From NCBI GenBank assembly GCA_001465115.1, contig CP013614.1, forward strand, positions 1,364,001 through 1,428,000: DNA of 64,000 bases, in the 5' to 3' direction. Position 1 is the stretch's first letter, and every line of letters begins with the position of its first letter. Positions 1 through 64,000 of the stretch are shown one piece after another. A program made the position numbers and the translations under genes. The notes under the pieces were generated by a model. That model searched no databases and had not been told where the DNA came from. It saw nothing but the letters and a program-made list of their open reading frames with translations. This DNA comes from Enterococcus silesiacus. GTDB taxonomy: Bacteria > Bacillota > Bacilli > Lactobacillales > Enterococcaceae.

Positions 1-442
1 AAAATAGTAGTGTCCATTTTTCTACATCTGAGAAAAAGGCCATTCCTTCATAGATCGCCGCTAATTCCTGATTAAAAATTTCGACAGCATTTCCTTGCTG
101 TGTTTTTTGAACTTGCGTACTCTCGTTATCAGCAATAGCTTCTTCTTGAACTAAGTCGTCCTGCGGTTTACTTTCCGGCTCTACCGTTTCATTTTCTACA
201 AAAACAGCTTGTAATTCGTCCTCTTGCACTTTTTCCTCTAAGGATGAAATCGATTCTGTTGGCCGATTACTTTCTATGATCGTTCCTGTTAAAAAAATAG
301 CCGAATCAAAGGCTTCTTTTAACTTTTGAAAGGCTAATGGTTCTTCATCTACATTTATCGTTTTTAACTTTGCTGCATAAGCCTGTTTAACCTTTTTTTT
401 ATCTGAAGTCGGTTCTAACCCCAATATTTCCCAACAATTCAT
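1..442 (-). CDS. J-domain-like protein, C-terminus outside window
   Basis: Reading leftward from an ATG at 440-442, the frame is open to the window edge (147 codons). The N-terminus MNCWEILGLEPTSDKKKVKQ has the helix I/II pattern of a DnaJ J-domain. The HPD tripeptide that stimulates Hsp70 is not visible between helix II and III, where TINVDEEP stands. After residue 50 comes a long acidic, Glu/Gln-rich linker. Inference: a J-like membrane or scaffold protein rather than an active Hsp40. The remainder lies to the left of the window. Confidence 0.65.
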   Translation of the reverse strand, partial: MNCWEILGLEPTSDKKKVKQAYAAKLKTINVDEEPLAFQKLKEAFDSAIFLTGTIIESNRPTESISSLEEKVQEDELQAVFVENETVEPESKPQDDLVQEEAIADNESTQVQKTQQGNAVEIFNQELAAIYEGMAFFSDVEKWTLLF

Positions 443-800
443 GACACAACCCACTTTCTCATCCCCTCAACAGATAACAGAGCAGACGTGCTTCATTTTT
501 CTTATTTCTGAAGACGATCAAAAACTTTTATCCTATTATATTATGGCAAAGATAAGCAGGAAAAACAATACTAGAAAGAACTTAAAAGTTGTTCCTATTA
601 AACGAATAAGCGCAGATCGTGGTTCTCAGTTCAATGATCTACACTTATTTCTTATGAACATTTTCTTTTGCCATAATAAAAAGCACTGGTAGCTCTTTTA
701 GAAAAGACATTTTTTAAATAGAATATACATTATTATTGTTTCTATCAAAAAAGAGTTGTGAATATAATATATCAAACTTGTTCTTTACCGTCAGTTTATC
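443..800. other. Intergenic, no convincing gene
   Basis: An open frame of 83 codons on the plus strand exists here but shows no ribosome site, no domain and no conserved-looking segment. The left part probably holds the promoter of the leftward J-domain-like gene, since a TATAAT-like run is present on the minus strand around 530-545. The rest is AT-rich sequence leading into the recombinase remnant. Confidence 0.4.
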
Positions 801-1180
801 TTTAGACCAGTAACAGAAAAATACTTTTTTCAGTCTGAGCTAAGTAGCGCTAAAGTTATGAGACAATATAAGCAAGTACTAGAATATTCTACTATCCATT
901 TTGATGATTACTTTATGAAGCTAGGTGAAAATTACGAGAAAGAAAAACAGCTTATTAAGGAATCTAATCAGCAACTTAATGAACAAACAAAATAAAGTAA
1001 GGATATTTCAAAATTTGTGAGTATCGTCAAAAAATATTTTGAACCAAAAGAACTCACATCAGAGATGATGCGAGAACTAATTGAAAAAATTGAATTAGGA
1101 CAGCCTAAGAAAATAAACGGCGGACGCCACCAGACTGTAAAATCCACTACCGTTTTGTGGACGAGTTAAAATTTAAATAG
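801..1180 (+). pseudogene. Remnant of a large serine recombinase, C-terminal end
   Basis: In one frame the sequence reads VLEYSTIHFDDYFMK, then a stop at 993-995, then a segment ending in ELIEKIELGQPKKINGGRHQ. The pattern LIEKI....P..INGGR.Q.V.I.YRFVDEL is the C-terminal signature of the large serine recombinases of Tn4451/Tn5397-type conjugative and mobilizable elements. A missing base near 1140 throws the last residues out of frame; restoring it gives VKIHYRFVDELKF and a stop at 1178. No catalytic N-terminal domain is present. This is the decayed edge of a former mobile element. Confidence 0.7.
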
Positions 1181-1496
1181 ACAGCACAGCAATAAAGCCC
1201 TTAACTGATAAAGCTTTATGCTAAGTTAAGGGCTTTTGTTGTTTTACGGAAGATGCTATAATTCACAAAAAATCTGAGGAACACCGAGTAGGTACCAATC
1301 ATCATCAGTTCATAAACTTACTGTGATTCTTGGCAATTTTCTTGAATTTCCTCTTATTGATGTTGCACAGTACCTACTACACTTTTATACGAAAACTAAA
1401 CCCTTAAAAAAACAAAAAAAAGCTACCTCTACTTAATGCGTAGTTAGCCCTAATTGGTCTAGAACAGTTTAGCAGTTACACCTTAAACTGTTCTTT
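1181..1496. other. Intergenic with terminator and unidentified frameshifted coding trace
   Basis: After the terminator at 1194-1237, two plus-strand frames can be spliced by one frameshift around 1318 into a short peptide trace containing FLEFPLIDVAQYLLHFYTK and a lysine-rich end at about 1434. I do not recognise it. Its position between a recombinase remnant and an IS remnant suggests another degraded mobile-element gene. Confidence 0.3.
1194..1237 (+). terminator. Intrinsic terminator
   Basis: Inverted arms AAAGCCCTTAACT (1194-1206) and AGTTAAGGGCTTTT (1224-1237), with T residues following. It ends the recombinase remnant. Confidence 0.8.
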
Positions 1497-2472
1497 CTAT
1501 TTTTGTAAATAACTTTCTCCAAGTTCATTATAGCGGGACTGATTGGAAAACATCCGATAAATAATACGTAATAATAAATGAACGGTCGCAACAACCGATT
1601 TTTTGTGTCCGGCATTTCTTCTTACCCGAAAGAAAAATGCTTGAATTCGATTAGGGTACAACTGCCGCCGTTCTTCGATTGATTCCTGGAATTTCCTCTA
1701 AACGTTCTACGTATTCTTCATAAGGAACGAGATAGTCATTTATGGTTTCTTCGACTTCTACTAATTGTTTTTCTAAGCACTCAATCTGAGTGAGATGAAG
1801 AGATAACATTTTACGATAATGAGGCGTCATAAACCCTTCTAAGGATTCAAGTAATTGAGGCACTTTTTTACGTAATGTTGTATAAACACACTCGAGAATG
1901 AGTGTTTCTGTGATTTGTTTATTTTTAACTAAAGCATAGAGTAAGCCTCTACCTGATTTTCCATAGATATCTTTAATTACTGAGGTTAATTTGATTCCAG
2001 CATTCTGCAAAACCATGTGACCGCGATTTTTTTCCCGATTCAAATCTTCCACTAAATGTTTGCGGTAGCGGGTTAAATCTCTCAGTTCTTGAATGGGTTC
2101 TGGTGGAACAAAACTTGTAGGGACGACTCCTAATCGAGTGAGTCGCGCAATCCATTCCGCATCTTTCATATCCGTTTTTTTTCCTGGAATATTTTTGATG
2201 TGACGAGGATTCGCCAACTGTAGCTCAAAATGATTCTGTAAAATTCGCCAGACACATTTCCAATAAACGCCCGTGCTTTCCATGCTTATGTGTGTGACTT
2301 CGTAAGAAGTCAACCAATCAGACAAGTCAAAAAGACCACGAGTTGTCGTGTCAAAACTACCAAAGAATTTTTCTGGTCGTTTTTTCCCTTCAGTAGAACG
2401 AATAATACAAGCAACAATCACTTTTTGATGGATGTCTAATCCAGCACAACAAGAACGAAGTACATCTTCCAT
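1497..2472 (-). pseudogene. IS110-family transposase, internally deleted
   Basis: The first 270 residues carry the DEDD domain of IS110 transposases: CAGLDIHQK at the start, the HISMESTGVYWK segment with the acidic residue, and KTDMKDAEWIARL. The frame reaches IPGINRRTAAVV at the start of the C-terminal Transposase_20 domain and then breaks. A different frame continues as RRNAGHKKSVVATVHLLLRI and ends YNELGESYLQK at 1497, which is the extreme C-terminus of the family. So the middle of the C-terminal domain, with its serine, is deleted and the reading frame shifted. The start at 2472 is chosen because AAGGAGG is about 10 bases upstream; the alternative ATG at 2481 overlaps it. Confidence 0.85.
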
Positions 2473-2628
2473 TTTTACCATTCCTCCTTGAAAAAAAGTA
2501 CAGAAGGGGCTATTCTACTTATAGAAACGATTTATTTTTATACGCAGGTTCTAAGACCTAATGATTGGTGCAAATAAGTAGAATGATCTAGTTTGTCCCT
2601 CAAGGTTACTTGGAGAAGAACCTCAATA

Positions 2629-2697
2629 AGTGATCGACCTACAAGCCACTCCTGTCATCTCTAAGTATGACAGGAAAAAGCCTGTAGGTCGATCACT
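2629..2697. repeat. Nested inverted repeat, 69 bp
   Basis: Outer arms AGTGATCGACCTACA (2629-2643) and TGTAGGTCGATCACT (2683-2697) match perfectly. Inside, CCTGTCAT and ATGACAGG form a second stem. It lies between the IS110 remnant and the 3' end of the ABC-F gene and lacks a strong T tract. It may be a terminator or part of a dispersed palindromic element. Confidence 0.6.
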
Positions 2698-2796
2698 TTC
2701 GTTTTCATTCTGTTTGGTGAGGGCGATAGCCCTCATGGGTGTTTGTCTCGGCCTCTTTATTTCTAAGTGTCAAAGACACTAAGAATTGAAGGACTT

Positions 2797-2834
2797 GGTT
2801 CTCGGAGCTAAAGGCTTTGTCTTGGCCTCAGTTT
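2797..2834. repeat. Copy of a dispersed intergenic repeat
   Basis: The run TTCTCGGAGCTAAAGGCTTT followed by GTCTTGGCCTCA matches, with few changes, TTCTCGGAGTTAAACGCTTT followed by TGTCTCGACCTCA at 27125-27159. A weaker TTTGTCTCGGCCTC copy lies at 2742-2755. Both main copies sit at the 3' end of minus-strand genes, and this one just overlaps the ABC-F stop codon. Confidence 0.55.
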
Positions 2835-4339
2835 TGTTTATTATTCTTGCTTAATGGAATCACCTTAGTCGCGATTTTTTCTAAGAAAGCTTGATCGTGT
2901 TCAACTAATACCATTGTCGGTTTTAATGAAAGAATCATTTCCTCCAATTGCTCTTGATTAAATACGTCAAGATAATTTAAGGGCTCATCCCAAATATATA
3001 ATTCGGCTGGCTGGGCTAACGATTTTGCCAGTTCAACTTTTTTACGTTGTCCCATACTCATTTGCTCGATTCGGTTTAAAAAAACTTCCCTTTCCATGCC
3101 TAATTTATGCAGATTATTGAGAAATTCTTGATGATCAAGGCCATGTTCTTCTGAAAAATCTAGTAAGGTTCCTTGATTATCTTCATAATTTTGACGAACA
3201 TAACTGATTTTCAAATTTTTTGGACCCAGTATCTCACCTTCAGCTTCACCAGTAAATTGACCCAATAGAAATTGAATAATCGAGGATTTTCCAGAGCCAT
3301 TGAGTCCTGTCAGCGCAATTCGTTGCCCCTGACTCACTTCAAAGGAAATTTCTTTAAATAAAGCTTGCTCCTGATACGTTAGCGTCAGATTTTCTACTGT
3401 TAATAATCGTTTATGGTGACAGGGTTGATAGTTCATCGTCAGCGGGTCAATGTACTCGATATCTTTTAACAAGCTAGCCTTTTCCGCTACTTGTGTTTCC
3501 ATCCTTTGTTCAATTGTCTTAGCCCGCTTCATGGTACGAGCAGCTCTTGCACCGATAAAACCTGTATCGTAGATTGCCCCGCTACCTTTTTCTGAAGCTT
3601 TGCCGTATTTGTCTTGTTCCTTAGAACGAGACCATTCAGCTTTTTCAGCTGCTGTTTTTTTCAAGCGACTGACTTCTTTTTTTAGTTTTTCATTTTGGGC
3701 TACTTCAAACTCATCTTTGATTTTTTTTTGTTTCTCATAGATAGAAAAATTACCTTGGTACAGTTCTAATTGGCTTTTTTCGATAGACAATACGTGATCG
3801 ACCACTTCATCTACAAACGAGCGATCATGGCTAACTACAATATAGCCCTGTCTTTTCTTTCTTAAATACTCAGCTACTTGTTTACGTCCATTGATATCCA
3901 AATGATTCGTTGGTTCATCGATCAAAGGAAAATAATGGTCATCAATAAATAGTAATGCTAGTAAAACTTTGGTTTGCTCACCGCCGGATAGTGTCGCAAA
4001 TTCCCGCCATAAGATTTCTGGGTCAACATGTAGGAGATTTAACTCCCGTTCGATTTCCCACTGGTCAAAGTCACTGATTTCTTGTAATACATAATACGTT
4101 AGCTGATGCTTATCCTTGATAGGTTGCGGAAAATAGAGAAACTCCAGCTGATGACTAATTTGACCACTATAAGCCAGCTGATTCTGTAATATCTTAAGCA
4201 GCGTTGTTTTGCCACGACCATTTCTGCCGATCAAGCCTAATTTCCATTGCGTATCAAAGTTTAAATTTGCTTGATCAAATAATAACGTTCCTTGAGTATC
4301 ATACCCAAAAGTTAACTGTTTAATTTCAATTTTTGACAT
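2828..4339 (-). CDS. lsa: Lsa-type ABC-F ribosomal protection protein
   Basis: A soluble ABC-F protein of 503 residues with two ATPase cassettes and no membrane segments. Cassette 1 has GRNGRGKTT near residue 38, LSGGE and LIDEPTNHLD; cassette 2 has GLNGSGKSS, the unusual signature MSMGQRKKVELAKSL and IWDEPLNYLD. A lysine/glutamate-rich interdomain linker of roughly 100 residues separates them. Length and sequence resemble E. faecalis Lsa(A), which displaces lincosamides, streptogramin A and pleuromutilins from the ribosome. Inference: intrinsic reduced susceptibility to these drugs. The ATG is preceded by GAGGTGAGAC. A 230-base structured leader suggests drug-inducible attenuation. Confidence 0.88.
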   Translation of the reverse strand: MSKIEIKQLTFGYDTQGTLLFDQANLNFDTQWKLGLIGRNGRGKTTLLKILQNQLAYSGQISHQLEFLYFPQPIKDKHQLTYYVLQEISDFDQWEIERELNLLHVDPEILWREFATLSGGEQTKVLLALLFIDDHYFPLIDEPTNHLDINGRKQVAEYLRKKRQGYIVVSHDRSFVDEVVDHVLSIEKSQLELYQGNFSIYEKQKKIKDEFEVAQNEKLKKEVSRLKKTAAEKAEWSRSKEQDKYGKASEKGSGAIYDTGFIGARAARTMKRAKTIEQRMETQVAEKASLLKDIEYIDPLTMNYQPCHHKRLLTVENLTLTYQEQALFKEISFEVSQGQRIALTGLNGSGKSSIIQFLLGQFTGEAEGEILGPKNLKISYVRQNYEDNQGTLLDFSEEHGLDHQEFLNNLHKLGMEREVFLNRIEQMSMGQRKKVELAKSLAQPAELYIWDEPLNYLDVFNQEQLEEMILSLKPTMVLVEHDQAFLEKIATKVIPLSKNNKQN

Positions 4340-4393
4340 CGTCTCACCTCATTAAAAAAGCTGTCGGAAATTTTACGATTTCCTCTACACTTT

Positions 4394-4471
4394 TCAGGTT
4401 GGCAACTTAATGACGAGTACACAAAAAGACCCGCACACTGAAAAATCAAAGCCAACCTTGAAAATCTGCAC
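4394..4471 (-). CDS. Candidate regulatory leader peptide of the ABC-F gene
   Basis: A 25-codon frame starting with GTG reads MQIFKVGFDFSVCGSFCVLV and ends IKLPT. AAGGGAG lies about 4-5 bases upstream. Its coding sequence contains AAGGTTGGC near its start, and its stop overlaps the complementary GCCAACCT, so ribosome stalling in the peptide would prevent or remodel that long stem. Downstream, GGAAAT and ATTTCC form a short stem followed by GACAGCTTTTTT, just ahead of the ABC-F ribosome site. This is the architecture of translation-attenuation leaders of ribosome-protection and Erm genes. The GTG start is the weak point. Confidence 0.5.
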   Translation of the reverse strand: MQIFKVGFDFSVCGSFCVLVIKLPT

Positions 4472-4575
4472 ACTGCTCCCTTGGTGTTTCTTCAAGTTAC
4501 AGTCTGAATGCAGCTTCAACAAATTGACTTAATTTTTCAACGCACGGATCCCTCACTTCGTTTTTTATTGCATTT

Positions 4576-4605
4576 ACTATATCATGCTCAATTCATAATT
4601 GTCAA
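4576..4605 (-). promoter_or_regulatory. Promoter of the ABC-F gene
   Basis: TTGACA (minus strand, 4600-4605), an 18-base spacer, then TATAGT (4576-4581). Transcription would begin near 4569, giving a leader of about 230 bases. Confidence 0.65.
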
Positions 4606-4974
4606 CAATCAGTTCTGTAATTAATAAGTGATTTATAGATGATATTTATTTAATGCAACTTTCTATGGCAATTGTTTCAAAAAAACAAGTAGCTAGCCTC
4701 GATCATTCAGTGTTCACGATTCTAGATACTTTAGAGGCAGTCGTGAACAACACTTAATCCAAGCATATCTTTAAGCATGTTCGCTAGCTACACACAAATT
4801 TGAACAAAAATTTTCACCTTTTATGATTAAGGCTTAGTATTTTTGAAAAATATCTTTCAATCTATCTCTTTCTCTGCATTTAGTTGTTTTTATCCTTTAT
4901 ACTATGATTATGAATCTGATGGAATTTGATTAAAAAAATAGTCGCTGACATGTACAGCAAAAGGGGATTTTACA
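4606..4974. other. Intergenic region with a structured element
   Basis: Between the divergent ABC-F and VOC genes. At 4689-4791 there are nested stems: GTAGCTAGC with GCTAGCTAC as the outer pair (9 bp) and TGTTCACGA with TCGTGAACA inside (9 bp). Read on the minus strand the outer stem is followed by TTGTTTTTTT, as in an intrinsic terminator, so this could be the 3' end of a small RNA. I see no protein frame. The VOC gene's ribosome site AAGGGGA is at about 4962. Confidence 0.45.
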
Positions 4975-5358
4975 ATGAAAATCGAACATATTGGTTTGTG
5001 GGTAAACGATTTAGAAAATATGCGGACGTTTTACGAAACGTATTTTAATGCAACGGTTTCTGAACTTTACCACAATAAGAAAACGAGTTTTCGTTCTTAC
5101 TTTTTAACGTTTACAGATGGTGCCAGACTAGAGATTATGTCGCGAGATGATGTGATCAACCGTCATTCAGGAAATGAAATCCTAGGTTTTGCTCATTTAG
5201 CAATTTCATTAGGCAGTGCAGAAAATGTTGACAATCTTACAGCCATCTTAGTCATGGAAGGGTATGAATTATTAAGTCCTGCCCGCACAACAGGCGATGG
5301 CTATTACGAGTCTGTGATCGCTGACCCTGAAGGAAATCGATTAGAATTAACTATTTAA
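4975..5358 (+). CDS. VOC-family (glyoxalase-fold) protein
   Basis: 127 residues with the paired beta-alpha-beta-beta-beta units of the vicinal oxygen chelate superfamily. Candidate metal ligands are H5 (KIEHIGLWV), the histidine in GFAHLAIS and the glutamate in NRLELTI at the end. The sequence GDGYYESVIADPEGN is typical of glyoxalase I-like and fosfomycin-type members. The substrate cannot be read from sequence. It is followed 26 bases later by a HAD phosphatase, so the two are probably co-transcribed. Confidence 0.8.
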   Translation: MKIEHIGLWVNDLENMRTFYETYFNATVSELYHNKKTSFRSYFLTFTDGARLEIMSRDDVINRHSGNEILGFAHLAISLGSAENVDNLTAILVMEGYELLSPARTTGDGYYESVIADPEGNRLELTI

Positions 5359-5384
5359 ATTCAACACTAGATGGAGGAAATGAC

Positions 5385-6224
5385 ATGGATGTAAAAGCAA
5401 TTGTTTTAGATATTGATGGGACACTTTTGAATGACGAAAAAAAAATGACCAATCAAACAAAAGAAGCCTTGATTGCAGCTCAACGCAATGGCATTAAAGT
5501 GATTCTTGCTTCAGGACGGCCAACTCCCGGAATGTTAAAATATGTTGAAGAATTGAAAATGGATCAATATAACGGTCTGATTGTTTCTTATAATGGTGCT
5601 CATGTTTTGGATGTTAGTACACAAAGAGAGTTATTCAGTCAGCCACTTTCTATTGAAAATAGCAAAACAATTTTAGAACACCTAAAGCAATTCGACGTGA
5701 AACCAATGATCGCCAAAGATGGCTATATGTATGTTAATAATGTCTTTGATGGGATGCTGGATTTAGGCTCTCCTGATGGGCTATTCAATATTATTGAGTA
5801 TGAATCACGTGGCGGCAACTTTCAATTATGTGAAAAAACAGATTTAGCTGCGTTTGTAGATTTTCCATTGCATAAAATTTTAGTGGCTGCTCAACCTGAG
5901 TATTTACAGGGAAATTGGCAAAACATTCTGGCTCCATTCGAACACTCTGTCAGTGGAATGTTCTCTGCACCAATGTATTTTGAATTTACCGACCAAGGGA
6001 TCGATAAAGCAAATGCCCTTGAACAAACGTTAAAACCTCTAGGAATTCATCAAGAACATATTATTTCATTTGGTGATGGTCATAACGATCTATCTTTGAT
6101 CAACTATGCTGGAATGGGCGTTGCGATGGGAAATGCTGTCACAGAATTAAAGAATGTTGCAGATAAAATCACGACTTCCAATAACGAAGAAGGAATCGCT
6201 AAAGCATTAGCTGAGCTACTTTAA
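5385..6224 (+). CDS. Cof-type HAD-superfamily phosphatase
   Basis: 279 residues, the usual length for the Cof/YidA branch of haloacid dehalogenase phosphatases, cytosolic and Mg-dependent. The nucleophile motif DIDGT is at residues 9-13, the second motif SGRP near 44, and the metal-binding motif GDGHNDLSLI near 227. The large C2 cap between them usually sets specificity for sugar phosphates or flavin nucleotides. TGGAGGAAATGAC gives a good ribosome site. Probably translated from the same message as the VOC gene. Confidence 0.88.
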   Translation: MDVKAIVLDIDGTLLNDEKKMTNQTKEALIAAQRNGIKVILASGRPTPGMLKYVEELKMDQYNGLIVSYNGAHVLDVSTQRELFSQPLSIENSKTILEHLKQFDVKPMIAKDGYMYVNNVFDGMLDLGSPDGLFNIIEYESRGGNFQLCEKTDLAAFVDFPLHKILVAAQPEYLQGNWQNILAPFEHSVSGMFSAPMYFEFTDQGIDKANALEQTLKPLGIHQEHIISFGDGHNDLSLINYAGMGVAMGNAVTELKNVADKITTSNNEEGIAKALAELL

Positions 6225-6233
6225 TAGCAAACA

Positions 6234-6267
6234 ATAGGTTAGGGCCAAAATCCTAATCTATTTTTTT
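6234..6267 (+). terminator. Intrinsic terminator
   Basis: ATAGGTTAGG and CCTAATCTAT arms followed by seven T residues, after the HAD gene. Confidence 0.8.
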
Positions 6268-6333
6268 ATTTCTCACATAATAAGCGAGAATCAGGTATAA
6301 TTCATTTATACGAACTGAAAGGTGTTTTGTGTA

Positions 6334-7185
6334 ATGAATTTAATGCTTAAATTAAAAAATTTGGACAGACTTACCACAAGTGAAAAAGCACTTGTTGACT
6401 ATATTCTTGCCTTTCCAGAAAAGGTGATTCATTTTTCACCGAAAGAATTGGCTGAGCATTCTTTTGTCTCGATTTCGACTATATATCGTTTGATCAATAA
6501 ACTTGATTTGGATGGTTTAAATGATCTTAAATTAGCCTTAGTCAATTATTTAAATGAACACACTGCCGGACAGATCATCGATATTGATTACCCCATTTCT
6601 GCTGAAGATAATCATTACGCTATGACCAACAAGCTAAAAACGGTCTATGAGCAAACCGTGCAATCAACAATCGATGCAAATACAGTTGAAATGATGGCTC
6701 TTACAAACACGCTGTTAGAAGAATCTGAGTTTATTGATGTTTATGCCTCATCCGCTAACATCTACTTTGCTCAAAATTTTCAATTTCAAATGCAGGAAAT
6801 TGGGCGAAATATTAATGTCCCGATTGATGATTATAGACAAAATCTATCCGCTGTAAATAGCACTTCTGATCATTTAGCGATTGTTGTATCTTATGAAGGA
6901 CGCGGTTCCAGCGTAAAGAAAATTCTCGACATTTTAAGCAAAAATAGTAGTAAAATTCTATTGATTACATCAAAGAATAGCCCACTTTTACATGAAAAAG
7001 TCGATGGTATTTTATTGTTTCCTTCACTGGAAAATCATTATAATAAGATTTCCTCTTTTTCAACACGGATGTCATTGATGTATCTTTTTGATCGTTTATA
7101 TCTTAGTTATTTTACTCTAGACTATGAAAAGAATTTGGCTTATAAATTAGATAATTATCAAAAAATGAATCCAGAGCTGATTTAG
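6334..7185 (+). CDS. RpiR/MurR-family transcriptional regulator
   Basis: An N-terminal RpiR helix-turn-helix (FSPKELAEHSFVSISTIYRL) is followed by a SIS sugar-phosphate-binding domain with VVSYEGRGSSVKKIL at its ligand loop. Such proteins sense phosphosugars and control sugar or amino-sugar genes. I place the start at the ATG at 6334 because AAAGGTG is 9 bases upstream; an in-frame GTG at 6322 sits inside that ribosome site. It is alone on its transcript. The target is unknown; the convergent GH3 hexosaminidase is a possible metabolic partner. Confidence 0.85.
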   Translation: MNLMLKLKNLDRLTTSEKALVDYILAFPEKVIHFSPKELAEHSFVSISTIYRLINKLDLDGLNDLKLALVNYLNEHTAGQIIDIDYPISAEDNHYAMTNKLKTVYEQTVQSTIDANTVEMMALTNTLLEESEFIDVYASSANIYFAQNFQFQMQEIGRNINVPIDDYRQNLSAVNSTSDHLAIVVSYEGRGSSVKKILDILSKNSSKILLITSKNSPLLHEKVDGILLFPSLENHYNKISSFSTRMSLMYLFDRLYLSYFTLDYEKNLAYKLDNYQKMNPELI

Positions 7186-7199
7186 CTAACATTGATACC

Positions 7200-7239
7200 A
7201 AAAAGATCGCACAGCAACTATTCGCTGAACGATCTTTTG
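7200..7239. terminator. Bidirectional terminator
   Basis: AAAAGATCG (7201-7209) and CGATCTTTT (7230-7238) with an inner CAGC/GCTG pair, between convergent genes. Confidence 0.8.
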
Positions 7240-7248
7240 AGCTTATCT

Positions 7249-8442
7249 TTAAGTTAATAATCCTAAGTCACTTTTCATTTTTAATACGCGATAAACAGAT
7301 TGGTTCAAAGCGGGTTCAGAATAAGTTCCTTGCTTGATTCCTTGTAATACATAGGGGATTTGCGCTTGAAATGAGGAGGACAAAATCAAATCATTGCCTG
7401 CCATTAACGCCGCTAACCCTGCCTCTTCTTGAGAAATGAAATCAGCTAATCCCGCCATATCCATATCATCTGTCATAATTACTCCTTGAAACCCTAATTC
7501 ATTGCGCAATAACTCATGAACTGGCTGAGAAATGGATGCTGGTGAGCGATCATCGATACTTGTGATAATATTGTGAGAAACCATAATACTGTCCGCACCA
7601 GCCGCAATCCCAGCTTTGATTGGTAAAAAATCATTTTGTCGTAAGGCTTCTAAACTTCTAGTATCATAGACAATCTCTACATGTGAATCGCGATTATCAC
7701 CATATCCTGGAAAATGTTTCAATGTTGAGGCAATTTTTTGCTGTTTTAACTCCTCCACACTGGCCTTAATGTACTCACTCGTTTTTTCAGCATCTACTCC
7801 TAATGTTCGATCATAAATAAATGCCTCTGGGTCAGTAGCAACATCTGCATCTGGAAATAGCCCTCCTTGTACACCATAGGAGCGAAGTACTTCCGATTTT
7901 TTTTGAATATCAGACCGAATACCAGGTAACCCTGCTTCTTGATAAATTTCCATTGGTGCTTTAAATGCTTCAGGGACTAAATTATTTCCTCCACTTAAAC
8001 GTGAAACCGTACCACCTTCTTCATCAGATGCAATAAATAGTGGTAATGTGCTCACCGATTGATAAGCAGCGATTTTTTCTTTTAACTCCGTTGATGTCAC
8101 CGCTTCAACATCTCGCCCAAATAAAAGATACCCTCCTAAATGGTAGTTTTGAATGCTCTCTTGCTGTTCTTCCATCGGAACTCGAGCTAAAAATAATTGC
8201 CCCACTTTTTCTTCCACACTCATTGAAGCAATCAAATCATTGATTGTCTTTTCTTGATTTTTTGGATTTACGTGCTGATCACTTTGTTGCGTAGCCTTAC
8301 TTTGCTCTCGCTCATTTGTTTGCGCTGATTTTGTTTCTGCTGTGTTCTTTGACTGTGTACCATCATTTTTGTTCACTAGCCACATAACACCAAAACTAAT
8401 GCCAAAAATCAGTAACAATATAGCGACTGCGCTAGTTATCAT
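7249..8442 (-). CDS. Glycoside hydrolase family 3, NagZ-like, membrane-anchored
   Basis: A hydrophobic N-terminal segment (about residues 3-22) is followed by a polar Ser/Thr/Gln linker and a GH3 TIM barrel. KHFPGYGDNRDSH is the NagZ motif that carries the His-Asp dyad, and VIMTDDMDMAGL holds the nucleophile aspartate. Predicted role: exo-beta-N-acetylglucosaminidase acting on peptidoglycan fragments outside the membrane. GGAGG lies 22 bases before the ATG, too far. Seven bases after GGAGG is an in-frame ATC (8455-8457), which would add INNKA. The true start may therefore be an unusual codon. Confidence 0.85.
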   Translation of the reverse strand: MITSAVAILLLIFGISFGVMWLVNKNDGTQSKNTAETKSAQTNEREQSKATQQSDQHVNPKNQEKTINDLIASMSVEEKVGQLFLARVPMEEQQESIQNYHLGGYLLFGRDVEAVTSTELKEKIAAYQSVSTLPLFIASDEEGGTVSRLSGGNNLVPEAFKAPMEIYQEAGLPGIRSDIQKKSEVLRSYGVQGGLFPDADVATDPEAFIYDRTLGVDAEKTSEYIKASVEELKQQKIASTLKHFPGYGDNRDSHVEIVYDTRSLEALRQNDFLPIKAGIAAGADSIMVSHNIITSIDDRSPASISQPVHELLRNELGFQGVIMTDDMDMAGLADFISQEEAGLAALMAGNDLILSSSFQAQIPYVLQGIKQGTYSEPALNQSVYRVLKMKSDLGLLT

Positions 8443-8631
8443 TGCTTTATTATTGATCGTATTTCCTCCTCACGTCACTGAGATCATTTTAACAGTGTCA
8501 CTACATTATAATTAGGTTATATCCCATCAGTCAATTTTTTCACTTGTTTGCGCCTGATATTTTTGACAAAAAAATGTACACATGAGATGCTTACTCGTAG
8601 TAAATAAAAGAAGAGAGAAGGTTGGATTTTT

Positions 8632-9030
8632 ATGGCAACAATGGTTTTTGTAAATTTCCCAGTCACTGATGTCGCACGTTCTACCGAGTTTTATGAAAAA
8701 TTAGGTTTTAAAAAGAATCAAGAATTTTCTACAGCAGAAACGAGTTCGATGGTTTGGGATGATAATTTTTGGATCATGTTATTGAATCACGAGTTTTATA
8801 GCAAATTTATTAAAGATAAAAAAATTGCAGATACAAAAACGACTAGTGGAGCTTTGATTGCATTTAGTATGGAAAGCGCTGATGCTGTGAAGAAATTTGG
8901 CGAGACAGCTAAAGCAAATGGTGGCGATTTTTATAAAGTTGATATGGGGTTTCCTGAAGATATGATGTTTGGACTTGAAGTACAAGATCCAGATGGTAAT
9001 TCTTTGGAACCTAATTGGATGAAGATGTAA
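8632..9030 (+). CDS. VOC-family protein, extradiol-dioxygenase-like fold
   Basis: 132 residues with FVNFPVTDVARSTEFYEKLG at the start and VQDPDGNSLEPNWM at the end, both hallmarks of the VOC fold. The usual first metal histidine is replaced by asparagine (VNFPV), as in the PhnB/EhpR-like branch, so it may bind ligand without metal chemistry. Ribosome site AGAGAGAAGG. It stands alone between the GH3 gene and a convergent regulator. The substrate is unknown. Confidence 0.78.
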   Translation: MATMVFVNFPVTDVARSTEFYEKLGFKKNQEFSTAETSSMVWDDNFWIMLLNHEFYSKFIKDKKIADTKTTSGALIAFSMESADAVKKFGETAKANGGDFYKVDMGFPEDMMFGLEVQDPDGNSLEPNWMKM

Positions 9031-9099
9031 CGATTAGCTATTCCTTTGCAGCGATGTTATTAGGTCAGTCAAGCAGATATTCTATTCAGATGAACCATT

Positions 9100-9150
9100 A
9101 AAAGTACAGTCAATTTTGCTGAGTAGTAGCAAAATTGACTGTACTTTTTT
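9100..9150. terminator. Strong bidirectional terminator
   Basis: Two 21-base arms, 9100-9120 and 9128-9148, perfectly complementary around a GAGTAGT loop, with T residues on the plus side and A residues on the other. Confidence 0.88.
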
Positions 9151-9165
9151 AGTAGCTTCACAAGT

Positions 9166-9975
9166 TTAGATGTTGGTTCGAATCATTCGCAAGGTTTCAC
9201 CAATCGTTGTTAAGCCATAATAACAGAACTGATCCTCAATGCTCCTTAAGATATCGTGATTTTGTTGCTGATTTTGATTCAAGTATTGTTCATAATAAGC
9301 TCTTAGCATTGTTTGAAATAAATTTTCTGGTATTGTTTGAATTTGTTTAACATAAACTAAGTAGTGTTTACTTTTTTCAACTTGCTTATTTTCGATTAAC
9401 ATACCAATATAATTTAAGAGCAAACTATAAAAAATTGTTTGCATTTCACTGGATTTTTGGTTTAAATCAAATTTTTTTAGTACTTGATCAACCATTAATC
9501 CTGCTGATTTTTCATCAAAAAGATGGATAATATTTGTTAACAACGTTAATTTCATTTTATCCCAGTTTTCATGACAAAATAATTCTAATTTTAAATAATC
9601 AATTTCTATTTTTGAAAGCAGATCTACCTGATCCAAGAGAATAGCTATAAAAACTTTTGTAAGGGTTGCGCTATATTTTTGCGCTGGATCTTTTGATAGT
9701 CTTTTATATACGTCCTTTAATTTGTCGATATCCCCTTGATAGTAGTACAAATGAACATCTTCCGAAATTTTACGATTATTTTTCTTTATTAAAAAAAAAT
9801 CTTCTAACGAAATCTCATTTTTTTCAAGTAATAACAATAAATCCTCTGCACTAATTCTACTCTCATTATGTTCGACCTTAGAATAAAAAGAAACAGAAAT
9901 CACTCCTCCACAAAATTCGCTTTGTGTCTTGTTTTTCATTTGACGATAATATTTTAGCGCTTCCCCAATATTCAT
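9166..9975 (-). CDS. Rgg/GadR/MutR-family transcriptional regulator
   Basis: 269 residues. An XRE helix-turn-helix at the N-terminus (IGEALKYYRQMKNKTQSEFC, then SVSFYSKVEHNESRIS) is followed by an all-helical repeat region of the kind that binds short peptides in Rgg and related proteins. It is divergent from an MFS transporter with about 98 bases between the two starts, a standard arrangement for a regulator and its target. No SHP-like peptide gene could be identified next to it. Confidence 0.82.
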   Translation of the reverse strand: MNIGEALKYYRQMKNKTQSEFCGGVISVSFYSKVEHNESRISAEDLLLLLEKNEISLEDFFLIKKNNRKISEDVHLYYYQGDIDKLKDVYKRLSKDPAQKYSATLTKVFIAILLDQVDLLSKIEIDYLKLELFCHENWDKMKLTLLTNIIHLFDEKSAGLMVDQVLKKFDLNQKSSEMQTIFYSLLLNYIGMLIENKQVEKSKHYLVYVKQIQTIPENLFQTMLRAYYEQYLNQNQQQNHDILRSIEDQFCYYGLTTIGETLRMIRTNI

Positions 9976-9991
9976 TCTACTCCTCCTATCT

Positions 9992-10011
9992 AATTTTCAT
10001 ATATGAAAATT
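9992..10011. promoter_or_regulatory. 20-bp perfect palindrome between regulator and transporter
   Basis: AATTTTCATATATGAAAATT reads the same on both strands and lies in the short divergent intergenic region. Inference: the operator of the adjacent Rgg-type regulator. Confidence 0.6.
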
Positions 10012-10073
10012 CGGCCCACATCCAACTATTTCTTATTATGATTGATTATAACAACGAATAGGAGGGAATATAT

Positions 10074-11333
10074 ATGTCTATTTTTATGAACAATAAGAAT
10101 TTTCGGCTACTTGCAACATCTAATTTTGTTTCAACAATTGGTGACAAACTATTTTATATTGCTTTACTAACGTATGTAAGTACGTTTTCCAACTCTACTC
10201 TGGCGATTGGACTCGTCTCTATCTCTGAACTGCTTCCAACGGTTTTAGCCTCTTATATTGGCTATCGAGCGGATCAAACAAAACGACGTTTTTCAAGTCT
10301 TTGTCTAAGTAGTATTATTCGCTCTGGTCTTTATCTTTTGATTGGTCTTAGTTTTGTTTTTGTTAGAGGTGAATGGACGATTTTGCTGATTGCTATCATG
10401 TTTAATTTTATTTCTGATTTGTTTGGGCAGTTTACAGCGAGTGCTCTGATTCCTTTGACCGTGATCAGTGTAGGAAAAGAACAGTTTAACGAGGCTATTG
10501 GCTTTACAAATGGGATTAGCCAGCTCATTAATTTGTTTGCTCAGTTTTTTGGCGCTAGCTTGTTATTGTTCCTTTCTTATCAAAATTTAGCATTTATCAA
10601 TTCTGGTACCTTTTTATTTTCACTCATGTTTTTATTAGTATTTTTCAAGCAAAATAAAGCGTTGCGCGTTAATCAGTTACACGAGGTTGATAAATCCGAA
10701 AAAATGCCTTTTCTTGCTACTTTAAAAGTAAATTTGATTCGATTGAAAAAGGAACAAACTCTTTTTCCAGTCGTTTCATCTATTATTATTTTAAATGCTT
10801 GTTTGACGAGTATTTCATCACTATTGCAAATGCTGATTGCGCTGAATACGTCAATGGTTATTGGTACTTATAGCTTTACAATTGCGATCATCGGTTTTAT
10901 CACCACAAGCGGCATGGCTTTAGGCAGCCTTATAGGCACGAAACTTTTAAAGAATTTGCCACTGTCAAAACTATTGATTTGGGATTTAACTTTACTGATC
11001 AGCTTTTTCTGCTCCCTATTCTTGACGAATCTTTACCTTAGTTTAGGCTTGTTATTCCCGATTACTTTTTTCATCGGTGTTGTGATCCCAAAGCTATCCG
11101 CTTGGGTCGTTTCAATTGTTCCACAATCTGAGTTAGGTAATTCGATTGGGATTGTCAATTCTCTACTCACAGCTGCTACTCCTTTGTTTTCTTTGATCAT
11201 CATTAGTCTAGCAAGTATCTTTAACTTGTATCTCGCGATTGCTTTTGTAATCTGCCTTTCTTTCTTTGGATTAGCTTTGATGATTAGAAATTTAAGAGTT
11301 GAAAAAACGATCATCCAGAAAAAAATAAATTGA
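10074..11333 (+). CDS. MFS transporter, probable drug or metabolite exporter
   Basis: 419 residues with about 12 hydrophobic segments. The loop after the second helix reads GYRADQTKRR, matching the MFS signature GxxxDxxxRR. The family resembles MefA/NreB-type exporters. It is probably controlled by the divergent Rgg-like protein through the palindrome between them. Start ATG follows AGGAGGGAATATAT. Its substrate is unknown; a hairpin with GAGGCTG/CAGCCTC arms at 11379-11418 may terminate it. Confidence 0.8.
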   Translation: MSIFMNNKNFRLLATSNFVSTIGDKLFYIALLTYVSTFSNSTLAIGLVSISELLPTVLASYIGYRADQTKRRFSSLCLSSIIRSGLYLLIGLSFVFVRGEWTILLIAIMFNFISDLFGQFTASALIPLTVISVGKEQFNEAIGFTNGISQLINLFAQFFGASLLLFLSYQNLAFINSGTFLFSLMFLLVFFKQNKALRVNQLHEVDKSEKMPFLATLKVNLIRLKKEQTLFPVVSSIIILNACLTSISSLLQMLIALNTSMVIGTYSFTIAIIGFITTSGMALGSLIGTKLLKNLPLSKLLIWDLTLLISFFCSLFLTNLYLSLGLLFPITFFIGVVIPKLSAWVVSIVPQSELGNSIGIVNSLLTAATPLFSLIIISLASIFNLYLAIAFVICLSFFGLALMIRNLRVEKTIIQKKIN

Positions 11334-11478
11334 TTCTAATAGTCAGACTCTTTAGCTTATAATCTACTACTTTTGTTACGAGGCTGAGATGTGACTCGCA
11401 GAGTTATGGTGCAGCCTCAGAAAAGTAGCTATTTAGTGCCCGATCCTATAGTAACTTTTTTTGAAAGTGACTTATATT

Positions 11479-13050
11479 TTAATCAAAAAAACGATTTTTA
11501 CTCTTAGGGCGAAGAATCGTTTTCACTGATCTTTCTTCGAAGTCGAACCGCGCTATTGTTGTCTCACGTCTATTCCTTTCTCTAATAGTATCTTGCATAT
11601 TAATGAGCACTGATTTTACTATTTCTTTCAATTTAAGGATAGAGGTCTGATTTGCTTTGTAACCTATTCTCAGACTGAGCATAACTTCTGCTACATCTTC
11701 ATCTGAAAAATCATTCTCGATGATCTCTTGATAGATCGGCTCCAGCTCATAAACTTGTTGCAAATCCACTTTAAAAACAGCTGATTTTAAACAACTTAAA
11801 ACGATCTTTTCAATTTCTTCAGGTAATTCAGCTAAAAGTTTTTCATAGCTTTGATTTGCCAGCATATTTTTGGCTAAATAATCTGCTTGTCTGTGCTTTT
11901 GCTGAATCATATTTTTAGCTTCTTCATACAGATTCACTTTATATTTCGGAATCAGTGACCATTTTTCTTCTAGAAGCTCATCTTTAATAGGCAATGCAGA
12001 GATAAACTTGCTTAAATGACTAAGCAGATTTTCTGTATAGGCTTCTGAAACCTGTTGAGCATCTGCTGTCATTGTATTAAACATCAGAAAAGTAAATTGT
12101 TCATCGGCAAAATAGGTATAAAAAAAGAAATCACCGATGTCTCGATTGAGCAATACACGTTTCAACAATTGCTTTTGTTGGTCTGTAATGGCGTTGACTT
12201 GATTGATTATTTTAGGGAAAAAGTTATCTATACAATAGTACTTTACTGCTCTGATAGCTTCATTTTTATTGATATAGCTATTATATTTTTTACTGCTATT
12301 TTCTAACCAGTGCTCAAAATCTTTTTGATTGAACTGCTCATCTTTCAGTAATCTAGCTGGCAGTACCTTATGTGCATAAAATTGCCGTTTCAGCCCATTT
12401 TTCTTGAAGTTCAGATAAGCATTATAGCCAACACCTGCTAATAAAAGTGTAACTGCTGTCAACACCAGCCAAAAAACTTGCTTATCCTGTTGTATTTTCA
12501 GCTTATTTTCCTTTAGCCTATCACTTTCTTGAACAATCGTAGCCAAGCCTTTTTCAGTATACGCTTTTTCTACATATTGATAGACATAGTCGGATACCTT
12601 AATAACTGCTTCATCATATTTATCCGCACTGATCAGCTCTAATAGTTGCTCTTTCAATGCCTTGTCTTCATTCAGTGGTTCAAACAAAGAAGCAAACTTT
12701 GCTCCATGGGCAAACCAGATCTTCCCTTGATCCAAAACAAACACAGTCACTATATTTACTGGTGCTTCGCTATTTTTAAAATCGAAATTCCTAAATTTAT
12801 TTTCTATATGCGTCTCGATTTGATTGCCAGCAGGATCTACATCTCGAGTGATCGATATACCATACTCTGGACTGTCTTCCAAGATCGAAAATTTTTCTTT
12901 GTTTAATTTGGTAATATAATCCTTTGTTTCTTGATTGAGTTTTCCTGCTTGGTCTTCGACATATGACTCAGCATACCCGATTTCACTAAGCGAAAAAAAT
13001 ACTGTACTCGTTAAAAATACTGAAAGTAACCAACAACCTGCTTTTTTCAT
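11479..13050 (-). CDS. Membrane protein with extracytoplasmic TPM domain
   Basis: 523 residues. A signal peptide (MKKAGCWLLSVFLTSTVFFS, cleavage after about 27) precedes a TPM-like domain (YVEDQAGKLNQETKDYITKL to about residue 170). A single hydrophobic segment near 193-212 then crosses the membrane, and the remaining 300 residues are a helical cytoplasmic region I do not recognise. TPM domains occur in Psb32/YgcG-type envelope proteins. AGGGGTTAA precedes the ATG. It lies downstream of the ECF sigma operon but a terminator separates them. Confidence 0.65.
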   Translation of the reverse strand: MKKAGCWLLSVFLTSTVFFSLSEIGYAESYVEDQAGKLNQETKDYITKLNKEKFSILEDSPEYGISITRDVDPAGNQIETHIENKFRNFDFKNSEAPVNIVTVFVLDQGKIWFAHGAKFASLFEPLNEDKALKEQLLELISADKYDEAVIKVSDYVYQYVEKAYTEKGLATIVQESDRLKENKLKIQQDKQVFWLVLTAVTLLLAGVGYNAYLNFKKNGLKRQFYAHKVLPARLLKDEQFNQKDFEHWLENSSKKYNSYINKNEAIRAVKYYCIDNFFPKIINQVNAITDQQKQLLKRVLLNRDIGDFFFYTYFADEQFTFLMFNTMTADAQQVSEAYTENLLSHLSKFISALPIKDELLEEKWSLIPKYKVNLYEEAKNMIQQKHRQADYLAKNMLANQSYEKLLAELPEEIEKIVLSCLKSAVFKVDLQQVYELEPIYQEIIENDFSDEDVAEVMLSLRIGYKANQTSILKLKEIVKSVLINMQDTIRERNRRETTIARFDFEERSVKTILRPKSKNRFFD

Positions 13051-13100
13051 TTAACCCCTGTTCCTTTTTTTACTTTTATTGTAACACAGCCTGACCGTAA

Positions 13101-13146
13101 AAAAAGATGGTGTGAAACAAAACGCTATTCGTCTTGTTTCACACCA
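13101..13146 (-). terminator. Terminator of the ECF sigma operon
   Basis: GGTGTGAAACAA and TTGTTTCACACC arms; on the minus strand a run of seven T residues follows. Confidence 0.85.
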
Positions 13147-13186
13147 ATTTTCTGTAGCTACTTATTGTTGTTTTTCAAACAGCATT

Positions 13187-13855
13187 TTATTTATTTTTAC
13201 TATATTCATTCTCTTCAACAAATTCAACCGGCTGAAAAATGGTCTGTCTTTCTTCTTTATGGTCATATTCATCAAATGGTGTAAAGATGATTTTGTTATC
13301 GTCCCAGTAGGCTTTGGATGTTGTGCTGAGTATTTCGTCACGTAGTTTAAATTCTTCACGAAATTCATTGCCAGTCATCGTATACCCGAGTATTTGTGGG
13401 TCTTCTCCTGGTGGTAACTCTTCCCCAGTAGCACGATTTAATTCGTTTAATGCTTTTCCTGACTGCTTATCAAATGTTATGATTTTCCGTTTTTTGTCTG
13501 TAAAAATATGCACCTGTTCAACCGTTGTTTGTATGTCTTCCTCATCCATCCCGATATACAGTAACACCCAGTTATATTTTATCAAATCTTCTTTCGTCAC
13601 TTGTGGTCCATGCTCTATTTGGATTGGTCTAACTAAGCTATTTTCTTTATATTCAACCACATTTACTTGTGTTTTAGCCTCATCTAGCAATTCCGTTGGA
13701 CCATCAGAAATTTTATTGGCCTTCGCTCCGCCAGAATCATCTGCTTGTACTTCTTGCGTTGTATGAATAAATTCATAAGAAAAATAGCCAATCAATGTAC
13801 AGCATATCACCCCCATTATTACGCTAATAAAACCAACTTTGCTTTTATTTTTCAT
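13187..13855 (-). CDS. Single-pass membrane protein in ECF sigma operon
   Basis: 222 residues with a hydrophobic segment at about 8-29 near a basic N-terminus, then an extracytoplasmic region. I do not recognise the outer domain. It begins 11 bases after the 303-residue membrane protein that follows the sigma factor, so all three share one transcript. Both membrane proteins contain similar phrases (IIFTPFDEYD here, ENIVFWPVSN there, each after a WD pair), hinting that they are diverged relatives. Inference: a second sensor or co-regulator of the sigma factor. Confidence 0.6.
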   Translation of the reverse strand: MKNKSKVGFISVIMGVICCTLIGYFSYEFIHTTQEVQADDSGGAKANKISDGPTELLDEAKTQVNVVEYKENSLVRPIQIEHGPQVTKEDLIKYNWVLLYIGMDEEDIQTTVEQVHIFTDKKRKIITFDKQSGKALNELNRATGEELPPGEDPQILGYTMTGNEFREEFKLRDEILSTTSKAYWDDNKIIFTPFDEYDHKEERQTIFQPVEFVEENEYSKNK

Positions 13856-13866
13856 TTTAAGAAGAC

Positions 13867-14778
13867 TTATTTATTAGGTTTGAGCAGTGTCACACTTTCC
13901 TCAGCGTATTCTTTTCTATCTTCTGATTTTTGCAGGGAATTAGAAACCGGCCAAAATACAATGTTTTCTCCATCCCAATACATATCTGCACCGACCTTAT
14001 AGCCGCCATAATTGACTAAAATATGATTTCCGTTGACTTCATAGGTCATCGTTAGCCAACTATCCTCCCCATCGATCTTCTCTTTACGAATAAATCCATC
14101 AAAAGTTACCGTACTATTTAGCCCATCATTGCCTTTTATAATGGATGTCCATGAAGAATAAGCTGTTAAATCTGGCTCATTGGCTGGTCTAAGCTTCTTG
14201 AGTGATTCTTCTGTATACGGAAAAATTTCTTCGTTGTGAGGCTCTAAAACCAGTCGCTTTACCTCAGATAATTTAGGTTCTAATATCAAGTTCGAGCCGT
14301 CCATTGCCACTTGATAGGAATGAAGTTCCGCTATCACCTCATTATTATCATCAATCACTTTTTCATAGATATCCAATTGATCATCTCTAAAGGTATATTT
14401 GGGTGCAAACCATGTAAAATAATTGATTATCATACGAACGTCATCATTACTAAAACTATAATATTTGTCTTCATTTGCAATTTTCCAATACTTAGTCGCT
14501 TGTAAAATGTTCGCCGGAATTTTTTTAGGTTCCTCAGTTGATACTGAACTGCTTTGATCACTGATTTCCTTCGTCTTTGGCCACATCAAAGTTCCGATAA
14601 AAAACAAACATATGACGACTACACCAGATAAGAAAATTTCGCCCCATTTGTAGTGAAATTTACGAACTCTACTTTTTCTTTGATTGGCATCTACATCTAG
14701 GGCAGCTAACGCTTCTTCTTCTGGGACTTCGATTTGTCCCATCACTTTTCGCAAAATTTTTTTCTCGTTATCAGACAT
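13867..14778 (-). CDS. Probable membrane anti-sigma factor
   Basis: 303 residues: a cytoplasmic N-terminus of about 48 residues, one membrane segment (FLSGVVVICLFFIGTLMW, about 50-67) and a 230-residue outer domain. It overlaps the end of the sigma gene by 8 bases, the usual coupling of sigma and anti-sigma. The cytoplasmic part has no zinc-binding HxxxCxxC motif, so it is not a standard ZAS protein. The assignment rests mainly on topology and position. Confidence 0.6.
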   Translation of the reverse strand: MSDNEKKILRKVMGQIEVPEEEALAALDVDANQRKSRVRKFHYKWGEIFLSGVVVICLFFIGTLMWPKTKEISDQSSSVSTEEPKKIPANILQATKYWKIANEDKYYSFSNDDVRMIINYFTWFAPKYTFRDDQLDIYEKVIDDNNEVIAELHSYQVAMDGSNLILEPKLSEVKRLVLEPHNEEIFPYTEESLKKLRPANEPDLTAYSSWTSIIKGNDGLNSTVTFDGFIRKEKIDGEDSWLTMTYEVNGNHILVNYGGYKVGADMYWDGENIVFWPVSNSLQKSEDRKEYAEESVTLLKPNK

Positions 14779-15310
14779 AATAATCCTCCCCTAATACTGT
14801 CTTTAGCGCTTCCCTCCCACGCTTTAAATTCGTTTTGACTGTTCCTTCTGGCATCGTTAAAAGTTCACTGATTTCTTTGACTGAAAAATCTTGGTAGTAA
14901 AACAGTTGCAAGACCAAACGATACTTATCTTCTAGTGACATTACGGCATCCAGCACATCGATAGATTGATTTTTATTCTTTGAAAGATCAGTTGGTTCTT
15001 CAAATTCGGGATTGTTTTGTAACTCACGGATTTGGATTTTTTGATTGATCAACTTACTTGCTTGTCTGGCCATGATCGTGCAAAACCAAGTTAAAAAATA
15101 ACTTGGCTCTTTCAATGTATGGATCGATTTTATTGATTGAATCGTCGCTTCCTGCATAATATCCAGCGCATCTTCTTTATTACCGATATAGATATAGGCC
15201 ATTTTGTATAGATATATATGGTTTTTACGTAAAACTTTCCCTAAAGCAACCTTATCCCCTTTAATTGCTTTTTTGATTAATGAAAGTTCTAAATAACTAA
15301 ACTTCCCCAT
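14771..15310 (-). CDS. ECF RNA polymerase sigma factor
   Basis: 179 residues with only regions 2 and 4. Region 2 includes NKEDALDIMQEATIQSIKSI and the helix SYFLTWFCTIMARQ; region 4 reads LVLQLFYYQDFSVKEISELL and then MPEGTVKTNLKRGREALK. It heads a three-gene operon with two membrane proteins. A possible self-recognition promoter (TGAAAC, 17-base spacer, ACACTAT) lies directly upstream. It is probably a cell-envelope stress sigma of the SigV/SigW type; the inducing signal cannot be read. Confidence 0.88.
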   Translation of the reverse strand: MGKFSYLELSLIKKAIKGDKVALGKVLRKNHIYLYKMAYIYIGNKEDALDIMQEATIQSIKSIHTLKEPSYFLTWFCTIMARQASKLINQKIQIRELQNNPEFEEPTDLSKNKNQSIDVLDAVMSLEDKYRLVLQLFYYQDFSVKEISELLTMPEGTVKTNLKRGREALKTVLGEDYYV

Positions 15311-15330
15311 TTTCTCACCTCTTCACTCCA

Positions 15331-15360
15331 ATAGTGTAAAAAATTTGCGATTAGGTTTCA
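15331..15360 (-). promoter_or_regulatory. Candidate ECF-type autoregulatory promoter
   Basis: On the minus strand TGAAACC (-35) is followed by a spacer of about 17 bases and ACACTAT. TGAAAC is the common -35 core of ECF sigma factors in Firmicutes. Confidence 0.45.
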
Positions 15361-15381
15361 ATAGATTGATTATTTATTTAC

Positions 15382-15430
15382 AAAAAAAGAAACTAAGCCA
15401 AAACTCACTCAGTTTTGGCTTAGTTTCTTT
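15382..15430 (-). terminator. Terminator after thiT
   Basis: Perfect 20-base arms (15386-15405 and 15411-15430) around a CACTC loop, reading into a T run on the minus strand. Confidence 0.85.
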
Positions 15431-15455
15431 CAATAAACCTGTATTATTTCATTTT

Positions 15456-16046
15456 TTAATTTTGTTGACTAAATCGTGAGATATTTACCGGAATAAACAG
15501 TTTGGGATTGATTTTAAGAAGTAAGAGCAAAACAATTGAGGTCGTAATTGCTGTTGTAATTCCGCTTAACCCATTCATTACAAATGAAAATAGCCATGGA
15601 TTCATCCCCCACATAGCAAAACTTCCCCAAAAAATAACTCCTGCAATAAAGTGCCAAAAATAGCGCATTAACATACCAAAAAACGAAGCATAAATAATAA
15701 TTCGACTGCTTTTCCCATATTCTTTATTGCTGATTGCCTGCTGTAGCTGATGACTGTAAACTCCTGCAAAACCTGCAAAACCAAATGCTAAAATATATTC
15801 AATAATCACTTGTGCAGGCATTAAATAATACACTTGAGCTAGCGGGAAATGCAGCAATCCCCAGATAAAAGCTGAAAAAAAACCCGCCTTAGTTCCCCTT
15901 CTCAAAGCATAAAGCGTGATTGGGATCATACCTAGTGAAACCGAAAAACTACTGCCAATGCTAGTTGGTATCAAAGACAGCACCATTGCGATTGCCGCAA
16001 CGATCGTTCCTTCGATCCAAATTTGTAATTCTGCTTTTCTTTGCAT
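15456..16046 (-). CDS. thiT: ThiT thiamin-specific S-component of ECF transporter
   Basis: 196 residues from the chosen start, with six hydrophobic segments. The segment IPITLYALRRGTKAGFFSAF and the aromatic-rich LPAQVIIEYILAFGFAGFAG match ThiT, which binds thiamin with high affinity and docks on the shared EcfA/A'/T energizing module (encoded elsewhere). The ATG at 16046 is chosen because AAGGAGGA lies 7-8 bases upstream; the longer frame to 16079 would start within riboswitch sequence. A TPP riboswitch directly upstream confirms the thiamin role. Confidence 0.92.
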   Translation of the reverse strand: MQRKAELQIWIEGTIVAAIAMVLSLIPTSIGSSFSVSLGMIPITLYALRRGTKAGFFSAFIWGLLHFPLAQVYYLMPAQVIIEYILAFGFAGFAGVYSHQLQQAISNKEYGKSSRIIIYASFFGMLMRYFWHFIAGVIFWGSFAMWGMNPWLFSFVMNGLSGITTAITTSIVLLLLLKINPKLFIPVNISRFSQQN

Positions 16047-16053
16047 AAAAAAA

Positions 16054-16110
16054 TCCTCCTTATAGAACGACCGAGTCACAAAGGAGGAGTAAAAGTTGCT
16101 ATTTACTCCA
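16054..16110 (-). promoter_or_regulatory. TPP riboswitch expression platform with SD sequestration
   Basis: The thiT ribosome site AAGGAGGA (minus strand, 16054-16061) is exactly complementary to TCCTCCTT (16081-16088), with a 19-base loop. That anti-SD strand can alternatively be held in a hairpin of GGAGTAAAT (16101-16109) with TTTTACTCC (16086-16094). The first bases of the latter's partner belong to the 3' strand of aptamer stem P1, so ligand binding would release the anti-SD and shut translation. Confidence 0.75.
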
Positions 16111-16197
16111 TCACAATTCCTACGCTCGTACTAACGAACAGGTTCGAAGGGTTTAGAGTTATTACTCATTCTCAGCCATGGCTCCCCTTTGTGATGG
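16108..16197 (-). promoter_or_regulatory. TPP (THI-box) riboswitch aptamer
   Basis: Read on the minus strand: CCATCACAA, then GGGGAGCC, CTGAGA, then ACCCTTCGAACCTG, then CGTTAGTACGAGCGTAGGAA, closing with TTGTGATGG. CTGAGA and ACCC..GAACCTG are the conserved thiamin-pyrophosphate-binding elements, and the 9-base ends form P1. Confidence 0.95.
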
Positions 16198-16345
16198 GTT
16201 CTATTTAATTTTTAGTGGCTATCACTCATGATAACAAGTAAAGCGTAACATGTAGTTCAAAAAAAGTAAAGAAACCGCATTTAGAAAAAGGTGGTCTTCT
16301 TCCCTATTTATGCGATAAAATAGAATTAGGAAAAGGAGGACTAGC

Positions 16346-17437
16346 ATGAAAAAAAAGGGTAAAAAAATTGGTTCTATTTTAATTTCACTAATTTTAGGAG
16401 GCATAGGTGGTTATTTTGGCGGATATCTGATTGGAAAAAATAATCCCCATTTATCAGGATTAGACATCCTCACTTTTATTTTTGCATTGGTTATTTCTTA
16501 TCTGCTCCATATCATTATCCATGAAGCAGGACATGGATTTTTCGGAAAACTATCCGGTTATAAAATGGTGAGCTATCGCGTTTTCTCGTTTATGTGGGTT
16601 TGGCAAAAAGATGGTACGATTGCGTTCAAACGTTTCAAAGTCCCTGGAACACTGGGGCAATGCCTGATGGCGCCCCCAACTTATGTAAAAGGAAAATTTC
16701 CGTTTCGCCTGTATTTATTAGGAGGCGTTTTGGCGAACGTAATTGCTTGTGGAGTGATTGGCATTTTATTTGCATTTCATCCGTCAATAGCTACAGCGTT
16801 TATCATTGTAGGACTTTTTACAGCCGTTACAAATGCTGTTCCAATAGGGTTTAATGATGGCATGAGCATTAAAGTAGCGTCTGCTAGCGAAGAACAACAA
16901 TATCTATTATACATGCAATTTGAGGTGAACTATCAATTAAATCAAGGGAACAGTTATCTTGATTTACCAAAGTCATTTTTTGAATTAGTCCCTGCAAAAC
17001 CAACACACACCTATTTTAATGACTCACAACAATTTTTAAGAGTAGCTCGATTTCTTGAAGAACAGGATTGGACACAGCTAACCGAACAGCTGGAATCATT
17101 GTGGTCGCGATTAGACGAGCTGATTTCATTGTATCAAGTTGAACTCAAAAAGGAATTGCTTTTTTGTTTATCTATTACTAAACCAGATGATCCACGTCTT
17201 GTCCAATTATGGTCAGACAAACAAGTAAAAGCGAGCTTAAAACAACCTCTGATGGGTAATAAACGGATAGAAGCTGCTTATTATTATTTTGTTGAACACG
17301 AGGATAAGACTGCTTTAAATTGTTTAAATGCTGGAAATGATTTGGTAACTAGAGCACCGAATCCCGGTGATGCAAAAGCTGAACTAAAATTGAATCACTG
17401 GTTACAAAAGCGCATTCTAAACAATAGTGACGTTTAA
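16346..17437 (+). CDS. M50-family membrane metallopeptidase
   Basis: 363 residues. Two N-terminal hydrophobic stretches (about 8-30 and 41-58) are followed by HEAGH at residues 59-63, the zinc motif of site-2-protease-type M50 peptidases. The segment AVTNAVPIGFNDGMSI probably supplies the third ligand, comparable to the LDG motif of the family. The C-terminal 170 residues are a soluble helical region. It is not the PDZ-containing Eep/RasP type. AAAAGGAGGA precedes the ATG. Upstream, GAAACC, 17 bases, GTCTTC resembles an ECF promoter. Confidence 0.75.
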   Translation: MKKKGKKIGSILISLILGGIGGYFGGYLIGKNNPHLSGLDILTFIFALVISYLLHIIIHEAGHGFFGKLSGYKMVSYRVFSFMWVWQKDGTIAFKRFKVPGTLGQCLMAPPTYVKGKFPFRLYLLGGVLANVIACGVIGILFAFHPSIATAFIIVGLFTAVTNAVPIGFNDGMSIKVASASEEQQYLLYMQFEVNYQLNQGNSYLDLPKSFFELVPAKPTHTYFNDSQQFLRVARFLEEQDWTQLTEQLESLWSRLDELISLYQVELKKELLFCLSITKPDDPRLVQLWSDKQVKASLKQPLMGNKRIEAAYYYFVEHEDKTALNCLNAGNDLVTRAPNPGDAKAELKLNHWLQKRILNNSDV

Positions 17438-17457
17438 TTAGATTAATGCTATGAAAA

Positions 17458-17492
17458 GACTAAAGAAAAGCTTGATGAGTTTTTCTTTAGTC
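17458..17492. terminator. Bidirectional terminator
   Basis: GACTAAAGAAAA and TTTTCTTTAGTC arms between convergent genes, T-rich afterwards. Confidence 0.8.
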
Positions 17493-17554
17493 CTTATTTT
17501 ATAATTTTTTTACTCAATTGATGTGGCTGCCTATCATAAATTAAAAATCTAAAC

Positions 17555-18016
17555 TTAGTACTCACCTTTAATCACAAAGAACGACCCACGGATCGTTCCA
17601 GCTAGTTTTGATTTTTGACGGGCAAATTTAAATTTCCCTTCAAATTCAGCCGGAATTTCCATGCCATCAGATAATTTAAACCCAACCGCTCGTTTTCCAC
17701 CTGGTTCAAGAGTATACATAACATTGACTGCTAAGCCGTTTTCATAAAAGACGTAGGCCATCTTAATACCATCTACTTCAAAACTTGAAATTTCTAATGG
17801 TTTATATGGAAATTTCATATCACGTTCTGCTAAAATTTTTTCAACCCACGCTAAGGTTTCAGGATCATCATTTGCGGGTATAGTCACAAATTCATGTTTG
17901 TATTTATTCCAATAATAACGAGCTTCATTTGCTCGTAATCCTGCTAATGCTTCAGCTACCGGAGACGTTTCAAGCCCAACTGTTGAAACAGTTTTAAAAT
18001 CCACTTTATAAGTCAT
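17555..18016 (-). CDS. Conserved hypothetical cytosolic protein
   Basis: 153 residues, no signal peptide or membrane segment, mixed alpha/beta. Notable segments are EARYYWNKYKHEFVTIPAND and EPGGKRAVGFKLSDG. I recognise no catalytic motif. GAAAAGGGGAAGC gives a clear ribosome site and the gene has its own transcript, divergent from nrdI. Confidence 0.6.
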   Translation of the reverse strand: MTYKVDFKTVSTVGLETSPVAEALAGLRANEARYYWNKYKHEFVTIPANDDPETLAWVEKILAERDMKFPYKPLEISSFEVDGIKMAYVFYENGLAVNVMYTLEPGGKRAVGFKLSDGMEIPAEFEGKFKFARQKSKLAGTIRGSFFVIKGEY

Positions 18017-18227
18017 TTTTGCTTCCCCTTTTCTTTTTGTATAGGCATATTATAGGTGAAGTGGGAATTGGTGACAAATAATAAAGACTAAATGATATTC
18101 TTCACAAAATATGAGAATTTACTTTTCAATCGTTAGGATTAGGGTGTATATTATAGAAGAGCAGACACTCTGCAGCTCCACAAACGCGGTGAGCTCTGGT
18201 GCGCTTGTATTTTAAGGAGGTTTTAAC

Positions 18228-18677
18228 ATGAACATTATATATATTTCAATCTCTGGTAACACACGTTCCTTTGTCAAACGTTTAGCGGCTTATGCTGCTG
18301 ATAAATATGATACACAAATCACCCTTAAGGAAATCCACGAAAATTCCGTTTTTGACGATGAGCATGCTCCTTTTTTCACATTTGTCCCAACTTACTTAGA
18401 TGGTGGAAATGGAGTTGATAATGGCGATACGGAAATATTGACTGAAACAATGCGGGAGTATTTAGATCATGATGACAATCATCGTTATTGTCTAGGTGTA
18501 GTCGGTAGTGGCAATAAAAATTTTAACCATCAATATTGTTTAACTGCCAAACAGTATGCGCAAAAATTTGGTTTTCCATTTTTAGCTGACTATGAACTTC
18601 GTGGAACACAGGAAGATTTAGAGCGTGTTTATACTATACTAGCTGAAGCAGTAAAACATTCACCAGCCTCATTTTGA
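18228..18677 (+). CDS. nrdI: NrdI, flavodoxin-like activator of class Ib ribonucleotide reductase
   Basis: 149 residues; the FMN-binding loop ISGNTRSF at residues 7-14 and the GSGNKNFNHQYCLTA segment are characteristic of NrdI. NrdI supplies superoxide to assemble the dimanganese cofactor of NrdF. nrdE, nrdF and nrdH are not next to it, so it is an orphan copy. AAGGAGG lies about 8 bases before the ATG. The leader contains AGCTC/GAGCT and GCAGA/TCTGC pairs that may fold. Confidence 0.88.
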   Translation: MNIIYISISGNTRSFVKRLAAYAADKYDTQITLKEIHENSVFDDEHAPFFTFVPTYLDGGNGVDNGDTEILTETMREYLDHDDNHRYCLGVVGSGNKNFNHQYCLTAKQYAQKFGFPFLADYELRGTQEDLERVYTILAEAVKHSPASF

Positions 18678-18700
18678 ATAGGTTGGTGAATGTTCTATTT
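18656..18700 (+). terminator. Terminator overlapping the nrdI stop
   Basis: ACATTCACCA (18656-18665) pairs with TGGTGAATGT (18684-18693); the left arm is within the last nrdI codons. Confidence 0.7.
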
Positions 18701-18789
18701 ATTATTGACACTTTATTGATCCTTACTCTCTGTATTATATAGATTTACCGGTCCTATCTATCACATGGATACTGAAACCTTTAATTGCA

Positions 18790-18822
18790 TAAAAAAAGAG
18801 AATGTTATGGCATAACATTCTC
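18790..18822 (-). terminator. Terminator after ddh
   Basis: GAGAATGTTATG and CATAACATTCTC flank a single base; T run on the minus strand. Confidence 0.8.
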
Positions 18823-18842
18823 TCCAACTTCTCTATAAAAAA

Positions 18843-19814
18843 TTACAATAATTCTTTTCTTAACTCTTCATCGGTCCGATCAGATAAATATTTAGGCGCA
18901 ATATCTAAAACGGTATATGCCCCAAATTGTTTTTCCTTTGCTAAACGAACACAAGCTCTTGCATAGGCGACTAACACACTCGCAGTAAATTCTGGGTTAC
19001 TTTCTAGTTGTAATTTATATTCAATCACTTGTTTGGTGTTCTCATGCGTGGTTCCAGTGTGCAGAACCGTTCCACCATGCGGCATTGCTTGATGGTTTTG
19101 ATCTAATTCAGCCTGAGAGATAAAATGAACCTCTGTATCGTACTCAGCAAAATAATTAGGCATCGAAACAATTGCTTCGCGAATCTTGTCTGCATTTGCG
19201 CCATCATCTAGCACCACAAAGCATTCTCTGAAATGTTTATCACGAGTCGTCAGATTTACCTGCTCACCAGCTTTAAGTTTTTCGATTACGTCAGTATTTG
19301 GAACAGTATACTGCACTGCATCTGCCACGCCATTGATTCGACGTAAAGCATCAGAATGTCCCTGACTAACGCCTTTACCCCAAAACGTATTCGTTTCTCC
19401 AACTGGTAAAATACTTTGCGCATATAAACGATTCAAGCTAAACAACCCTGGATCCCATCCCGTTGAGATAATTGAGGTCGTTTGATTTTCTTTTGCCACT
19501 TGATCCACTTTAGCAAAATGTTCTGGAATCTTAGCATGGGTGTCAAAACTATCAATAGTATTAAATAAATGCGCCCACTCTGGTGTTTGTGTCGGTAAAT
19601 CTGTTGCTGAACCGCCACACAAAATACAAACATCGATCTCACCTTTTTTATCTTTGAGCTGATCCATTGTAAACGCTTGTGCCCCTTCTGTTTGGACGGT
19701 TTCAGGCGCTCTTCTTGTATACACACCCACTAACTCCATATCTTTATGTTGTTTTAGCGAACGTTCAACGCCGCGTCCTAGGTTCCCATACCCAATGATT
19801 GCCACTTTTATCAT
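18843..19814 (-). CDS. ddh: meso-Diaminopimelate D-dehydrogenase
   Basis: 323 residues with a Rossmann start (VAIIGYGNLGRGVERSLK) and the dehydrogenase signatures CILCGGSATDLPTQ, NTIDSFDTHAKIPEH and STGWDPGLFSLNR. The family makes meso-diaminopimelate from tetrahydrodipicolinate, ammonia and NADPH in one step, feeding lysine synthesis or DAP-type wall. If the host is an Enterococcus with lysine-type peptidoglycan, the lysine role is the likely one. GGAGGAATG lies just before the ATG region. Confidence 0.9.
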   Translation of the reverse strand: MIKVAIIGYGNLGRGVERSLKQHKDMELVGVYTRRAPETVQTEGAQAFTMDQLKDKKGEIDVCILCGGSATDLPTQTPEWAHLFNTIDSFDTHAKIPEHFAKVDQVAKENQTTSIISTGWDPGLFSLNRLYAQSILPVGETNTFWGKGVSQGHSDALRRINGVADAVQYTVPNTDVIEKLKAGEQVNLTTRDKHFRECFVVLDDGANADKIREAIVSMPNYFAEYDTEVHFISQAELDQNHQAMPHGGTVLHTGTTHENTKQVIEYKLQLESNPEFTASVLVAYARACVRLAKEKQFGAYTVLDIAPKYLSDRTDEELRKELL

Positions 19815-19909
19815 ACTTACATTCCTCCACTTCTATACATCAGATTATAGCAAAAGAAAAAGCAGTCTGACAATCGGAAGTTGCAAAATAAGAAGTTAAA
19901 AGAATCTAT

Positions 19910-21490
19910 TTACGGTATAGCCAATTGGTGTTTTAATTCTGTTATAACTTTTGCCTTTTCTTCATCTGAGATACTTTGATAGGAAATACCTTCTTCGCCT
20001 GTGTAACCATCTCCAGTAAATCCTTCACCTTGCATTTGATAACTTTCAATATTCTCTAAAGCTTTCTGATAGTTTTTCATCAATAGCATCATTTGATCCA
20101 GCGTCATATCCGTTTGTCCATTTTCCCCAATTACATCAAGCAACTCTTGGTAACGAAGGACATTTTTCACAGAAGTTAATTCTTTAGTAAGCTGAATCGT
20201 TACCTCACGCTGTCTTTTTTGTCTGCCATAATCACCTAGTGGATCTTCATAGCGCATTCGTGCATATTGTAACGTTTCCCAACCACCTAAATGTTGCTTT
20301 CCTTTTGGATAATGAATCCCTTCGGCGTCAAATTCAAAATCATTATTCACTGTCACACCACCGACAGCATCACTCAAAGCCGCTAAACCGTCCATATTAA
20401 TGACAAAATAATGATTGATTGGAATCTCTAAATAATGCTCGACGGTTTCGATCATCATCTCATCGCCACCGAAAGAATGTGCGTGATTGATTTTGTCATA
20501 AACGCCATCTTTACCGATAATCTCTACATATGCATCTCGTGGAATACTAGTAATCGTTGTTTTCTTCAATTGATTATTGACAGTTGCGACCATTATCGTG
20601 TTTGCTCGAAAATCTGTTTTTCGCTTTGAATCATTTGCAATACCTAAAAGTAAAAAACTAACTGGCTCACTCTTGCCTAGCTCTACAGATTTGGTTTCTC
20701 GATTTAGTGGTTGATACATTTTATCCGCTGTCTGTTGAACGTTTTTGAACACGTTGGCACCATATACTGAGGCCCCGGCAACGATTAGTAAAAGGAACGT
20801 TAAAAATCCTAAAATTGTTTTCTGAATAAATCTTTTTTTAGAATCCGTTGTTGCAAATTTTCTGCTTAGATAAAATCTTTGCAGGCAAATATATGAAAGA
20901 CTTACCCAAGCATAACTTAAAAGAAAACCGCCAATTACATCACTAGGATAATGCACTCTTAAATAAATTCGACTTAAACCTATCACAAGAGCATAAATGA
21001 TCAGTCCATTTTTTAATAATCGATAATTTGGGGATTTTGTTTTGTAAATCGCTTGGACACTCAACAGAATCGAACATACCAAGCACATCGCCAAAAGAGA
21101 ATGCCCGCTTGGAAAACTATAGGACGTTTTTTCAACCAATTGTGTGACATTGGGTCTTGTTCGGGCAACCAGATGTTTGATAATAAAACCTAAAGCACTG
21201 ACAACTAAGACATTGCTGCTCATCCAAATTGCCAACAATTTATGTTTATTTCGCCATAAACCAAATGAAACGAGCAAACTTATGATAAAAACAGGAACAA
21301 TCGTTGCAATTTTAGCAAAGACGATCACAAAATCAGTGATTCGCTCATTGGGTTTCCAATCAAATCGATAAATCGCAGCATCTAAATTGTTAAACCATGA
21401 GACATTTTTTACCACTAATAAGGTTAGTACTGAAAAGAATACAATGCTTAATATAGTAGGCGTAAATGTTTTTTCTTTCAATTTATTCAT
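19910..21490 (-). CDS. PAP2 phosphatase - LCP ligase fusion protein
   Basis: 526 residues with two catalytic domains. Residues about 10-210 form a multi-helix PAP2 lipid phosphatase with KHLVARTRP, SFPSGHS and SRIYLRVHYPSD, the three motifs of undecaprenyl-pyrophosphate phosphatases. After another membrane helix near 226-246, residues about 275-450 form a LytR-CpsA-Psr domain with TSIPRDAYVEI, DKINHAHSFGG and YARMRYEDPLGDYGRQKRQR. LCP enzymes move polymers such as teichoic acids from a lipid carrier to peptidoglycan. Inference: one protein couples polymer attachment with carrier recycling. An M-box riboswitch lies upstream. Confidence 0.9.
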   Translation of the reverse strand: MNKLKEKTFTPTILSIVFFSVLTLLVVKNVSWFNNLDAAIYRFDWKPNERITDFVIVFAKIATIVPVFIISLLVSFGLWRNKHKLLAIWMSSNVLVVSALGFIIKHLVARTRPNVTQLVEKTSYSFPSGHSLLAMCLVCSILLSVQAIYKTKSPNYRLLKNGLIIYALVIGLSRIYLRVHYPSDVIGGFLLSYAWVSLSYICLQRFYLSRKFATTDSKKRFIQKTILGFLTFLLLIVAGASVYGANVFKNVQQTADKMYQPLNRETKSVELGKSEPVSFLLLGIANDSKRKTDFRANTIMVATVNNQLKKTTITSIPRDAYVEIIGKDGVYDKINHAHSFGGDEMMIETVEHYLEIPINHYFVINMDGLAALSDAVGGVTVNNDFEFDAEGIHYPKGKQHLGGWETLQYARMRYEDPLGDYGRQKRQREVTIQLTKELTSVKNVLRYQELLDVIGENGQTDMTLDQMMLLMKNYQKALENIESYQMQGEGFTGDGYTGEEGISYQSISDEEKAKVITELKHQLAIP

Positions 21491-21719
21491 GTAATAAATC
21501 CCTTCAATCTTATATTCAATCTGATCATAAGCTCACAATTAGTCTACTTGAATATCTAGCAACAATAGTGATAAAGTAAAAACCGCTGGAACTTATTCTC
21601 CCAATAAATAGCAGCGAAGTATTCAGCGATTATTTCCGTCAAAGAGCACTCCTAAAAAACGCAGGCAGATAACTAAGACGTTAAAAATGAAGGAAATAGA
21701 CAGGCTATTTACTAAAATA

Positions 21720-21757
21720 AAAAAAGTCAAACATTTTTTCCTAAGACGTTTGACTTT
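21720..21757 (-). terminator. Terminator in the M-box leader
   Basis: On the minus strand AAAGTCAAACG and GTTTGACTTT arms are followed by a T run. It lies 8 bases after the aptamer and 230 bases before the PAP2-LCP start, as expected for a transcription-attenuating riboswitch platform. Confidence 0.75.
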
Positions 21758-21764
21758 CAATCAA

Positions 21765-21920
21765 TCTCATCGTCTGAGTTTTAGCACTATACAACGTAAA
21801 GAAAAATTCTTAGCTATTTTATGAAAAGCCTTAATTCGACAATTCTTGTTTTACACATTGGCGTCTTTCGACGTTTCTGCGCAATAGCCTATGTTTGTAT
21901 AGGAGCCTCACCTAACAAGG
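21765..21920 (-). promoter_or_regulatory. M-box (ykoK) magnesium riboswitch aptamer
   Basis: Minus-strand elements in order: CTTGTTAGGTGAGGCTCCTA, then ACATAGGCTATTGCGCA, AACGTCGAAAGACGCCAAT, GTAAAACAAGAATTGTCGA, ATTAAGGC, and near the 3' end GTATAGTGCTAAAACTCAGA and CGATGAG. These are the conserved blocks of the M-box RNA found upstream of magnesium transporter genes such as B. subtilis mgtE. The whole order and spacing is kept, so I consider it a true aptamer rather than a chance match. Confidence 0.9.
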
Positions 21921-21945
21921 TTATTTATCTATTTATTTTGTATAA

Positions 21946-21974
21946 AGAATACCGCTGGAAAGAGTTTTATTCAA
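21946..21974 (-). promoter_or_regulatory. Candidate promoter of the M-box leader
   Basis: TTGAAT (21969-21974), 17-base spacer, TATTCT (21946-21951) on the minus strand, about 25 bases before the aptamer. Confidence 0.5.
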
Positions 21975-22046
21975 GTTATTTTAAGCGTCTTTATTTTTTC
22001 TTAATTTAAAATTAAGTAAATTTATGGCACCATTTTTTTGAGTAAA

Positions 22047-22089
22047 GAAAAAAGCACTCATCAAAATAATTTTGACAAGCGCTTCTTTT
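22047..22089 (-). terminator. Terminator of the MarR-ABC operon
   Basis: AAGCGCTTGTCAAAAT pairs with ATTTTGATGAGTGCTT with one bulge; TTTT follows on the minus strand. Confidence 0.75.
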
Positions 22090-22098
22090 AACTATTTG

Positions 22099-23940
22099 TT
22101 ACTCGTCTAACTCTTCAAACTGAGAGTTATAAAGTGACGCATAGTAACCACCTTCAGCAAGTAATTCTTCATGTGTTCCTTGTTCTTTGATATCGCCATC
22201 TTGCATATACAAAATCTTATCTGCATCTTTGATCGTTGATAAACGGTGAGCGATAACAAATGACGTACGACCAGCCATTAAGTTATTCATGGCCCCTTGG
22301 ATCAAACCTTCTGTTCTTGTATCAACAGATGATGTTGCTTCATCAAGAATCAAAATCGGTTTGTCCGCTAAAATAGCACGAGCAATGGTTAACAATTGTT
22401 TTTGACCTTGGGAAATATTTGACGATTCTTCATTTAATTCCATGTTATAGCCGCCAGGTAATGTTTGGATAAAGTGGTGAACATGAGCGGCTTTAGCCGC
22501 TTCATAAACTTCTTCATCCGTGGCATCTAAACGACCATAACGTAAGTTTTCCATAATGGTTCCTTTAAATAACCAAGTATCTTGTAAAACCATCCCAATA
22601 TTTTTACGTAAATCTGCACGGTTAAAGTCTTTGATATTATGACCATCGATTTTAATTGCACCCGAAGTCACATCGTAAAAACGCATCAATAGTTTAACCA
22701 TTGTTGTTTTACCTGCACCAGTTGGTCCAACGATTGCCACTGTTTGGCCTGGATCAACATGTGAACTGAAATCATTGATAATGATTTTATCTGGCGTATA
22801 ACCAAAACGAACATGTTCAAAGTCGACCATTCCTTTGGCTTTATCGATTTTAACTGGATTTGGTACTGTTTGCGCTTCTTCGTCCTCTTCAAGGAATTCA
22901 AAGACACGTTCAGCCGCTGCTGCCATTGATTGAAGTAAGTTAGATACTTGAGCCAATTGCGCAATAGGTTGTGTTAAGTTACGAACGTATTGGATAAACG
23001 CTTGGATATCTCCAACTGTAATCGTTCCGTTATAAGCTAAAATCCCACCAAAAATTGCTACCGCAACATACCCTAAATTTCCAACAAAGTTCATGATCGG
23101 TTGCATCAAACCAGAAAGAAATTGTGATTTCCAAGCTGATTTAAATAAAACATCATTTTGTGTTTTAAATTCTTCAAGAGAGTTTTCTTCATCATTGAAT
23201 AAACGTACGATATTGTATCCGCCGATTGTTTCTTCGACTTTACCATTAATCACCCCAAGATATTCTTGTTGTGTTTTAAAGTATTTTTGCGAATTTTTCA
23301 CAACAATTAAAATCAAGATCATTGAAATCGGTACGATCAAAATAGCAATCCCTGTCATTTGCACGGAAATTGATAGCATCATCACGATAACCCCAATGAT
23401 GGTAAAGACTGATGTAATCAATTGTGTGATTGATTGGTTTAGGGATTGCCCTAAGGTATCGACGTCGTTGGTGATCCGAGATAACACTTCACCTGTGGTC
23501 CGACTTTCAAAATAATTCATCGGCATACGATTGATTTTTTCTGAAATTTCTTTACGCATACGATACGTGATTTTTTGCGAAATCGTCGACATGATCCAAC
23601 CTTGTATGATTCCGAAGGCTGAAGCCACTAAGTAAAGTCCTAGCATGAAGATTAAGATTCCACCGATTTTATTGAAATCAATACCGCCAGTTCCTTGGTA
23701 TTTTTTAATCAAGCCATTAAATAATTCTGTGATTGCTTGTGATAAGATTTTTGGACCCCAAATATTAAACACGGTTGAAGCAATTGCAAAGATCATTACA
23801 AAGAAAACGGGTATTTTATAAGCACCAATATAGGAGATTAATTTTTTTAGTGTTCCTTTAAAATCTTTGGCTTTTTCCACTGGAGCGCCATTCCCAGGTC
23901 CGCGTCCGCCACGAGGGCGATTTTGTGTTTGTTCTGCCAT
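22099..23940 (-). CDS. Heterodimeric ABC exporter subunit, catalytic NBD
   Basis: 613 residues: a Gly/Arg/Pro-rich N-terminus, six membrane helices (about 35-330) and a nucleotide-binding domain. Walker A is GPTGAGKTT, Walker B ILILDEATSSVD with the catalytic glutamate, and the switch histidine is in FVIAHRLSTI. The signature is ISQGQ instead of LSGGQ. It pairs with the upstream 793-residue subunit, whose own Walker B and switch residues are altered, giving one good and one degenerate ATP site, as in EfrCD/EfrEF or LmrCD. Likely multidrug export. The start is 16 bases after the partner gene. Confidence 0.9.
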   Translation of the reverse strand: MAEQTQNRPRGGRGPGNGAPVEKAKDFKGTLKKLISYIGAYKIPVFFVMIFAIASTVFNIWGPKILSQAITELFNGLIKKYQGTGGIDFNKIGGILIFMLGLYLVASAFGIIQGWIMSTISQKITYRMRKEISEKINRMPMNYFESRTTGEVLSRITNDVDTLGQSLNQSITQLITSVFTIIGVIVMMLSISVQMTGIAILIVPISMILILIVVKNSQKYFKTQQEYLGVINGKVEETIGGYNIVRLFNDEENSLEEFKTQNDVLFKSAWKSQFLSGLMQPIMNFVGNLGYVAVAIFGGILAYNGTITVGDIQAFIQYVRNLTQPIAQLAQVSNLLQSMAAAAERVFEFLEEDEEAQTVPNPVKIDKAKGMVDFEHVRFGYTPDKIIINDFSSHVDPGQTVAIVGPTGAGKTTMVKLLMRFYDVTSGAIKIDGHNIKDFNRADLRKNIGMVLQDTWLFKGTIMENLRYGRLDATDEEVYEAAKAAHVHHFIQTLPGGYNMELNEESSNISQGQKQLLTIARAILADKPILILDEATSSVDTRTEGLIQGAMNNLMAGRTSFVIAHRLSTIKDADKILYMQDGDIKEQGTHEELLAEGGYYASLYNSQFEELDE

Positions 23941-23956
23941 TATTATTCGCTCCTCC

Positions 23957-26338
23957 CTACTCTGCTTCTTCTATGCCTAATTCAGCATTACTCAATTGTG
24001 ATTGGGCAATTTCTTGATAGACAGTGGATGATTTCATTAATTCGTCGTGTGTTCCATGATCTACAATACGGCCTTCATTTAATACGATAATATTATCCGC
24101 ATGAAGGATCGTCGAGATTTTTTGAGCAACGATAATTTGTGTGGCACCTTTGATATTTTCTGATAAGGCCTTACGTAAGGCTACATCCGTTTTATTATCA
24201 AGTGCTGAGAATGAATCATCGAAGATCAAGATTTTAGGATTTTTCGCTAAGGCACGAGCAATGGATAAACGTTGTTTTTGTCCACCAGAAACGTTCGTTC
24301 CGCCTTGAGAAATTTCACGATCATAACCTTTTTCATTTGAGTCGATGAATTCTTCAGCTTGGGCAATTTCCGCTGCTTTGCGCATTTGTTCATCAGAGAT
24401 ATTGGCATCACCAAACTTGATGTTTGATGCGATATCACCTGAGAAGAGGATGCCTTTTTGCGGCACAAAACCAATGATTTCATGTAATTTGTGCAAGCTC
24501 ATTTCACGAATATCGATCCCATCAATTGTAATTCGTCCACCAGTTACATCAAACAAACGCGGAATCAAGTTAACGATCGTAGATTTACCTGAACCAGTTG
24601 AACCGATCAAGGCAGTTGTTTGACCTGGTTTAGCTACAAAGTTGATATGATGCAAGACATCTTCATCAGCATCGCCATAACGGAATTCTACTGCTTCAAA
24701 TTTCACTTCACCTTTAAAGTCATGATCATCTTTCGGATGTTCTGGATCTTTGATTGTTGGTTCTGTTTCAAGGACTTCTTCCACACGACCAGCAGCAACA
24801 TTGGCACGAGGTAGAATGATTGAAACCATTGATAACATCATAAAGGCCATCACGATTTGCATCGTATAAGTGATAAAGGCCATCATATCCCCAACTTGTA
24901 GTTGACCGTTATCCATATTATGTCCGCCGACCCAAACGATCAAAACAGAAATACCATTCATCAATAACATCATGACAGGCATCATAATAGACATTGCACG
25001 GTTAACGAATAATTGAGTTTTCATTAAATCAGTGTTGGCACCATCAAAACGTTTTTCTTCAAATTTTTCACGAGAAAAAGCACGGATAACAGGTAAACCA
25101 GTAATGATTTCACGAGAAACCAAGTTCACTCTATCGACTAAGTTTTGTAATGCTTTAAACTTAGGCATCGTTGTTAATAGTAGACTTCCCACTAAAACTA
25201 AAACAGCGGCTACTGCTACACCGACGATCCAGCCCATACCTGTTCCTGTTTGATAGACATTGTAGATCCCACCAATACCTAAGATCGGTGCGTATAACAC
25301 GATACGCATGATCATCACGATCCCCATTTGCATTTGTTGGATATCATTCGTATTACGTGTGATCAATGAAGCTGGAGAGAATTTCTCCATTTCAGTATTT
25401 GAGAATTGTAATGTTCGTTCATATTGACCCACACGCAAATTTCGACCGACTGATGCAGCCACGAGTGAAGCAATCAATCCAACAATAATTGCAGCTACTG
25501 CAGAAACAAGGGTTAAGAGAACCATTTTTGTTCCTGTTTTAACCATATAATCAGTTTGAATTTGTTGTGTATCCATGTCTAGTGCTTTGTATTCACCCAG
25601 CGTTAATTGAATCCCCACGGTTTTCATTGAATCTGCACCTAGATCACCTAAGCCTTTTTTAGTTGCTTTACGAGCTGCTTCAACTTTAGCTGGCATAGCG
25701 TTTGTCGTTGTTTTGATTGAATCAGCTAAAGCTTTGGCTTCAGCACCTTTTGTTTGCGCTTGAGCCGCTAGGTCTTGGGCTTCTTGGCCTTTTTCCATGG
25801 CTGTTGCAGCATCTTTTGCTGATGCAGCCACTGCACCGGCCGCTTTAGCTTGTTCGCCTAAGGCTGTTGCTTCTTCACCAAGTTGTTTGGCTTTAGCGGC
25901 ATCTTCGCCAATGTTTTTATACTCTTCGATGATTGCTTTGGCTTCACTTCCGCTTGATGAATCCTTTGATTGAGAAGTTGCCAGCATCATCATTGGCAGA
26001 TTAAAAATATCTGCTAGTTTGGCTTCTGTCATACCGTTTTGAAGATTTAACTTATAAACTTCAACTTCTTTTCCATCGATTTTTTCAGTCGTTAGTTTAT
26101 AGTTGTCTTCAATTGTTTTTTTCTCATCATCTGTCATGAACATTTCAATTCCCTGAAGAGTTGTTTTCCTGATTTTTTCAGGTGTGGAATATTCAAGCCC
26201 TCCTTGTTGGATACCGATATCAACGATACCCGATGTTAATTTTGGTAAGCTTAAATCACTATTTGCCTGTACAACTAAAAGCACAAGAACTGCGATGACC
26301 GCATACCAGTATTTGCCGAGATATTTAAAAATCTTCAC
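23957..26338 (-). CDS. Heterodimeric ABC exporter subunit with large extracellular insertion
   Basis: 793 residues, about 200 longer than a usual half-transporter. The extra length lies between helix 1 (about 12-28) and helix 2 (about 273-298): an outer region whose second half is an Ala/Lys/Glu-rich heptad stretch (roughly 130-225) predicted to be coiled coil. The NBD has GSTGSGKST and NVSGGQKQRLSIARAL, but Walker B is ILIFDDSFSALD (D for the catalytic E) and the switch is IIVAQKIST (Q for H). It therefore forms the degenerate site with the 613-residue partner. It overlaps the MarR gene by one base. Confidence 0.9.
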   Translation of the reverse strand: MKIFKYLGKYWYAVIAVLVLLVVQANSDLSLPKLTSGIVDIGIQQGGLEYSTPEKIRKTTLQGIEMFMTDDEKKTIEDNYKLTTEKIDGKEVEVYKLNLQNGMTEAKLADIFNLPMMMLATSQSKDSSSGSEAKAIIEEYKNIGEDAAKAKQLGEEATALGEQAKAAGAVAASAKDAATAMEKGQEAQDLAAQAQTKGAEAKALADSIKTTTNAMPAKVEAARKATKKGLGDLGADSMKTVGIQLTLGEYKALDMDTQQIQTDYMVKTGTKMVLLTLVSAVAAIIVGLIASLVAASVGRNLRVGQYERTLQFSNTEMEKFSPASLITRNTNDIQQMQMGIVMIMRIVLYAPILGIGGIYNVYQTGTGMGWIVGVAVAAVLVLVGSLLLTTMPKFKALQNLVDRVNLVSREIITGLPVIRAFSREKFEEKRFDGANTDLMKTQLFVNRAMSIMMPVMMLLMNGISVLIVWVGGHNMDNGQLQVGDMMAFITYTMQIVMAFMMLSMVSIILPRANVAAGRVEEVLETEPTIKDPEHPKDDHDFKGEVKFEAVEFRYGDADEDVLHHINFVAKPGQTTALIGSTGSGKSTIVNLIPRLFDVTGGRITIDGIDIREMSLHKLHEIIGFVPQKGILFSGDIASNIKFGDANISDEQMRKAAEIAQAEEFIDSNEKGYDREISQGGTNVSGGQKQRLSIARALAKNPKILIFDDSFSALDNKTDVALRKALSENIKGATQIIVAQKISTILHADNIIVLNEGRIVDHGTHDELMKSSTVYQEIAQSQLSNAELGIEEAE

Positions 26339-26784
26339 TATTGGTCACCTTCCTCTTTCTGGGAAATTTGTTGGGAGTAATCTACGAATTTCGCAGTCAG
26401 CTTAATGAACTGTTTCGTATCTGTTTCTCCCATTAGTTTAAAAATCTGCACAATTTTATCACGCATTTCTTTCTTTTGCAGCTTAGCGGCTTTTTTACCG
26501 CAGTCTGTTAAAGTAACGTTGATCCGACGGCGATCATCTGGGTCCATTTTGCGTTCGATTTGCCCTTTTTTTTCTAAACTGCCCAAGACGACAGCAATAC
26601 GAGCGCTAGACAGATTCAGTGATTCAGCTAGATGTTTGGGACTAGTGGGTTTATTGTATCGTGCGAGAAATTTGATGACAATACTTTCACCTTGATTACT
26701 TTTTTCTAGTCTGCTAAATGCACTATGCCGATTTCGAACCATTAGTCGCATCAGTTCTTGTTCAGCCTCTTCTGCGTATGACAT
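26338..26784 (-). CDS. MarR-family regulator of the ABC exporter
   Basis: 148 residues with the MarR winged helix: PTSPKHLAESLNLSSARIAV as the recognition helix region and KMDPDDRRRINVTLTDCGKK as the wing with its conserved DxRR. It is first in the operon and its stop overlaps the exporter start codon. Candidate operator TTACTTACAC/GTGTTAGTAA lies 26 bases upstream. Probably represses the exporter and itself and responds to exported compounds. Confidence 0.9.
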   Translation of the reverse strand: MSYAEEAEQELMRLMVRNRHSAFSRLEKSNQGESIVIKFLARYNKPTSPKHLAESLNLSSARIAVVLGSLEKKGQIERKMDPDDRRRINVTLTDCGKKAAKLQKKEMRDKIVQIFKLMGETDTKQFIKLTAKFVDYSQQISQKEEGDQ

Positions 26785-26810
26785 ATGACTCCTCCTTTTT
26801 TCAAAATAAT

Positions 26811-26845
26811 TACTTACACCATTAATAGCTAACAGTGTTAGTAAC
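26811..26845. promoter_or_regulatory. Candidate MarR operator
   Basis: Inverted repeat TTACTTACAC (26811-26820) and GTGTTAGTAA (26836-26845), 9 of 10 positions complementary, just upstream of the MarR start. Confidence 0.5.
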
Positions 26846-26985
26846 TAATGCTGTTTGATATTAACGCAAATAGGCTTTAATGTCAATAGAGTTGGTTTAA
26901 AAAAATATATGAATGCGGTTTTATTTCAAAAAATTAAAAAAATGTTCAAAATTTACTTTTAGTTATTAGTATTTTGATTAAATAA

Positions 26986-27164
26986 AAGAGCCTGAGACAA
27001 AACTAAAAATCAGTTTTATCTCAGGATCTAAATCCGAATAAACGGCGAGACAAAAGCAGCTCCTTCGGAAATAAGCTGAAATTCACAAAAATTTGAAGAA
27101 TAATTTCCGTGAATTCCTTCTTATTTCTCGGAGTTAAACGCTTTTGTCTCGACCTCATTTTTTT
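26986..27164. repeat. MITE-like palindromic intergenic element, about 179 bp
   Basis: The ends are an imperfect inverted repeat: AAAAGAGCCTGAGACAAAA at the left and, read inward from the right, AAAATGAGGTCGAGACAAAA. Two sub-hairpins lie inside: GAGACAAAACT with AGTTTTATCTC at 26994-27023, and a longer one built from GAAATAAG, GAATTCAC and their partners at 27063-27128. The right end supplies the TGA stop of the Lrp-like gene. The right-hand 35 bases recur at 2799-2833. Confidence 0.6.
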
Positions 27165-27550
27165 GCATTCCTAACCACCGAATCTACACTACAACGCGCC
27201 CATTTTGAGACTACTTCAATAAATTCTTTTAATCGTTTCTGATTAAAGTGAGCAACAACGAGATAACAGGCATGACCACTTACTTTGTAAAACGTATCAA
27301 TTTCTTCAAACCTGTTGATCATGCTTTCTATAGCAGAGAACTGATTATTCTCCATAAAAATACGAATGAACTGTTTTTCTGCGTGTTTGATTGTGATTGT
27401 ATAGTTTTCAATGATTCCATTGTCTTTTAAATAGGTAATCCGTTGACTGACTGCTTGTCCAGTTAGATGTACGATTGCTCCGATTTCTTTATTTGTTAAT
27501 TTAGCATTTTTAGTTAGCAGTTGTACTATCTGTTGATCTAAATCATCCAT
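27155..27550 (-). CDS. Lrp/AsnC-family transcriptional regulator
   Basis: 131 residues: an Lrp helix-turn-helix (LTNKEIGAIVHLTGQAVSQR) and a short C-terminal ligand-binding ferredoxin-like domain (FYKVSGHACYLVVAHFNQKRLKEF). These proteins bind amino acids and control amino-acid metabolism. It is divergent from a small gene at 27667. Its last codons and stop run into the repeat element at 26986-27164. Confidence 0.82.
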   Translation of the reverse strand: MDDLDQQIVQLLTKNAKLTNKEIGAIVHLTGQAVSQRITYLKDNGIIENYTITIKHAEKQFIRIFMENNQFSAIESMINRFEEIDTFYKVSGHACYLVVAHFNQKRLKEFIEVVSKWARCSVDSVVRNAKK

Positions 27551-27666
27551 TTTGTATTTCCTTTCAGTTTGAAACTAATTGGGTTTTTATTCTTTCACCA
27601 GATTATGTCTCTTTCCTTCTAGGCTTATTATAATAGATTCATTATATAAAATCGAGGTGTTAAACG

Positions 27667-27933
27667 ATGAATCAGAGATATTTCAATAGTCAAAAACAAA
27701 AAATCGAGGCTTTATCGATCATTGGAAAGCTTGTCGATACATTAACTAAACTAGAACAGCAACCTTTACGAACAGTACTTATTGACCATCAACATAAATT
27801 ACTTTCCCCACTGTCTGATCCAATTATTTTAAATACGTTAAGTATAAAAATTTCAACCTGTCTCATACAGTATGAAATACTTTTATCCGAATCGGAGAGT
27901 TTGCTGTTTAAAGAACTGTTTCAGTTGATTTAG
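27667..27933 (+). CDS. Small helical protein of unknown function
   Basis: 88 residues, predicted all-helical, ending LLFKELFQLI. GAGGTG stands about 8 bases before the ATG. Size and helical content would fit a bacteriocin immunity protein of the EntA type, but I see no bacteriocin gene and no decisive motif. It is divergent from the Lrp-like regulator and may be its target. Confidence 0.55.
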   Translation: MNQRYFNSQKQKIEALSIIGKLVDTLTKLEQQPLRTVLIDHQHKLLSPLSDPIILNTLSIKISTCLIQYEILLSESESLLFKELFQLI

Positions 27934-27964
27934 AGCAATGTCGCTGGCTTATTCAATAATGGAT

Positions 27965-29296
27965 TTATTCTGCATTTAATGCTGCCATTGTAATATAGTT
28001 ATACGGCTGATTAAAATGTGGTAAAAAGAATAGATCTAGCAGTTTCAGTTCATCAATGGTCAGACTTTTTTGGATTGCGAGCGAAAACATGTGAATCGCC
28101 ATTGAAATATCTGTACGTGATGACATCTGTGCACCAACGATGCGACGAGATCCTTTTTCATAAACGATTCGAATCGCAACCGAATGATTATCGGTCATAA
28201 ATGCTGGTTTTTGTAAATCGGTGTAATCCGTATATAGCACCTCCAGTTGATGCTTTTGGGCTGCCTCTAATGACAAACCCGTAGAAACCATATTTAAGCC
28301 AAATATAGAGATGCCATTTGATCCTTGTACGCCGATTGATGCAAGTGGGGTTCCACCGACATTATGTCCAGCAACAATACCAGATCTTACTGCATTTGTT
28401 GCTAAAGCAATATAAGTAATTTTTCTTAATGCGTTGGAGTACAGTGTCGCGCAATCTCCTACCGCATAAACAGAAGGATCACTTGTTTGTTGGTATTCAT
28501 CAACAAGATAAGCACCATTGCCAAAGAGTTCTAGATGAATTTTCCCTAAGTCATTGTTTGGTAAAAAACCAATCGCATTAATAACTAAATCAACTGCATA
28601 TTCACCTTTGTTCGTTACAATTGCTTCGACTTTTTTTGAACCTTTATAAGCTGTGGCGATTTCATCGAAGTGCAGCTCAATACCATTTTCTGACAAATTA
28701 AGATCCATTTCAGCTGTAAATTCAGGATCATAGTAGCTAGATAACGAACGTGGTGCGCCATCAAAAAGCAAAACGTCTTTTCCACGTCGTTTGATTGCTT
28801 CTGCAATTTCAACACCGATATAACCCGCTCCTATAACAGCGACTTTTCTAACAGAAGGTATCCCTACTAATTGGTCAACTGCTTGTCCATCTTGAAACTT
28901 CTTTAAAAAATGAATATTTTCTAGAGTATTTCCAGGTATTTGTGGTGTGATTGAAATTGAACCTGTTGCTAAAATCAACTTATCATACTCTTTGCAAAAA
29001 TGTGTACCATTATTCGCTTTACAAAAAACTTTTTTGGCGTAAAAATCGATTCTCTCAACAGCAGTTTCTAAATAAACTTTAGCTCCTTTGGCCTCAAACT
29101 CTTCTTTCGTCGTATAAAAAAGTTGTTCATATGATTCAATTTGCCGTCCTACCCACAGTGCTGTTCCACAGCCTAGATAACTCAGATTAGAGTTTTGATC
29201 AATCATCGTGACTTCTTGATCTGGATAGTTTTCTAATAATGTATTAGCCGCCGCAATTCCTGCATGATTTGATCCAATAATAATTGTTCTTTTCAT
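27965..29296 (-). CDS. nox: NADH oxidase (Nox)-type flavoprotein
   Basis: 443 residues from the chosen ATG, with GGAGG 6 bases upstream. FAD-binding IIGSNHAGIAAANTLL at the start, the redox cysteine in SYLGCGTALWVG (C43), NADH-binding VAVIGAGYIGVEIAEA and FAD-contacting VYAVGDCATLY. This is the pattern of water-forming Nox and CoA-disulfide reductases, which reoxidise NADH with oxygen. It lies directly after the terminator of the choline microcompartment operon and could receive read-through transcription, providing NAD for the aldehyde dehydrogenase branch. Confidence 0.85.
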   Translation of the reverse strand: MKRTIIIGSNHAGIAAANTLLENYPDQEVTMIDQNSNLSYLGCGTALWVGRQIESYEQLFYTTKEEFEAKGAKVYLETAVERIDFYAKKVFCKANNGTHFCKEYDKLILATGSISITPQIPGNTLENIHFLKKFQDGQAVDQLVGIPSVRKVAVIGAGYIGVEIAEAIKRRGKDVLLFDGAPRSLSSYYDPEFTAEMDLNLSENGIELHFDEIATAYKGSKKVEAIVTNKGEYAVDLVINAIGFLPNNDLGKIHLELFGNGAYLVDEYQQTSDPSVYAVGDCATLYSNALRKITYIALATNAVRSGIVAGHNVGGTPLASIGVQGSNGISIFGLNMVSTGLSLEAAQKHQLEVLYTDYTDLQKPAFMTDNHSVAIRIVYEKGSRRIVGAQMSSRTDISMAIHMFSLAIQKSLTIDELKLLDLFFLPHFNQPYNYITMAALNAE

Positions 29297-29315
29297 TCGT
29301 ATCCTCCATATTAAA

Positions 29316-29361
29316 TAAAAAAGGCGAAACACATTATTTCTAGCAGTGTTCCGCCCTTTTC
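29316..29361 (-). terminator. Terminator at the end of the cut operon
   Basis: GGCG-AACAC pairs with GTGTT-CGCC inside an A/T-flanked stem of about 15 bp; T run on the minus strand. It lies 20 bases before the nox start. Confidence 0.8.
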
Positions 29362-29374
29362 AGAATTTCATTTA

Positions 29375-29656
29375 TTATGCTTGCGAGATAGGCAAGATAT
29401 TTTCAACTTCTGAGTGTGGACGAGGAATTACATGGACAGATAATAGTTCACCAACACGTTGTGCTGCCGCTGCACCTGCATCTGTTGCTGCTTTAACAGC
29501 ACCCACATCACCACGTACCATAACGGTCACAATGCCACCGCCAACTAATTCTTTTCCTACTAATGATACATTAGCCGCTTTGACCATTGCGTCTGCAGCC
29601 TCGATTGAACCGATTAATCCTTTTGTTTCGATCATTCCTAGTGCATCTGATTTCAT
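29375..29656 (-). CDS. BMC-H shell protein (hexamer)
   Basis: 93 residues, a single Pf00936 domain: [40 protein letters not shown] and [11 protein letters not shown]. It forms hexagonal tiles with a central pore lined by the GGG loop. It is the last gene of the operon and is nearly identical to the first gene (43880-44155). TAGGAGGAAATAATA precedes the ATG. Confidence 0.96.
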
Positions 29657-29676
29657 TATTATTTCCTCCTAAAATT

Positions 29677-30339
29677 CTATATGTTATTTTTTTTGATCAC
29701 GATTTCCATATTGGGTGTTATGCCAAGTGCATTGGCTTCTTCAGTATCAATGTGGCATTCTAAGCCAGAATTCTCAACTGCGCGGATGACAACATTCGAT
29801 AAGCTGCCGCCCCGTTCCCCTAAAATCTCAACAGTTACTGCTTCACCATCACGGACGCCGAATAAAACGGCTTCTTCTGGCAGCATATGGATATGACGTT
29901 TTGCAACGACCACACCTTCACTTATTTCTGCCGATCCTTTTGGTCCGATTAACGTTACACTGCCTGATCCAACTAAATCTCCAGATAAACGCAATGGTGC
30001 TTTAACGCCCAATTTAAATGAATCACTTTGTAAAATTTCGACCTGTGTTTGTTTTCTAGCTGGCCCTAAAATGCGAACTTTTTCGATTACTCCCTTAGGT
30101 CCGCAAATCATCAAGGTTTCTTTACAGGCATATTGTCCAGGCTGAGAAAGATCTTTTAATTTTGTTAATTGGTATCCATAGCCGAATAATTTATCGATAT
30201 CTTTTTGGGATAAGTGGATATGACGATTGGAAATACCCACTGGAATTTTTGGGTTACTTGATGAAATTGTTGTTTGACCTTGATTTGTTGCGGCCAGCTT
30301 TTCCAACAATTTTGCCAGTAACTCTTCATAATTATCCAT
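29677..30339 (-). CDS. pduL: PduL-type phosphate acyltransferase
   Basis: Converts acetyl-CoA and phosphate to acetyl-phosphate and CoA inside the compartment, recycling CoA. Two PduL zinc-binding halves show SNRHIHLS near residue 35 and KRHIHMLPEEA near 148. The amphipathic N-terminal helix (NYEELLAKLLEKLAATN) is a probable encapsulation peptide, followed by a Gly/Ser/Thr linker. Start placed at the fourth codon of the open frame because AGGAG is 8 bases upstream of that ATG. Confidence 0.93.
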   Translation of the reverse strand: MDNYEELLAKLLEKLAATNQGQTTISSSNPKIPVGISNRHIHLSQKDIDKLFGYGYQLTKLKDLSQPGQYACKETLMICGPKGVIEKVRILGPARKQTQVEILQSDSFKLGVKAPLRLSGDLVGSGSVTLIGPKGSAEISEGVVVAKRHIHMLPEEAVLFGVRDGEAVTVEILGERGGSLSNVVIRAVENSGLECHIDTEEANALGITPNMEIVIKKNNI

Positions 30340-30359
30340 CTTCATCACTCCTTTCTCAG

Positions 30360-31880
30360 TTAATTCATACTTGCTAAAACTTGACGAACCACATTTGCTA
30401 GTGTTTCAACATCCGTCTCGTTGATAGACTTTGATTCCACAGTCTGAGAAGATGAAATCGAATGTTCTGTAGGCTCTTGTGCCTCCATCTTTCCATAGGT
30501 AAATGTTGGATCATCTTGCACTAAAGTAGTGACATCTTTCAATCCGTATGCAACCTTTTTAATATTCAATAGATGTTTTGGACCAACGTTTTCTGAAACG
30601 GAGCTTCCGCCAAAGGTCCCACACCCTAAGGTAAATGAAATCGGTAATCCGGTACTGATCCCTGTCCCCCCTTGACTTCCACCAGTATTGACTAAAATTC
30701 GTGATGCGGGTTTGGCTGCAAATTTCAGTACGATATCACGACTATTCGTATGCAAACTCATCGTATGCCCAATGCCATTTTGCAATAGTTCAATACTTAG
30801 ATCACAGGCTTCTTCCCAATTATTTACAACATAAAAACCTAAAACTGTCGTTAACTTTTCAAACGATAACGGATAGCCTGCACCAACGCCACCTTGTGGA
30901 CCAATCAAGACTTTCGTCTCAGCAGGTACGGTAATCCCAGCCGCTTGCGCGATGACTGTAGCACTGCGCCCAACAAATTTAGCATTCATTGCGTAACCAT
31001 TTTTAAATAGTAACTTACAGACTTTATCCGTTTCTGCTTCTGACATAAAATAACCGCCCTGCGCTTTTAACTCCCGAATAACAGCCTCTTTATTGATTTC
31101 TTCACAGATGATTGATTGCTCTGAGGCACAAATCGTTCCATTATCGAATGTTTTTGATGCTATGATTTTTGCTACAGCCTCTTTGACATCTGCCGTTCGT
31201 TCAATGTAAGCTGGCGAATTTCCAGCACCCACACCTAAGGCTGGTTTTCCTGAACTATAGGCAGCCTTCACCATGCCTGGTCCACCAGTCGCAATAATCA
31301 AGTTGACTTCTTTTGCATGCAATAATTCATTAGTGCCTGCCATCGTTGGAATCGACAGACAACTAATGATTCCCTCTGGTGCTCCCGCTGCTACTGCGGC
31401 ACGATTCAATAAATCTGCAGCTTTTTTTGTACAGTTAACGGCTGTTGGATGTGGTGAAAATACAATGGCATTTCTTGATTTCAGCGCGATCATCGCTTTA
31501 AAAATAACTGTTGAAGTTGGATTGGTTGAAGGAATAATCCCTAAAACTAACCCGACTGGTTCTGCAACATCAAATGTGCCCTTTTCAGTATTTTCTGCTA
31601 TGATCCCGATGGTTTTCTCATTTTTGATCTCGTCATATAGTAATTGTGAGGCCGCATGATTTTTATACGTTTTATCTAAGACTTTACCAAAACCCGTCTC
31701 TTCTACTGCCCGTTCGGCTAAGCCAACAGCATATTTACTTGCTGCATTCTTCATGCTTTGTAAAATTTGGTCAATTTGTTCTTCCGAAAAAGTAGCGATT
31801 TGATTTGCAGCAACTTTTCCTTTACGCGTCAAATCACGAGCTTCTTGAACAGAACGTAAATCTTTATCGAACATTTCCAT
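30360..31880 (-). CDS. CoA-acylating acetaldehyde dehydrogenase, active copy
   Basis: 507 residues; oxidises acetaldehyde from choline to acetyl-CoA with NAD. The catalytic cysteine is present in TFDNGTICASEQSIICE (residue 251 from this start). GNSPAYIERTAD and the glycine-rich TGGSQGGTGIS segment are family-typical. The C-terminus has a Ser/Glu-rich linker then DVETLANVVRQVLASMN, an amphipathic helix that should target it into the shell. GAGG lies 7 bases before this ATG. Confidence 0.93.
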   Translation of the reverse strand: MEMFDKDLRSVQEARDLTRKGKVAANQIATFSEEQIDQILQSMKNAASKYAVGLAERAVEETGFGKVLDKTYKNHAASQLLYDEIKNEKTIGIIAENTEKGTFDVAEPVGLVLGIIPSTNPTSTVIFKAMIALKSRNAIVFSPHPTAVNCTKKAADLLNRAAVAAGAPEGIISCLSIPTMAGTNELLHAKEVNLIIATGGPGMVKAAYSSGKPALGVGAGNSPAYIERTADVKEAVAKIIASKTFDNGTICASEQSIICEEINKEAVIRELKAQGGYFMSEAETDKVCKLLFKNGYAMNAKFVGRSATVIAQAAGITVPAETKVLIGPQGGVGAGYPLSFEKLTTVLGFYVVNNWEEACDLSIELLQNGIGHTMSLHTNSRDIVLKFAAKPASRILVNTGGSQGGTGISTGLPISFTLGCGTFGGSSVSENVGPKHLLNIKKVAYGLKDVTTLVQDDPTFTYGKMEAQEPTEHSISSSQTVESKSINETDVETLANVVRQVLASMN

Positions 31881-31890
31881 TTGTATTCCT

Positions 31891-32424
31891 CTATTCATTT
31901 ATTATTAAAATGTCAGTTAATGCTTTTACCAATTTCTCTTTGTTTGTCCGGTGGATATTTTTGTGTGGAATGCTAATATTTGGTTGCTCTTTCGCTAATT
32001 TTCTCAATTCTGTCACTTTCATTTGTTGAAGTTCGTGAAGTAATTTTTCCTTTGGATCGGGTTCAATCGTCTCTGTCGGTTCTTTTATTTCGATTGCTTC
32101 AACAACAACTACTTCTGGTTCATTTTCCTCTGGTTCTTCCGCTATGTTCCCGGCGTCCACAAAAGCTTTCGCATCGATGGCTGGTCGAGGAATTACATGG
32201 GAAGCAGTTAAAAGTCCTTCACCTAAACGTTGAACACTTACAATAGCTGCTTGGATGGCCGTTTCAACAGCTGCCACATCTCCCGTAATCAAAACCGTAT
32301 TTAACCCACCGCCAACTTGCTTTTTGCCTAAACAATGAACTTCAGAGGATTTTACCATGGTATCTGTGGCTTCGATCAAGGCTAATAATCCTTTGGTTTC
32401 AATCATGCCGATTGCTTGATTCAT
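31891..32424 (-). CDS. BMC-H shell protein with C-terminal Rho_N/SAP-like extension
   Basis: 177 residues. The first 85 are a BMC domain ([38 protein letters not shown]). Then comes an acidic linker of about 45 residues rich in Glu, Pro and Val, and a final helical module: LLHELQQMKVTELRKLAKEQ, then RTNKEKLVKALTDIL. That helix-turn-helix-like pattern (L..M.v.ELR.lAKe...kkeLv.AL) matches Rho_N/SAP-type modules. EutK has a comparable nucleic-acid-binding-like tail. Partner unknown. Confidence 0.85.
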   Translation of the reverse strand: MNQAIGMIETKGLLALIEATDTMVKSSEVHCLGKKQVGGGLNTVLITGDVAAVETAIQAAIVSVQRLGEGLLTASHVIPRPAIDAKAFVDAGNIAEEPEENEPEVVVVEAIEIKEPTETIEPDPKEKLLHELQQMKVTELRKLAKEQPNISIPHKNIHRTNKEKLVKALTDILIINE

Positions 32425-32427
32425 TTT

Positions 32428-33036
32428 CTACCCCCCACTTTTCAATTTACCTGATAAAATAGTGACTTTGTTTGGAGTAGACCAGTTAATAGCTGAATGC
32501 TGCGGGACAAAAATAATATCTCCTTTGTAAGCCTCAAAGCTCGTTTCATCAATAGTCACTTGAAGTGTGCCATCGACCACATAATTTACTGACTCCAACG
32601 TGTCTTCTTCATAGAGATGACTATTATTTATTGCTAAAATCCCCAGCTTAATTTCGCCTGCTTGTGAAGATAAAATTTCCTGATAACATACATCTTCATC
32701 TGTATCATTTAAAGCAGAGAGCTTAACTGTAGAGCCTCGGATAATTTTTAACCCACTTGAATGAGTTTGACATTCAAACGGCTCCTCTTCAAAGCCTGTG
32801 ATTCCAGCTTCATTTAACAGATTTTTTAACAAGGTCACTAAATATTCTTTGGTGATTTCCTGTGAATCAAACACAGTATTTACACTTTCAGATTCACTTT
32901 TTTTTAATAGCATATGATACTCCTCTGCCAAGTCTTTAGCAGAAGGCGTGATAATCGTTTGTTTATTGATCAAGATAACTTGATCTCCATTGTTATGAAG
33001 CGTTTCGATATCTTTTGCACAAATTAGCTTTTTCAT
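32428..33036 (-). CDS. eutQ: EutQ-like cupin protein
   Basis: 202 residues: an N-terminal segment (KKLICAKDIETL, IITPSAKDLAEEY) shared with EutT/EutQ proteins, a low-complexity middle, and a C-terminal cupin domain with EEDTLESVNYVVDGTLQVTI and AYKGDIIFVPQHSAINWS. EutQ has been reported as an acetate kinase that makes ATP from acetyl-phosphate, which would complete the PduL branch here. It has one cupin fold and no metal-ligand histidine triad that I can see. Confidence 0.85.
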   Translation of the reverse strand: MKKLICAKDIETLHNNGDQVILINKQTIITPSAKDLAEEYHMLLKKSESESVNTVFDSQEITKEYLVTLLKNLLNEAGITGFEEEPFECQTHSSGLKIIRGSTVKLSALNDTDEDVCYQEILSSQAGEIKLGILAINNSHLYEEDTLESVNYVVDGTLQVTIDETSFEAYKGDIIFVPQHSAINWSTPNKVTILSGKLKSGG

Positions 33037-33051
33037 TTTGTCACACTTTCT

Positions 33052-33315
33052 TTAAACAGATTCACAACTTTCATCAATGATCCCTACTACTGCAGCATCT
33101 ACAGGAACGGTATCATCTTCTAGCATACGTCTGGCCGCTGATCCTGTGGCAATGATGACCCGATCGCCGATGCCTGCGCCGATCACATCACAGACAATCA
33201 TTCGTTCACCTTCTCTGGAGCCTCCGGTAACTTCTGCGAGCATTAATTTTAATCCGTTTAGTTTTTCTGATTTTCGGGTTGCCCAGATTGTATCCATTAG
33301 TTTAGCAGTTACCAT
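33052..33315 (-). CDS. eutN: BMC-P pentameric vertex protein (EutN/CcmL)
   Basis: 87 residues: MVTAKLMDTIWATRKSEKLN at the start, VIGAGIGDRVIIATGSAARR and VDAAVVGIIDES. It caps the twelve vertices of the shell and is the only pentamer gene in the locus. It overlaps the preceding shell gene by 7 bases, indicating coupled translation. Confidence 0.95.
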   Translation of the reverse strand: MVTAKLMDTIWATRKSEKLNGLKLMLAEVTGGSREGERMIVCDVIGAGIGDRVIIATGSAARRMLEDDTVPVDAAVVGIIDESCESV

Positions 33316-33602
33316 AAGCGATCATTTTCCTTTTTTTTGATCTCTTCCATCGCTGCAATAACGGAGGCAGTATCACCGAAAATAGCTAATAAAATCATAT
33401 TTTGCGGACAACTTCCCCGAATGTCTTCAACGGTCACACCAACGGCTTTTTCAGCGATATCGGCAGCACAAACCATTTCTATTAGTTTTCCTTGAACCAA
33501 TCCCACTGCATCAGGTACACCCAAATTATCTTTCGACCCTCTTCGACGATTTAAGATCGCTAAGGTTCCTTCGCCTGGCGACTTAATAATACGACAATCC
33601 AT
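33309..33602 (-). CDS. GrpU-like permuted BMC shell protein with CP motif
   Basis: 97 residues. The BMC fold elements appear in permuted order: GEGTLAILNRRRGSKDNLG first, then DAVGLVQGKLIEMVCAADIA and ILLAIFGDTASVIAAME. It has GSCPQNM with the cysteine at residue 65. In glycyl-radical compartments, GrpU-type shell proteins bind an iron-sulfur cluster at the hexamer pore through a cysteine in this region. I infer the same possibility here. Confidence 0.8.
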   Translation of the reverse strand: MDCRIIKSPGEGTLAILNRRRGSKDNLGVPDAVGLVQGKLIEMVCAADIAEKAVGVTVEDIRGSCPQNMILLAIFGDTASVIAAMEEIKKKENDRLW

Positions 33603-33613
33603 TTTGATTCCCC

Positions 33614-34453
33614 CTATGTTAATACTTGATTGGTACAGCTGACAGCAATCCCCAAAGGCGTAACAAACATTGGATTCGTTGGTTTATAGGTTGGGATTCC
33701 TGTCGTTTTTTCAATGATCGTTTCAATATTTTTGAGACAAGCTGTACCACCTACCAAATAGATTCCTTCAACGTTATATCCTTTTGTTTGCTGAATAATA
33801 ATAGAAGAAATCTTCTCAATTACTGGCTTCAAGACCGTCAATAACTCATCATGATGCTGTTCATTTCGTTTATATTTTTCAGCGGCGTCAAATGCGAGCT
33901 TATACGCTCCTGCGATCACCAGCGATAAATGTGTACCACCGGTGGCTTCATCAGCTACTTTAACAACTTGGCCTTTTTCTACAATGGAAATGCCTGTCGT
34001 ACCACCGCCAATATCTACTACAGCGCCGTCGGTTATTTTCAATAATTGATTGGCAGCTGTCGGTTCATCTAACAGATTAGTCAATTCAAAGCCAGCACTT
34101 TGGACAACATTTTTGATTGCACCGCCATCCAATTCATCTGTTCCAGGAGGTAATGAAGCTGCAGCATAGATTAGTTCTGTCTTTAGTTTTTGCTCCAATT
34201 CTTCTTTAAGCTCACGAACAAGTTCAACAGCGCCAATATAATCAACGACCATCCCATCCCGTACAACATCAGCATATCGATAGGCACCTGCTACTGGTTC
34301 ATAGTTTTCATCTAACACAGCTAGGACAACGCAAGCTGTTCCTAAATCAATGCCAGTATAGTAGGTTTTTGAAAAATGCTTTTTCGGCTTTTTTATGACT
34401 TGTTCAAACTCTGCAACAAATTGATTACAAGCTTTCATTGATTGTCTTTTCAT
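33614..34453 (-). CDS. eutJ: EutJ-like Hsp70/actin-fold chaperone
   Basis: 279 residues: YYTGIDLGTACVVLAVLDE (phosphate-1 loop), DIGGGTTGISIVEKGQ (phosphate-2 loop) and GIYLVGGTACLKNIE (adenosine motif), as in Hsp70/ParM-type ATPases. EutJ is conserved in microcompartment operons and proposed to help fold or reactivate the cargo. Overlaps the upstream EutT-like gene by 29 bases. Confidence 0.92.
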   Translation of the reverse strand: MKRQSMKACNQFVAEFEQVIKKPKKHFSKTYYTGIDLGTACVVLAVLDENYEPVAGAYRYADVVRDGMVVDYIGAVELVRELKEELEQKLKTELIYAAASLPPGTDELDGGAIKNVVQSAGFELTNLLDEPTAANQLLKITDGAVVDIGGGTTGISIVEKGQVVKVADEATGGTHLSLVIAGAYKLAFDAAEKYKRNEQHHDELLTVLKPVIEKISSIIIQQTKGYNVEGIYLVGGTACLKNIETIIEKTTGIPTYKPTNPMFVTPLGIAVSCTNQVLT

Positions 34454-34988
34454 TGGCTTCTCCTACTAATTGTTTCTTTAGTTCATTTATTTTTTGACTA
34501 GCATTGATTAAAATTGAGCTATACTCCGGATATTCAGCTTGAATCAAATGAATCATGCCGTAGATTTTCTTTAGCTTAATCAGTAATAAACCCTGTCTAC
34601 TAAAAATATGAACAGCTTCCAATTGAAATTCTTCTGCTTGTTCTGAAATAAAGTTAGCATCAACCGTTTCTTTTCCCAATACTAGAATCAATTCTTTTTC
34701 TAAGTCGATGATTTTTTGACTCATACTCAACTGCTGATCCATTGCTAACAATGCTGCCTCTAAGAGCTCTGAAGATAAGACTTCTTTATAACCAGTCAAT
34801 GAAGTGAATGGTTGATCGTCGGGGTCCATTTTCTTTTCTAGCTCTGCTTCTGTTACAATTTGAATTTTTTTGTCCAAAAGAAATTGCTTCGCTCCAGGTG
34901 TTATACGCAGTTGATTATTTAAACAAAATTGTGTAAATGCCTCGTTCCGAAATTTCGTTCTGAGCTCACTTTCTGTCACAAAATGCAT
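34425..34988 (-). CDS. EutT-like protein lacking the Cys/His metal motif
   Basis: 187 residues. The N-terminus (FVTESELRTKFRNEAF, then RITPGAKQFLLDKKIQIV) matches cobalamin adenosyltransferase EutT, and EVLSSELLEAALLAMDQQL resembles its first helix. The HxxxxCCxxC segment of EutT is absent; only one cysteine, C22, exists in the whole protein. No B12 enzyme is encoded here because choline lyase uses a glycyl radical. Inference: a repurposed structural or assembly factor. Its start directly abuts the stop of the alcohol dehydrogenase gene. Confidence 0.75.
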   Translation of the reverse strand: MHFVTESELRTKFRNEAFTQFCLNNQLRITPGAKQFLLDKKIQIVTEAELEKKMDPDDQPFTSLTGYKEVLSSELLEAALLAMDQQLSMSQKIIDLEKELILVLGKETVDANFISEQAEEFQLEAVHIFSRQGLLLIKLKKIYGMIHLIQAEYPEYSSILINASQKINELKKQLVGEANEKTINESL

Positions 34989-36130
34989 TAATAACCACCT
35001 CTTAACAACCTCTTATATATTTGTTCTAATTCTTGGAGGGTTGGTTTTCTCGGGTTTGTGATCGTACATTTATCTTCCATTGCTTTTGCTACCATTTCCG
35101 GAATTGCTGCCAAAAATTCTTCTGAATCAATCGCGTGATCTGTAATCAAATTGGCAATTTCTAATTGTTTCAATTGCCGATTTAATCCGTTGATCAATGC
35201 ATGAACAGTTGCTTTAGGTGTTCCAGCTTGAAAACCTAAATTATTTGCAATTCTTTGATAAATAGTTAAACTAGGTATTTCTTTTTCCAGCTCTAAACCA
35301 GCATTGTAGCTAATCACATGAGGTAACAATAATGCATTGGCCCGACCATGAGGAATATGAAATTTCCCACCTAAAGCATGTGCCAAACTATGACAAATCC
35401 CCAATGATGCCTCACTAAAGGCAATACCAGCTAAGCAAGAAGCATTATGAACTCGCTCGCGAAGGGCTAAATTTTCCCCATCTTTAACGACCGCAATTAA
35501 ATCCTGCCAAATGATTTTCATTGCTTTTTCACTCGCCGCATCGGTAAAATCAGTTGCACTTGTCGAGGCTAGCGCTTCTATACAATGAGTTAATACGTCA
35601 ATACCAGTATCAGCTGTTACGCTTTTTGGTACGCTTACGGTTAATACTGGATCTAAAATAGCTAAATCTGGAACCATACGATCATCTACTAAAGCATATT
35701 TACTTTGAGTTGTTGGATCTGAGATTACGGCAAAAGAAGTTACTTCACTACCTGTACCACTTGTTGTTGGCACACAAATTAACTGGACTGAACTACTTTT
35801 TTCAACCATGGTGTATATGTGACGAATCACTTTAGCTGCATCCATAGCTGAACCACCACCTAAGGCAATAATGCCGTCAGGTTTCAAATCCATTGCAGCG
35901 ACTAGACCTTTTGTAACGACATCGATGGTCGGATCAGGAATGATCTCTGAAAAAATGTGGCAACGGACATTTTTTTCCTGTAGTAACTGCATCATTTTTT
36001 CCGCAGTTCCATTTTGCTCCATAAATGGATCACAAATAATTAATACTCTTTCAAGAGACAGCGTTTGAATACTAGACAAAGCATCCACACCTGTCACGAT
36101 TTTTGTTGCCATTTTAAATTGTTTTAGCAT
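34988..36130 (-). CDS. Iron-containing alcohol dehydrogenase
   Basis: 380 residues, type III (Fe) ADH. GGGSAMDAAKVI binds NAD; metal ligands are in DVLTHCIEA and CHSLAHALGGKFHIPHGRANA. It reduces acetaldehyde to ethanol and regenerates NAD inside the compartment, matching EutG/PduQ. I see no clear encapsulation peptide. GGAGG precedes the ATG at 36130. Confidence 0.92.
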   Translation of the reverse strand: MLKQFKMATKIVTGVDALSSIQTLSLERVLIICDPFMEQNGTAEKMMQLLQEKNVRCHIFSEIIPDPTIDVVTKGLVAAMDLKPDGIIALGGGSAMDAAKVIRHIYTMVEKSSSVQLICVPTTSGTGSEVTSFAVISDPTTQSKYALVDDRMVPDLAILDPVLTVSVPKSVTADTGIDVLTHCIEALASTSATDFTDAASEKAMKIIWQDLIAVVKDGENLALRERVHNASCLAGIAFSEASLGICHSLAHALGGKFHIPHGRANALLLPHVISYNAGLELEKEIPSLTIYQRIANNLGFQAGTPKATVHALINGLNRQLKQLEIANLITDHAIDSEEFLAAIPEMVAKAMEDKCTITNPRKPTLQELEQIYKRLLRGGY

Positions 36131-36144
36131 CTACGTTCCTCCTT

Positions 36145-36579
36145 TCACCTAATTTTTTCAACAAAATCCTTTATTTCATCTATGTTATCCAAGTGAAGAA
36201 AAAATTGTTCTTTTGAACAACCAATTTCTTCCAGCTGTCTTTTCTCAGCCCTTTGTTCAGCAAGTGTAGTCTTTTCTATTTCAGATATTACAACACCAAT
36301 CACTGGCACTTGGAACACGTGGGCAAAATTAGGCGGATAACTTCTCTTTCTATTGGGATATGGAACCAAAAAGAGAACCTTACTTGCTTTTTGCTGCATT
36401 GAAATAATGTGTTTGTGCATCCAAGGACTTTCTAAATAGGAACTTGGAACAAGAATCGTGTCATTGGTATACATAATATTGGCAACCTTTCGTATCGGTC
36501 GCTCGGGTTGCTCAATCGCCTCAGCAATTGCTTGCACATGCTGCCTATTGGGTCCTATAATTAAAATCCGTTTCTTCAT
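36145..36579 (-). CDS. eutP: EutP/PduV-like protein with lost GTPase motifs
   Basis: 144 residues. The overall pattern matches EutP: IIGPNRQHVQAIAEAI where the P-loop should be, ILVPSSYLES where DTPGEYLE should be, and PPNFAHVFQVPVIGVVISEI where the family has PPGFA..F.KPVIGVV.K.D. GKT/S, DTPG and NKxD are all replaced, so GTP binding is doubtful. It is a pseudo-GTPase or has another ligand. Overlaps the upstream eutS-like gene by 4 bases. Confidence 0.8.
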   Translation of the reverse strand: MKKRILIIGPNRQHVQAIAEAIEQPERPIRKVANIMYTNDTILVPSSYLESPWMHKHIISMQQKASKVLFLVPYPNRKRSYPPNFAHVFQVPVIGVVISEIEKTTLAEQRAEKRQLEEIGCSKEQFFLHLDNIDEIKDFVEKIR

Positions 36580-36920
36580 GTTTTACTCACAGCAACAACA
36601 TCATAATTCAACTTTTCTTTTAACACGGTCACCACTGCGTTTAAAGCAACTTCTACGCTTTGTACATCACCATTGATCAATACCGATCCAGTAAATCGAT
36701 CTAAAAAACCTACACTTATCCCTGCACTTTTACCTGCTATATCGGCAGCAATGATTGCTGTTTCAACAGGGGAGATGGTTAAGATTCCGATTGCCCCTTC
36801 TGCTTCAACGCCTAGTGATTCATAGACTTCTGAAATTGGCGAAGCAATCACGTGGGCCAGTGTCACTTGCTTTCCTGGAACGGATTCTTCGATTACTCGC
36901 CTGGGAGCATTTTCTTCCAT
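36576..36920 (-). CDS. eutS: EutS/PduU-type permuted BMC shell protein
   Basis: 114 residues with an N-terminal extension (IEESVPGKQVTLAHVIASP) that forms a beta-barrel plug in EutS/PduU, then the permuted BMC core (GAIGILTISPVETAIIAADI, SVLINGDVQSVEVALNAV). CutR of choline loci belongs to the same group. Confidence 0.92.
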   Translation of the reverse strand: MEENAPRRVIEESVPGKQVTLAHVIASPISEVYESLGVEAEGAIGILTISPVETAIIAADIAGKSAGISVGFLDRFTGSVLINGDVQSVEVALNAVVTVLKEKLNYDVVAVSKT

Positions 36921-36935
36921 CCTACGACACCCTTT

Positions 36936-37886
36936 CTAATGACGGACTACTCGAACAGGAAACTCATATTCTTTAATCCAGCCTTCGATCCGATCTAAAT
37001 CAGACTCTGATAAAGAAGGATCTCCAGCGACTGGATACTCCATGCCTAACTGTCCATACTTGTTTACTCCTAATTTATGATACGGCAATAAATCTATCCC
37101 TAGAAAATTTGAATAGTCTTTGTATGGTAGTAAAAAATCAATGATTTGTTGAATTTCTTCTCGGCTATCATTAATCATTTTTAACATCGGCATCCGAATC
37201 TGAACTTGATGTCCTGCCTTTAAAATTTCTTGGAGATTGGCTAATATTTTTTCGTTACTTATACCTGTTAATTCGTTATGTCTAACAGGATTCATATGCT
37301 TTAAATCAAATAAAAACAAGTTGACATATTCTGCTATTTGCAGGATTCGATCCATTCTTGTATGACCACATGTTTCAATTGCGGTATGGATACCATCTGC
37401 TCGACAGGCTTGTAACAAGGCTAATGCCGCTTCTGGCTGTGCAGTACATTCCCCACCACTAAGGGTGACGCCGCCGCCTGATTGTTCATAAAAAGCATCA
37501 TCTTCATGAATGACTTCCATCAATTCAGAAATTGTTTTGATTTCACCGGTAATATTTAATGCTGCCATCGGGCAGACATCGACGCACGCGCGACAACCGT
37601 TGCAGGCAATGTCGCGTCGTACTTGATGCTGATCATTTTCATCCATGTAATGAATACCCATCGGACATACCTCGACACAGGCGCGACAATCACTACAGAC
37701 GCTTTCTTTATACATTACTTCAAATTTCCGCTCAAGCCCTTCAGGATTCGCACACCATTGGCATCGTAATGGACATCCTTTGAAAAAAACAATCGTACGA
37801 ATACCTGGACCATCGTATAAACTATATTTTTGTACATTAAAAACCATCGCTTGACGCTCAATTGTCGTGATGTTTTGAGTATTCAT
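36936..37886 (-). CDS. cutD: CutD, choline lyase activating enzyme (radical SAM)
   Basis: 316 residues. The radical-SAM motif CPLRCQWC has cysteines at 38, 42 and 45. Two ferredoxin-type clusters follow: CSDCRACVEVCP and CNGCRACVDVCP. GGGVTLSGGECTAQ is the SAM-binding segment of glycyl-radical activases. It abstracts a hydrogen from G821 of CutC. It lies 18 bases downstream of cutC. Confidence 0.97.
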   Translation of the reverse strand: MNTQNITTIERQAMVFNVQKYSLYDGPGIRTIVFFKGCPLRCQWCANPEGLERKFEVMYKESVCSDCRACVEVCPMGIHYMDENDQHQVRRDIACNGCRACVDVCPMAALNITGEIKTISELMEVIHEDDAFYEQSGGGVTLSGGECTAQPEAALALLQACRADGIHTAIETCGHTRMDRILQIAEYVNLFLFDLKHMNPVRHNELTGISNEKILANLQEILKAGHQVQIRMPMLKMINDSREEIQQIIDFLLPYKDYSNFLGIDLLPYHKLGVNKYGQLGMEYPVAGDPSLSESDLDRIEGWIKEYEFPVRVVRH

Positions 37887-37904
37887 TTTTTCATCTCCTA
37901 CTAT

Positions 37905-40448
37905 CTATGAAAACTTAGTTAACATTGTTCGGCTAATAATCTCATCTTGAACATCTTGACATAATTCAACAAAGAAGGCACTGTAGCCTGCTACCCGAAC
38001 AATCAAGTCACGGTATTGTTCTGGATGTTTTTGAGCTTCCAACAACGTTTCATTATCTAAATAATTAAACTGCATCTCACCATTTCCAAGGATGCTTGCT
38101 GTTTTCAACAACGTAATTAAGCTTTCTTCTCCTTCAGGTGTATCTAATAATCCTGACATAATCTTAAAGTTATGAACCATGCCCATATTCATCGTATCAT
38201 TGGCCATTTTAGAAATAGATTTTACGATAGCAGTTGGCCCTTTAAAGTCAGCGCCTTGTGAAGGGCTAATACCGTCTGATAATGGAATCCAAGCTTTACG
38301 ACCATTCGCCGAAGCACCAGTCATTTGTCCCAGTGGTGTGTTATTTGAAATAGACAACGTCCCATGACAAAGTTCTGAGAATAAAGTTTTATATTGACGG
38401 TGTTCTGCTTCTGTAAAATGAATTAGCTCGGCTGCAATTAAATCTGCATAGTCATCATCATTACCATATTTTGGTGCATTTAAACAATCGGTACGAATTT
38501 GATCATAGCCGACAAAATCAGCTTTTAAGGCACGATTCATTTCTTCTAACGTATATTTTTTATCATCGAAAACTAATTTTTTGATTGCTGCCATTGAATC
38601 TGCATAAGTGGCTAAACCTGACCAAACAACACCAGGTCCAAAATTGTACATTGCTCCGCCCTGAGAAACATCTTTTCCATTTTCCATACAGCCTTCGTAC
38701 ATCAAGGACATTAATGGTTTTGGCGCTAAATCACGATGGACTCTTTGCGTAATAACAGTGGCAACAGATGACCATTTTGTTACATATTTAATTTGGCCTT
38801 TAACAGCTTCTTCAAATTGCTCGTAGGTTTTGAATTGAGAAATATCGCCCATATCAGGACAGACTTCTTTGCCATACCACAACGGAACACCACGATTTAA
38901 CACAAGTTCAATGCAAATTGGCCATTGCGTATATGCTGTTGAGGTCCATTGGTATAAGCGTCCTGATTTTTGCGGCTCAACACACCCCATCAAACAATAA
39001 TCACGCGCATCCTCGATCGATACACCTTTAGCCAGCATCATTTTGATATGTGTATCGTCAAAGTGACAAGCTGGGAAACCGATTCCTGCACGAACAACAT
39101 CGACAATTTTTTTCAAGTATTCTCGTGGTGAACGATTATGAATCCGACAAGCTAATGATGGTTGATACACTTTAACATGACGAACAGCATCCATTAGTAG
39201 ATAGGTTAATTCGTTAGTGGCATCGTGTCCTTCACGGGTCACTCCACCAACACACATGTTAACGAATGGCTGATACCCAGCGAAGAATTTAGAACCACCT
39301 TCACTTGTGATCCACATCATCTCAGACATTTTGATCAGCATACAACCTGCTAATTCAAAGGCTTCAAATTCGTTCATTTTGCCAGTGTCCAAATCATTTT
39401 TGAAATAAGGATACATATATTGATCGACACGTCCGATTGACATCCCTGTTTGATTTTCCTCTACAACAAGCAATGATTCAATTGTCCAAACTGCTTGAAT
39501 TGCTTCCCAAAAAGTTTCTGGTTTATTAGCAGGGACTTTTGCATTTACTTCAGAAATCTTTTGTAGTTCTGCTTTACGTTTAGGATTTGTTTCTCTTTGA
39601 GCTAATTGTGCAGCATATTCTGACATTCGACGTGCATAAATCATGACCCCTTCAGTAGTATCAATTAATGATTTGTAAAAATAAATCTTTTGAATGTCAT
39701 CAGGATTTTGATAATCAAGTTTTTCTAAATGTTCTTTTGCTTCTCTTTGAATATCTAGCATCCCTTTTTTCATTAAAATGACATCATAACCTGGGTTAGA
39801 GTCACCACCACCATTTAATTGATGATAAGAACAATCAGAAACAAAAGACTCGCCAGACAATTCCCAAACGCCAGCTTCACGGAATTGATCTTCACAATAT
39901 TCATCGATTGATTTTCCTTGCCAGAAAGGAAATAGTTCTTCCCTCATAATTTTTTTATCTTCATCAGAGATAAAAAACGGGTCTTGCGGGCGATTTGAAA
40001 TGGTCTCAATCTCATCTTCCATCCAACGCCAAGCAATGTCTGGTGAGAATGCGCCGGCACGAGGAGCGCCATTTGGTGCACCTACAATCAACTCATTATC
40101 TTGAATAACCAATGGTGCTGTTTCACAACAACGCTTAAATGATTTTCCACGTAAAATTTCTTTAGGCATCCCTGGATTTTCTTTAGCTAATTTTGTAATC
40201 ACTCGTGCACGATGTGTGGTGATAGTCGGTTTTTGTTTTAAATAATTTGCTTTTAAAGCATCTAAACGAGCCGTAATTCCATTAGGTATCGTCGTTTCGT
40301 TATCTGAAGCGAATCCGCCACTTGTGATACTTGTGTCTTTTGTATCATCTGCAACAGTTGCAAACATCTTCATTAATGCTGTACGTTCTTCTGAACTTAA
40401 CTCTTTAGTTGCCTCGGCTAATTTAGCCGAAAATTCTTTAATGTCCAT
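37905..40448 (-). CDS. cutC: CutC choline trimethylamine-lyase
   Basis: 847 residues, the length of type I CutC. Catalytic residues fall at the published positions: D216 (LNGGGD), C489 and E491 ([12 protein letters not shown]), G821 (RVAGYSAFF). The CVEP plus [11 protein letters not shown] segment separates it from propanediol or glycerol dehydratases. It cleaves choline to trimethylamine and acetaldehyde. The N-terminal 35 residues ([20 protein letters not shown]) form an amphipathic helix, probably an encapsulation peptide. Confidence 0.98.
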
Positions 40449-40472
40449 TTTATTCCCTCACTTTACATCAAA

Positions 40473-41909
40473 TTAGTGTTCCATTATTTTGGTTAAGATT
40501 TTTTCTAAAATAGCTGTATCAAAGTCACGTTCCAACTCTGATGGCTTATTTTCAATGAACGAATCATCTGGATAACCAATCTCTCGAATATAGGTTAAAT
40601 CTGTTGCCGTTATATTTTTAGCGCTAATCCCTCGGCCCGTTGTAAAGCCGCCAAGGATAAATGATACCGGCAACGTCGATTGCAAACCTAAACTTGCAGT
40701 ACTTGCTGGTGCATTGACAATCATGCGCCCGACCGGTTTCTTTAGAGCAAATTCTTTCAAAACAACTTTGTTTTTTGAATGAATCGCTAGTGTATGTCCG
40801 TTATTTTTTTCTTTTAATAAACGAATTGATTTTTCACACGCATGCATCCAGTCTGGTTCCAAGTAAAAAGCTAGAACTGGGCATTTCATCTCATTAGCAA
40901 AAGGATCCTCATCATGCATGTAATGTTGCTCTGAAACTAACACTTTTGTTGTAGGTGCTACACTTATTTTGGCCGCTTGAGCTAACCAAAGTGCATCTTT
41001 TCCAATACACGTTGGATTTATTTGATTATCCTTTGGCTGTAAAAGCGCCAGTAAGTTGGCTTCTTCATCTTTTGATAGGAAATGTGCACCATGTTGCTGC
41101 AACGATTCCTTGACTTTAAAAGCAACAACTCCTTCGGCAATTAAATACTGTTCGGTAGCTGGTAATAATCCGTTATCATAGGAACGACTATAGATTATTG
41201 CTTCTACTGCTTGTTTTATATCTGCTGAGCGCTCGATAAAAACAGGAGTTGCACCCGCTCCGCCATAAATGATCGGCCGTTGGTAATTGGCTGCGTTGAT
41301 ATAGTTTTGCTTACCAATGGCTATAATCATTGAAATGTCTTGGCTGGCTAATATTTCTTTTACTCCATTTTCTGTTACATCACTGACACAGCCTAAACAT
41401 CCTTTAGGCAAACCATTCATTTCACAAATTTCTTTGATCTTTTGAAACACCTGATACGTTGTTTTTTGTGCGTTAGGATGTGGAATCAAAAGCATAGCAT
41501 TGCCTGATTTTATCCCGATTGTCAGACTATAAATAGCATTTAATGTTGCATTTTCTGCTGGTAATAACACTGGAATTACCCCTAATGGCACTCCGACCTG
41601 TAGAATATTCCCCGCTGAATCTTCTACAATATTTCCAACACAATGCTGTTGATCAAGCTCTTCAGATAACGCTTTCAAAAACTGAATACTCAATGTTTCT
41701 TTGTCTTTATAGCATCCCATATTTGTTTCTTCAATTTCAGTTGCTAAAAATCGACCAACATCCGCTTCAATTGCTTTAAGTAGTTGTTTTACGATGTTAT
41801 CAAGGTTCTTTTGCTCGTATTCTTTTACTAGCTGTTGCGCATCTCGTGCCGTTTCAACTAAAATCCGTGCTTCTTGAATAGAGACTAAATCTTTATCTAC
41901 ATATTGCAT
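40473..41909 (-). CDS. Aldehyde dehydrogenase homologue without catalytic cysteine
   Basis: 478 residues, co-linear with the active copy at 30360-31880. Where that enzyme has FDNGTICASEQ this one has YDNGLLPATEQ, with proline 250 (codon CCA at 41160-41162) at the cysteine position. The glycine-rich end segment is also changed (NAPASTASLG for NTGGSQGGTG). The C-terminal amphipathic helix (DTAILEKILTKIMEH) that targets cargo is kept. Inference: a non-catalytic partner, perhaps bridging cargo and shell. Not a pseudogene: the frame is intact. Confidence 0.9.
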   Translation of the reverse strand: MQYVDKDLVSIQEARILVETARDAQQLVKEYEQKNLDNIVKQLLKAIEADVGRFLATEIEETNMGCYKDKETLSIQFLKALSEELDQQHCVGNIVEDSAGNILQVGVPLGVIPVLLPAENATLNAIYSLTIGIKSGNAMLLIPHPNAQKTTYQVFQKIKEICEMNGLPKGCLGCVSDVTENGVKEILASQDISMIIAIGKQNYINAANYQRPIIYGGAGATPVFIERSADIKQAVEAIIYSRSYDNGLLPATEQYLIAEGVVAFKVKESLQQHGAHFLSKDEEANLLALLQPKDNQINPTCIGKDALWLAQAAKISVAPTTKVLVSEQHYMHDEDPFANEMKCPVLAFYLEPDWMHACEKSIRLLKEKNNGHTLAIHSKNKVVLKEFALKKPVGRMIVNAPASTASLGLQSTLPVSFILGGFTTGRGISAKNITATDLTYIREIGYPDDSFIENKPSELERDFDTAILEKILTKIMEH

Positions 41910-41912
41910 CTA

Positions 41913-42233
41913 TTATGCATCTCCCTCCTCAGCAGGTAAAAGATTACTTAATTGATAACGATCAATCATTTTATTTAAATCGCCATGAGGACTTGCAATC
42001 ACGACTGAACTGTAAACTTTTGCACCTAGCTGTTCCACGGCTTTAATACCTGCTTCAACCGCTGACTGGCATGCAGCAACATCTCCTTGTACGATCACAG
42101 AAATGTATCCTGAGGCAACATTTTCATACCCAACCAACTCAACATTTGCAGCTTTGCACATTGCATCACAAGCTTCTAAAACAAAAACTAAGCCAAATGT
42201 TTCAATTGCACCAATTGCTTCATAGGTCTTCAC
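41913..42233 (-). CDS. BMC-H shell protein
   Basis: 106 residues: AIGAIETFGLVFVLEACDAM and VASGYISVIVQGDVAACQSA, then a longer C-terminal tail with DLNKMIDRYQLSNLLPAEEG. The pore loop reads NVASGY instead of VGGG, so a different pore. It carries three cysteines near helix A and the pore. It stands 4 bases before the dehydrogenase-like gene. Confidence 0.94.
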   Translation of the reverse strand: MKTYEAIGAIETFGLVFVLEACDAMCKAANVELVGYENVASGYISVIVQGDVAACQSAVEAGIKAVEQLGAKVYSSVVIASPHGDLNKMIDRYQLSNLLPAEEGDA

Positions 42234-42250
42234 TCATCTTCCTCCTAATC

Positions 42251-42547
42251 TTACTGATCAATATCATGAACAGAAACAATATCCCCAACATATGAAATTG
42301 GTCGAGGCATCACATTTTGTGCTGTTAAGGTGCCGATCTCATCAGCAGCCTTAGCGCCAGCTGCAACAGATGCTTCAACAGCTGCAATGTCTCCTTTGAT
42401 CATGACCGTTACTAACGTGGAGCCGATATTTTCATAAGAAATCAATTCCACATTTGCGGCTTTTAACATTTCATCAGCAGCTTTTAGCGCTGGCACTAGC
42501 CCAATTGTTTCTACTAACCCTAAAGCTTCTTCGCCACGATATCTCAA
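42251..42547 (-). CDS. BMC-H shell protein
   Basis: 98 residues: ALGLVETIGLVPALKAADEM, NIGSTLVTVMIKGDIAAVEA and NVMPRPISYVGDIVS. The pore loop is ENIGST, different again from the bookend shell proteins. Ribosome site GGAGGAAAC. Confidence 0.95.
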   Translation of the reverse strand: MRYRGEEALGLVETIGLVPALKAADEMLKAANVELISYENIGSTLVTVMIKGDIAAVEASVAAGAKAADEIGTLTAQNVMPRPISYVGDIVSVHDIDQ

Positions 42548-42559
42548 TGTGTTTCCTCC

Positions 42560-42844
42560 TTACACTGCACGATATTTTTTATCAACATATTTTTCAACGG
42601 TTGCTCTACCTTCATCAGTGATTTTGTAATAAATGACCAATTGATCATTGTCATCTAAATCATAGGTCGCTAACTCCACTAATCCGTTGGCCTCTAGTGC
42701 CATCATATGCTCTAAATACATTTTTTCGTTAAACTGTTTCTCCTGCCCGTATTGAGGTTTTAATTCCTCCATAACCTGTGCAACATCTATTTCTCTTTGG
42801 TCATACATTTGATTTAATACAGCTGTTCTACTAGGCAAAAGCAT
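42560..42844 (-). CDS. Small winged-helix-like protein of the cut locus
   Basis: 94 residues with EKMYLEHMMALEANGLVELA and YYKITDEGRATVEKYVDKKY, the recognition-helix and wing pattern of PadR/winged-helix proteins. It is translated one base after the transporter. It could be a local regulator or a structural part; I cannot name a family. Confidence 0.65.
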   Translation of the reverse strand: MLLPSRTAVLNQMYDQREIDVAQVMEELKPQYGQEKQFNEKMYLEHMMALEANGLVELATYDLDDNDQLVIYYKITDEGRATVEKYVDKKYRAV

Positions 42845-42845
42845 A

Positions 42846-43850
42846 TTACTCAGCCCCCTTTTTGAATAAATCTAATGGGTTCATCGTCACTAAAATTGCA
42901 CCGATCACGATAATAATTGAGCCTATAACCATCGTTGGTGTCAGTGTTTGACCTAAGAAAATAACACTAAATAATACACCCCAAAATGCATAAGTGACAT
43001 TTAAAGACATACCAATTGCTGTTCCGACCATGGCGTTTGCTTTGTACCATGTTAAAAATGAAACCGCAGCGCTTAGCCCTGACAATACTAACCATAAAAC
43101 AGGCGTTACTGCAGCTAATGTCCCAAATAGTAAGTTAAATGCACCAACAGCAGGGACAACAATGATTAAAACAACCAGACCAGAAATTAATTGACGTAAG
43201 TTTACCGCTACATCAGTATCGATCATAGCACCACCAAAACTTGAAAATACACCTTCTAATCCCCAAGCAATTGCTGCAATCAGCGCACAGATGATTCCTA
43301 GGGTAAAATTAGGAGCACCTTCTGGTTTCACCATGTTAATTGTAATTGCCCCAGCAACCACAACCACCATCCCTAATACGATACGAGCTGTTGGCTTTTG
43401 CTTTAAGAAAATCCATGAAAACAAAGCACCAAATAAACTGCAAGTAGCTGAGATTGGAATCGCATAAGCTCCAGCCATTGCTAAACCGACTAGATAAGCA
43501 CCATTTGCAATAGGTCCGCCTAACAGAAAGCCTATCACCAATAATTTACCTGGTTTTGTATGCAAGGTTCTGGTTAATTCTTTTAGCCTACCTTGTTTTG
43601 CGTTATAAAATAAAAGTAAAATTCCTGCGAAAAAATCATTTAACCCGGAACAAACAAAGGGTGCTGCCAAAAATCCTGCCGCACTAACCAGTGGATCATA
43701 ACCACTTGCTACCACGACTAATGTTGAATAAATACCATAGGTGATCCCAGAAATAATCCCATTACTGATTCCTTTTACGCGGAAGCCTTTTTTAGCTTGT
43801 TCCATTTTAACGTCTGCACTAGTACAAGAAATATTTTTTCCACTTTCCAT
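42846..43850 (-). CDS. DMT/EamA-family transporter of the cut locus
   Basis: 334 residues with ten hydrophobic segments arranged as two EamA repeats, preceded by a polar cytoplasmic N-terminus of about 25 residues. Being second in the choline operon, it is a candidate choline importer or trimethylamine exporter. The usual BCCT or OpuC choline transporters are absent here. GAGGAGAAATAAAC precedes the ATG. Confidence 0.85.
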   Translation of the reverse strand: MESGKNISCTSADVKMEQAKKGFRVKGISNGIISGITYGIYSTLVVVASGYDPLVSAAGFLAAPFVCSGLNDFFAGILLLFYNAKQGRLKELTRTLHTKPGKLLVIGFLLGGPIANGAYLVGLAMAGAYAIPISATCSLFGALFSWIFLKQKPTARIVLGMVVVVAGAITINMVKPEGAPNFTLGIICALIAAIAWGLEGVFSSFGGAMIDTDVAVNLRQLISGLVVLIIVVPAVGAFNLLFGTLAAVTPVLWLVLSGLSAAVSFLTWYKANAMVGTAIGMSLNVTYAFWGVLFSVIFLGQTLTPTMVIGSIIIVIGAILVTMNPLDLFKKGAE

Positions 43851-43879
43851 GTTTATTTCTCCTCAATTGTTATTTTCAA

Positions 43880-44155
43880 TTATCTATTTGGCAGAATATT
43901 TTCAACTTCACTATGTGGACGTGGGATTACGTGCACAGATAACAATTCACCCACACGTTCAGCAGCTGCTGCACCAGCATCAGTTGCAGCCTTAACAGCT
44001 CCAACATCACCTCTAACCATCACTGTTACAATACCGCCACCAACTAATTCTTTTCCAATTAGTGAAACATTTGCAGCTTTCACCATTGCATCCGCCGCTT
44101 CGATTGATCCAATCATTCCTCTTGTTTCTACCATTCCTAATGCATCATGTTTCAT
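43880..44155 (-). CDS. BMC-H shell protein, first gene of the cut operon
   Basis: 91 residues, differing from the last gene (29375-29656) at only about ten positions: [40 protein letters not shown]. Its ATG is preceded by GAGAGGAAGAAAAAC. Probably the major facet protein, encoded at the most highly transcribed position. Confidence 0.96.
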
Positions 44156-44574
44156 GTTTTTCTTCCTCTCATTATTAAATTAAAAAACGCTTTCTTTATG
44201 ACAGCACCATCATATCCGATGACCTTAAGGGCGTAGTCAATCTATTTTTTTAATTCTTTTCTGTATATAACACAGTTCCATCTGTACTAATACAAAAATT
44301 ATTCTCAATTGGCTGTTCTAATTAAGAATATTCTTTGCTATTAACGCTACAGCATTTATTTAGTTGGAAGTGATAATTATTATTATTCTAATTCCTTATT
44401 TTAATAACAGAATTTAAATTGATACACTTCATGCTCATTTTTTCACATTAAGAATCATTTGTAACCTTATAAATCCCCATTACCTGTCTTAACTATGTGT
44501 GCTTCTAATTATTCAATAACAACAAAAAAGTAAAATGAATGAATATGCATGATCATAACGACTATTTTATAACA
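44156..44574. other. Upstream region of the cut operon
   Basis: No gene. It holds the MerR-type promoter at 44209-44240; the upstream 330 bases are AT-rich without a frame I can support. A transcript from the promoter has a short leader of about 45 bases. Confidence 0.5.
44209..44240 (-). promoter_or_regulatory. MerR-type promoter of the cut operon
   Basis: Minus strand: TTGACT (44235-44240), a 20-base spacer ACGCCCTTAAGGTCATCGGA, TATGAT (44209-44214). The spacer is longer than the usual 17 and is centred on the palindrome CCTTAAGG within GAC...GTC half-sites, as at promoters that MerR proteins activate by twisting DNA. Confidence 0.7.
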
Positions 44575-44663
44575 TAAAAAAAGGTTACCCTATAGGACAA
44601 CCTTTTGCATTTTTATTCACAATAAAAAAACAAGCGATCATCTGCTATTACGACCACTTGTTT
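44575..44663 (-). terminator. Two tandem terminators after the MerR gene
   Basis: AAACAAG.../CTTGTTT arms at 44628-44663 and AAAAGGTT/AACCTTTT arms at 44577-44605, each with T runs on the minus strand. They separate the regulator transcript from the cut operon. Confidence 0.75.
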
Positions 44664-44673
44664 CTCTTTATAC

Positions 44674-45531
44674 TTATGTTCTGATTTTTTCTGCCGGAAT
44701 CAATAACTCAACAACAAAATTATCCACATTCATCGTTGACCAATAGTCAATGACATAACGCTGATACACTTCGTTTTTGCATTGATAGTTGTTCTTCTTG
44801 GCCCAAGCTTGCATCTTTTTGTATTGTTGAGCAATTTTAGTTAAATCACCAATATGATAACTAGACAAAAACATTTGGCCGCCTATCATTCGTTTTGGCA
44901 TCTTAGAATTCGGTATGCCAATAGGTTTTTGCATGATCATCATTTTTGAGCATTGAAAATCACCTGCTTCACAATCTTCAAATCGAAGGATGACAGGTCC
45001 GGTTATTGCACAATTCTGTTCTTCTAAGTAGTTTACCCAAGGGATATTGATCACCGCATCCATGTAGTTGTGACAAAACTCTTGCTCTAAAAATACGTAG
45101 TTTTCCTGCTCAAAATATTTAACATTCACACTTTGCATTCTGTTCTCGCTGGCTAAAGTGCCTTCTCTGATCAAACCCAACCAATCTGATACAGCAGTAT
45201 AGCTATTTCGGATCCTTCTTTCTTCAAGCTTTAACTCCTCTAATTTCGTTAAAAATATATTTTCTTGATAGAAATAGTCCCCTGACTGTTGAACCCCTTT
45301 CATTTCCTGCAACTTAAAGCCCATCTGTTTATAGTATTTAATGACAGGAATGCTATTCATTGTTGCTTCCGTATAATACCGATAACCATTTTCGACGCTT
45401 ACATGATCCGGCCTCAACAATCCTAATTGCTCATAAAAACGTAACGTTTTGCGGGAAACATTACATAATTTCGCAACTTCACCAATAGAGTACATTTGAT
45501 TAGTCTTTTTACATATTTTTGTATTATTCAT
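44674..45531 (-). CDS. MerR-family activator, probable regulator of the cut operon
   Basis: 285 residues. MerR helix-turn-helix YSIGEVAKLCNVSRKTLRFY, wing PDHVSVENGYRYYTEATM, a linker helix, then a GyrI/BmrR-like effector-binding domain (about 130-285). The ligand may be choline or a quaternary amine: such domains bind cations in aromatic pockets. It is the nearest regulator to the cut operon and the operon promoter is MerR-like. Confidence 0.88.
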   Translation of the reverse strand: MNNTKICKKTNQMYSIGEVAKLCNVSRKTLRFYEQLGLLRPDHVSVENGYRYYTEATMNSIPVIKYYKQMGFKLQEMKGVQQSGDYFYQENIFLTKLEELKLEERRIRNSYTAVSDWLGLIREGTLASENRMQSVNVKYFEQENYVFLEQEFCHNYMDAVINIPWVNYLEEQNCAITGPVILRFEDCEAGDFQCSKMMIMQKPIGIPNSKMPKRMIGGQMFLSSYHIGDLTKIAQQYKKMQAWAKKNNYQCKNEVYQRYVIDYWSTMNVDNFVVELLIPAEKIRT

Positions 45532-45889
45532 TAGACATCTCCATTACTCGCAGCCACTTATATTATTGAGAATATCCGCACAATTGTCAAGTGAATCTCG
45601 AAAATATCTTTTTTTTAGTGTGCTTTAAATAACAATCGGAATGTTATGATACGCTAACATTACTTTATTACAAACATAGAATCAATAGCTTTTACTTTTT
45701 TCTACTTATTTCCCTCGCCATTATCAAACGATTGATATGAACACCTAAATATACAATTTAAGTTTCTGGTATTTTGGCGTAAGAGGTTTGATCAACTTAT
45801 TTTTTCACTGCTGTCTCTTTGTAATTCATTATAATTTCCCCCTTAACAAGTAGTTACGCAAAATCGGCCAAAATCTACGCGAAAAAACA
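45532..45889. other. Intergenic region upstream of the MerR gene
   Basis: The MerR promoter is probably TTGACA (minus strand, near 45581) with an ACAATTGT palindrome overlapping it. At 45797-45829 an AAGGGGGAAA-led ATG opens only ten codons on the minus strand (MNYKETAVKK), possibly the stub of a lost gene. Nothing else can be supported. Confidence 0.35.
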
Positions 45890-45953
45890 GACAAAAACTA
45901 AATAAAACATCCAACAGAGTAACACGCTTTCTGTTGAAAAATGCTTTATTTAG
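45890..45953 (-). terminator. Terminator after the AlkD-like gene
   Basis: CTAAATAAA.CAT...CAACAGA and TCTGTTG..ATG..TTTATTTAG form a long stem; T run follows on the minus strand. Confidence 0.7.
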
Positions 45954-46076
45954 ATCCTGCCTACCTTTCCAATCACATGCCTGTTATTAATTGTCTTTAC
46001 ATTAGTACAGTTTTTTTGTAAGCGAAGCCCAAAAAATATTTACTTTTGCGATTCATTTCGCTGGGAAATTTTCATT

Positions 46077-46787
46077 CTAGCAAACAGCTCTTTTTTTCTT
46101 CAATCCATTTCGACCTGAATCCAGTGACTTATGAATTGCGTCAGATGCAAGGGGAATATTACACGAAATGTCCCCAAATGATCCTGTAACTACTCCTATT
46201 GCTTCTGCTGTTTTTTGCGCTTCATCTAATAAAGGCAAATAATGTGCCCCAACATAGATTACAAATTGATTCATACAATAACGCACACTTTTTGGTGAAT
46301 GATGAATTGTTTCTTTTACGATATTTAAAAGATTTGCCACTTCTTCGTAATCGATTTGGTCGTTGGGCGCAATAGAAATGTATTTCCCATAGCAACACCA
46401 GCCAGTATCTTCAATCAACTCATCGGTCGATTTTAACCATTCTTGAGCTAGTTCCACTGCAAATGGACTTTCAGCCGCAACACTTGCAACAATCGCTTCA
46501 CTGATTGCAGACCAGTGAGACTTTTTAGCCCAATCCTGCAGCTGCTCTTTCGTTAGTTGTTTAGGTCGGATCGACAATCCTGCTAGATATTGAGCATCTG
46601 AATTACCAGTATCAAATAATGCTAACGCTAAGTTTTGATCTTTTTTTACTTCTTTTACAAGATACTTTTTCAAATCTCCTATTTTTACACCGTAAAACGG
46701 TTCCGTTGCACCATATTTACGTAAAGTCTTCTTAGTCTGTTCCGTTCCTAGTTCTTCTAGTCGGCTCATGACTTGCTCTATATTCAT
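46077..46787 (-). CDS. DNA alkylation repair protein, AlkD-like
   Basis: 236 residues of HEAT-like helical repeats. GATEPFYGVKIGDLKKYLVK at the start, WAKKSHWSAISEAIV and SPKSVRYCMNQFVIYVGAHY are typical of the AlkD family (PF08713), glycosylases that remove bulky or charged alkyl purines without flipping the base. The C-terminal KKKRAVC is basic. It has its own promoter and terminator. Confidence 0.82.
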   Translation of the reverse strand: MNIEQVMSRLEELGTEQTKKTLRKYGATEPFYGVKIGDLKKYLVKEVKKDQNLALALFDTGNSDAQYLAGLSIRPKQLTKEQLQDWAKKSHWSAISEAIVASVAAESPFAVELAQEWLKSTDELIEDTGWCCYGKYISIAPNDQIDYEEVANLLNIVKETIHHSPKSVRYCMNQFVIYVGAHYLPLLDEAQKTAEAIGVVTGSFGDISCNIPLASDAIHKSLDSGRNGLKKKRAVC

Positions 46788-46972
46788 TTTTATCCCCTTT
46801 TCAGAGTATTTAAATCCAAAGATCAGTTTATAATTAAATTATAAGTCAATTTAAAAGCAATATCAAAAAACAGATAAAAACTAGCTGATTCACCACAAAA
46901 AGACCAGCAATAAATCGGATTTATTACTGGTCTTGATCGTTAATTTACTTAACTACATTCAATCTATTTACA

Positions 46973-47356
46973 TTAAGCTGGCGGTATGAATTGAATAATT
47001 TTTTTATTAAAATGTGAGTAACCACAAGCAATGGACATAACAATTAAGATCAATTCTAATTCATATCCGCCAACAAAGCCACTGCCAGATTTTAACATAA
47101 AAATAGCTGAGCCTAGAATCGCAATAAAACCCAGTGACACTAAAGGTACCAACAGACCGATGATCATAAAAATACCTCCACCCACTTCTATCAGGGCAAT
47201 AATCACTGGCATAAATGCCAGCAGACCCAAGCTAACAAAAAATTCAGTTGTTCCCTTCAAATCAGAAAACTTTGCGATACCATGGATTGCCATCGTAATC
47301 CCTAAAGTTATTCTGAGTAATAAAAGACTCGTGCTTGTTGCGTTTTTTAACTGCAT
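46973..47356 (-). CDS. DoxX-family membrane protein
   Basis: 127 residues with four hydrophobic segments; LLLRITLGITMAIHGIAKFS and FIIGLLVPLV-like segments are DoxX hallmarks. DoxX proteins are small quinone- or redox-linked membrane proteins of uncertain role. The ATG at 47356 is chosen with GGAAGG 10 bases upstream; a TTG at 47377 is the alternative. Confidence 0.8.
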   Translation of the reverse strand: MQLKNATSTSLLLLRITLGITMAIHGIAKFSDLKGTTEFFVSLGLLAFMPVIIALIEVGGGIFMIIGLLVPLVSLGFIAILGSAIFMLKSGSGFVGGYELELILIVMSIACGYSHFNKKIIQFIPPA

Positions 47357-47575
47357 TAATTTTGTACCTTCCTTCAATTGATGATTAATTATATCATACA
47401 GTAAATTAACTTACAATAAGTAAGTGAAATGTTTTTAACTTATAATTTAAAAAAACACCCTACAACTTGACTAAATTCCCGTTGTAAAGTGTTTAATAAG
47501 TAGCATAATAAATAATGAAAGTACCTGTTTTAGCAGAACTAATAATGATACTGTTTAAAAAATTTGCTGGAATAA

Positions 47576-47800
47576 CTAGCTTAGCAACGGAGTTTTCGGT
47601 TTAACTTGAACATCTACATCAAAGATATCGAAACGACATATCAATTCTCGTTCAATCATTTCAGCGATTCGTTCACCTTGTTCAATCGTCATTAAAGGAT
47701 CAACTTCGATCGTTACATCCACTGTCACAGCATCACCAAACCTTTTTCTAGTAAACGTAAAGTTTGGTAACAAAAAATGTCGAGTATCTCTTAATTCAAA
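47576..47800 (-). pseudogene. Remnant of a cation diffusion facilitator (CDF) transporter
   Basis: Only the C-terminal cytoplasmic dimerisation domain is left: RFGDAVTVDVTIEVDPLMTI, then GERIAEMIERELICRFDIFD and VDVQVKP. The six-helix membrane part that should precede it is missing; upstream sequence has no matching frame. The remaining ORF would start at TTG with no good ribosome site. Confidence 0.7.
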
Positions 47801-47894
47801 CGATTACTCAACTTTATACTAATAGTCCATTTTTTATAGAAAAAAACACCTAGCTAAACGACTAAGTGCTTCATTACAATTCCTATCTTATTGC

Positions 47895-49592
47895 CTACTT
47901 CTCACCAGTTAATAGCTCCATCAATTCAAATCCAGTGTTCATTTTAGAATAAATCGAGCAAACGACAAAAAGTTCTTTTCCTGCGAATTTTGTCATTTTA
48001 TATCGTCCAGCAGATGCTGGTATCTGATGATGACCATGAATAGCGCCAATTATATTATATTCCTCAAATAACGTTTCAAGCTGGGGTTGTGAACAAACAT
48101 AGTCTTTGTTATACGCTGGACTTTCTGGTGAAAGCATGCTTAGTTCATTAAATAAAGGTGCATGTGAAACGATTACAGTCGGTACATCGTATTCGTTGTT
48201 TAATAGCTGGTCTAATGTCTTAAGGATAAATTTTTGTTGCGCTTTTTTTCGTCTTGCTAGTACAACTGGTATGGTCAATCCAATGTAGCGAATACCATTA
48301 TGAATAAGACTGTCATTATTTAGCACGCTTATTTTAGGGAATCGCTTTTCGAGTTCATTTTTGACATATTCATAATAAAGATGATTTCCTATCGGCAACT
48401 TGTACCAAGAATCTTCTGGATTGTGGATTAACGCTTTAAACCATTCATTTTTAAAAAAGGGTTGCCATTTTTCCCACTCTTTCCCTTTTTTATTCTGATC
48501 TTTTGGCAATATATCAACTAAATCATGATTGCCTATAACGTATAATCCTTCAATATCTTCGTTGACCACACGAGAATCCGAAATATCACCAGCTAAGATA
48601 TTAAAATGTTTATTTGTGAAGGCAAGTTTTCCGTCTATCGTCTGAATATCAGAAACAACATTTACTAAATTTGTATTTTCTGTTGGAAGAACATTTTCAA
48701 AGTATTGCTCTATTTCTCTAGGATCAACACTATGTGCAACATAATTTTTCCTGACCTTAGACAATTCTTTGCCAAACTCTGATCGTAAAAGTAGCTTGTT
48801 ATTTGCTGGTATAGCTTGTTTTGTAGCAGCAATCGATTGTTTTATCGTTTGTTTTACTTCTTGAGGAAGTAAATTTAAGCCTAGTTTAATATCAGATTCT
48901 AACGATAATTGTTTATCTGAAGGAAGAACACCTTGTAGGTTTGATGATACTAGTTGTATATTTTTCCCATCAGACTTGAGTGGCAAGGTCTGGGTAAGCT
49001 GAACAATAAATTTAAGATATTCTGAAACGTAGCCTGATATTCCAGTTTTCATATTTTCACTAAATAAAAACTTTCCTGCAAGATTAGCAGAAAGTGCCCC
49101 CGTTTCATCATGTTGAAGTAAACGTCCTAGAATTTGAATCTCAAATAAGGGATCCTCAAATATAGCAGCATATGCTTTAATAATTTCGGAAGAGTCCTTA
49201 TTCACTCGTTTGTTTGTTGTTTGAAAAATACTAAGTATCAGATAAGTTTCTAAATTGGCTTTATGTGCTTCGATATACTGACGAACTTCTTCTGGGTGTA
49301 ATAAATACTGAATTGCGGCACGTTGGATATAGTTTCTAGCGGTATCATATGGGATCGCTGAATAGACAAGATTTCCTCTAGAAGATACGTTTAATACATT
49401 TTCTTTCAAATTATAGGTCAATTGAAAGTACTCACTTCTGAAAACTGTTTTATTGACTGGTCGCCGCTTATTTTCTGGATAAAGATCAAGACGGGCAGCA
49501 AGTTCTTGAGGCAATATGGCCTCTGTTTCTGATGACGACAACGATGTTTGGTTACGTGTAACAGGGAAATCTTTCTCTTTATTCATTTTCAA
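47895..49592 (-). CDS. Metallophosphoesterase with unknown N-terminal region
   Basis: About 565 residues. The C-terminal 260 form a calcineurin-like phosphoesterase: VVSDIQT, AGDISDSR, VIGNHDLV, VIVSHAPL and GAIHGHHQIP. The first motif is D-I-Q where most members have D-x-H, so one metal ligand may differ. The N-terminal 300 residues are helical and unrecognised, without signal peptide. GGAGG lies 7 bases before TTG 49592 and 13 before ATG 49586; the longer frame to 49619 would run through this site. Confidence 0.7.
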   Translation of the reverse strand: MKMNKEKDFPVTRNQTSLSSSETEAILPQELAARLDLYPENKRRPVNKTVFRSEYFQLTYNLKENVLNVSSRGNLVYSAIPYDTARNYIQRAAIQYLLHPEEVRQYIEAHKANLETYLILSIFQTTNKRVNKDSSEIIKAYAAIFEDPLFEIQILGRLLQHDETGALSANLAGKFLFSENMKTGISGYVSEYLKFIVQLTQTLPLKSDGKNIQLVSSNLQGVLPSDKQLSLESDIKLGLNLLPQEVKQTIKQSIAATKQAIPANNKLLLRSEFGKELSKVRKNYVAHSVDPREIEQYFENVLPTENTNLVNVVSDIQTIDGKLAFTNKHFNILAGDISDSRVVNEDIEGLYVIGNHDLVDILPKDQNKKGKEWEKWQPFFKNEWFKALIHNPEDSWYKLPIGNHLYYEYVKNELEKRFPKISVLNNDSLIHNGIRYIGLTIPVVLARRKKAQQKFILKTLDQLLNNEYDVPTVIVSHAPLFNELSMLSPESPAYNKDYVCSQPQLETLFEEYNIIGAIHGHHQIPASAGRYKMTKFAGKELFVVCSIYSKMNTGFELMELLTGEK

Positions 49593-49984
49593 TACAGCGC
49601 CTCCTTTTGAAGCTAGCAATTAATTCTTACAGTGATTAATTGTAGAAATAGCTATGACTCTTGACAATTTGAGTGTATCAATTTAATGAGTACAATTCAA
49701 TATCTTTTCATAAGATCAATAAAACCAGTCATAAACCAGTCCAGTATCTAGAGCTGAAATGGTTTTATTTCTGAGTCATTAATTCTTTTAAACGACTTTA
49801 CGTTTTAATTACTTAGAAAACCTCTCTGATAAAATGTTTATATATACTTTAGTGTAATCTTTTGATCGAATTACTTATGCTAAAAATAAAAAAGCTAAGC
49901 CCGTCCGAATTGCAAACGTGACTCAACTTTATGACCATCAACAATCAGCACTGTATAATCTAAGTGGTTTCATATACCCAAATC
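49593..49984. other. Intergenic, no gene seen
   Basis: AT-rich. AAAACCA and TGGTTTT arms at about 49720-49766 form a weak terminator-like hairpin. No frame with a ribosome site is found. Confidence 0.4.
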
Positions 49985-51283
49985 CTAGAGTCCTGTGTTA
50001 TTTGATTTCTCTGCCAACTCTTTTTCTTCTACTAATCTCTTTTGCAGTTCCTTATCATAATTTCTAGCTGCTGGTATCATAAAATTGATGACACCGCACA
50101 CAAGTGCACCGATTCCAGCAATCAAAAACATCTTTTCCACGCCAATTTTATCTGCTAATGGTCCTGCAAATAGTAACCCTACCGGCCCTGTAATACTCAT
50201 CAAAGAATTCAATACGCCTAATACTCTTCCCAAAACATTTGATTCATAACTTTGCTGGATCATCGCCATTAGCAACGTATTAAAATAAGGTGTAGCAAAA
50301 CCTGCAATCGAATTCAAAAGAACAAAATAGAGAAATCCTTTGTTGGTTGGAGGCAATAAACCACTCAAACTGATCGTTACACCAATCACAGCATAAGCAA
50401 AAAAGATCAGATTCATTCGATTTTTCCAATTCCCAAAAATCCCGATCACAGCGCCTCCAATTAGCATTCCAACTGAATAAACAACTTCTACAAGTCCTGC
50501 CTGACCAACCGATCCATTAAAATAATTCATCGTCATCAAAGGATATAAACTCGCTGCTGGCATAAACAACAGCATAAAGATTGCTCCAACGATTGTAATG
50601 TACCAAAGTCCTTTATTTTCAATCAACTTTTTAAAACCAAATTTAGTATCTGCTAAAAGATGAATTGGCTCCCCTTCTGAGGTAATTCTTGGGATTGTGA
50701 CTAACAGAAGTAAGCCAACACCAAAAACTGCGCCAAGGACATCTAGTAAAATCAAGAAATTCATTGGAACCATAGAATAAAGCACAGCACCTAGCGCTGG
50801 GGCTATAATAAAGTTTGCTGATTGGACCATACTAAATTGTCCGTTGACTTTAGTCAATTCCTCTTCTGGCACCATCGTAGGCAAAATGGACTGGATCGTC
50901 GGCATTTGAAAGGTCTGTGCAATTGAGCGAACCAATAATGAGACAAACACTAGCCACAAGGGAAACTCCGGAGAAATCGTGCCTGCGATTGATAAAATTA
51001 CTGCAAAAATTGCTACAATGATATCGGTCACAATCAGCAACGTTTTTTTATTCCAACGATCGATCAAAGGCCCTGCAAATGGACTTAATAGAACCATTGG
51101 TAACATCCCCAATAACATTGCCAGACTCAATACAGTGGCTGAACCTGTTGTTTTTGTCAGGTACCAAATAATCGCGTACTGTACGACCATACTTGTGATT
51201 CCAGATAAAAATTGTCCTGTCAGAAACAGATAAAAATTTTTCTTCCAATGGACAGGGTCAAATATAGTAGGATTTTTAGACAT
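49985..51283 (-). CDS. MFS transporter, MefA-like drug efflux
   Basis: 432 residues with about 12 membrane helices. FLTGQFLSGITSMVVQYAII opens helix 1 and GPLIDRWNKK is the MFS loop motif. The layout matches the MefA/Mef(E) and tetracycline/macrolide efflux group of 12-helix pumps. The polar C-terminus is Lys/Glu-rich. It has no adjacent regulator; the substrate is not certain. Confidence 0.82.
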   Translation of the reverse strand: MSKNPTIFDPVHWKKNFYLFLTGQFLSGITSMVVQYAIIWYLTKTTGSATVLSLAMLLGMLPMVLLSPFAGPLIDRWNKKTLLIVTDIIVAIFAVILSIAGTISPEFPLWLVFVSLLVRSIAQTFQMPTIQSILPTMVPEEELTKVNGQFSMVQSANFIIAPALGAVLYSMVPMNFLILLDVLGAVFGVGLLLLVTIPRITSEGEPIHLLADTKFGFKKLIENKGLWYITIVGAIFMLLFMPAASLYPLMTMNYFNGSVGQAGLVEVVYSVGMLIGGAVIGIFGNWKNRMNLIFFAYAVIGVTISLSGLLPPTNKGFLYFVLLNSIAGFATPYFNTLLMAMIQQSYESNVLGRVLGVLNSLMSITGPVGLLFAGPLADKIGVEKMFLIAGIGALVCGVINFMIPAARNYDKELQKRLVEEKELAEKSNNTGL

Positions 51284-51506
51284 ACAAACACTCCCTAAAT
51301 TAGTATTTAATTTCTAGCATTATATATTTTCTCAAACTGATTGGGTCGATACCTGCTCTCATTTTATAGATCATCACCTATTTTTTCTTAGTCAAATGTT
51401 TATAACTTGATTTTAACTGACGGATTCTTTTCAAACAAATAATTAATCTAGAAGGTTCGACTGTTCAGTCTTCAACCTAAATTCCATCAAGTTGCAAGTA
51501 AATGTC
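51284..51506. other. Intergenic, presumed promoter region of the MFS gene
   Basis: No coding frame supported; it lies between the MFS gene and the terminator of the yhf operon. Confidence 0.4.
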
Positions 51507-51551
51507 AAAAAAAAGTTGAGTAAGCTCTGATTCGAAGCTCACTCAACTTTC
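51507..51551 (-). terminator. Terminator of the yhf operon
   Basis: AAAGTTGAGT..GCT and AGC..ACTCAACTTT arms; T run on the minus strand. Confidence 0.8.
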
Positions 51552-51634
51552 TAAAAATCAAATAGTTTGTAGTCAATTTCAATAATGAATAAACCACTTT
51601 CTCTATCGATAATTTAACTATAAACACATGAAAA

Positions 51635-52846
51635 TCAGCCTTTCAATTTATGAAGAAACGACTGTCCATTTTGCGGCATTCTAACATCAAAAAATTCTGC
51701 TGCTGTAGCTGCAACATCTGCCATTGTTTCTCTTTCACCAATTACTTTCCCTACAATCCCTGGACTATAAACCAACAAAGGAACGAATTCTCGTGTATGT
51801 TGGCTATGACCGATTGTTGGATCATTTCCATGATCAGCCATCACGATTAATACATCATCTTGCTTTAAAAGCGGAATTAATTCTGCTAGTTTCTTATCGC
51901 TGACTTCTAACCGATCCGCATAACGTTCAACATTTTCTGCATGTCCAGCTAAGTCCGTTTCCTGAATATTGATAAAGAATAATCCATTTTCAGTTGCTTT
52001 TACTTCTGCAATCAGCTGGTCGTAAAGTTCTTCTGTATCTACACCTGGAAATAGCTTGTCATTTGATGTTTGAATAATGTCAGCAGCTTTCCCAAATAAG
52101 GCTACAGGAATCCTTGCTTGATCTAATATCGTAGGAATTTGGACATTGGGATCGATCCCGTAGCCAAGATGAATAACATGATAATCATTAATGTAGACAC
52201 CTGATTTTGGCGCATCTACTCCAGCAAATGTTCCAATCACGGTTCTTGCTGCTAATAAATCAGTTAAATGAATCCCATGCCCGCCAAATGTAATCACTCT
52301 AGACACTTTCACTACTTCTCGAACAGCTTTGCCTAACGCTGTCACCTCTTCAAATGACATATCATCCAAGGCTGCCGATACATTAAAAACCTGACCTAAA
52401 TCTGTTTCTAAATTATCGCCAACGGTCGCCACTTCGTTCACGACTAAAATCTTAGGTTCATCTCTTGCGCCTACATAGCGAACTTGGTACCCTTTGGCCA
52501 TTAAATGCTCGGCGACTTCATCAATTACTTGATTAAAGGCTTGATTTAATGGATCCTTCGGTGTCGTTCCGGAGATCTCCTGATGTCCTAAAAATGAATC
52601 GGCACCATGATGGGTTAAGTTTGCTTTTCCATAATTTGCTTCTGGCGAAAATTGCAGTTGTTCTGTTTCAAATTCCAGAATATTCATCAATCCAAGTTTT
52701 TCTAATGTAGGGATCGCAATGGTAGGAACCTTTTCTATAATATGCTTCGCTGTGTTTGATCCATTATCTGCCGGTCTGACAAGCGGCACATCATTCATTG
52801 CCCCTACACCAAAACTATCTAAAACATTAATAATAAATCGACTCAT
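51635..52846 (-). CDS. yhfW: YhfW, phosphopentomutase-like metalloenzyme
   Basis: 403 residues, alkaline-phosphatase superfamily, DeoB branch. Metal ligands are visible in INVLDSFGVGAM, NIQETDLAGHAENVERYADR, VMADHGNDPTIGHSQHTREF. GADSFLGHQEISGTTPKDPL should hold the catalytic threonine region. DeoB moves phosphate on ribose or deoxyribose; YhfW is a divergent subgroup within the yhf cluster and its substrate is unknown. It is the last gene of the operon. Confidence 0.88.
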   Translation of the reverse strand: MSRFIINVLDSFGVGAMNDVPLVRPADNGSNTAKHIIEKVPTIAIPTLEKLGLMNILEFETEQLQFSPEANYGKANLTHHGADSFLGHQEISGTTPKDPLNQAFNQVIDEVAEHLMAKGYQVRYVGARDEPKILVVNEVATVGDNLETDLGQVFNVSAALDDMSFEEVTALGKAVREVVKVSRVITFGGHGIHLTDLLAARTVIGTFAGVDAPKSGVYINDYHVIHLGYGIDPNVQIPTILDQARIPVALFGKAADIIQTSNDKLFPGVDTEELYDQLIAEVKATENGLFFINIQETDLAGHAENVERYADRLEVSDKKLAELIPLLKQDDVLIVMADHGNDPTIGHSQHTREFVPLLVYSPGIVGKVIGERETMADVAATAAEFFDVRMPQNGQSFLHKLKG

Positions 52847-52849
52847 TTT

Positions 52850-54001
52850 TTAAATCCTTCTTCCTTGACTATCAAAAATCCCGACTATTTCTGGCTTGCC
52901 TTCACGAATTCCTTTTACAACAGCCACATTGCTTCTTGTGACAAAAATTTGCGTACGAAAAGCTGCAATCACGGTTGCCCCAACGTTATGCTCAGCTGAG
53001 GTGGAAAGATAATAATCGATACTTTCATCTGAAAAACGATCCACCTGATCCTCTGTACGCATGCTTGAGCTATCAATCAGCACTGAATTTAAATGGCCTC
53101 TACGATAATAACCGCCACCATAAAAATAAGCTTTCTCTTTAAAATTATGAGATATTTCACTTACATAAACTATAGCTGGTTTTTCTGGTTGTACCTTATA
53201 AGCATGCAACGGCGTCGTTCCCGTCAGCGCATGTCCTGGTTCAGCTTGCGTTCCACCAATTTGTTTTATAAAGGGAAAGGTTTCGCTACACGATGCAGAA
53301 GGCACATTTAATTCAGGTACTGCAAACCCTGCTTGACGCATAATAGCTCTGGCTTTTTCGATTGTTTCTACATTGTTTGTTTGCGCTAATGTGGTGTACG
53401 TTTCGTCGAATAAAAAACAGGGAAAAGAAGTAATGCCACTAAATTCAATGGCATCGAATTCCTGAAAACCTTTACTTATTTCAGCAAGCTCTGCTAATAA
53501 AAATCCGCCGAACTGTCCTTCATATAATTGATCATCTTCTGCAACGACTTTTAATAAAACCTTTTGCTTGATTCCTATTTTTTTTGCCATAGCATTGATC
53601 TGCTCCAACTTTTCGACAGAAAAAACAGTGATATACTCCGCACCATAACTCATGATTTTTTCTAAGAGTTGGTCTGGAATTTGAACTAAGTGACCAACAT
53701 TACATAGTGGAATCTGATTTTCCATCATGACCAATGCTTCTTTAAAGTCGACCACTACCGCGCCTCTGTACCCAAGCGCCATTAATTCTTTGGCAATCAG
53801 TGGATTTCGACCAATTTGTTTTAACATAAAAAACAGTTCAATCCCGATTTCCTTGGCACGTTCTAACATCACTGCGCCATTCATCCGAATCGTATCCAAA
53901 TCTAAAATGTAAGTATCGGGAAGAATTTGTCCGGTCTGGTGTAAATAAATTCCTGCGTCGATCAACTCAGGATTTTCTTGTTTCAACATTGGTAGAAACA
54001 A
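52850..54001 (-). CDS. yhfX: YhfX, PLP-dependent alanine-racemase-fold protein
   Basis: 383 residues. The N-terminal PLP barrel carries FFMLKQIGRNPLIAKELMAL, with the lysine expected to bind PLP; SEISHNF and YYGGGYYRRGHLNSV are close to E. coli YhfX. Start: TTG at 54001, 6 bases after GGAGGG, giving MFLPMLKQENPEL, which aligns with the E. coli start. Probably a racemase or decarboxylase on an amino acid related to the YhfS substrate. Confidence 0.9.
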   Translation of the reverse strand: MFLPMLKQENPELIDAGIYLHQTGQILPDTYILDLDTIRMNGAVMLERAKEIGIELFFMLKQIGRNPLIAKELMALGYRGAVVVDFKEALVMMENQIPLCNVGHLVQIPDQLLEKIMSYGAEYITVFSVEKLEQINAMAKKIGIKQKVLLKVVAEDDQLYEGQFGGFLLAELAEISKGFQEFDAIEFSGITSFPCFLFDETYTTLAQTNNVETIEKARAIMRQAGFAVPELNVPSASCSETFPFIKQIGGTQAEPGHALTGTTPLHAYKVQPEKPAIVYVSEISHNFKEKAYFYGGGYYRRGHLNSVLIDSSSMRTEDQVDRFSDESIDYYLSTSAEHNVGATVIAAFRTQIFVTRSNVAVVKGIREGKPEIVGIFDSQGRRI

Positions 54002-54014
54002 ATGAATCCCTCCC

Positions 54015-54368
54015 TTACTGCTCTTTCTTCAATAGATTAATAATATGCATGTAAATAAACCACAATTCCTCTGAACTAAACTCTGTAGCGGAATATCGTG
54101 ATAATTCTTGCCATAACGCCTTTGATTCTGCAAGTTTCTCATCTTGTTGAATCTCAGATAAAATCAGTTCATCCATACTGATTACAGGTTCATTCTTTTT
54201 CTGTCTGGCATCGGCCATAGCAATGTGCGTTAAAAACATATCGAGATGTTCTTCATTATCGATCACCTTTTGTTCCAGCAAATAACTATTCACAGCTAAT
54301 ACAAACTGTTCTGTTTCTTCATCTATCAAGTTTGAGTCTTTTAAAATTCCTAGTTTTTTTCCAATCAT
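54015..54368 (-). CDS. yhfY: YhfY, PRD-domain protein
   Basis: 117 residues, a lone PTS-regulation-domain-like helical bundle (DEEHLDMFLTHIAMADARQK, EELWFIYMHIINLLKKE). It has a candidate phosphorylatable histidine in THIAMAD. No DNA-binding part. Possibly a modulator of YhfZ. Confidence 0.85.
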   Translation of the reverse strand: MIGKKLGILKDSNLIDEETEQFVLAVNSYLLEQKVIDNEEHLDMFLTHIAMADARQKKNEPVISMDELILSEIQQDEKLAESKALWQELSRYSATEFSSEELWFIYMHIINLLKKEQ

Positions 54369-54381
54369 TTAAATCGTCCTT

Positions 54382-55305
54382 TTAATAATGAGGGATCATT
54401 TTACCTTCTATCACTTGCTTTTGAACCGATAAAATTTTTGTTTCCTCTATCACACTCATCAATATTTTTTTTAATAGCAGATTGTCCTTATGCAGCACGC
54501 AAACTGCTGTACTGGATAAATCATCTTCCACACTGCCTTCAAGAAATTGATAGTTCAAATGATCTAATTTTCGATCCTTGATTTCATCGTAGTTCCAAAT
54601 TCCCACATCGATCATTCCTTGTTCCAACGAATAAATCAATTGATGACTTGGGACTTCGATAAATTCAACTTTTTTACCAGCAGTCGCATTTTCAGTTAGA
54701 ATCTGTTGATCGTACGAATTGTGGTCAATTCCCACTCGCATATGATCTTCGATTTTCGCGCTTTTTGGATTTGAAAAGATCATTACGTGGTTAGACAAAT
54801 AGCTACGAGGGCCAAAATCTTTAAAAATCTCCAACTCACTACCTGCTTCAATTGCTTGCAGTGCAGCTAATTTTGAGACAATCGAAAAATGCATCGTTTT
54901 TTCACTCGTCAAATCCATCCGATCTTTAGAACCTCTTACATAAGCCATGCTTAAAGGAATTTCTGCACGTTGAAACACTTCATACAAACCGGTAGCAAAG
55001 CCTTCATATGTCTTGGAATAAGGTAACGGCATCGTCCCGCGAATCGGACCTTCAATCACAATTTTTTGTAATCGTTGATAATCAATTGTGGTCAAAATTG
55101 TTCCTTGACGCCCCTGACTTACTGTATGAATCATTTGTTCCTCTTTTAAGTAATTCAAAGCGTTCTGAACTGTTCCGCGAGACATCCCATATTTTTCTTG
55201 AAACTCTGAAATCACAGGCATGCGGCTACCTTCAGCTAGTAAAATTAAATCTCCCGATAGTTGTTGAATTGCTTTTCCCGTTTTATTTAGAAATTCCTCT
55301 TGCAT
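54382..55305 (-). CDS. yhfZ: YhfZ, GntR-like transcriptional regulator
   Basis: 307 residues. N-terminal winged helix ISEFQEKYGMSRGTVQNALN is GntR-like. The remaining 230 residues look like a type 2 periplasmic-binding-protein fold with effector pocket. It sits inside the operon and is the obvious candidate for binding the two TACAAAATTTTGTA palindromes upstream of yhfU. Confidence 0.88.
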   Translation of the reverse strand: MQEEFLNKTGKAIQQLSGDLILLAEGSRMPVISEFQEKYGMSRGTVQNALNYLKEEQMIHTVSQGRQGTILTTIDYQRLQKIVIEGPIRGTMPLPYSKTYEGFATGLYEVFQRAEIPLSMAYVRGSKDRMDLTSEKTMHFSIVSKLAALQAIEAGSELEIFKDFGPRSYLSNHVMIFSNPKSAKIEDHMRVGIDHNSYDQQILTENATAGKKVEFIEVPSHQLIYSLEQGMIDVGIWNYDEIKDRKLDHLNYQFLEGSVEDDLSSTAVCVLHKDNLLLKKILMSVIEETKILSVQKQVIEGKMIPHY

Positions 55306-55310
55306 TGGCT

Positions 55311-56411
55311 TTAATTCCCCTCTATTGACTCTTTTATAATTCTAATGATCGTATCTGCACCCGCTCTCATCGGATTGATTCGAATCATTGTTTTGGTACT
55401 TTCTGGTGATGCCGCTCTAAAGGTTCCCGAAAGTCGATAAAACATCGGTACAAATTCATATTTTGATTCAGCGCCTACTGGATTTGGAGCTGCTCCTCGT
55501 TTTTCTGCTTGTTTTAAAACGTCAGCTGCTATCGGCTGATCAAATTCTACGATAATCACTTTTGACTGAGCATTAGCAATAAACGCCTGTTTCACGCCAC
55601 TTACTTCCCCGGCATTTAGACGCGTTTTCACTTCTTCAGAAACCTGAGCTGAAATCGCTAAAGCAACAGGTGCATAAATTAGACCTTGCAACACTGCGAT
55701 TGCTTCAAATCCTTGCACCTGCAGCCCGCCAGAATAATTTTCTTTGCGTAACACTTTGATCAATTCGGCGTCTCCTACAATACAGCCTATACCTTCTGGA
55801 CCTAATAACTTGAAGGTTGAAAAACAAGAGAGATCTGCGCCGCATTCTACACCGATTTTTGGTACTTTTAAAGTAGAATAGTTGTCGTCCGTGATGATCA
55901 CTATATTTTTATTTTGTTTTTTTATTTGTTGAATAACGGCTTCTGGTTGATAAGCGTCATCTGGTTTTTGTCTTGTAAATTGAACGATTGCCAATTGAAT
56001 ATCCTGTTCAGCAATCACACTTTTAATCGCTTCTGGTTGATTAAAATCAGCCACAACTGTATTTAACCCAAGCATCTCAATCGATGTTTGTGTCGTTGGA
56101 TAGACAGGTGCATCGTGAACGAGTATCGTTTTTCCGTATTTTTTACTAGCCGCATAGAGTGACAGACGAATCGCCATGGTTCCTGCACCACGCACCAACA
56201 TTGCGGCATCCGTTGTAAATAATTCTTTCATCACATGCTCTACTTTATTGGTTGTAATTGGCTGATTATACCCAGGTACAACGCCTAAATCGCCACGTGT
56301 TAAGATTTCTGAACCTTCAAAATTTCTCGTAACACAATCAACGATATGAAATTGTTTCTTTGTCGCTTCTTCTAGATTCATGGTTTCTAAAGGGAATGTT
56401 TTCATGCTCAT
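55311..56411 (-). CDS. yhfS: YhfS, PLP-dependent aminotransferase-like protein
   Basis: 366 residues, fold type I. The Schiff-base lysine is in CFSTFKLLGPEGIGCIVGD, and IIITDDNYSTLKVP supplies the PLP-contacting aspartate. VRGAGTMAIRLSLYAASKK is the phosphate-binding segment. E. coli YhfS was annotated as a cysteine desulfurase-like protein; no active-site cysteine loop is clear here. It overlaps php by 4 bases. A second ATG at 56405 is also compatible with the ribosome site. Confidence 0.88.
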   Translation of the reverse strand: MSMKTFPLETMNLEEATKKQFHIVDCVTRNFEGSEILTRGDLGVVPGYNQPITTNKVEHVMKELFTTDAAMLVRGAGTMAIRLSLYAASKKYGKTILVHDAPVYPTTQTSIEMLGLNTVVADFNQPEAIKSVIAEQDIQLAIVQFTRQKPDDAYQPEAVIQQIKKQNKNIVIITDDNYSTLKVPKIGVECGADLSCFSTFKLLGPEGIGCIVGDAELIKVLRKENYSGGLQVQGFEAIAVLQGLIYAPVALAISAQVSEEVKTRLNAGEVSGVKQAFIANAQSKVIIVEFDQPIAADVLKQAEKRGAAPNPVGAESKYEFVPMFYRLSGTFRAASPESTKTMIRINPMRAGADTIIRIIKESIEGN

Positions 56412-57295
56412 CTCACTCCTTGTCCAAAGAAAGTCAGTGGATTATGAATCAGCATTTTTTCAACTGTATCATTCGAAATCCCTGCTTCTTTCATCATTGG
56501 TACAAATGTATCAAGTAAATACGAATAACCAATGCCATTTTTAAATTTCATATTTGATTTCCGGGTAATATCCATTGATAAAAAGACTTGATCAGCGAGC
56601 CCTCTTTTTTCGATTTCTTTTAACATCGACACACGGAGTGCATCGGGTTGATAGTTTTCTTTTCCGATTGTATCAAATTCTACATAGACACCCTGGTCTA
56701 ACATTTTTAAAATGTAATCCAAATTGCCACTTAAATCAACATGTCCGATGACAACGGATGCCAAATCAACGCTATTTTCTTTAAAGAATTGAACTTGTTC
56801 ATGACCATTCGTGCCAAGTGTGGTATGGGTGGTAATTGGCACGCCAGTTTCTTGATGTGCAATCACAGATGCCTCGAAGACTTTTTTCTCATTTGCCGTC
56901 CAACCATCTTTACTTGAACCGATCTCACCGATGATTTCAGCTTTAATCTCTGTATCTGCGATACCATGTTGAATTTCCTTGATCATTAATTTTCCTAAAT
57001 CTGCAACTGACCAATCTGCTACAATATCAGGTAAAAATTTTTCAGTGTAAAAACCTGTTGCTTGGACAATATTGATGCTCGATGCTTCTGCCACTTTTTG
57101 AACATATAATGGATTTCTTTTCATATCTAAATTTGTGACGTCAACAATATTACGAACGCCTTTATCATAAAGTTCTTTATATTCTTTGACTGTTTCTTCA
57201 AAACAATTTAGATTTGTATCGTCGATATTTTTTATGCGAGACAAATCAATTGTCGTATGTTCATGCATATAGGTTATTCCATTTACTAAGCTCAT
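56408..57295 (-). CDS. php: Php, phosphotriesterase homology protein
   Basis: 295 residues, amidohydrolase barrel. Metal ligands: YMHEHTTIDL (HxH), IIGEIGSSKDG with glutamate as bridging residue in place of the carbamylated lysine of phosphotriesterase, TTHTTLGTNG, VIGHVDLSGN and LSMDITRKS. Family members are mostly lactonases or esterases; the substrate is unknown. Same order as in the E. coli cluster. Confidence 0.9.
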   Translation of the reverse strand: MSLVNGITYMHEHTTIDLSRIKNIDDTNLNCFEETVKEYKELYDKGVRNIVDVTNLDMKRNPLYVQKVAEASSINIVQATGFYTEKFLPDIVADWSVADLGKLMIKEIQHGIADTEIKAEIIGEIGSSKDGWTANEKKVFEASVIAHQETGVPITTHTTLGTNGHEQVQFFKENSVDLASVVIGHVDLSGNLDYILKMLDQGVYVEFDTIGKENYQPDALRVSMLKEIEKRGLADQVFLSMDITRKSNMKFKNGIGYSYLLDTFVPMMKEAGISNDTVEKMLIHNPLTFFGQGVR

Positions 57296-57318
57296 TTCGT
57301 TGTCGTCTCCTAAAATTT

Positions 57319-58650
57319 TTAAAGTCCTGGTGGTGTCATTAGATTAAGCAATACTAAAATATTTGAAATCACGCCGACTAATAAGGCACCAACTGGTCCA
57401 ATAGCTAGATCGACCATTTTCTTTTTAAATGTGCCATTTAATACGTAGAGTCCAACAACGAATAAACCACCCCACGCTGGAGCAATCGCTGTTGCTGCAA
57501 TCACACCACCGACAAGTAAAGCAATTTCCAAGACTTTTGTGATTGCTGTTCGAATATTATCGCCAGCATCACGCATTCCTGGGAATCGATCCAACAACAC
57601 GGAGAATTTCGTTAATAGTAAAACTTCGATCGACATCCAAATACCGCCTGCAACAAACGCTAAAAGTGGTTGTCCCATTGCCGCTCCGATCGAGCCGATC
57701 ACAAAAACCATCTTGATACCAGCAGGTGAATACGTTCCTGTAGCAATTCCTGTTGTTACAACTAATGGAATAAATCCAACAACTCGTGCTAATTCGGTCA
57801 AAGCAGCTGAATTAAATTGACCTTCTTGGTATAATGGAGCTGAGAGTGCAGATTCCGTTACAATTGACATCGAAGCCGCCAAAGCAATCAATGCGCCTGA
57901 TAAAGCAAATAAGTACCAATACTTCTTAATTTGTTTTACTCGTTCCGCAAAGATATTTGCCAATTGTGCCTGAGAATCTGTTCTTTCTCTTTTATCATTC
58001 ATCGCATAACTGATCATAAAGATCATCCCAACCAGTAACGCAATCGCATTGGCATTAATGACGATCGTATTGCCATTGGCTAAATTAAACGAACCAAATT
58101 GTGTCGTCACCACTTGGGCCAACACCGTTGCTGAAAATGTGATCATTCCTTTTTTCCAACCATATTGAAGAGCGACAACTAACGCTGGGAAAACAGCAAA
58201 AGCCACTAAAACAACAGACGATACTTGACCAAGACTATCTAGGAAATTATAAGGAAGAATTTCAAATACTTTTTGAATCGTGCCTAGACCAGCCCCCATC
58301 ACAACGCCATAAATCCCACCTACTGCTCCTGCAATCCAGATGGAGTACTTCTTATCATCTGGCAAATAACTGCCAATAATATCTGTTCCTAATAAAACAA
58401 CATGAATAATGATAACACTGGATGCAATAGACTGTGGAATAAACCCAACAATATAGCCAATACCAAACGCTAACGCTGTGGTGCCTAATGCTGATTTTGT
58501 CACTCGTTTTTCACGATATTCTAAAACAATCGGTCTTAGCGCATCGTTAAAAACAGCAATTTTCGTATTCGCCATAATCGTTGTTACAGCACATAACGCT
58601 GCCATGATTACTATGTTTAATGCCATTTCATTACTCCCCCTTAGCTTCAA
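57319..58650 (-). CDS. yhfT: YhfT, membrane transporter-like protein
   Basis: 443 residues with roughly 11-12 membrane helices, starting MALNIVIMAALCAVTTIMAN after a short leader (or at the first ATG). KIAVFNDALRPIVLEYREKR is a highly conserved-looking cytoplasmic loop. It is the only membrane protein of the cluster, so it probably imports the substrate. Its start overlaps the end of yhfU by 20 bases. Confidence 0.88.
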   Translation of the reverse strand: MKLRGSNEMALNIVIMAALCAVTTIMANTKIAVFNDALRPIVLEYREKRVTKSALGTTALAFGIGYIVGFIPQSIASSVIIIHVVLLGTDIIGSYLPDDKKYSIWIAGAVGGIYGVVMGAGLGTIQKVFEILPYNFLDSLGQVSSVVLVAFAVFPALVVALQYGWKKGMITFSATVLAQVVTTQFGSFNLANGNTIVINANAIALLVGMIFMISYAMNDKRERTDSQAQLANIFAERVKQIKKYWYLFALSGALIALAASMSIVTESALSAPLYQEGQFNSAALTELARVVGFIPLVVTTGIATGTYSPAGIKMVFVIGSIGAAMGQPLLAFVAGGIWMSIEVLLLTKFSVLLDRFPGMRDAGDNIRTAITKVLEIALLVGGVIAATAIAPAWGGLFVVGLYVLNGTFKKKMVDLAIGPVGALLVGVISNILVLLNLMTPPGL

Positions 58651-58999
58651 GCGCTTTCATCACATTTGAAATAATAAACTCCATATCTTGTGAAGTGAAA
58701 CCAAAAGCAATTTTCCCAGCAGCAACACTTTGAATGATTTCCTCTTCCGTTGCGGTTGTCCCTGGCATGCCTAATGTTGCTGTTTTATCTCCGCCTAACA
58801 AGGCAATTGCCATTGCTAATGCTCCGCCGCCTCCGGTGTTGCAAGCACCAAAATAGTAGTCTGCTGCACCACTTTTTAATGCCATTGCCGCATCGATATC
58901 CGTTTTTACGGTGATTTCGTAGTTCCCCTTTCCATACTTTTGTAGCAGTTCTTCGATTGTTGCTTTTTCGATTTGTCCGCCTATAACGATCTTTTTCAT
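58631..58999 (-). CDS. yhfU: YhfU, DUF2620 protein
   Basis: 122 residues from the chosen ATG, with GGGAGAG 5 bases upstream. The Gly-rich segment YYFGACNTGGGGALAMAIAL followed by GMPGTTATEEEIIQSVAAGK is characteristic of DUF2620. It is cytosolic and small; first gene of the operon. A role as a soluble partner of the transporter YhfT is possible. Confidence 0.85.
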   Translation of the reverse strand: MKKIVIGGQIEKATIEELLQKYGKGNYEITVKTDIDAAMALKSGAADYYFGACNTGGGGALAMAIALLGGDKTATLGMPGTTATEEEIIQSVAAGKIAFGFTSQDMEFIISNVMKALEAKGE

Positions 59000-59015
59000 G
59001 ATAACTCTCCCTTCG

Positions 59016-59064
59016 TACAAAATTTTGTATATTTAAAATGAAAATAAAAATACAAAATTTTGTA
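59016..59064. promoter_or_regulatory. Twin palindromic operators of the yhf operon
   Basis: Two identical 14-bp perfect palindromes TACAAAATTTTGTA at 59016-59029 and 59051-59064, centres 35 bases apart. They bracket a probable promoter (TTGTAT then TATACA, about 18 bases apart, minus strand), so a bound repressor would cover both -35 and -10. YhfZ is the likely ligand. Confidence 0.8.
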
Positions 59065-59469
59065 TTTTTATTTTCACGGTTATTATAGCATCTTTAGTTT
59101 TGGATGTAAACCCTTTCTGGAAGTTAGCCTGTACTGGAGATTTATTTATAGCTAACATATTACTATTATATTTTTAACCACTGTTTCTTAGTATTAATGA
59201 AATAGGTTCGATTCAGTCTTCTAGCTCTTTTTATTTGATTTTTATCGATAGCTTTATTGAATTCACATTTTACTTCAACTTTTATCAACTAATGTTTTTC
59301 TGAATACTTACGCTAAAAATGACTGTACAATAGTCTTTTTTTCTTTGACTAACTCTAGTTTAGATCCCTCCATAGATACTTTATTCGATATTTGCTATAA
59401 TAAATCAAAGTAGTTTAGAATTAATCTTAAACATAAAATAAAGTATTTAATATAAAGGGACTGGATATT
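59065..59469. other. Intergenic, AT-rich
   Basis: No gene. An extended -10 (TTGCTATAAT, 59392-59401) precedes the Sfp-type gene, with AAAGGGA as ribosome site at about 59455. Confidence 0.45.
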
Positions 59470-60141
59470 ATGCTTCAATTATATTGTATAAACATCACTA
59501 AAGATTTTAGTGATGATAAAATTCAAAATTTACTTCGTTATGTTTCTAATGAAACAAAAGAACGATTTCACAAATTTCATTTTATGGAAGATTCACTAAG
59601 AACCTTATATGGAGAAATATTAGTTCGATATATTAGTAGGACACAATTTAATTTTGACACTCAGCAAATTATTTTTACTAAAAATAAATACGGCAAACCC
59701 TACATAAAGGACAATCCTTTATTTTTTAATATATCTCATTCTGGGGAATGGGTAGTATGTGCCTTCTCTTCTTCTGAAATAGGAATAGATATTGAAAAAA
59801 TCGAAAAATTGAATACCAACATTGCTGAAAACTTTTTTTCTGAATATGAGTACGAAACTCTTTTAAATACTGAAAACAAAAAACAGTTGGACTATTTTTA
59901 TGATATTTGGACTCTAAAAGAAAGTTATTTAAAGTGGTTGGGAACTGGTTTATCCACACCTTTGAATTCTTTTCATTTTCATTTAAATGAAAAAAATATA
60001 GAACTCAATAACAATAAAATCAAAAATAATTTATATTTCAAGCAATATCCAATTCCGGAATATAAATTATCCGTATGCTCTGAAAATAATCATTTTCCTA
60101 AAATAGTAAAAGAGATTAGTGTAAAAGATATCAAATTTTAA
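59470..60141 (+). CDS. Sfp-type 4'-phosphopantetheinyl transferase
   Basis: 223 residues. YGKPYIKDNPLFFNISHSGE, then GIDIEKIEKLNTNIAENFFS and DIWTLKESYLKWLGTGL are the P1-P3 motifs of Sfp enzymes, including the magnesium-binding D-x-E and the W..KE.. helix. It transfers phosphopantetheine from CoA to carrier proteins of peptide or polyketide synthases. No synthase is in the window. Codon use is very AT-rich compared with its left neighbours, hinting at acquisition. Confidence 0.9.
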   Translation: MLQLYCINITKDFSDDKIQNLLRYVSNETKERFHKFHFMEDSLRTLYGEILVRYISRTQFNFDTQQIIFTKNKYGKPYIKDNPLFFNISHSGEWVVCAFSSSEIGIDIEKIEKLNTNIAENFFSEYEYETLLNTENKKQLDYFYDIWTLKESYLKWLGTGLSTPLNSFHFHLNEKNIELNNNKIKNNLYFKQYPIPEYKLSVCSENNHFPKIVKEISVKDIKF

Positions 60142-60543
60142 GCAAACTTTTATAATCACCTACTAACCTCATTTCAAACTAAGGTAGTACCGATAGCATT
60201 CTTATTACTACTTTTTCAATCTTTAAAATCCGATCTAGTATCTTTTCAAAAAAAGAGTTCGAAATGTAGTATCATCAGCACTTCGAACTCAAATCACCTT
60301 GCTATCCACCTATTCTACCGCCTCATAAGTTCCAAAAGCTTACAAATACCATCAGTTGAACATCTGTTATTTTGAGAGATTGGTATTAGTAAGTTACAAC
60401 CGTTGAATTTTTTTAATGACTAAAATCTCCTTATAGACAGTTTGTGATTCTCATAAAAGCCCATATAGGCATCAAACTACTTACAGTTCATAACTCGATT
60501 ATTTAGTTTTAAAAAATTTTGACCACCCTCAAATTTCAAAAAA
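60142..60543. other. Intergenic with one hairpin
   Basis: GAGTTCGAA (60255-60263) and TTCGAACTC (60282-60290), preceded by an A run, form a terminator-like stem for the minus strand. No coding frame is supported. Confidence 0.5.
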
Positions 60544-61305
60544 CTATTCATCCAATGCAACAAATATCCGTTGTGAAACCAAATCTTCACTAGGTAAATA
60601 AAGAATTTCTTGTTTTTTATTTTGCTCTAATATCAGTTTCTGAGATAATTCTCCAATATTCGAATCCATTGATGTTAACTCAGACAGGCTCACAAGATTG
60701 TTGATCTGTTCTAACCGTTCTGGATGTTTTAGTAAATATTTTTCTCCAAATTTTCTATATCTTTCTCTAACAATAGGTCTATACTCATCTATGATGAACT
60801 CAGCAATTGTCGAATTAAAGCTAGAATCACAATGCTCTTTCATTTGATTTGTCAGCTCTTGAATAAGTGCAATCTTATCACCCAACTTCATTCTGATGGC
60901 AATCTCAGAAAGTTCAGCTTGTATACTTAGTTGCTCAGCTTCATACACTATTTTAGTCGTAAAATTAATTTCCTTTATTTTTTCTTCAAGTGCTGTAATT
61001 TTGTCTTTTACAAAGAATACTTTTGGTTCGAAATTTGCTAATGCATCACATTGACGCGATAAACGAACTCTGTATTCAGAGTATACATTCAAAGAATCTT
61101 TCATGAGAGCACGTACCTCTCCTATATCATGAATATCAACATTTTGTTTATTAGCAATCTTTAATAAACGCTCTTTAACAGTCAAAAGCAAACCAATTCT
61201 TTCGTCATTATGATAATCAATAAGCTCATCCAACTTTTCAGATATACTATCTAATTGTACATTTATTTGATGCAAGTAATATTGTCCAGATATTGCAGCT
61301 GCTGC
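60544..61305 (-). CDS. Helical coiled-coil protein, 5' part replaced by hydrolase remnant
   Basis: The open frame runs from 61506, but its first 67 residues belong to a decayed hydrolase (see next entry). From about residue 68 (AAAAISGQYYLHQINVQLDS) onward it is a predicted helical protein of 253 residues with heptad-rich stretches, e.g. KITALEEKIKEINFTTKIVY. I do not recognise a family; the start of the original gene is lost or the hybrid is expressed from MSLSKEYQ. Confidence 0.5.
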   Translation of the reverse strand, partial: AAAAISGQYYLHQINVQLDSISEKLDELIDYHNDERIGLLLTVKERLLKIANKQNVDIHDIGEVRALMKDSLNVYSEYRVRLSRQCDALANFEPKVFFVKDKITALEEKIKEINFTTKIVYEAEQLSIQAELSEIAIRMKLGDKIALIQELTNQMKEHCDSSFNSTIAEFIIDEYRPIVRERYRKFGEKYLLKHPERLEQINNLVSLSELTSMDSNIGELSQKLILEQNKKQEILYLPSEDLVSQRIFVALDE

Positions 61306-61739
61306 TTGAGTGTGGTGCAAATAGTGGCCACCTTCTAAAATATTTACCTCAGACTTTTGACTATCTCTTATTATATCTTCATGAATTGGAACCCATTTAT
61401 CATGATGAAGCTCACTCGTTAAATTCTCAATTGAACTTACTTTATCCGTATCATCACTTACCCCATGTTCCACAACGACAATCTGATATTCTTTTGATAA
61501 ACTCATTCACTAGTGGTTGAAAATCAAATACAGGAGAACCTAGTAACAACACAATGTTTCTTCAACTTTCCCAGTCATTTGAACACGTAGAGATTTGTTA
61601 CCTACTTTCACTTCTGAACCATAAGGGATAATTTTTTTAGTTGAATTTTATTATTTGCGTATATTCCGATAAAAACAAGAAGCACAACCACTAATAAAAT
61701 TCCCACTAAAATACCTAAGATCTTAACTACTTTTTTCAT
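61306..61739 (-). pseudogene. Decayed alpha/beta hydrolase, deleted and frameshifted
   Basis: From ATG 61739 the sequence reads a membrane-anchor start (KKVVKILGILVGILLVVVLL), then after frameshifts YGSEVKVGNKSLRVQMTGK, GSPVFDFQPLVNE and SKEYQIVVVEHG. These are the first strands of an alpha/beta hydrolase. The nucleophile-elbow region is deleted. The frame resumes at KWVPIHEDIIRDSQK and LEGGHYLHHTQ, the family's catalytic-histidine end, before joining the helical protein. Confidence 0.7.
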
Positions 61740-61757
61740 AGTCATTCCTCAAACCTG

Positions 61758-62250
61758 TCAGTTTTCCAAAAATTTTGTTGTTTCTTTTACGATTGTTTCC
61801 ATTTGCGTATGGTGTAAATAATGGGCACCTGGCAATTGAATCAAGTCTCCTTTATCTAACCCTCTCACCTGATCTTGATGCATCTCAAGCCAATTTTTTT
61901 GATTCCTATCATTATCTGCAACAAATAATAAAACAGGCATATTTTTTGGATACGTTAAGCCACGAGAATCAGCGAAGCTATTGCTTAATTCTTGAAGTTC
62001 ATCTTTCATCGCAGGACTACTCATGTTCTTCATCGTCAATAACTTAATCTGTTCAAAGTCAGGGTTATCTTGACTCACGCCTAAACCCGTTTCTGGATTC
62101 ACTTTGATCAACGCTCGAAAAACACCTGCTGTTTTTAAGAAATCAAAGACTGACATATCAATGCCAGGCCAAGGTTGTTCTGGTGTGCTAGAATCAATTC
62201 CCACAAAGCCTTCCAGCAGAAAGTTAGCTTTTTCTGAAGGCTCTAAGGGG
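61758..62250 (-). pseudogene. Alpha/beta hydrolase, C-terminal half only
   Basis: The frame of 148 codons holds the cap and last part of an alpha/beta hydrolase: VLLFVADNDRNQKNWLEMHQ and LPGAHYLHHTQMETIVKET with the catalytic histidine. It can be read upstream to about 62250 (LEPSEKANFLLEGFVGID) but the GxSxG nucleophile part is missing. The sequence NWLEMHQDQVR...HYLHHTQ is paralogous to the neighbouring remnant, so these were tandem copies. A duplicated TTAGAGCCCC lies at the break. Confidence 0.7.
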
Positions 62251-62737
62251 CTCTAAACGTTGATATAACAGTATTCTATTTTTCTAGTGAATACTGTTGT
62301 ATCCCGTTAATTTTTGCCAATTGTAGTTAGTTTTGAGTTAGTTTCAAACTGTTTCACTAAAAAATTATGGATATTTTTTTAATTTTAGTAGTACGATTTC
62401 TATTATGCGAGCTAGAATAAATACTAAAATTTATTGACTACATTCAAATATTCAAAGTTCAAATGTATACAATTTTTTAATTCAAACCAAGTTTCAATCA
62501 AGTAAAAGATTACTTGTAACGTTAATCCAAAAAAAGTAAGTAATTTATTATTCATTTGTTTCAGTCTTTCAAGACGACATCGATAAATAATTTAATCTAG
62601 TAGAATATGGAACAGATTATTAGAAATACTTATTTAATTTCATAATAATTCTCAAAGAACATACTCCAGTATAGAGCATGCTCTTTTTCTTGGTTAAGCG
62701 CGATTTGTTATGAGGCTCAAAAATGAATACAATTATA
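62251..62737. other. Intergenic, AT-rich, no gene seen
   Basis: No frame with a start and ribosome site can be supported. A small AGAGCATGCTCT palindrome near 62675-62686 is the only structure noted. Confidence 0.45.
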
Positions 62738-63985
62738 TTAAATAGTGTTACTTAAAAATTCTATTGGATTTTCATATTTTTCATAGACCCCTACTGTTCT
62801 GAATAATTCTTGCAGTAAGGTTTCTTTTAGTTCAGAATTTCTTTTAATTTCAACAAATAAACACAATAGTTGAGTAGTTGAAATAAGACAATGCTCTCGT
62901 TTCATTGAGTAATCCAACATTTGTTTAGGAAATATAGCTTCGTTTCTTTCGGATATATCCTTTTGACGAAAACCATTTACAATAAGAACTGCTTTAGGCA
63001 TTACTTCATATTTTTCGAAAAATTCAGAAACCCATTTTTCTAACTGTGCAGCATGCTTTTCCCCTGCGCTTTTAGACACACCTTTTATTTCAATAACAAG
63101 TCTTGTATCTTTATAAATAAAAATACCATCAGCTCTATTAAAATCAGTTTCTCTACTTTCAAGTCCTAGTTCAATTAACATTTGAGATACTATAGTTTCC
63201 AATTCTTTTCCACTTGATACGAGAGCTAGTTTGTATTTTTGAATACTCATCAAGGAAGTTTCAAGTTTTTCTTTCTGAATTTCTAAATTTTCCATCTTTT
63301 TTGTTACTGAATCTATTTCAAACTCTATCTTTTTCTCTTCCAATATATTATATTTTTTTGTCCATTTTGGTAAATCAAATTCTTCTAATGAATAGTTCAG
63401 TTCTTCTTGTATTTCATCCATCACATGTAACAAACTATTTATTATATCTCTGTATTTTTTTTCATTTGGATAAATTTCACTATCAAAATTTACTGGAAAC
63501 AATATTAGGTGGCCTTTGTCATAACCATAATCTTGAGATACTACTTTTTTTGTATTTTTAATATATCCCAAATCAATTTTATTTTTTGATTGTGTGTCAA
63601 AATAGTAATGATATTCAAAAAGCAAACCATTCACATTAAATAATTTTTCATATATGTCATGAGTGACCACTTCCATTGATTCTCCTGAACCAGAAACCGG
63701 ACTAATTCCATCTGGTAATAACGAAAATAAGCTTATTTGTTTTTCTTGCTTAAATTTACCTGCATAAACAGAATACAGAGAATCTTTAGGAGGAATAATA
63801 TACACTGTTTTCCCCATAGCTAATAATTTTAAAATTTCTTGTTTTCTCCTATTAAAGTCTTCTATAAGAGCATATGAGTCCACTTCATCAAATAATGGTT
63901 TTCCTTTAAAATATTTATAACCATCATTTGAAAAATGATCGTTTTCTCTTCTATATTCCTTTACTATACAATTGAGATCAATCAT
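62738..63985 (-). CDS. PD-(D/E)XK nuclease-like protein, possibly 5' incomplete
   Basis: At least 415 residues. The middle has a coiled-coil segment (KKIEFEIDSVTKKMENLEIQ), followed by a restriction-endonuclease-like core: LGLESRETDFNRADGIFIYK, then RLVIEIKGVSKSAGEKHAAQ, with D and E-x-K of the nuclease motif. The N-terminal 190 residues are unrecognised. There is no ribosome site before the ATG at 63985 and the frame stays open to 64000, so the true start may lie beyond the window. A DNA-targeting or defence role is possible but not shown. Confidence 0.65.
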   Translation of the reverse strand: MIDLNCIVKEYRRENDHFSNDGYKYFKGKPLFDEVDSYALIEDFNRRKQEILKLLAMGKTVYIIPPKDSLYSVYAGKFKQEKQISLFSLLPDGISPVSGSGESMEVVTHDIYEKLFNVNGLLFEYHYYFDTQSKNKIDLGYIKNTKKVVSQDYGYDKGHLILFPVNFDSEIYPNEKKYRDIINSLLHVMDEIQEELNYSLEEFDLPKWTKKYNILEEKKIEFEIDSVTKKMENLEIQKEKLETSLMSIQKYKLALVSSGKELETIVSQMLIELGLESRETDFNRADGIFIYKDTRLVIEIKGVSKSAGEKHAAQLEKWVSEFFEKYEVMPKAVLIVNGFRQKDISERNEAIFPKQMLDYSMKREHCLISTTQLLCLFVEIKRNSELKETLLQELFRTVGVYEKYENPIEFLSNTI

Positions 63986-64000
63986 TAAAATATCAAAATT

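What the first reader, a model, noticed from the sequence alone, without database searches (positions are those of the whole stretch)
19910..21974. M-box magnesium riboswitch reads into a PAP2-LCP cell-wall gene
The minus-strand leader holds the ordered conserved blocks of an M-box aptamer (21765-21920) with a promoter, then a terminator 8 bases later (21720-21757). M-box RNAs usually control magnesium transporters. The first gene downstream on the same strand is a PAP2-LCP fusion and no transporter intervenes. This suggests magnesium-controlled wall-polymer attachment or lipid-carrier recycling. Magnesium and teichoic acids are chemically linked, so the link is plausible.
Basis: partly seen in the sequence, partly recalled or inferred. 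Interest (0 to 1): 0.8.

Follow-up and report, generated by a model that had tools for sequence, protein, structure and literature searches.

The report
Magnesium switch on wall-building genes
In enterococci an RNA switch that normally turns on magnesium pumps when magnesium runs low also sits in front of a set of cell-wall-building genes, including the penicillin-tolerant enzyme PBP5 in some species, which suggests that these bacteria change how they build their wall when magnesium is scarce.

Summary
The M-box is real: Rfam RF00380, window 21759-21926 (-), 163.3 bits, cut-off 44. A terminator follows; the first gene is an intact PAP2-LCP fusion. It is no oddity. The genome has five M-boxes: two precede P-type ATPase operons, three precede wall genes (PAP2-LCP; two SEDS polymerases; an LCP). 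All 32 PAP2-LCP genes listed from 105 Enterococcaceae genomes lie in M-box units, 17 after a SEDS pair. Some genomes have M-box-ftsW-psr-pbp5, including a named E. faecium record. Wall M-boxes carry an upstream operator, TTAAGNAANNNTAAAGA (up to two mismatches): 56 of 68, against 0 of 28 transporter M-boxes. This genome has four exact copies, three at the wall M-boxes; it resembles the published CroR region. In the PAP2-linked LCP the RxD magnesium ligand is Asn, and GxD aligns with Ala (37 of 37 loci; 74 homologues). Best reading: a low-magnesium wall-building module under two controls, envelope stress and magnesium, with an LCP perhaps able to work without magnesium. No magnesium response was measured. 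A structured element with a second terminator-like hairpin before this gene is unexplained.

The parts
21988..22004 (-). operator TTAAGAAAAAATAAAGA, a direct repeat TTAAG-N6-TAAAG; candidate CroR-type response-regulator site
   Evidence: exact in 13 of 14 same-genus PAP2 leaders (window included), 1 mismatch in the other; 4 exact copies in the genome, 3 of them at the wall M-boxes
21946..21974 (-). weak promoter TTGAAT-17-TATTCT
   Evidence: read by eye; CTTGAA present in 14 of 14 leaders; not reported by the consensus scan
21759..21926 (-). M-box magnesium riboswitch aptamer
   Evidence: Rfam RF00380, 163.3 bits, full length
21714..21758 (-). intrinsic terminator (expression platform); its 5' arm and loop can pair instead with the 3' strand of the aptamer
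   Evidence: hairpin -12.1 kcal/mol; alternative duplex with the aptamer 3' end -9.3 kcal/mol; conserved in 14 of 14 leaders
21572..21718 (-). second structured leader element, unknown class, ending in a hairpin plus T-run (about 21631-21578)
   Evidence: 38 predicted pairs, 9 with a change on both sides, covariation term only -0.73 kcal/mol; a covariance model finds it strongly (E 3e-16 or better) only at the 9 leaders it was built from, in 22 genus genomes, other hits E 0.0085 or weaker; no Rfam match at its own cut-off; single copy in the genome
19910..21490 (-). PAP2-LCP fusion protein, 526 aa
   Evidence: PF01569 and PF03816
20600..20602 (-). codon for Asn297, at the position of the second Mg-coordinating Asp of LCP enzymes (RxD)
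   Evidence: Asn in 37 of 37 PAP2-linked LCPs, Asp in 24 of 24 other M-box LCPs; Asn in 74 of 120 listed homologues, Asp in 45, 1 unresolved
20636..20638 (-). codon for Ala285, aligned with the first Mg-coordinating Asp (GxD)
   Evidence: alignment to PDB 3qfi; GIA in the same 37 loci and 74 homologues; the gapped alignment to TagU would place Asp287 there instead

Best explanation
The window's M-box is one of three in this Enterococcus genome that place wall-synthesis genes under magnesium control. High magnesium folds the aptamer and lets the terminator form; low magnesium frees the aptamer 3' strand to pair with the terminator's 5' side, and transcription runs on (inferred from sequence and from what is known of the M-box class). 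The module supplies outer-face, carrier-lipid-using steps: SEDS polymerases of FtsW2/RodA2 type release undecaprenyl pyrophosphate, PAP2 converts it to the monophosphate, and LCP handles wall-polymer attachment (roles from family knowledge, recalled). A conserved operator resembling the CroR region lies upstream of wall M-boxes and not of the family's transporter M-boxes examined, so the units probably read two signals, envelope stress and low magnesium. The LCP has altered metal ligands and PAP2 phosphatases need no metal (recalled), so the set may be a backup that keeps wall synthesis running when the usual Mg-dependent enzymes lose their cofactor. Shown here: anatomy, conservation, operator, residue changes. 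Inferred: the switching, the identity of the regulator, metal independence.
For: Aptamer score. Five M-boxes in the genome, three before wall genes; 2 of 4 SEDS, 2 of 4 LCP and 1 of 3 PAP2 genes of the genome lie there. Three of five by chance: p about 1e-6 or less, with an assumed 3,700 genes and 8-20 wall genes. All 32 PAP2-LCP hits covering both domains in the (capped) list from 105 family genomes are in M-box units, in four genera. The same genes recombine in many orders behind M-boxes. Terminator-like hairpins follow this M-box and 26 of 28 other wall M-boxes scanned, two of those weakly, including the PBP5 units and all three wall units of this genome. Named records agree: E. faecium, E. 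gilvus, L. monocytogenes. Operator: 56 of 68 wall against 0 of 28 transporter M-boxes of the family. SEDS form two groups apart from the core FtsW and RodA of this genome. E. faecalis FtsW2/RodA2 are active polymerases and CroR-dependent, and their authors suggest metal availability as one possible trigger (PMC12724132, passages).
Against: No expression data. A second hairpin with a T-run sits between the M-box terminator and this gene in 9 of 14 leaders and would need to be overcome. In Listeria a lacZ fusion to the promoter of the corresponding operon did not respond to 300 ug/ml MgSO4 or EDTA in rich medium (PMC6686043, passages); whether it contained the leader was not seen. Two of 28 wall leaders scanned (G006, G152) have no terminator before the gene and two (G001, G002) only weak ones, -2.0 and -5.2 kcal/mol; three of these four stand before a first-in-line PAP2-LCP. 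The operators of this genome's SEDS and LCP units begin 191 and 172 nt upstream of the M-box, far from the apparent promoter. Twelve of 68 wall M-boxes have no operator match.
Confidence: 0.75

Rival explanations
1. The M-box controls only the leader. PAP2-LCP is transcribed from its own promoter, or controlled by the second structured element, and magnesium matters little for this gene.
For: The spacer holds a conserved structured element with its own hairpin plus T-run in 9 of 14 leaders.
Against: The spacer is variable, down to 52 nt in G078 and G082, where the RBS follows the M-box terminator closely. Promoter-like sites are not above shuffled expectation. In other genera the SEDS frame opens within 170 nt of the aptamer (longest-frame starts).
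Confidence: 0.15
2. Magnesium is read as a proxy for envelope damage: the wall units are mainly CroR-type stress genes and the M-box only trims their output. The metal-ligand changes mean an LCP with another substrate, another metal or a regulatory pseudoenzyme, not metal independence.
For: The operator resembles the CroR-responsive stretch of the pbp4(5) promoter, which contains TTTATTAAGAAA (PMC9426447, passages); FtsW2/RodA2 and Listeria FtsW2/RodA3 respond to wall antibiotics (PMC12724132, PMC6686043, passages). An extra Asp (Asp293) is kept in all 74 homologues and could rebuild a metal site.
Against: It does not explain why an M-box is kept before all 32 listed PAP2-LCP genes. The LCP arginines are kept while both metal-ligand positions change.
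Confidence: 0.3
3. Loss of a transporter: an ancestral M-box, ATPase, wall-gene operon lost the ATPase and the wall genes are passengers.
For: Listeria has M-box, P-type ATPase, SEDS, SEDS.
Against: In the 101 Enterococcaceae units examined, wall and transporter genes are never in the same run. The wall genes have been re-split, fused and reordered behind M-boxes, which passengers would not be expected to do.
Confidence: 0.1

Closest known systems
M-box (ykoK) riboswitch, Rfam RF00380
   Same: aptamer sequence and structure; terminator directly behind; transporter units in the same genome
   Different: target genes are peptidoglycan and wall-polymer enzymes; extra upstream operator
Listeria lmo2689-lmo2686 operon (Mg-type ATPase, FtsW2, RodA3)
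   Same: M-box followed by paralogous SEDS genes; envelope-stress control reported (PMC6686043, passages)
   Different: transporter in front, no PAP2 or LCP in the stretch seen; the paper reports no effect of MgSO4 or EDTA and its main text has neither 'riboswitch' nor 'M-box'
E. faecalis FtsW2/RodA2 (OG1RF_11070/11071)
   Same: paired extra FtsW- and RodA-like SEDS proteins; CroR-dependent
   Different: the paper's main text has neither 'magnesium' nor 'riboswitch'; the E. faecalis chromosomal locus itself was not seen here
ftsW-psr-pbp5 operon of E. faecium and E. hirae
   Same: SEDS of the FtsW2 group plus LCP behind a strong M-box
   Different: carries PBP5 in place of RodA2 and PAP2; its LCP keeps both Mg ligands
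LCP enzymes TagU, TagT, Cps2A
   Same: LCP domain and substrate arginines
   Different: RxD Asp is Asn, GxD Asp aligns with Ala; joined to PAP2
Mycobacterium tuberculosis pe20 M-box
   Same: M-box before genes that are not classical transporters
   Different: translational platform with Rho; genes tied to Mg uptake (PMC12810186, passages)

Membership tests
M-box riboswitch (RF00380) | covariance score above the gathering score over the full model | tested here: met
   163.3 bits against 44, positions 1-169
M-box riboswitch (RF00380) | expression platform: terminator that excludes an alternative pairing with the aptamer | tested here: met
   predicted only: terminator -12.1 and alternative duplex -9.3 kcal/mol
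M-box riboswitch (RF00380) | magnesium-dependent folding and gene control | not testable with these tools
   needs in-line probing, a reporter or RNA-seq
PAP2 phosphatase (PF01569) | catalytic KX6RP, PSGH and RX5HX3D motifs | tested here: met
   domain 76 bits; in 60 fused homologues PSGH 60, KX6RP 58, RX5HX3D 60; the Ser of the classical SR in only 25 of 60
LCP glycopolymer transferase, Mg-dependent | LCP domain and conserved substrate arginines | tested here: met
   PF03816 151 bits; a pattern covering PRD, RMR and DYGRQ found in 57 of 60, the other 3 keep the arginines
LCP glycopolymer transferase, Mg-dependent | two Mg-coordinating aspartates (GxD and RxD; D234 and D246 of Cps2A) | tested here: not met
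   Asn at RxD in 37 of 37 and 74 homologues; GxD aligned with Ala in 3qfi, a shifted alignment is possible
SEDS FtsW2/RodA2 group | paired SEDS proteins distinct from the core FtsW and RodA | tested here: met
   tree of 90 rows, two halves, each with this genome's core protein outside the M-box group; the tool warns of long branches; E. faecalis FtsW2/RodA2 themselves were not in the tree
CroR regulon | CroR binding to the operator | tested here: inconclusive
   sequence resemblance only, shared TTAAGAAA

The most novel reading that the evidence does not exclude
Enterococci keep a low-magnesium wall-building programme: an M-box regulon, gated together with an envelope-stress operator, that switches in alternative SEDS polymerases, a metal-free carrier-lipid phosphatase and an LCP subfamily that has lost the Mg-binding aspartates and works without magnesium; in the E. 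faecium/E. hirae group the same switch controls the operon of the low-affinity PBP5, linking magnesium supply to beta-lactam tolerance.
Probability: 0.35. Interest if true: 0.93.

Novelty: new variant of a known kind. Interest (0 to 1): 0.84.

Why it matters
M-box RNAs are described mainly as controls of magnesium uptake. Here the same RNA heads peptidoglycan polymerases, a carrier-lipid phosphatase, wall-polymer ligases and PBP5 across enterococcal genera. It gives a concrete answer to test for an open question: under what condition are FtsW2/RodA2 needed (a recent paper, PMC12724132, names metal availability as one possibility). It may also explain part of how growth medium affects beta-lactam response. 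The LCP changes make a direct biochemical prediction.

Tried and rejected
Rejected: chance M-box (score far above cut-off); dispersed repeat in the spacer (single copy); known riboswitch in the spacer (no Rfam match at its cut-off); transporter lost from this locus within Enterococcaceae. A covariance model of the spacer element found no convincing copy elsewhere in 22 genus genomes; the weaker hits run from E 0.0085 to 0.092. Not done: structure prediction, since residue-level superposition would not have been returned; supplementary tables, where no look-ups were allowed, so the E. faecium/E. faecalis Rfam list of PMC7724050 (its Supplementary Table 4) was not seen and may already list some of these M-boxes. 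Literature searches; in their listings and in the passages read I saw no report of M-box control of SEDS, LCP, PAP2 or pbp5 genes. Subscription papers are mostly not held. No paper was read whole: passages only, for PMC3766115, PMC12810186, PMC9337991, PMC6686043, PMC12724132, PMC7724050, PMC11077988, PMC5059904, PMC11337229, PMC7831098, PMC12824596 and PMC9426447.

Biases to keep in mind: the Enterococcaceae M-boxes examined (101 of about 250, the latter summed by hand) were partly chosen because PAP2 or LCP hits lay near, so 68 of 101 is not a prevalence. The 40 from other families were picked from the capped list before their neighbours were known: 4 of 40 had wall genes. I started from M-boxes and from PAP2-LCP, so extra SEDS or LCP genes without an M-box were not sought, except in this genome. 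In one search stretches shorter than 150 nt or with N were dropped: 140 of 141 were counted (L210 dropped). Its classes go by the first recognised gene within 800 nt, so the two Listeria-type units count as transporter. The operator pattern was drawn from wall leaders including this one, so its presence there is partly circular; its absence elsewhere is the informative part. Species are related, so Fisher p-values overstate independence. The first terminator scan looked at 70 nt and missed three hairpins further on, among them that of this genome's LCP unit; one search widened it.

Full report
Observation. The M-box is unmistakable: Rfam RF00380, 21759-21926 (-), 163.3 bits, full model. The five M-boxes of this 3.93-Mb genome score 116.6-163.3 bits, and this is the best. 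A terminator follows at once; its 5' side can instead pair with the aptamer's 3' strand (duplex -9.3 kcal/mol; terminator -12.1). The first gene behind is an intact PAP2-LCP fusion. In the alignment of 14 same-genus leaders the aptamer is nearly invariant, while the spacer before the gene varies from 52 to 211 nt.

A regulon, not a lone gene. In this genome the other four M-boxes stand before SEDS-SEDS (399 + 399 aa), an LCP (304 aa), MgtC-GNAT-P-type ATPase, and a P-type ATPase. The genome holds 4 SEDS, 4 LCP, 3 PAP2 and 1 BacA/UppP gene; 2 of 4 SEDS, 2 of 4 LCP and 1 of 3 PAP2 lie behind M-boxes. Of 105 Enterococcaceae genomes 101 have an M-box. All 32 are in M-box units: 15 first in line, 17 third after two SEDS genes. 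Genus g6 has SEDS-SEDS-PAP2-LCP unfused (5 loci) and G050 has SEDS-SEDS-PAP2. Two genomes have M-box-PAP2 alone. Nine examined units of g1 are M-box-LCP-SEDS-SEDS. The parts change order, partners and fusion, yet stay behind M-boxes. This is functional linkage, not chance synteny.

Beyond the family. Of 246 genomes of the order, 175 have M-boxes (the 246 include some of the family). Of 40 M-boxes examined outside Enterococcaceae, 4 had wall genes: LCP-SEDS, SEDS, and two cases of P-type ATPase-SEDS-SEDS. A named Listeria monocytogenes record shows the last arrangement behind a 153.3-bit M-box, matching the published lmo2689-lmo2686 operon (PMC6686043, passages). A named E. gilvus record shows a 159.5-bit M-box, two SEDS and PAP2/LCP.

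PBP5. In two g4 genomes (G025, G026) the unit is M-box-SEDS-LCP-PBP5 and in a third (G033) M-box-LCP-PBP5. The protein of G025 matches solved PBP5 over 678 of 678 residues. A named E. faecium plasmid record (Dallas 5, p5_70kb) has a 138.9-bit M-box before FtsW, LCP and a penicillin-binding transpeptidase of 679 aa. The published operon is ftsW-psr-pbp5, with a common transcript in E. hirae and E. faecium (PMC5059904, passages). Terminators of -15.8 to -19.3 kcal/mol follow the M-boxes of G025, G026 and G033. G026 is probably E. hirae ATCC 9790: contig length recalled, and its LCP is 293 aa as published for Psr.

SEDS identity. A tree of 90 SEDS proteins has two halves, FtsW-like (first genes) and RodA-like (second genes). 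In each, the enterococcal M-box proteins form a supported group (with one f8 row in the first) apart from this genome's core protein, with the Listeria-type pair outside; the tool warns of long branches. The SEDS of the pbp5 units of G025 and G026 falls in the FtsW2 group. E. faecalis FtsW2/RodA2 are polymerases, low in expression in standard medium and CroR-dependent; their authors name metal availability among possible triggers (PMC12724132, passages).

Operator. All 14 leaders share an AT-rich box upstream of the promoter. Its core, TTAAGNAANNNTAAAGA, has four exact copies in the whole genome (the reversed control has 20). Three begin 78, 172 and 191 nt upstream of exactly the three wall M-boxes; the fourth is inside an open reading frame. 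With up to two mismatches in the 250 nt upstream it is found at 56 of 68 wall M-boxes and 0 of 28 transporter M-boxes of the family, 0 of 4 others, and in 3.5% of shuffled stretches. In other families it is found at 3 of 32 transporter-first, 0 of 2 wall-first and 0 of 6 other units. The CroR-responsive stretch of the E. faecalis pbp4(5) promoter contains TTTATTAAGAAA (PMC9426447, passages), sharing TTAAGAAA. CroR is the natural candidate, unproven.

LCP active site. LCP enzymes bind Mg2+ through two aspartates (D234 and D246 in Cps2A; PMC7831098 and PMC11337229, passages). In the Cps2A alignment these fit GxD and RxD, 12 apart. The PAP2-linked LCP reads GIAND...RAN: Asn at RxD in 37 of 37 PAP2-linked loci (32 fused, 5 unfused), Asp in 24 of 24 other M-box LCPs. 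Of 120 homologues listed, 74 (60 fused, 14 unfused) have GIAN[DN]...R[AS]N, 45 have Asp, 1 is unresolved. The arginines remain. PMC11337229 says the two aspartates are present in all members known except two. Either the enzyme works without Mg2+, or the site was rebuilt (Asp287, or Asp293 which is kept in all 74), or it is a pseudoenzyme.

Terminators. Besides this leader, 28 wall leaders were scanned. A 70-nt scan found hairpins with T-runs in 23; a wider scan of the rest added G000's LCP unit (-16.3), G072 (-10.9) and G026's SEDS-PAP2 unit (-20.3). Two are weak (G001, G002). G006 has none, and G152 only a weak one past the gene start. The first-in-line PAP2-LCP units outside g1 (G001, G002, G006) may therefore use another platform.

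Mechanism proposed. Low magnesium, probably with envelope stress, turns on spare polymerases that release undecaprenyl pyrophosphate, a metal-free phosphatase (recalled; UppP is metal-dependent, also recalled) to recycle it, and an LCP with altered metal ligands. The Listeria test (no effect of MgSO4 or EDTA at 300 ug/ml in rich medium) is the main contrary datum; depletion may have been insufficient, or the fusion may have lacked the leader.

Unexplained. Window 21572-21718 carries a conserved structured element (38 predicted pairs, 9 with a change on both sides; covariation term only -0.73 kcal/mol) that ends in a hairpin plus T-run. It was found strongly only at the nine PAP2-LCP leaders used to build the model, in 22 genus genomes. 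It may be a second attenuator with its own signal.

Noticed in passing
window 21572-21718: Conserved structured leader element with a second terminator-like hairpin, no Rfam match at its cut-off, found strongly only at PAP2-LCP leaders of nine Enterococcus genomes.
   Followed up: partly
window 16100-16198: TPP riboswitch (63.6 bits) before a ThiT thiamine transporter gene; ordinary.
   Followed up: no
window 18843-19814: Diaminopimelate dehydrogenase gene follows the PAP2 gene in 13 of 14 same-genus loci; a promoter-like TTGTCA-18-TATAAT (by eye) suggests separate transcription.
   Followed up: no
L082 (G000:C1:1310000-1320000): Recurrent M-box unit MgtC, GNAT acetyltransferase, P-type ATPase; the role of the GNAT protein in magnesium supply is unclear. 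An E. faecalis plasmid record (L229) has M-box, MgtC, GNAT.
   Followed up: no
L151 (G241:C16): Two M-boxes about 160 nt apart in tandem before a P-type ATPase.
   Followed up: no
L056 (G002:C32): Two divergent M-boxes, one before PAP2-LCP, the other before a SEDS gene.
   Followed up: no
L053 (G073): PAP2-LCP gene broken into two reading frames while its M-box and operator are intact.
   Followed up: no
L228 (NZ_CP065930.1): The M-box-ftsW-psr-pbp5 unit lies on a 70-kb record labelled plasmid in E. faecium; its psr is annotated shorter (251 aa) than in E. hirae (293 aa).
   Followed up: no
L056, L057, L058 (G002, G006, G001): PAP2-LCP stands first behind the M-box without a good terminator; perhaps another kind of expression platform.
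   Followed up: no
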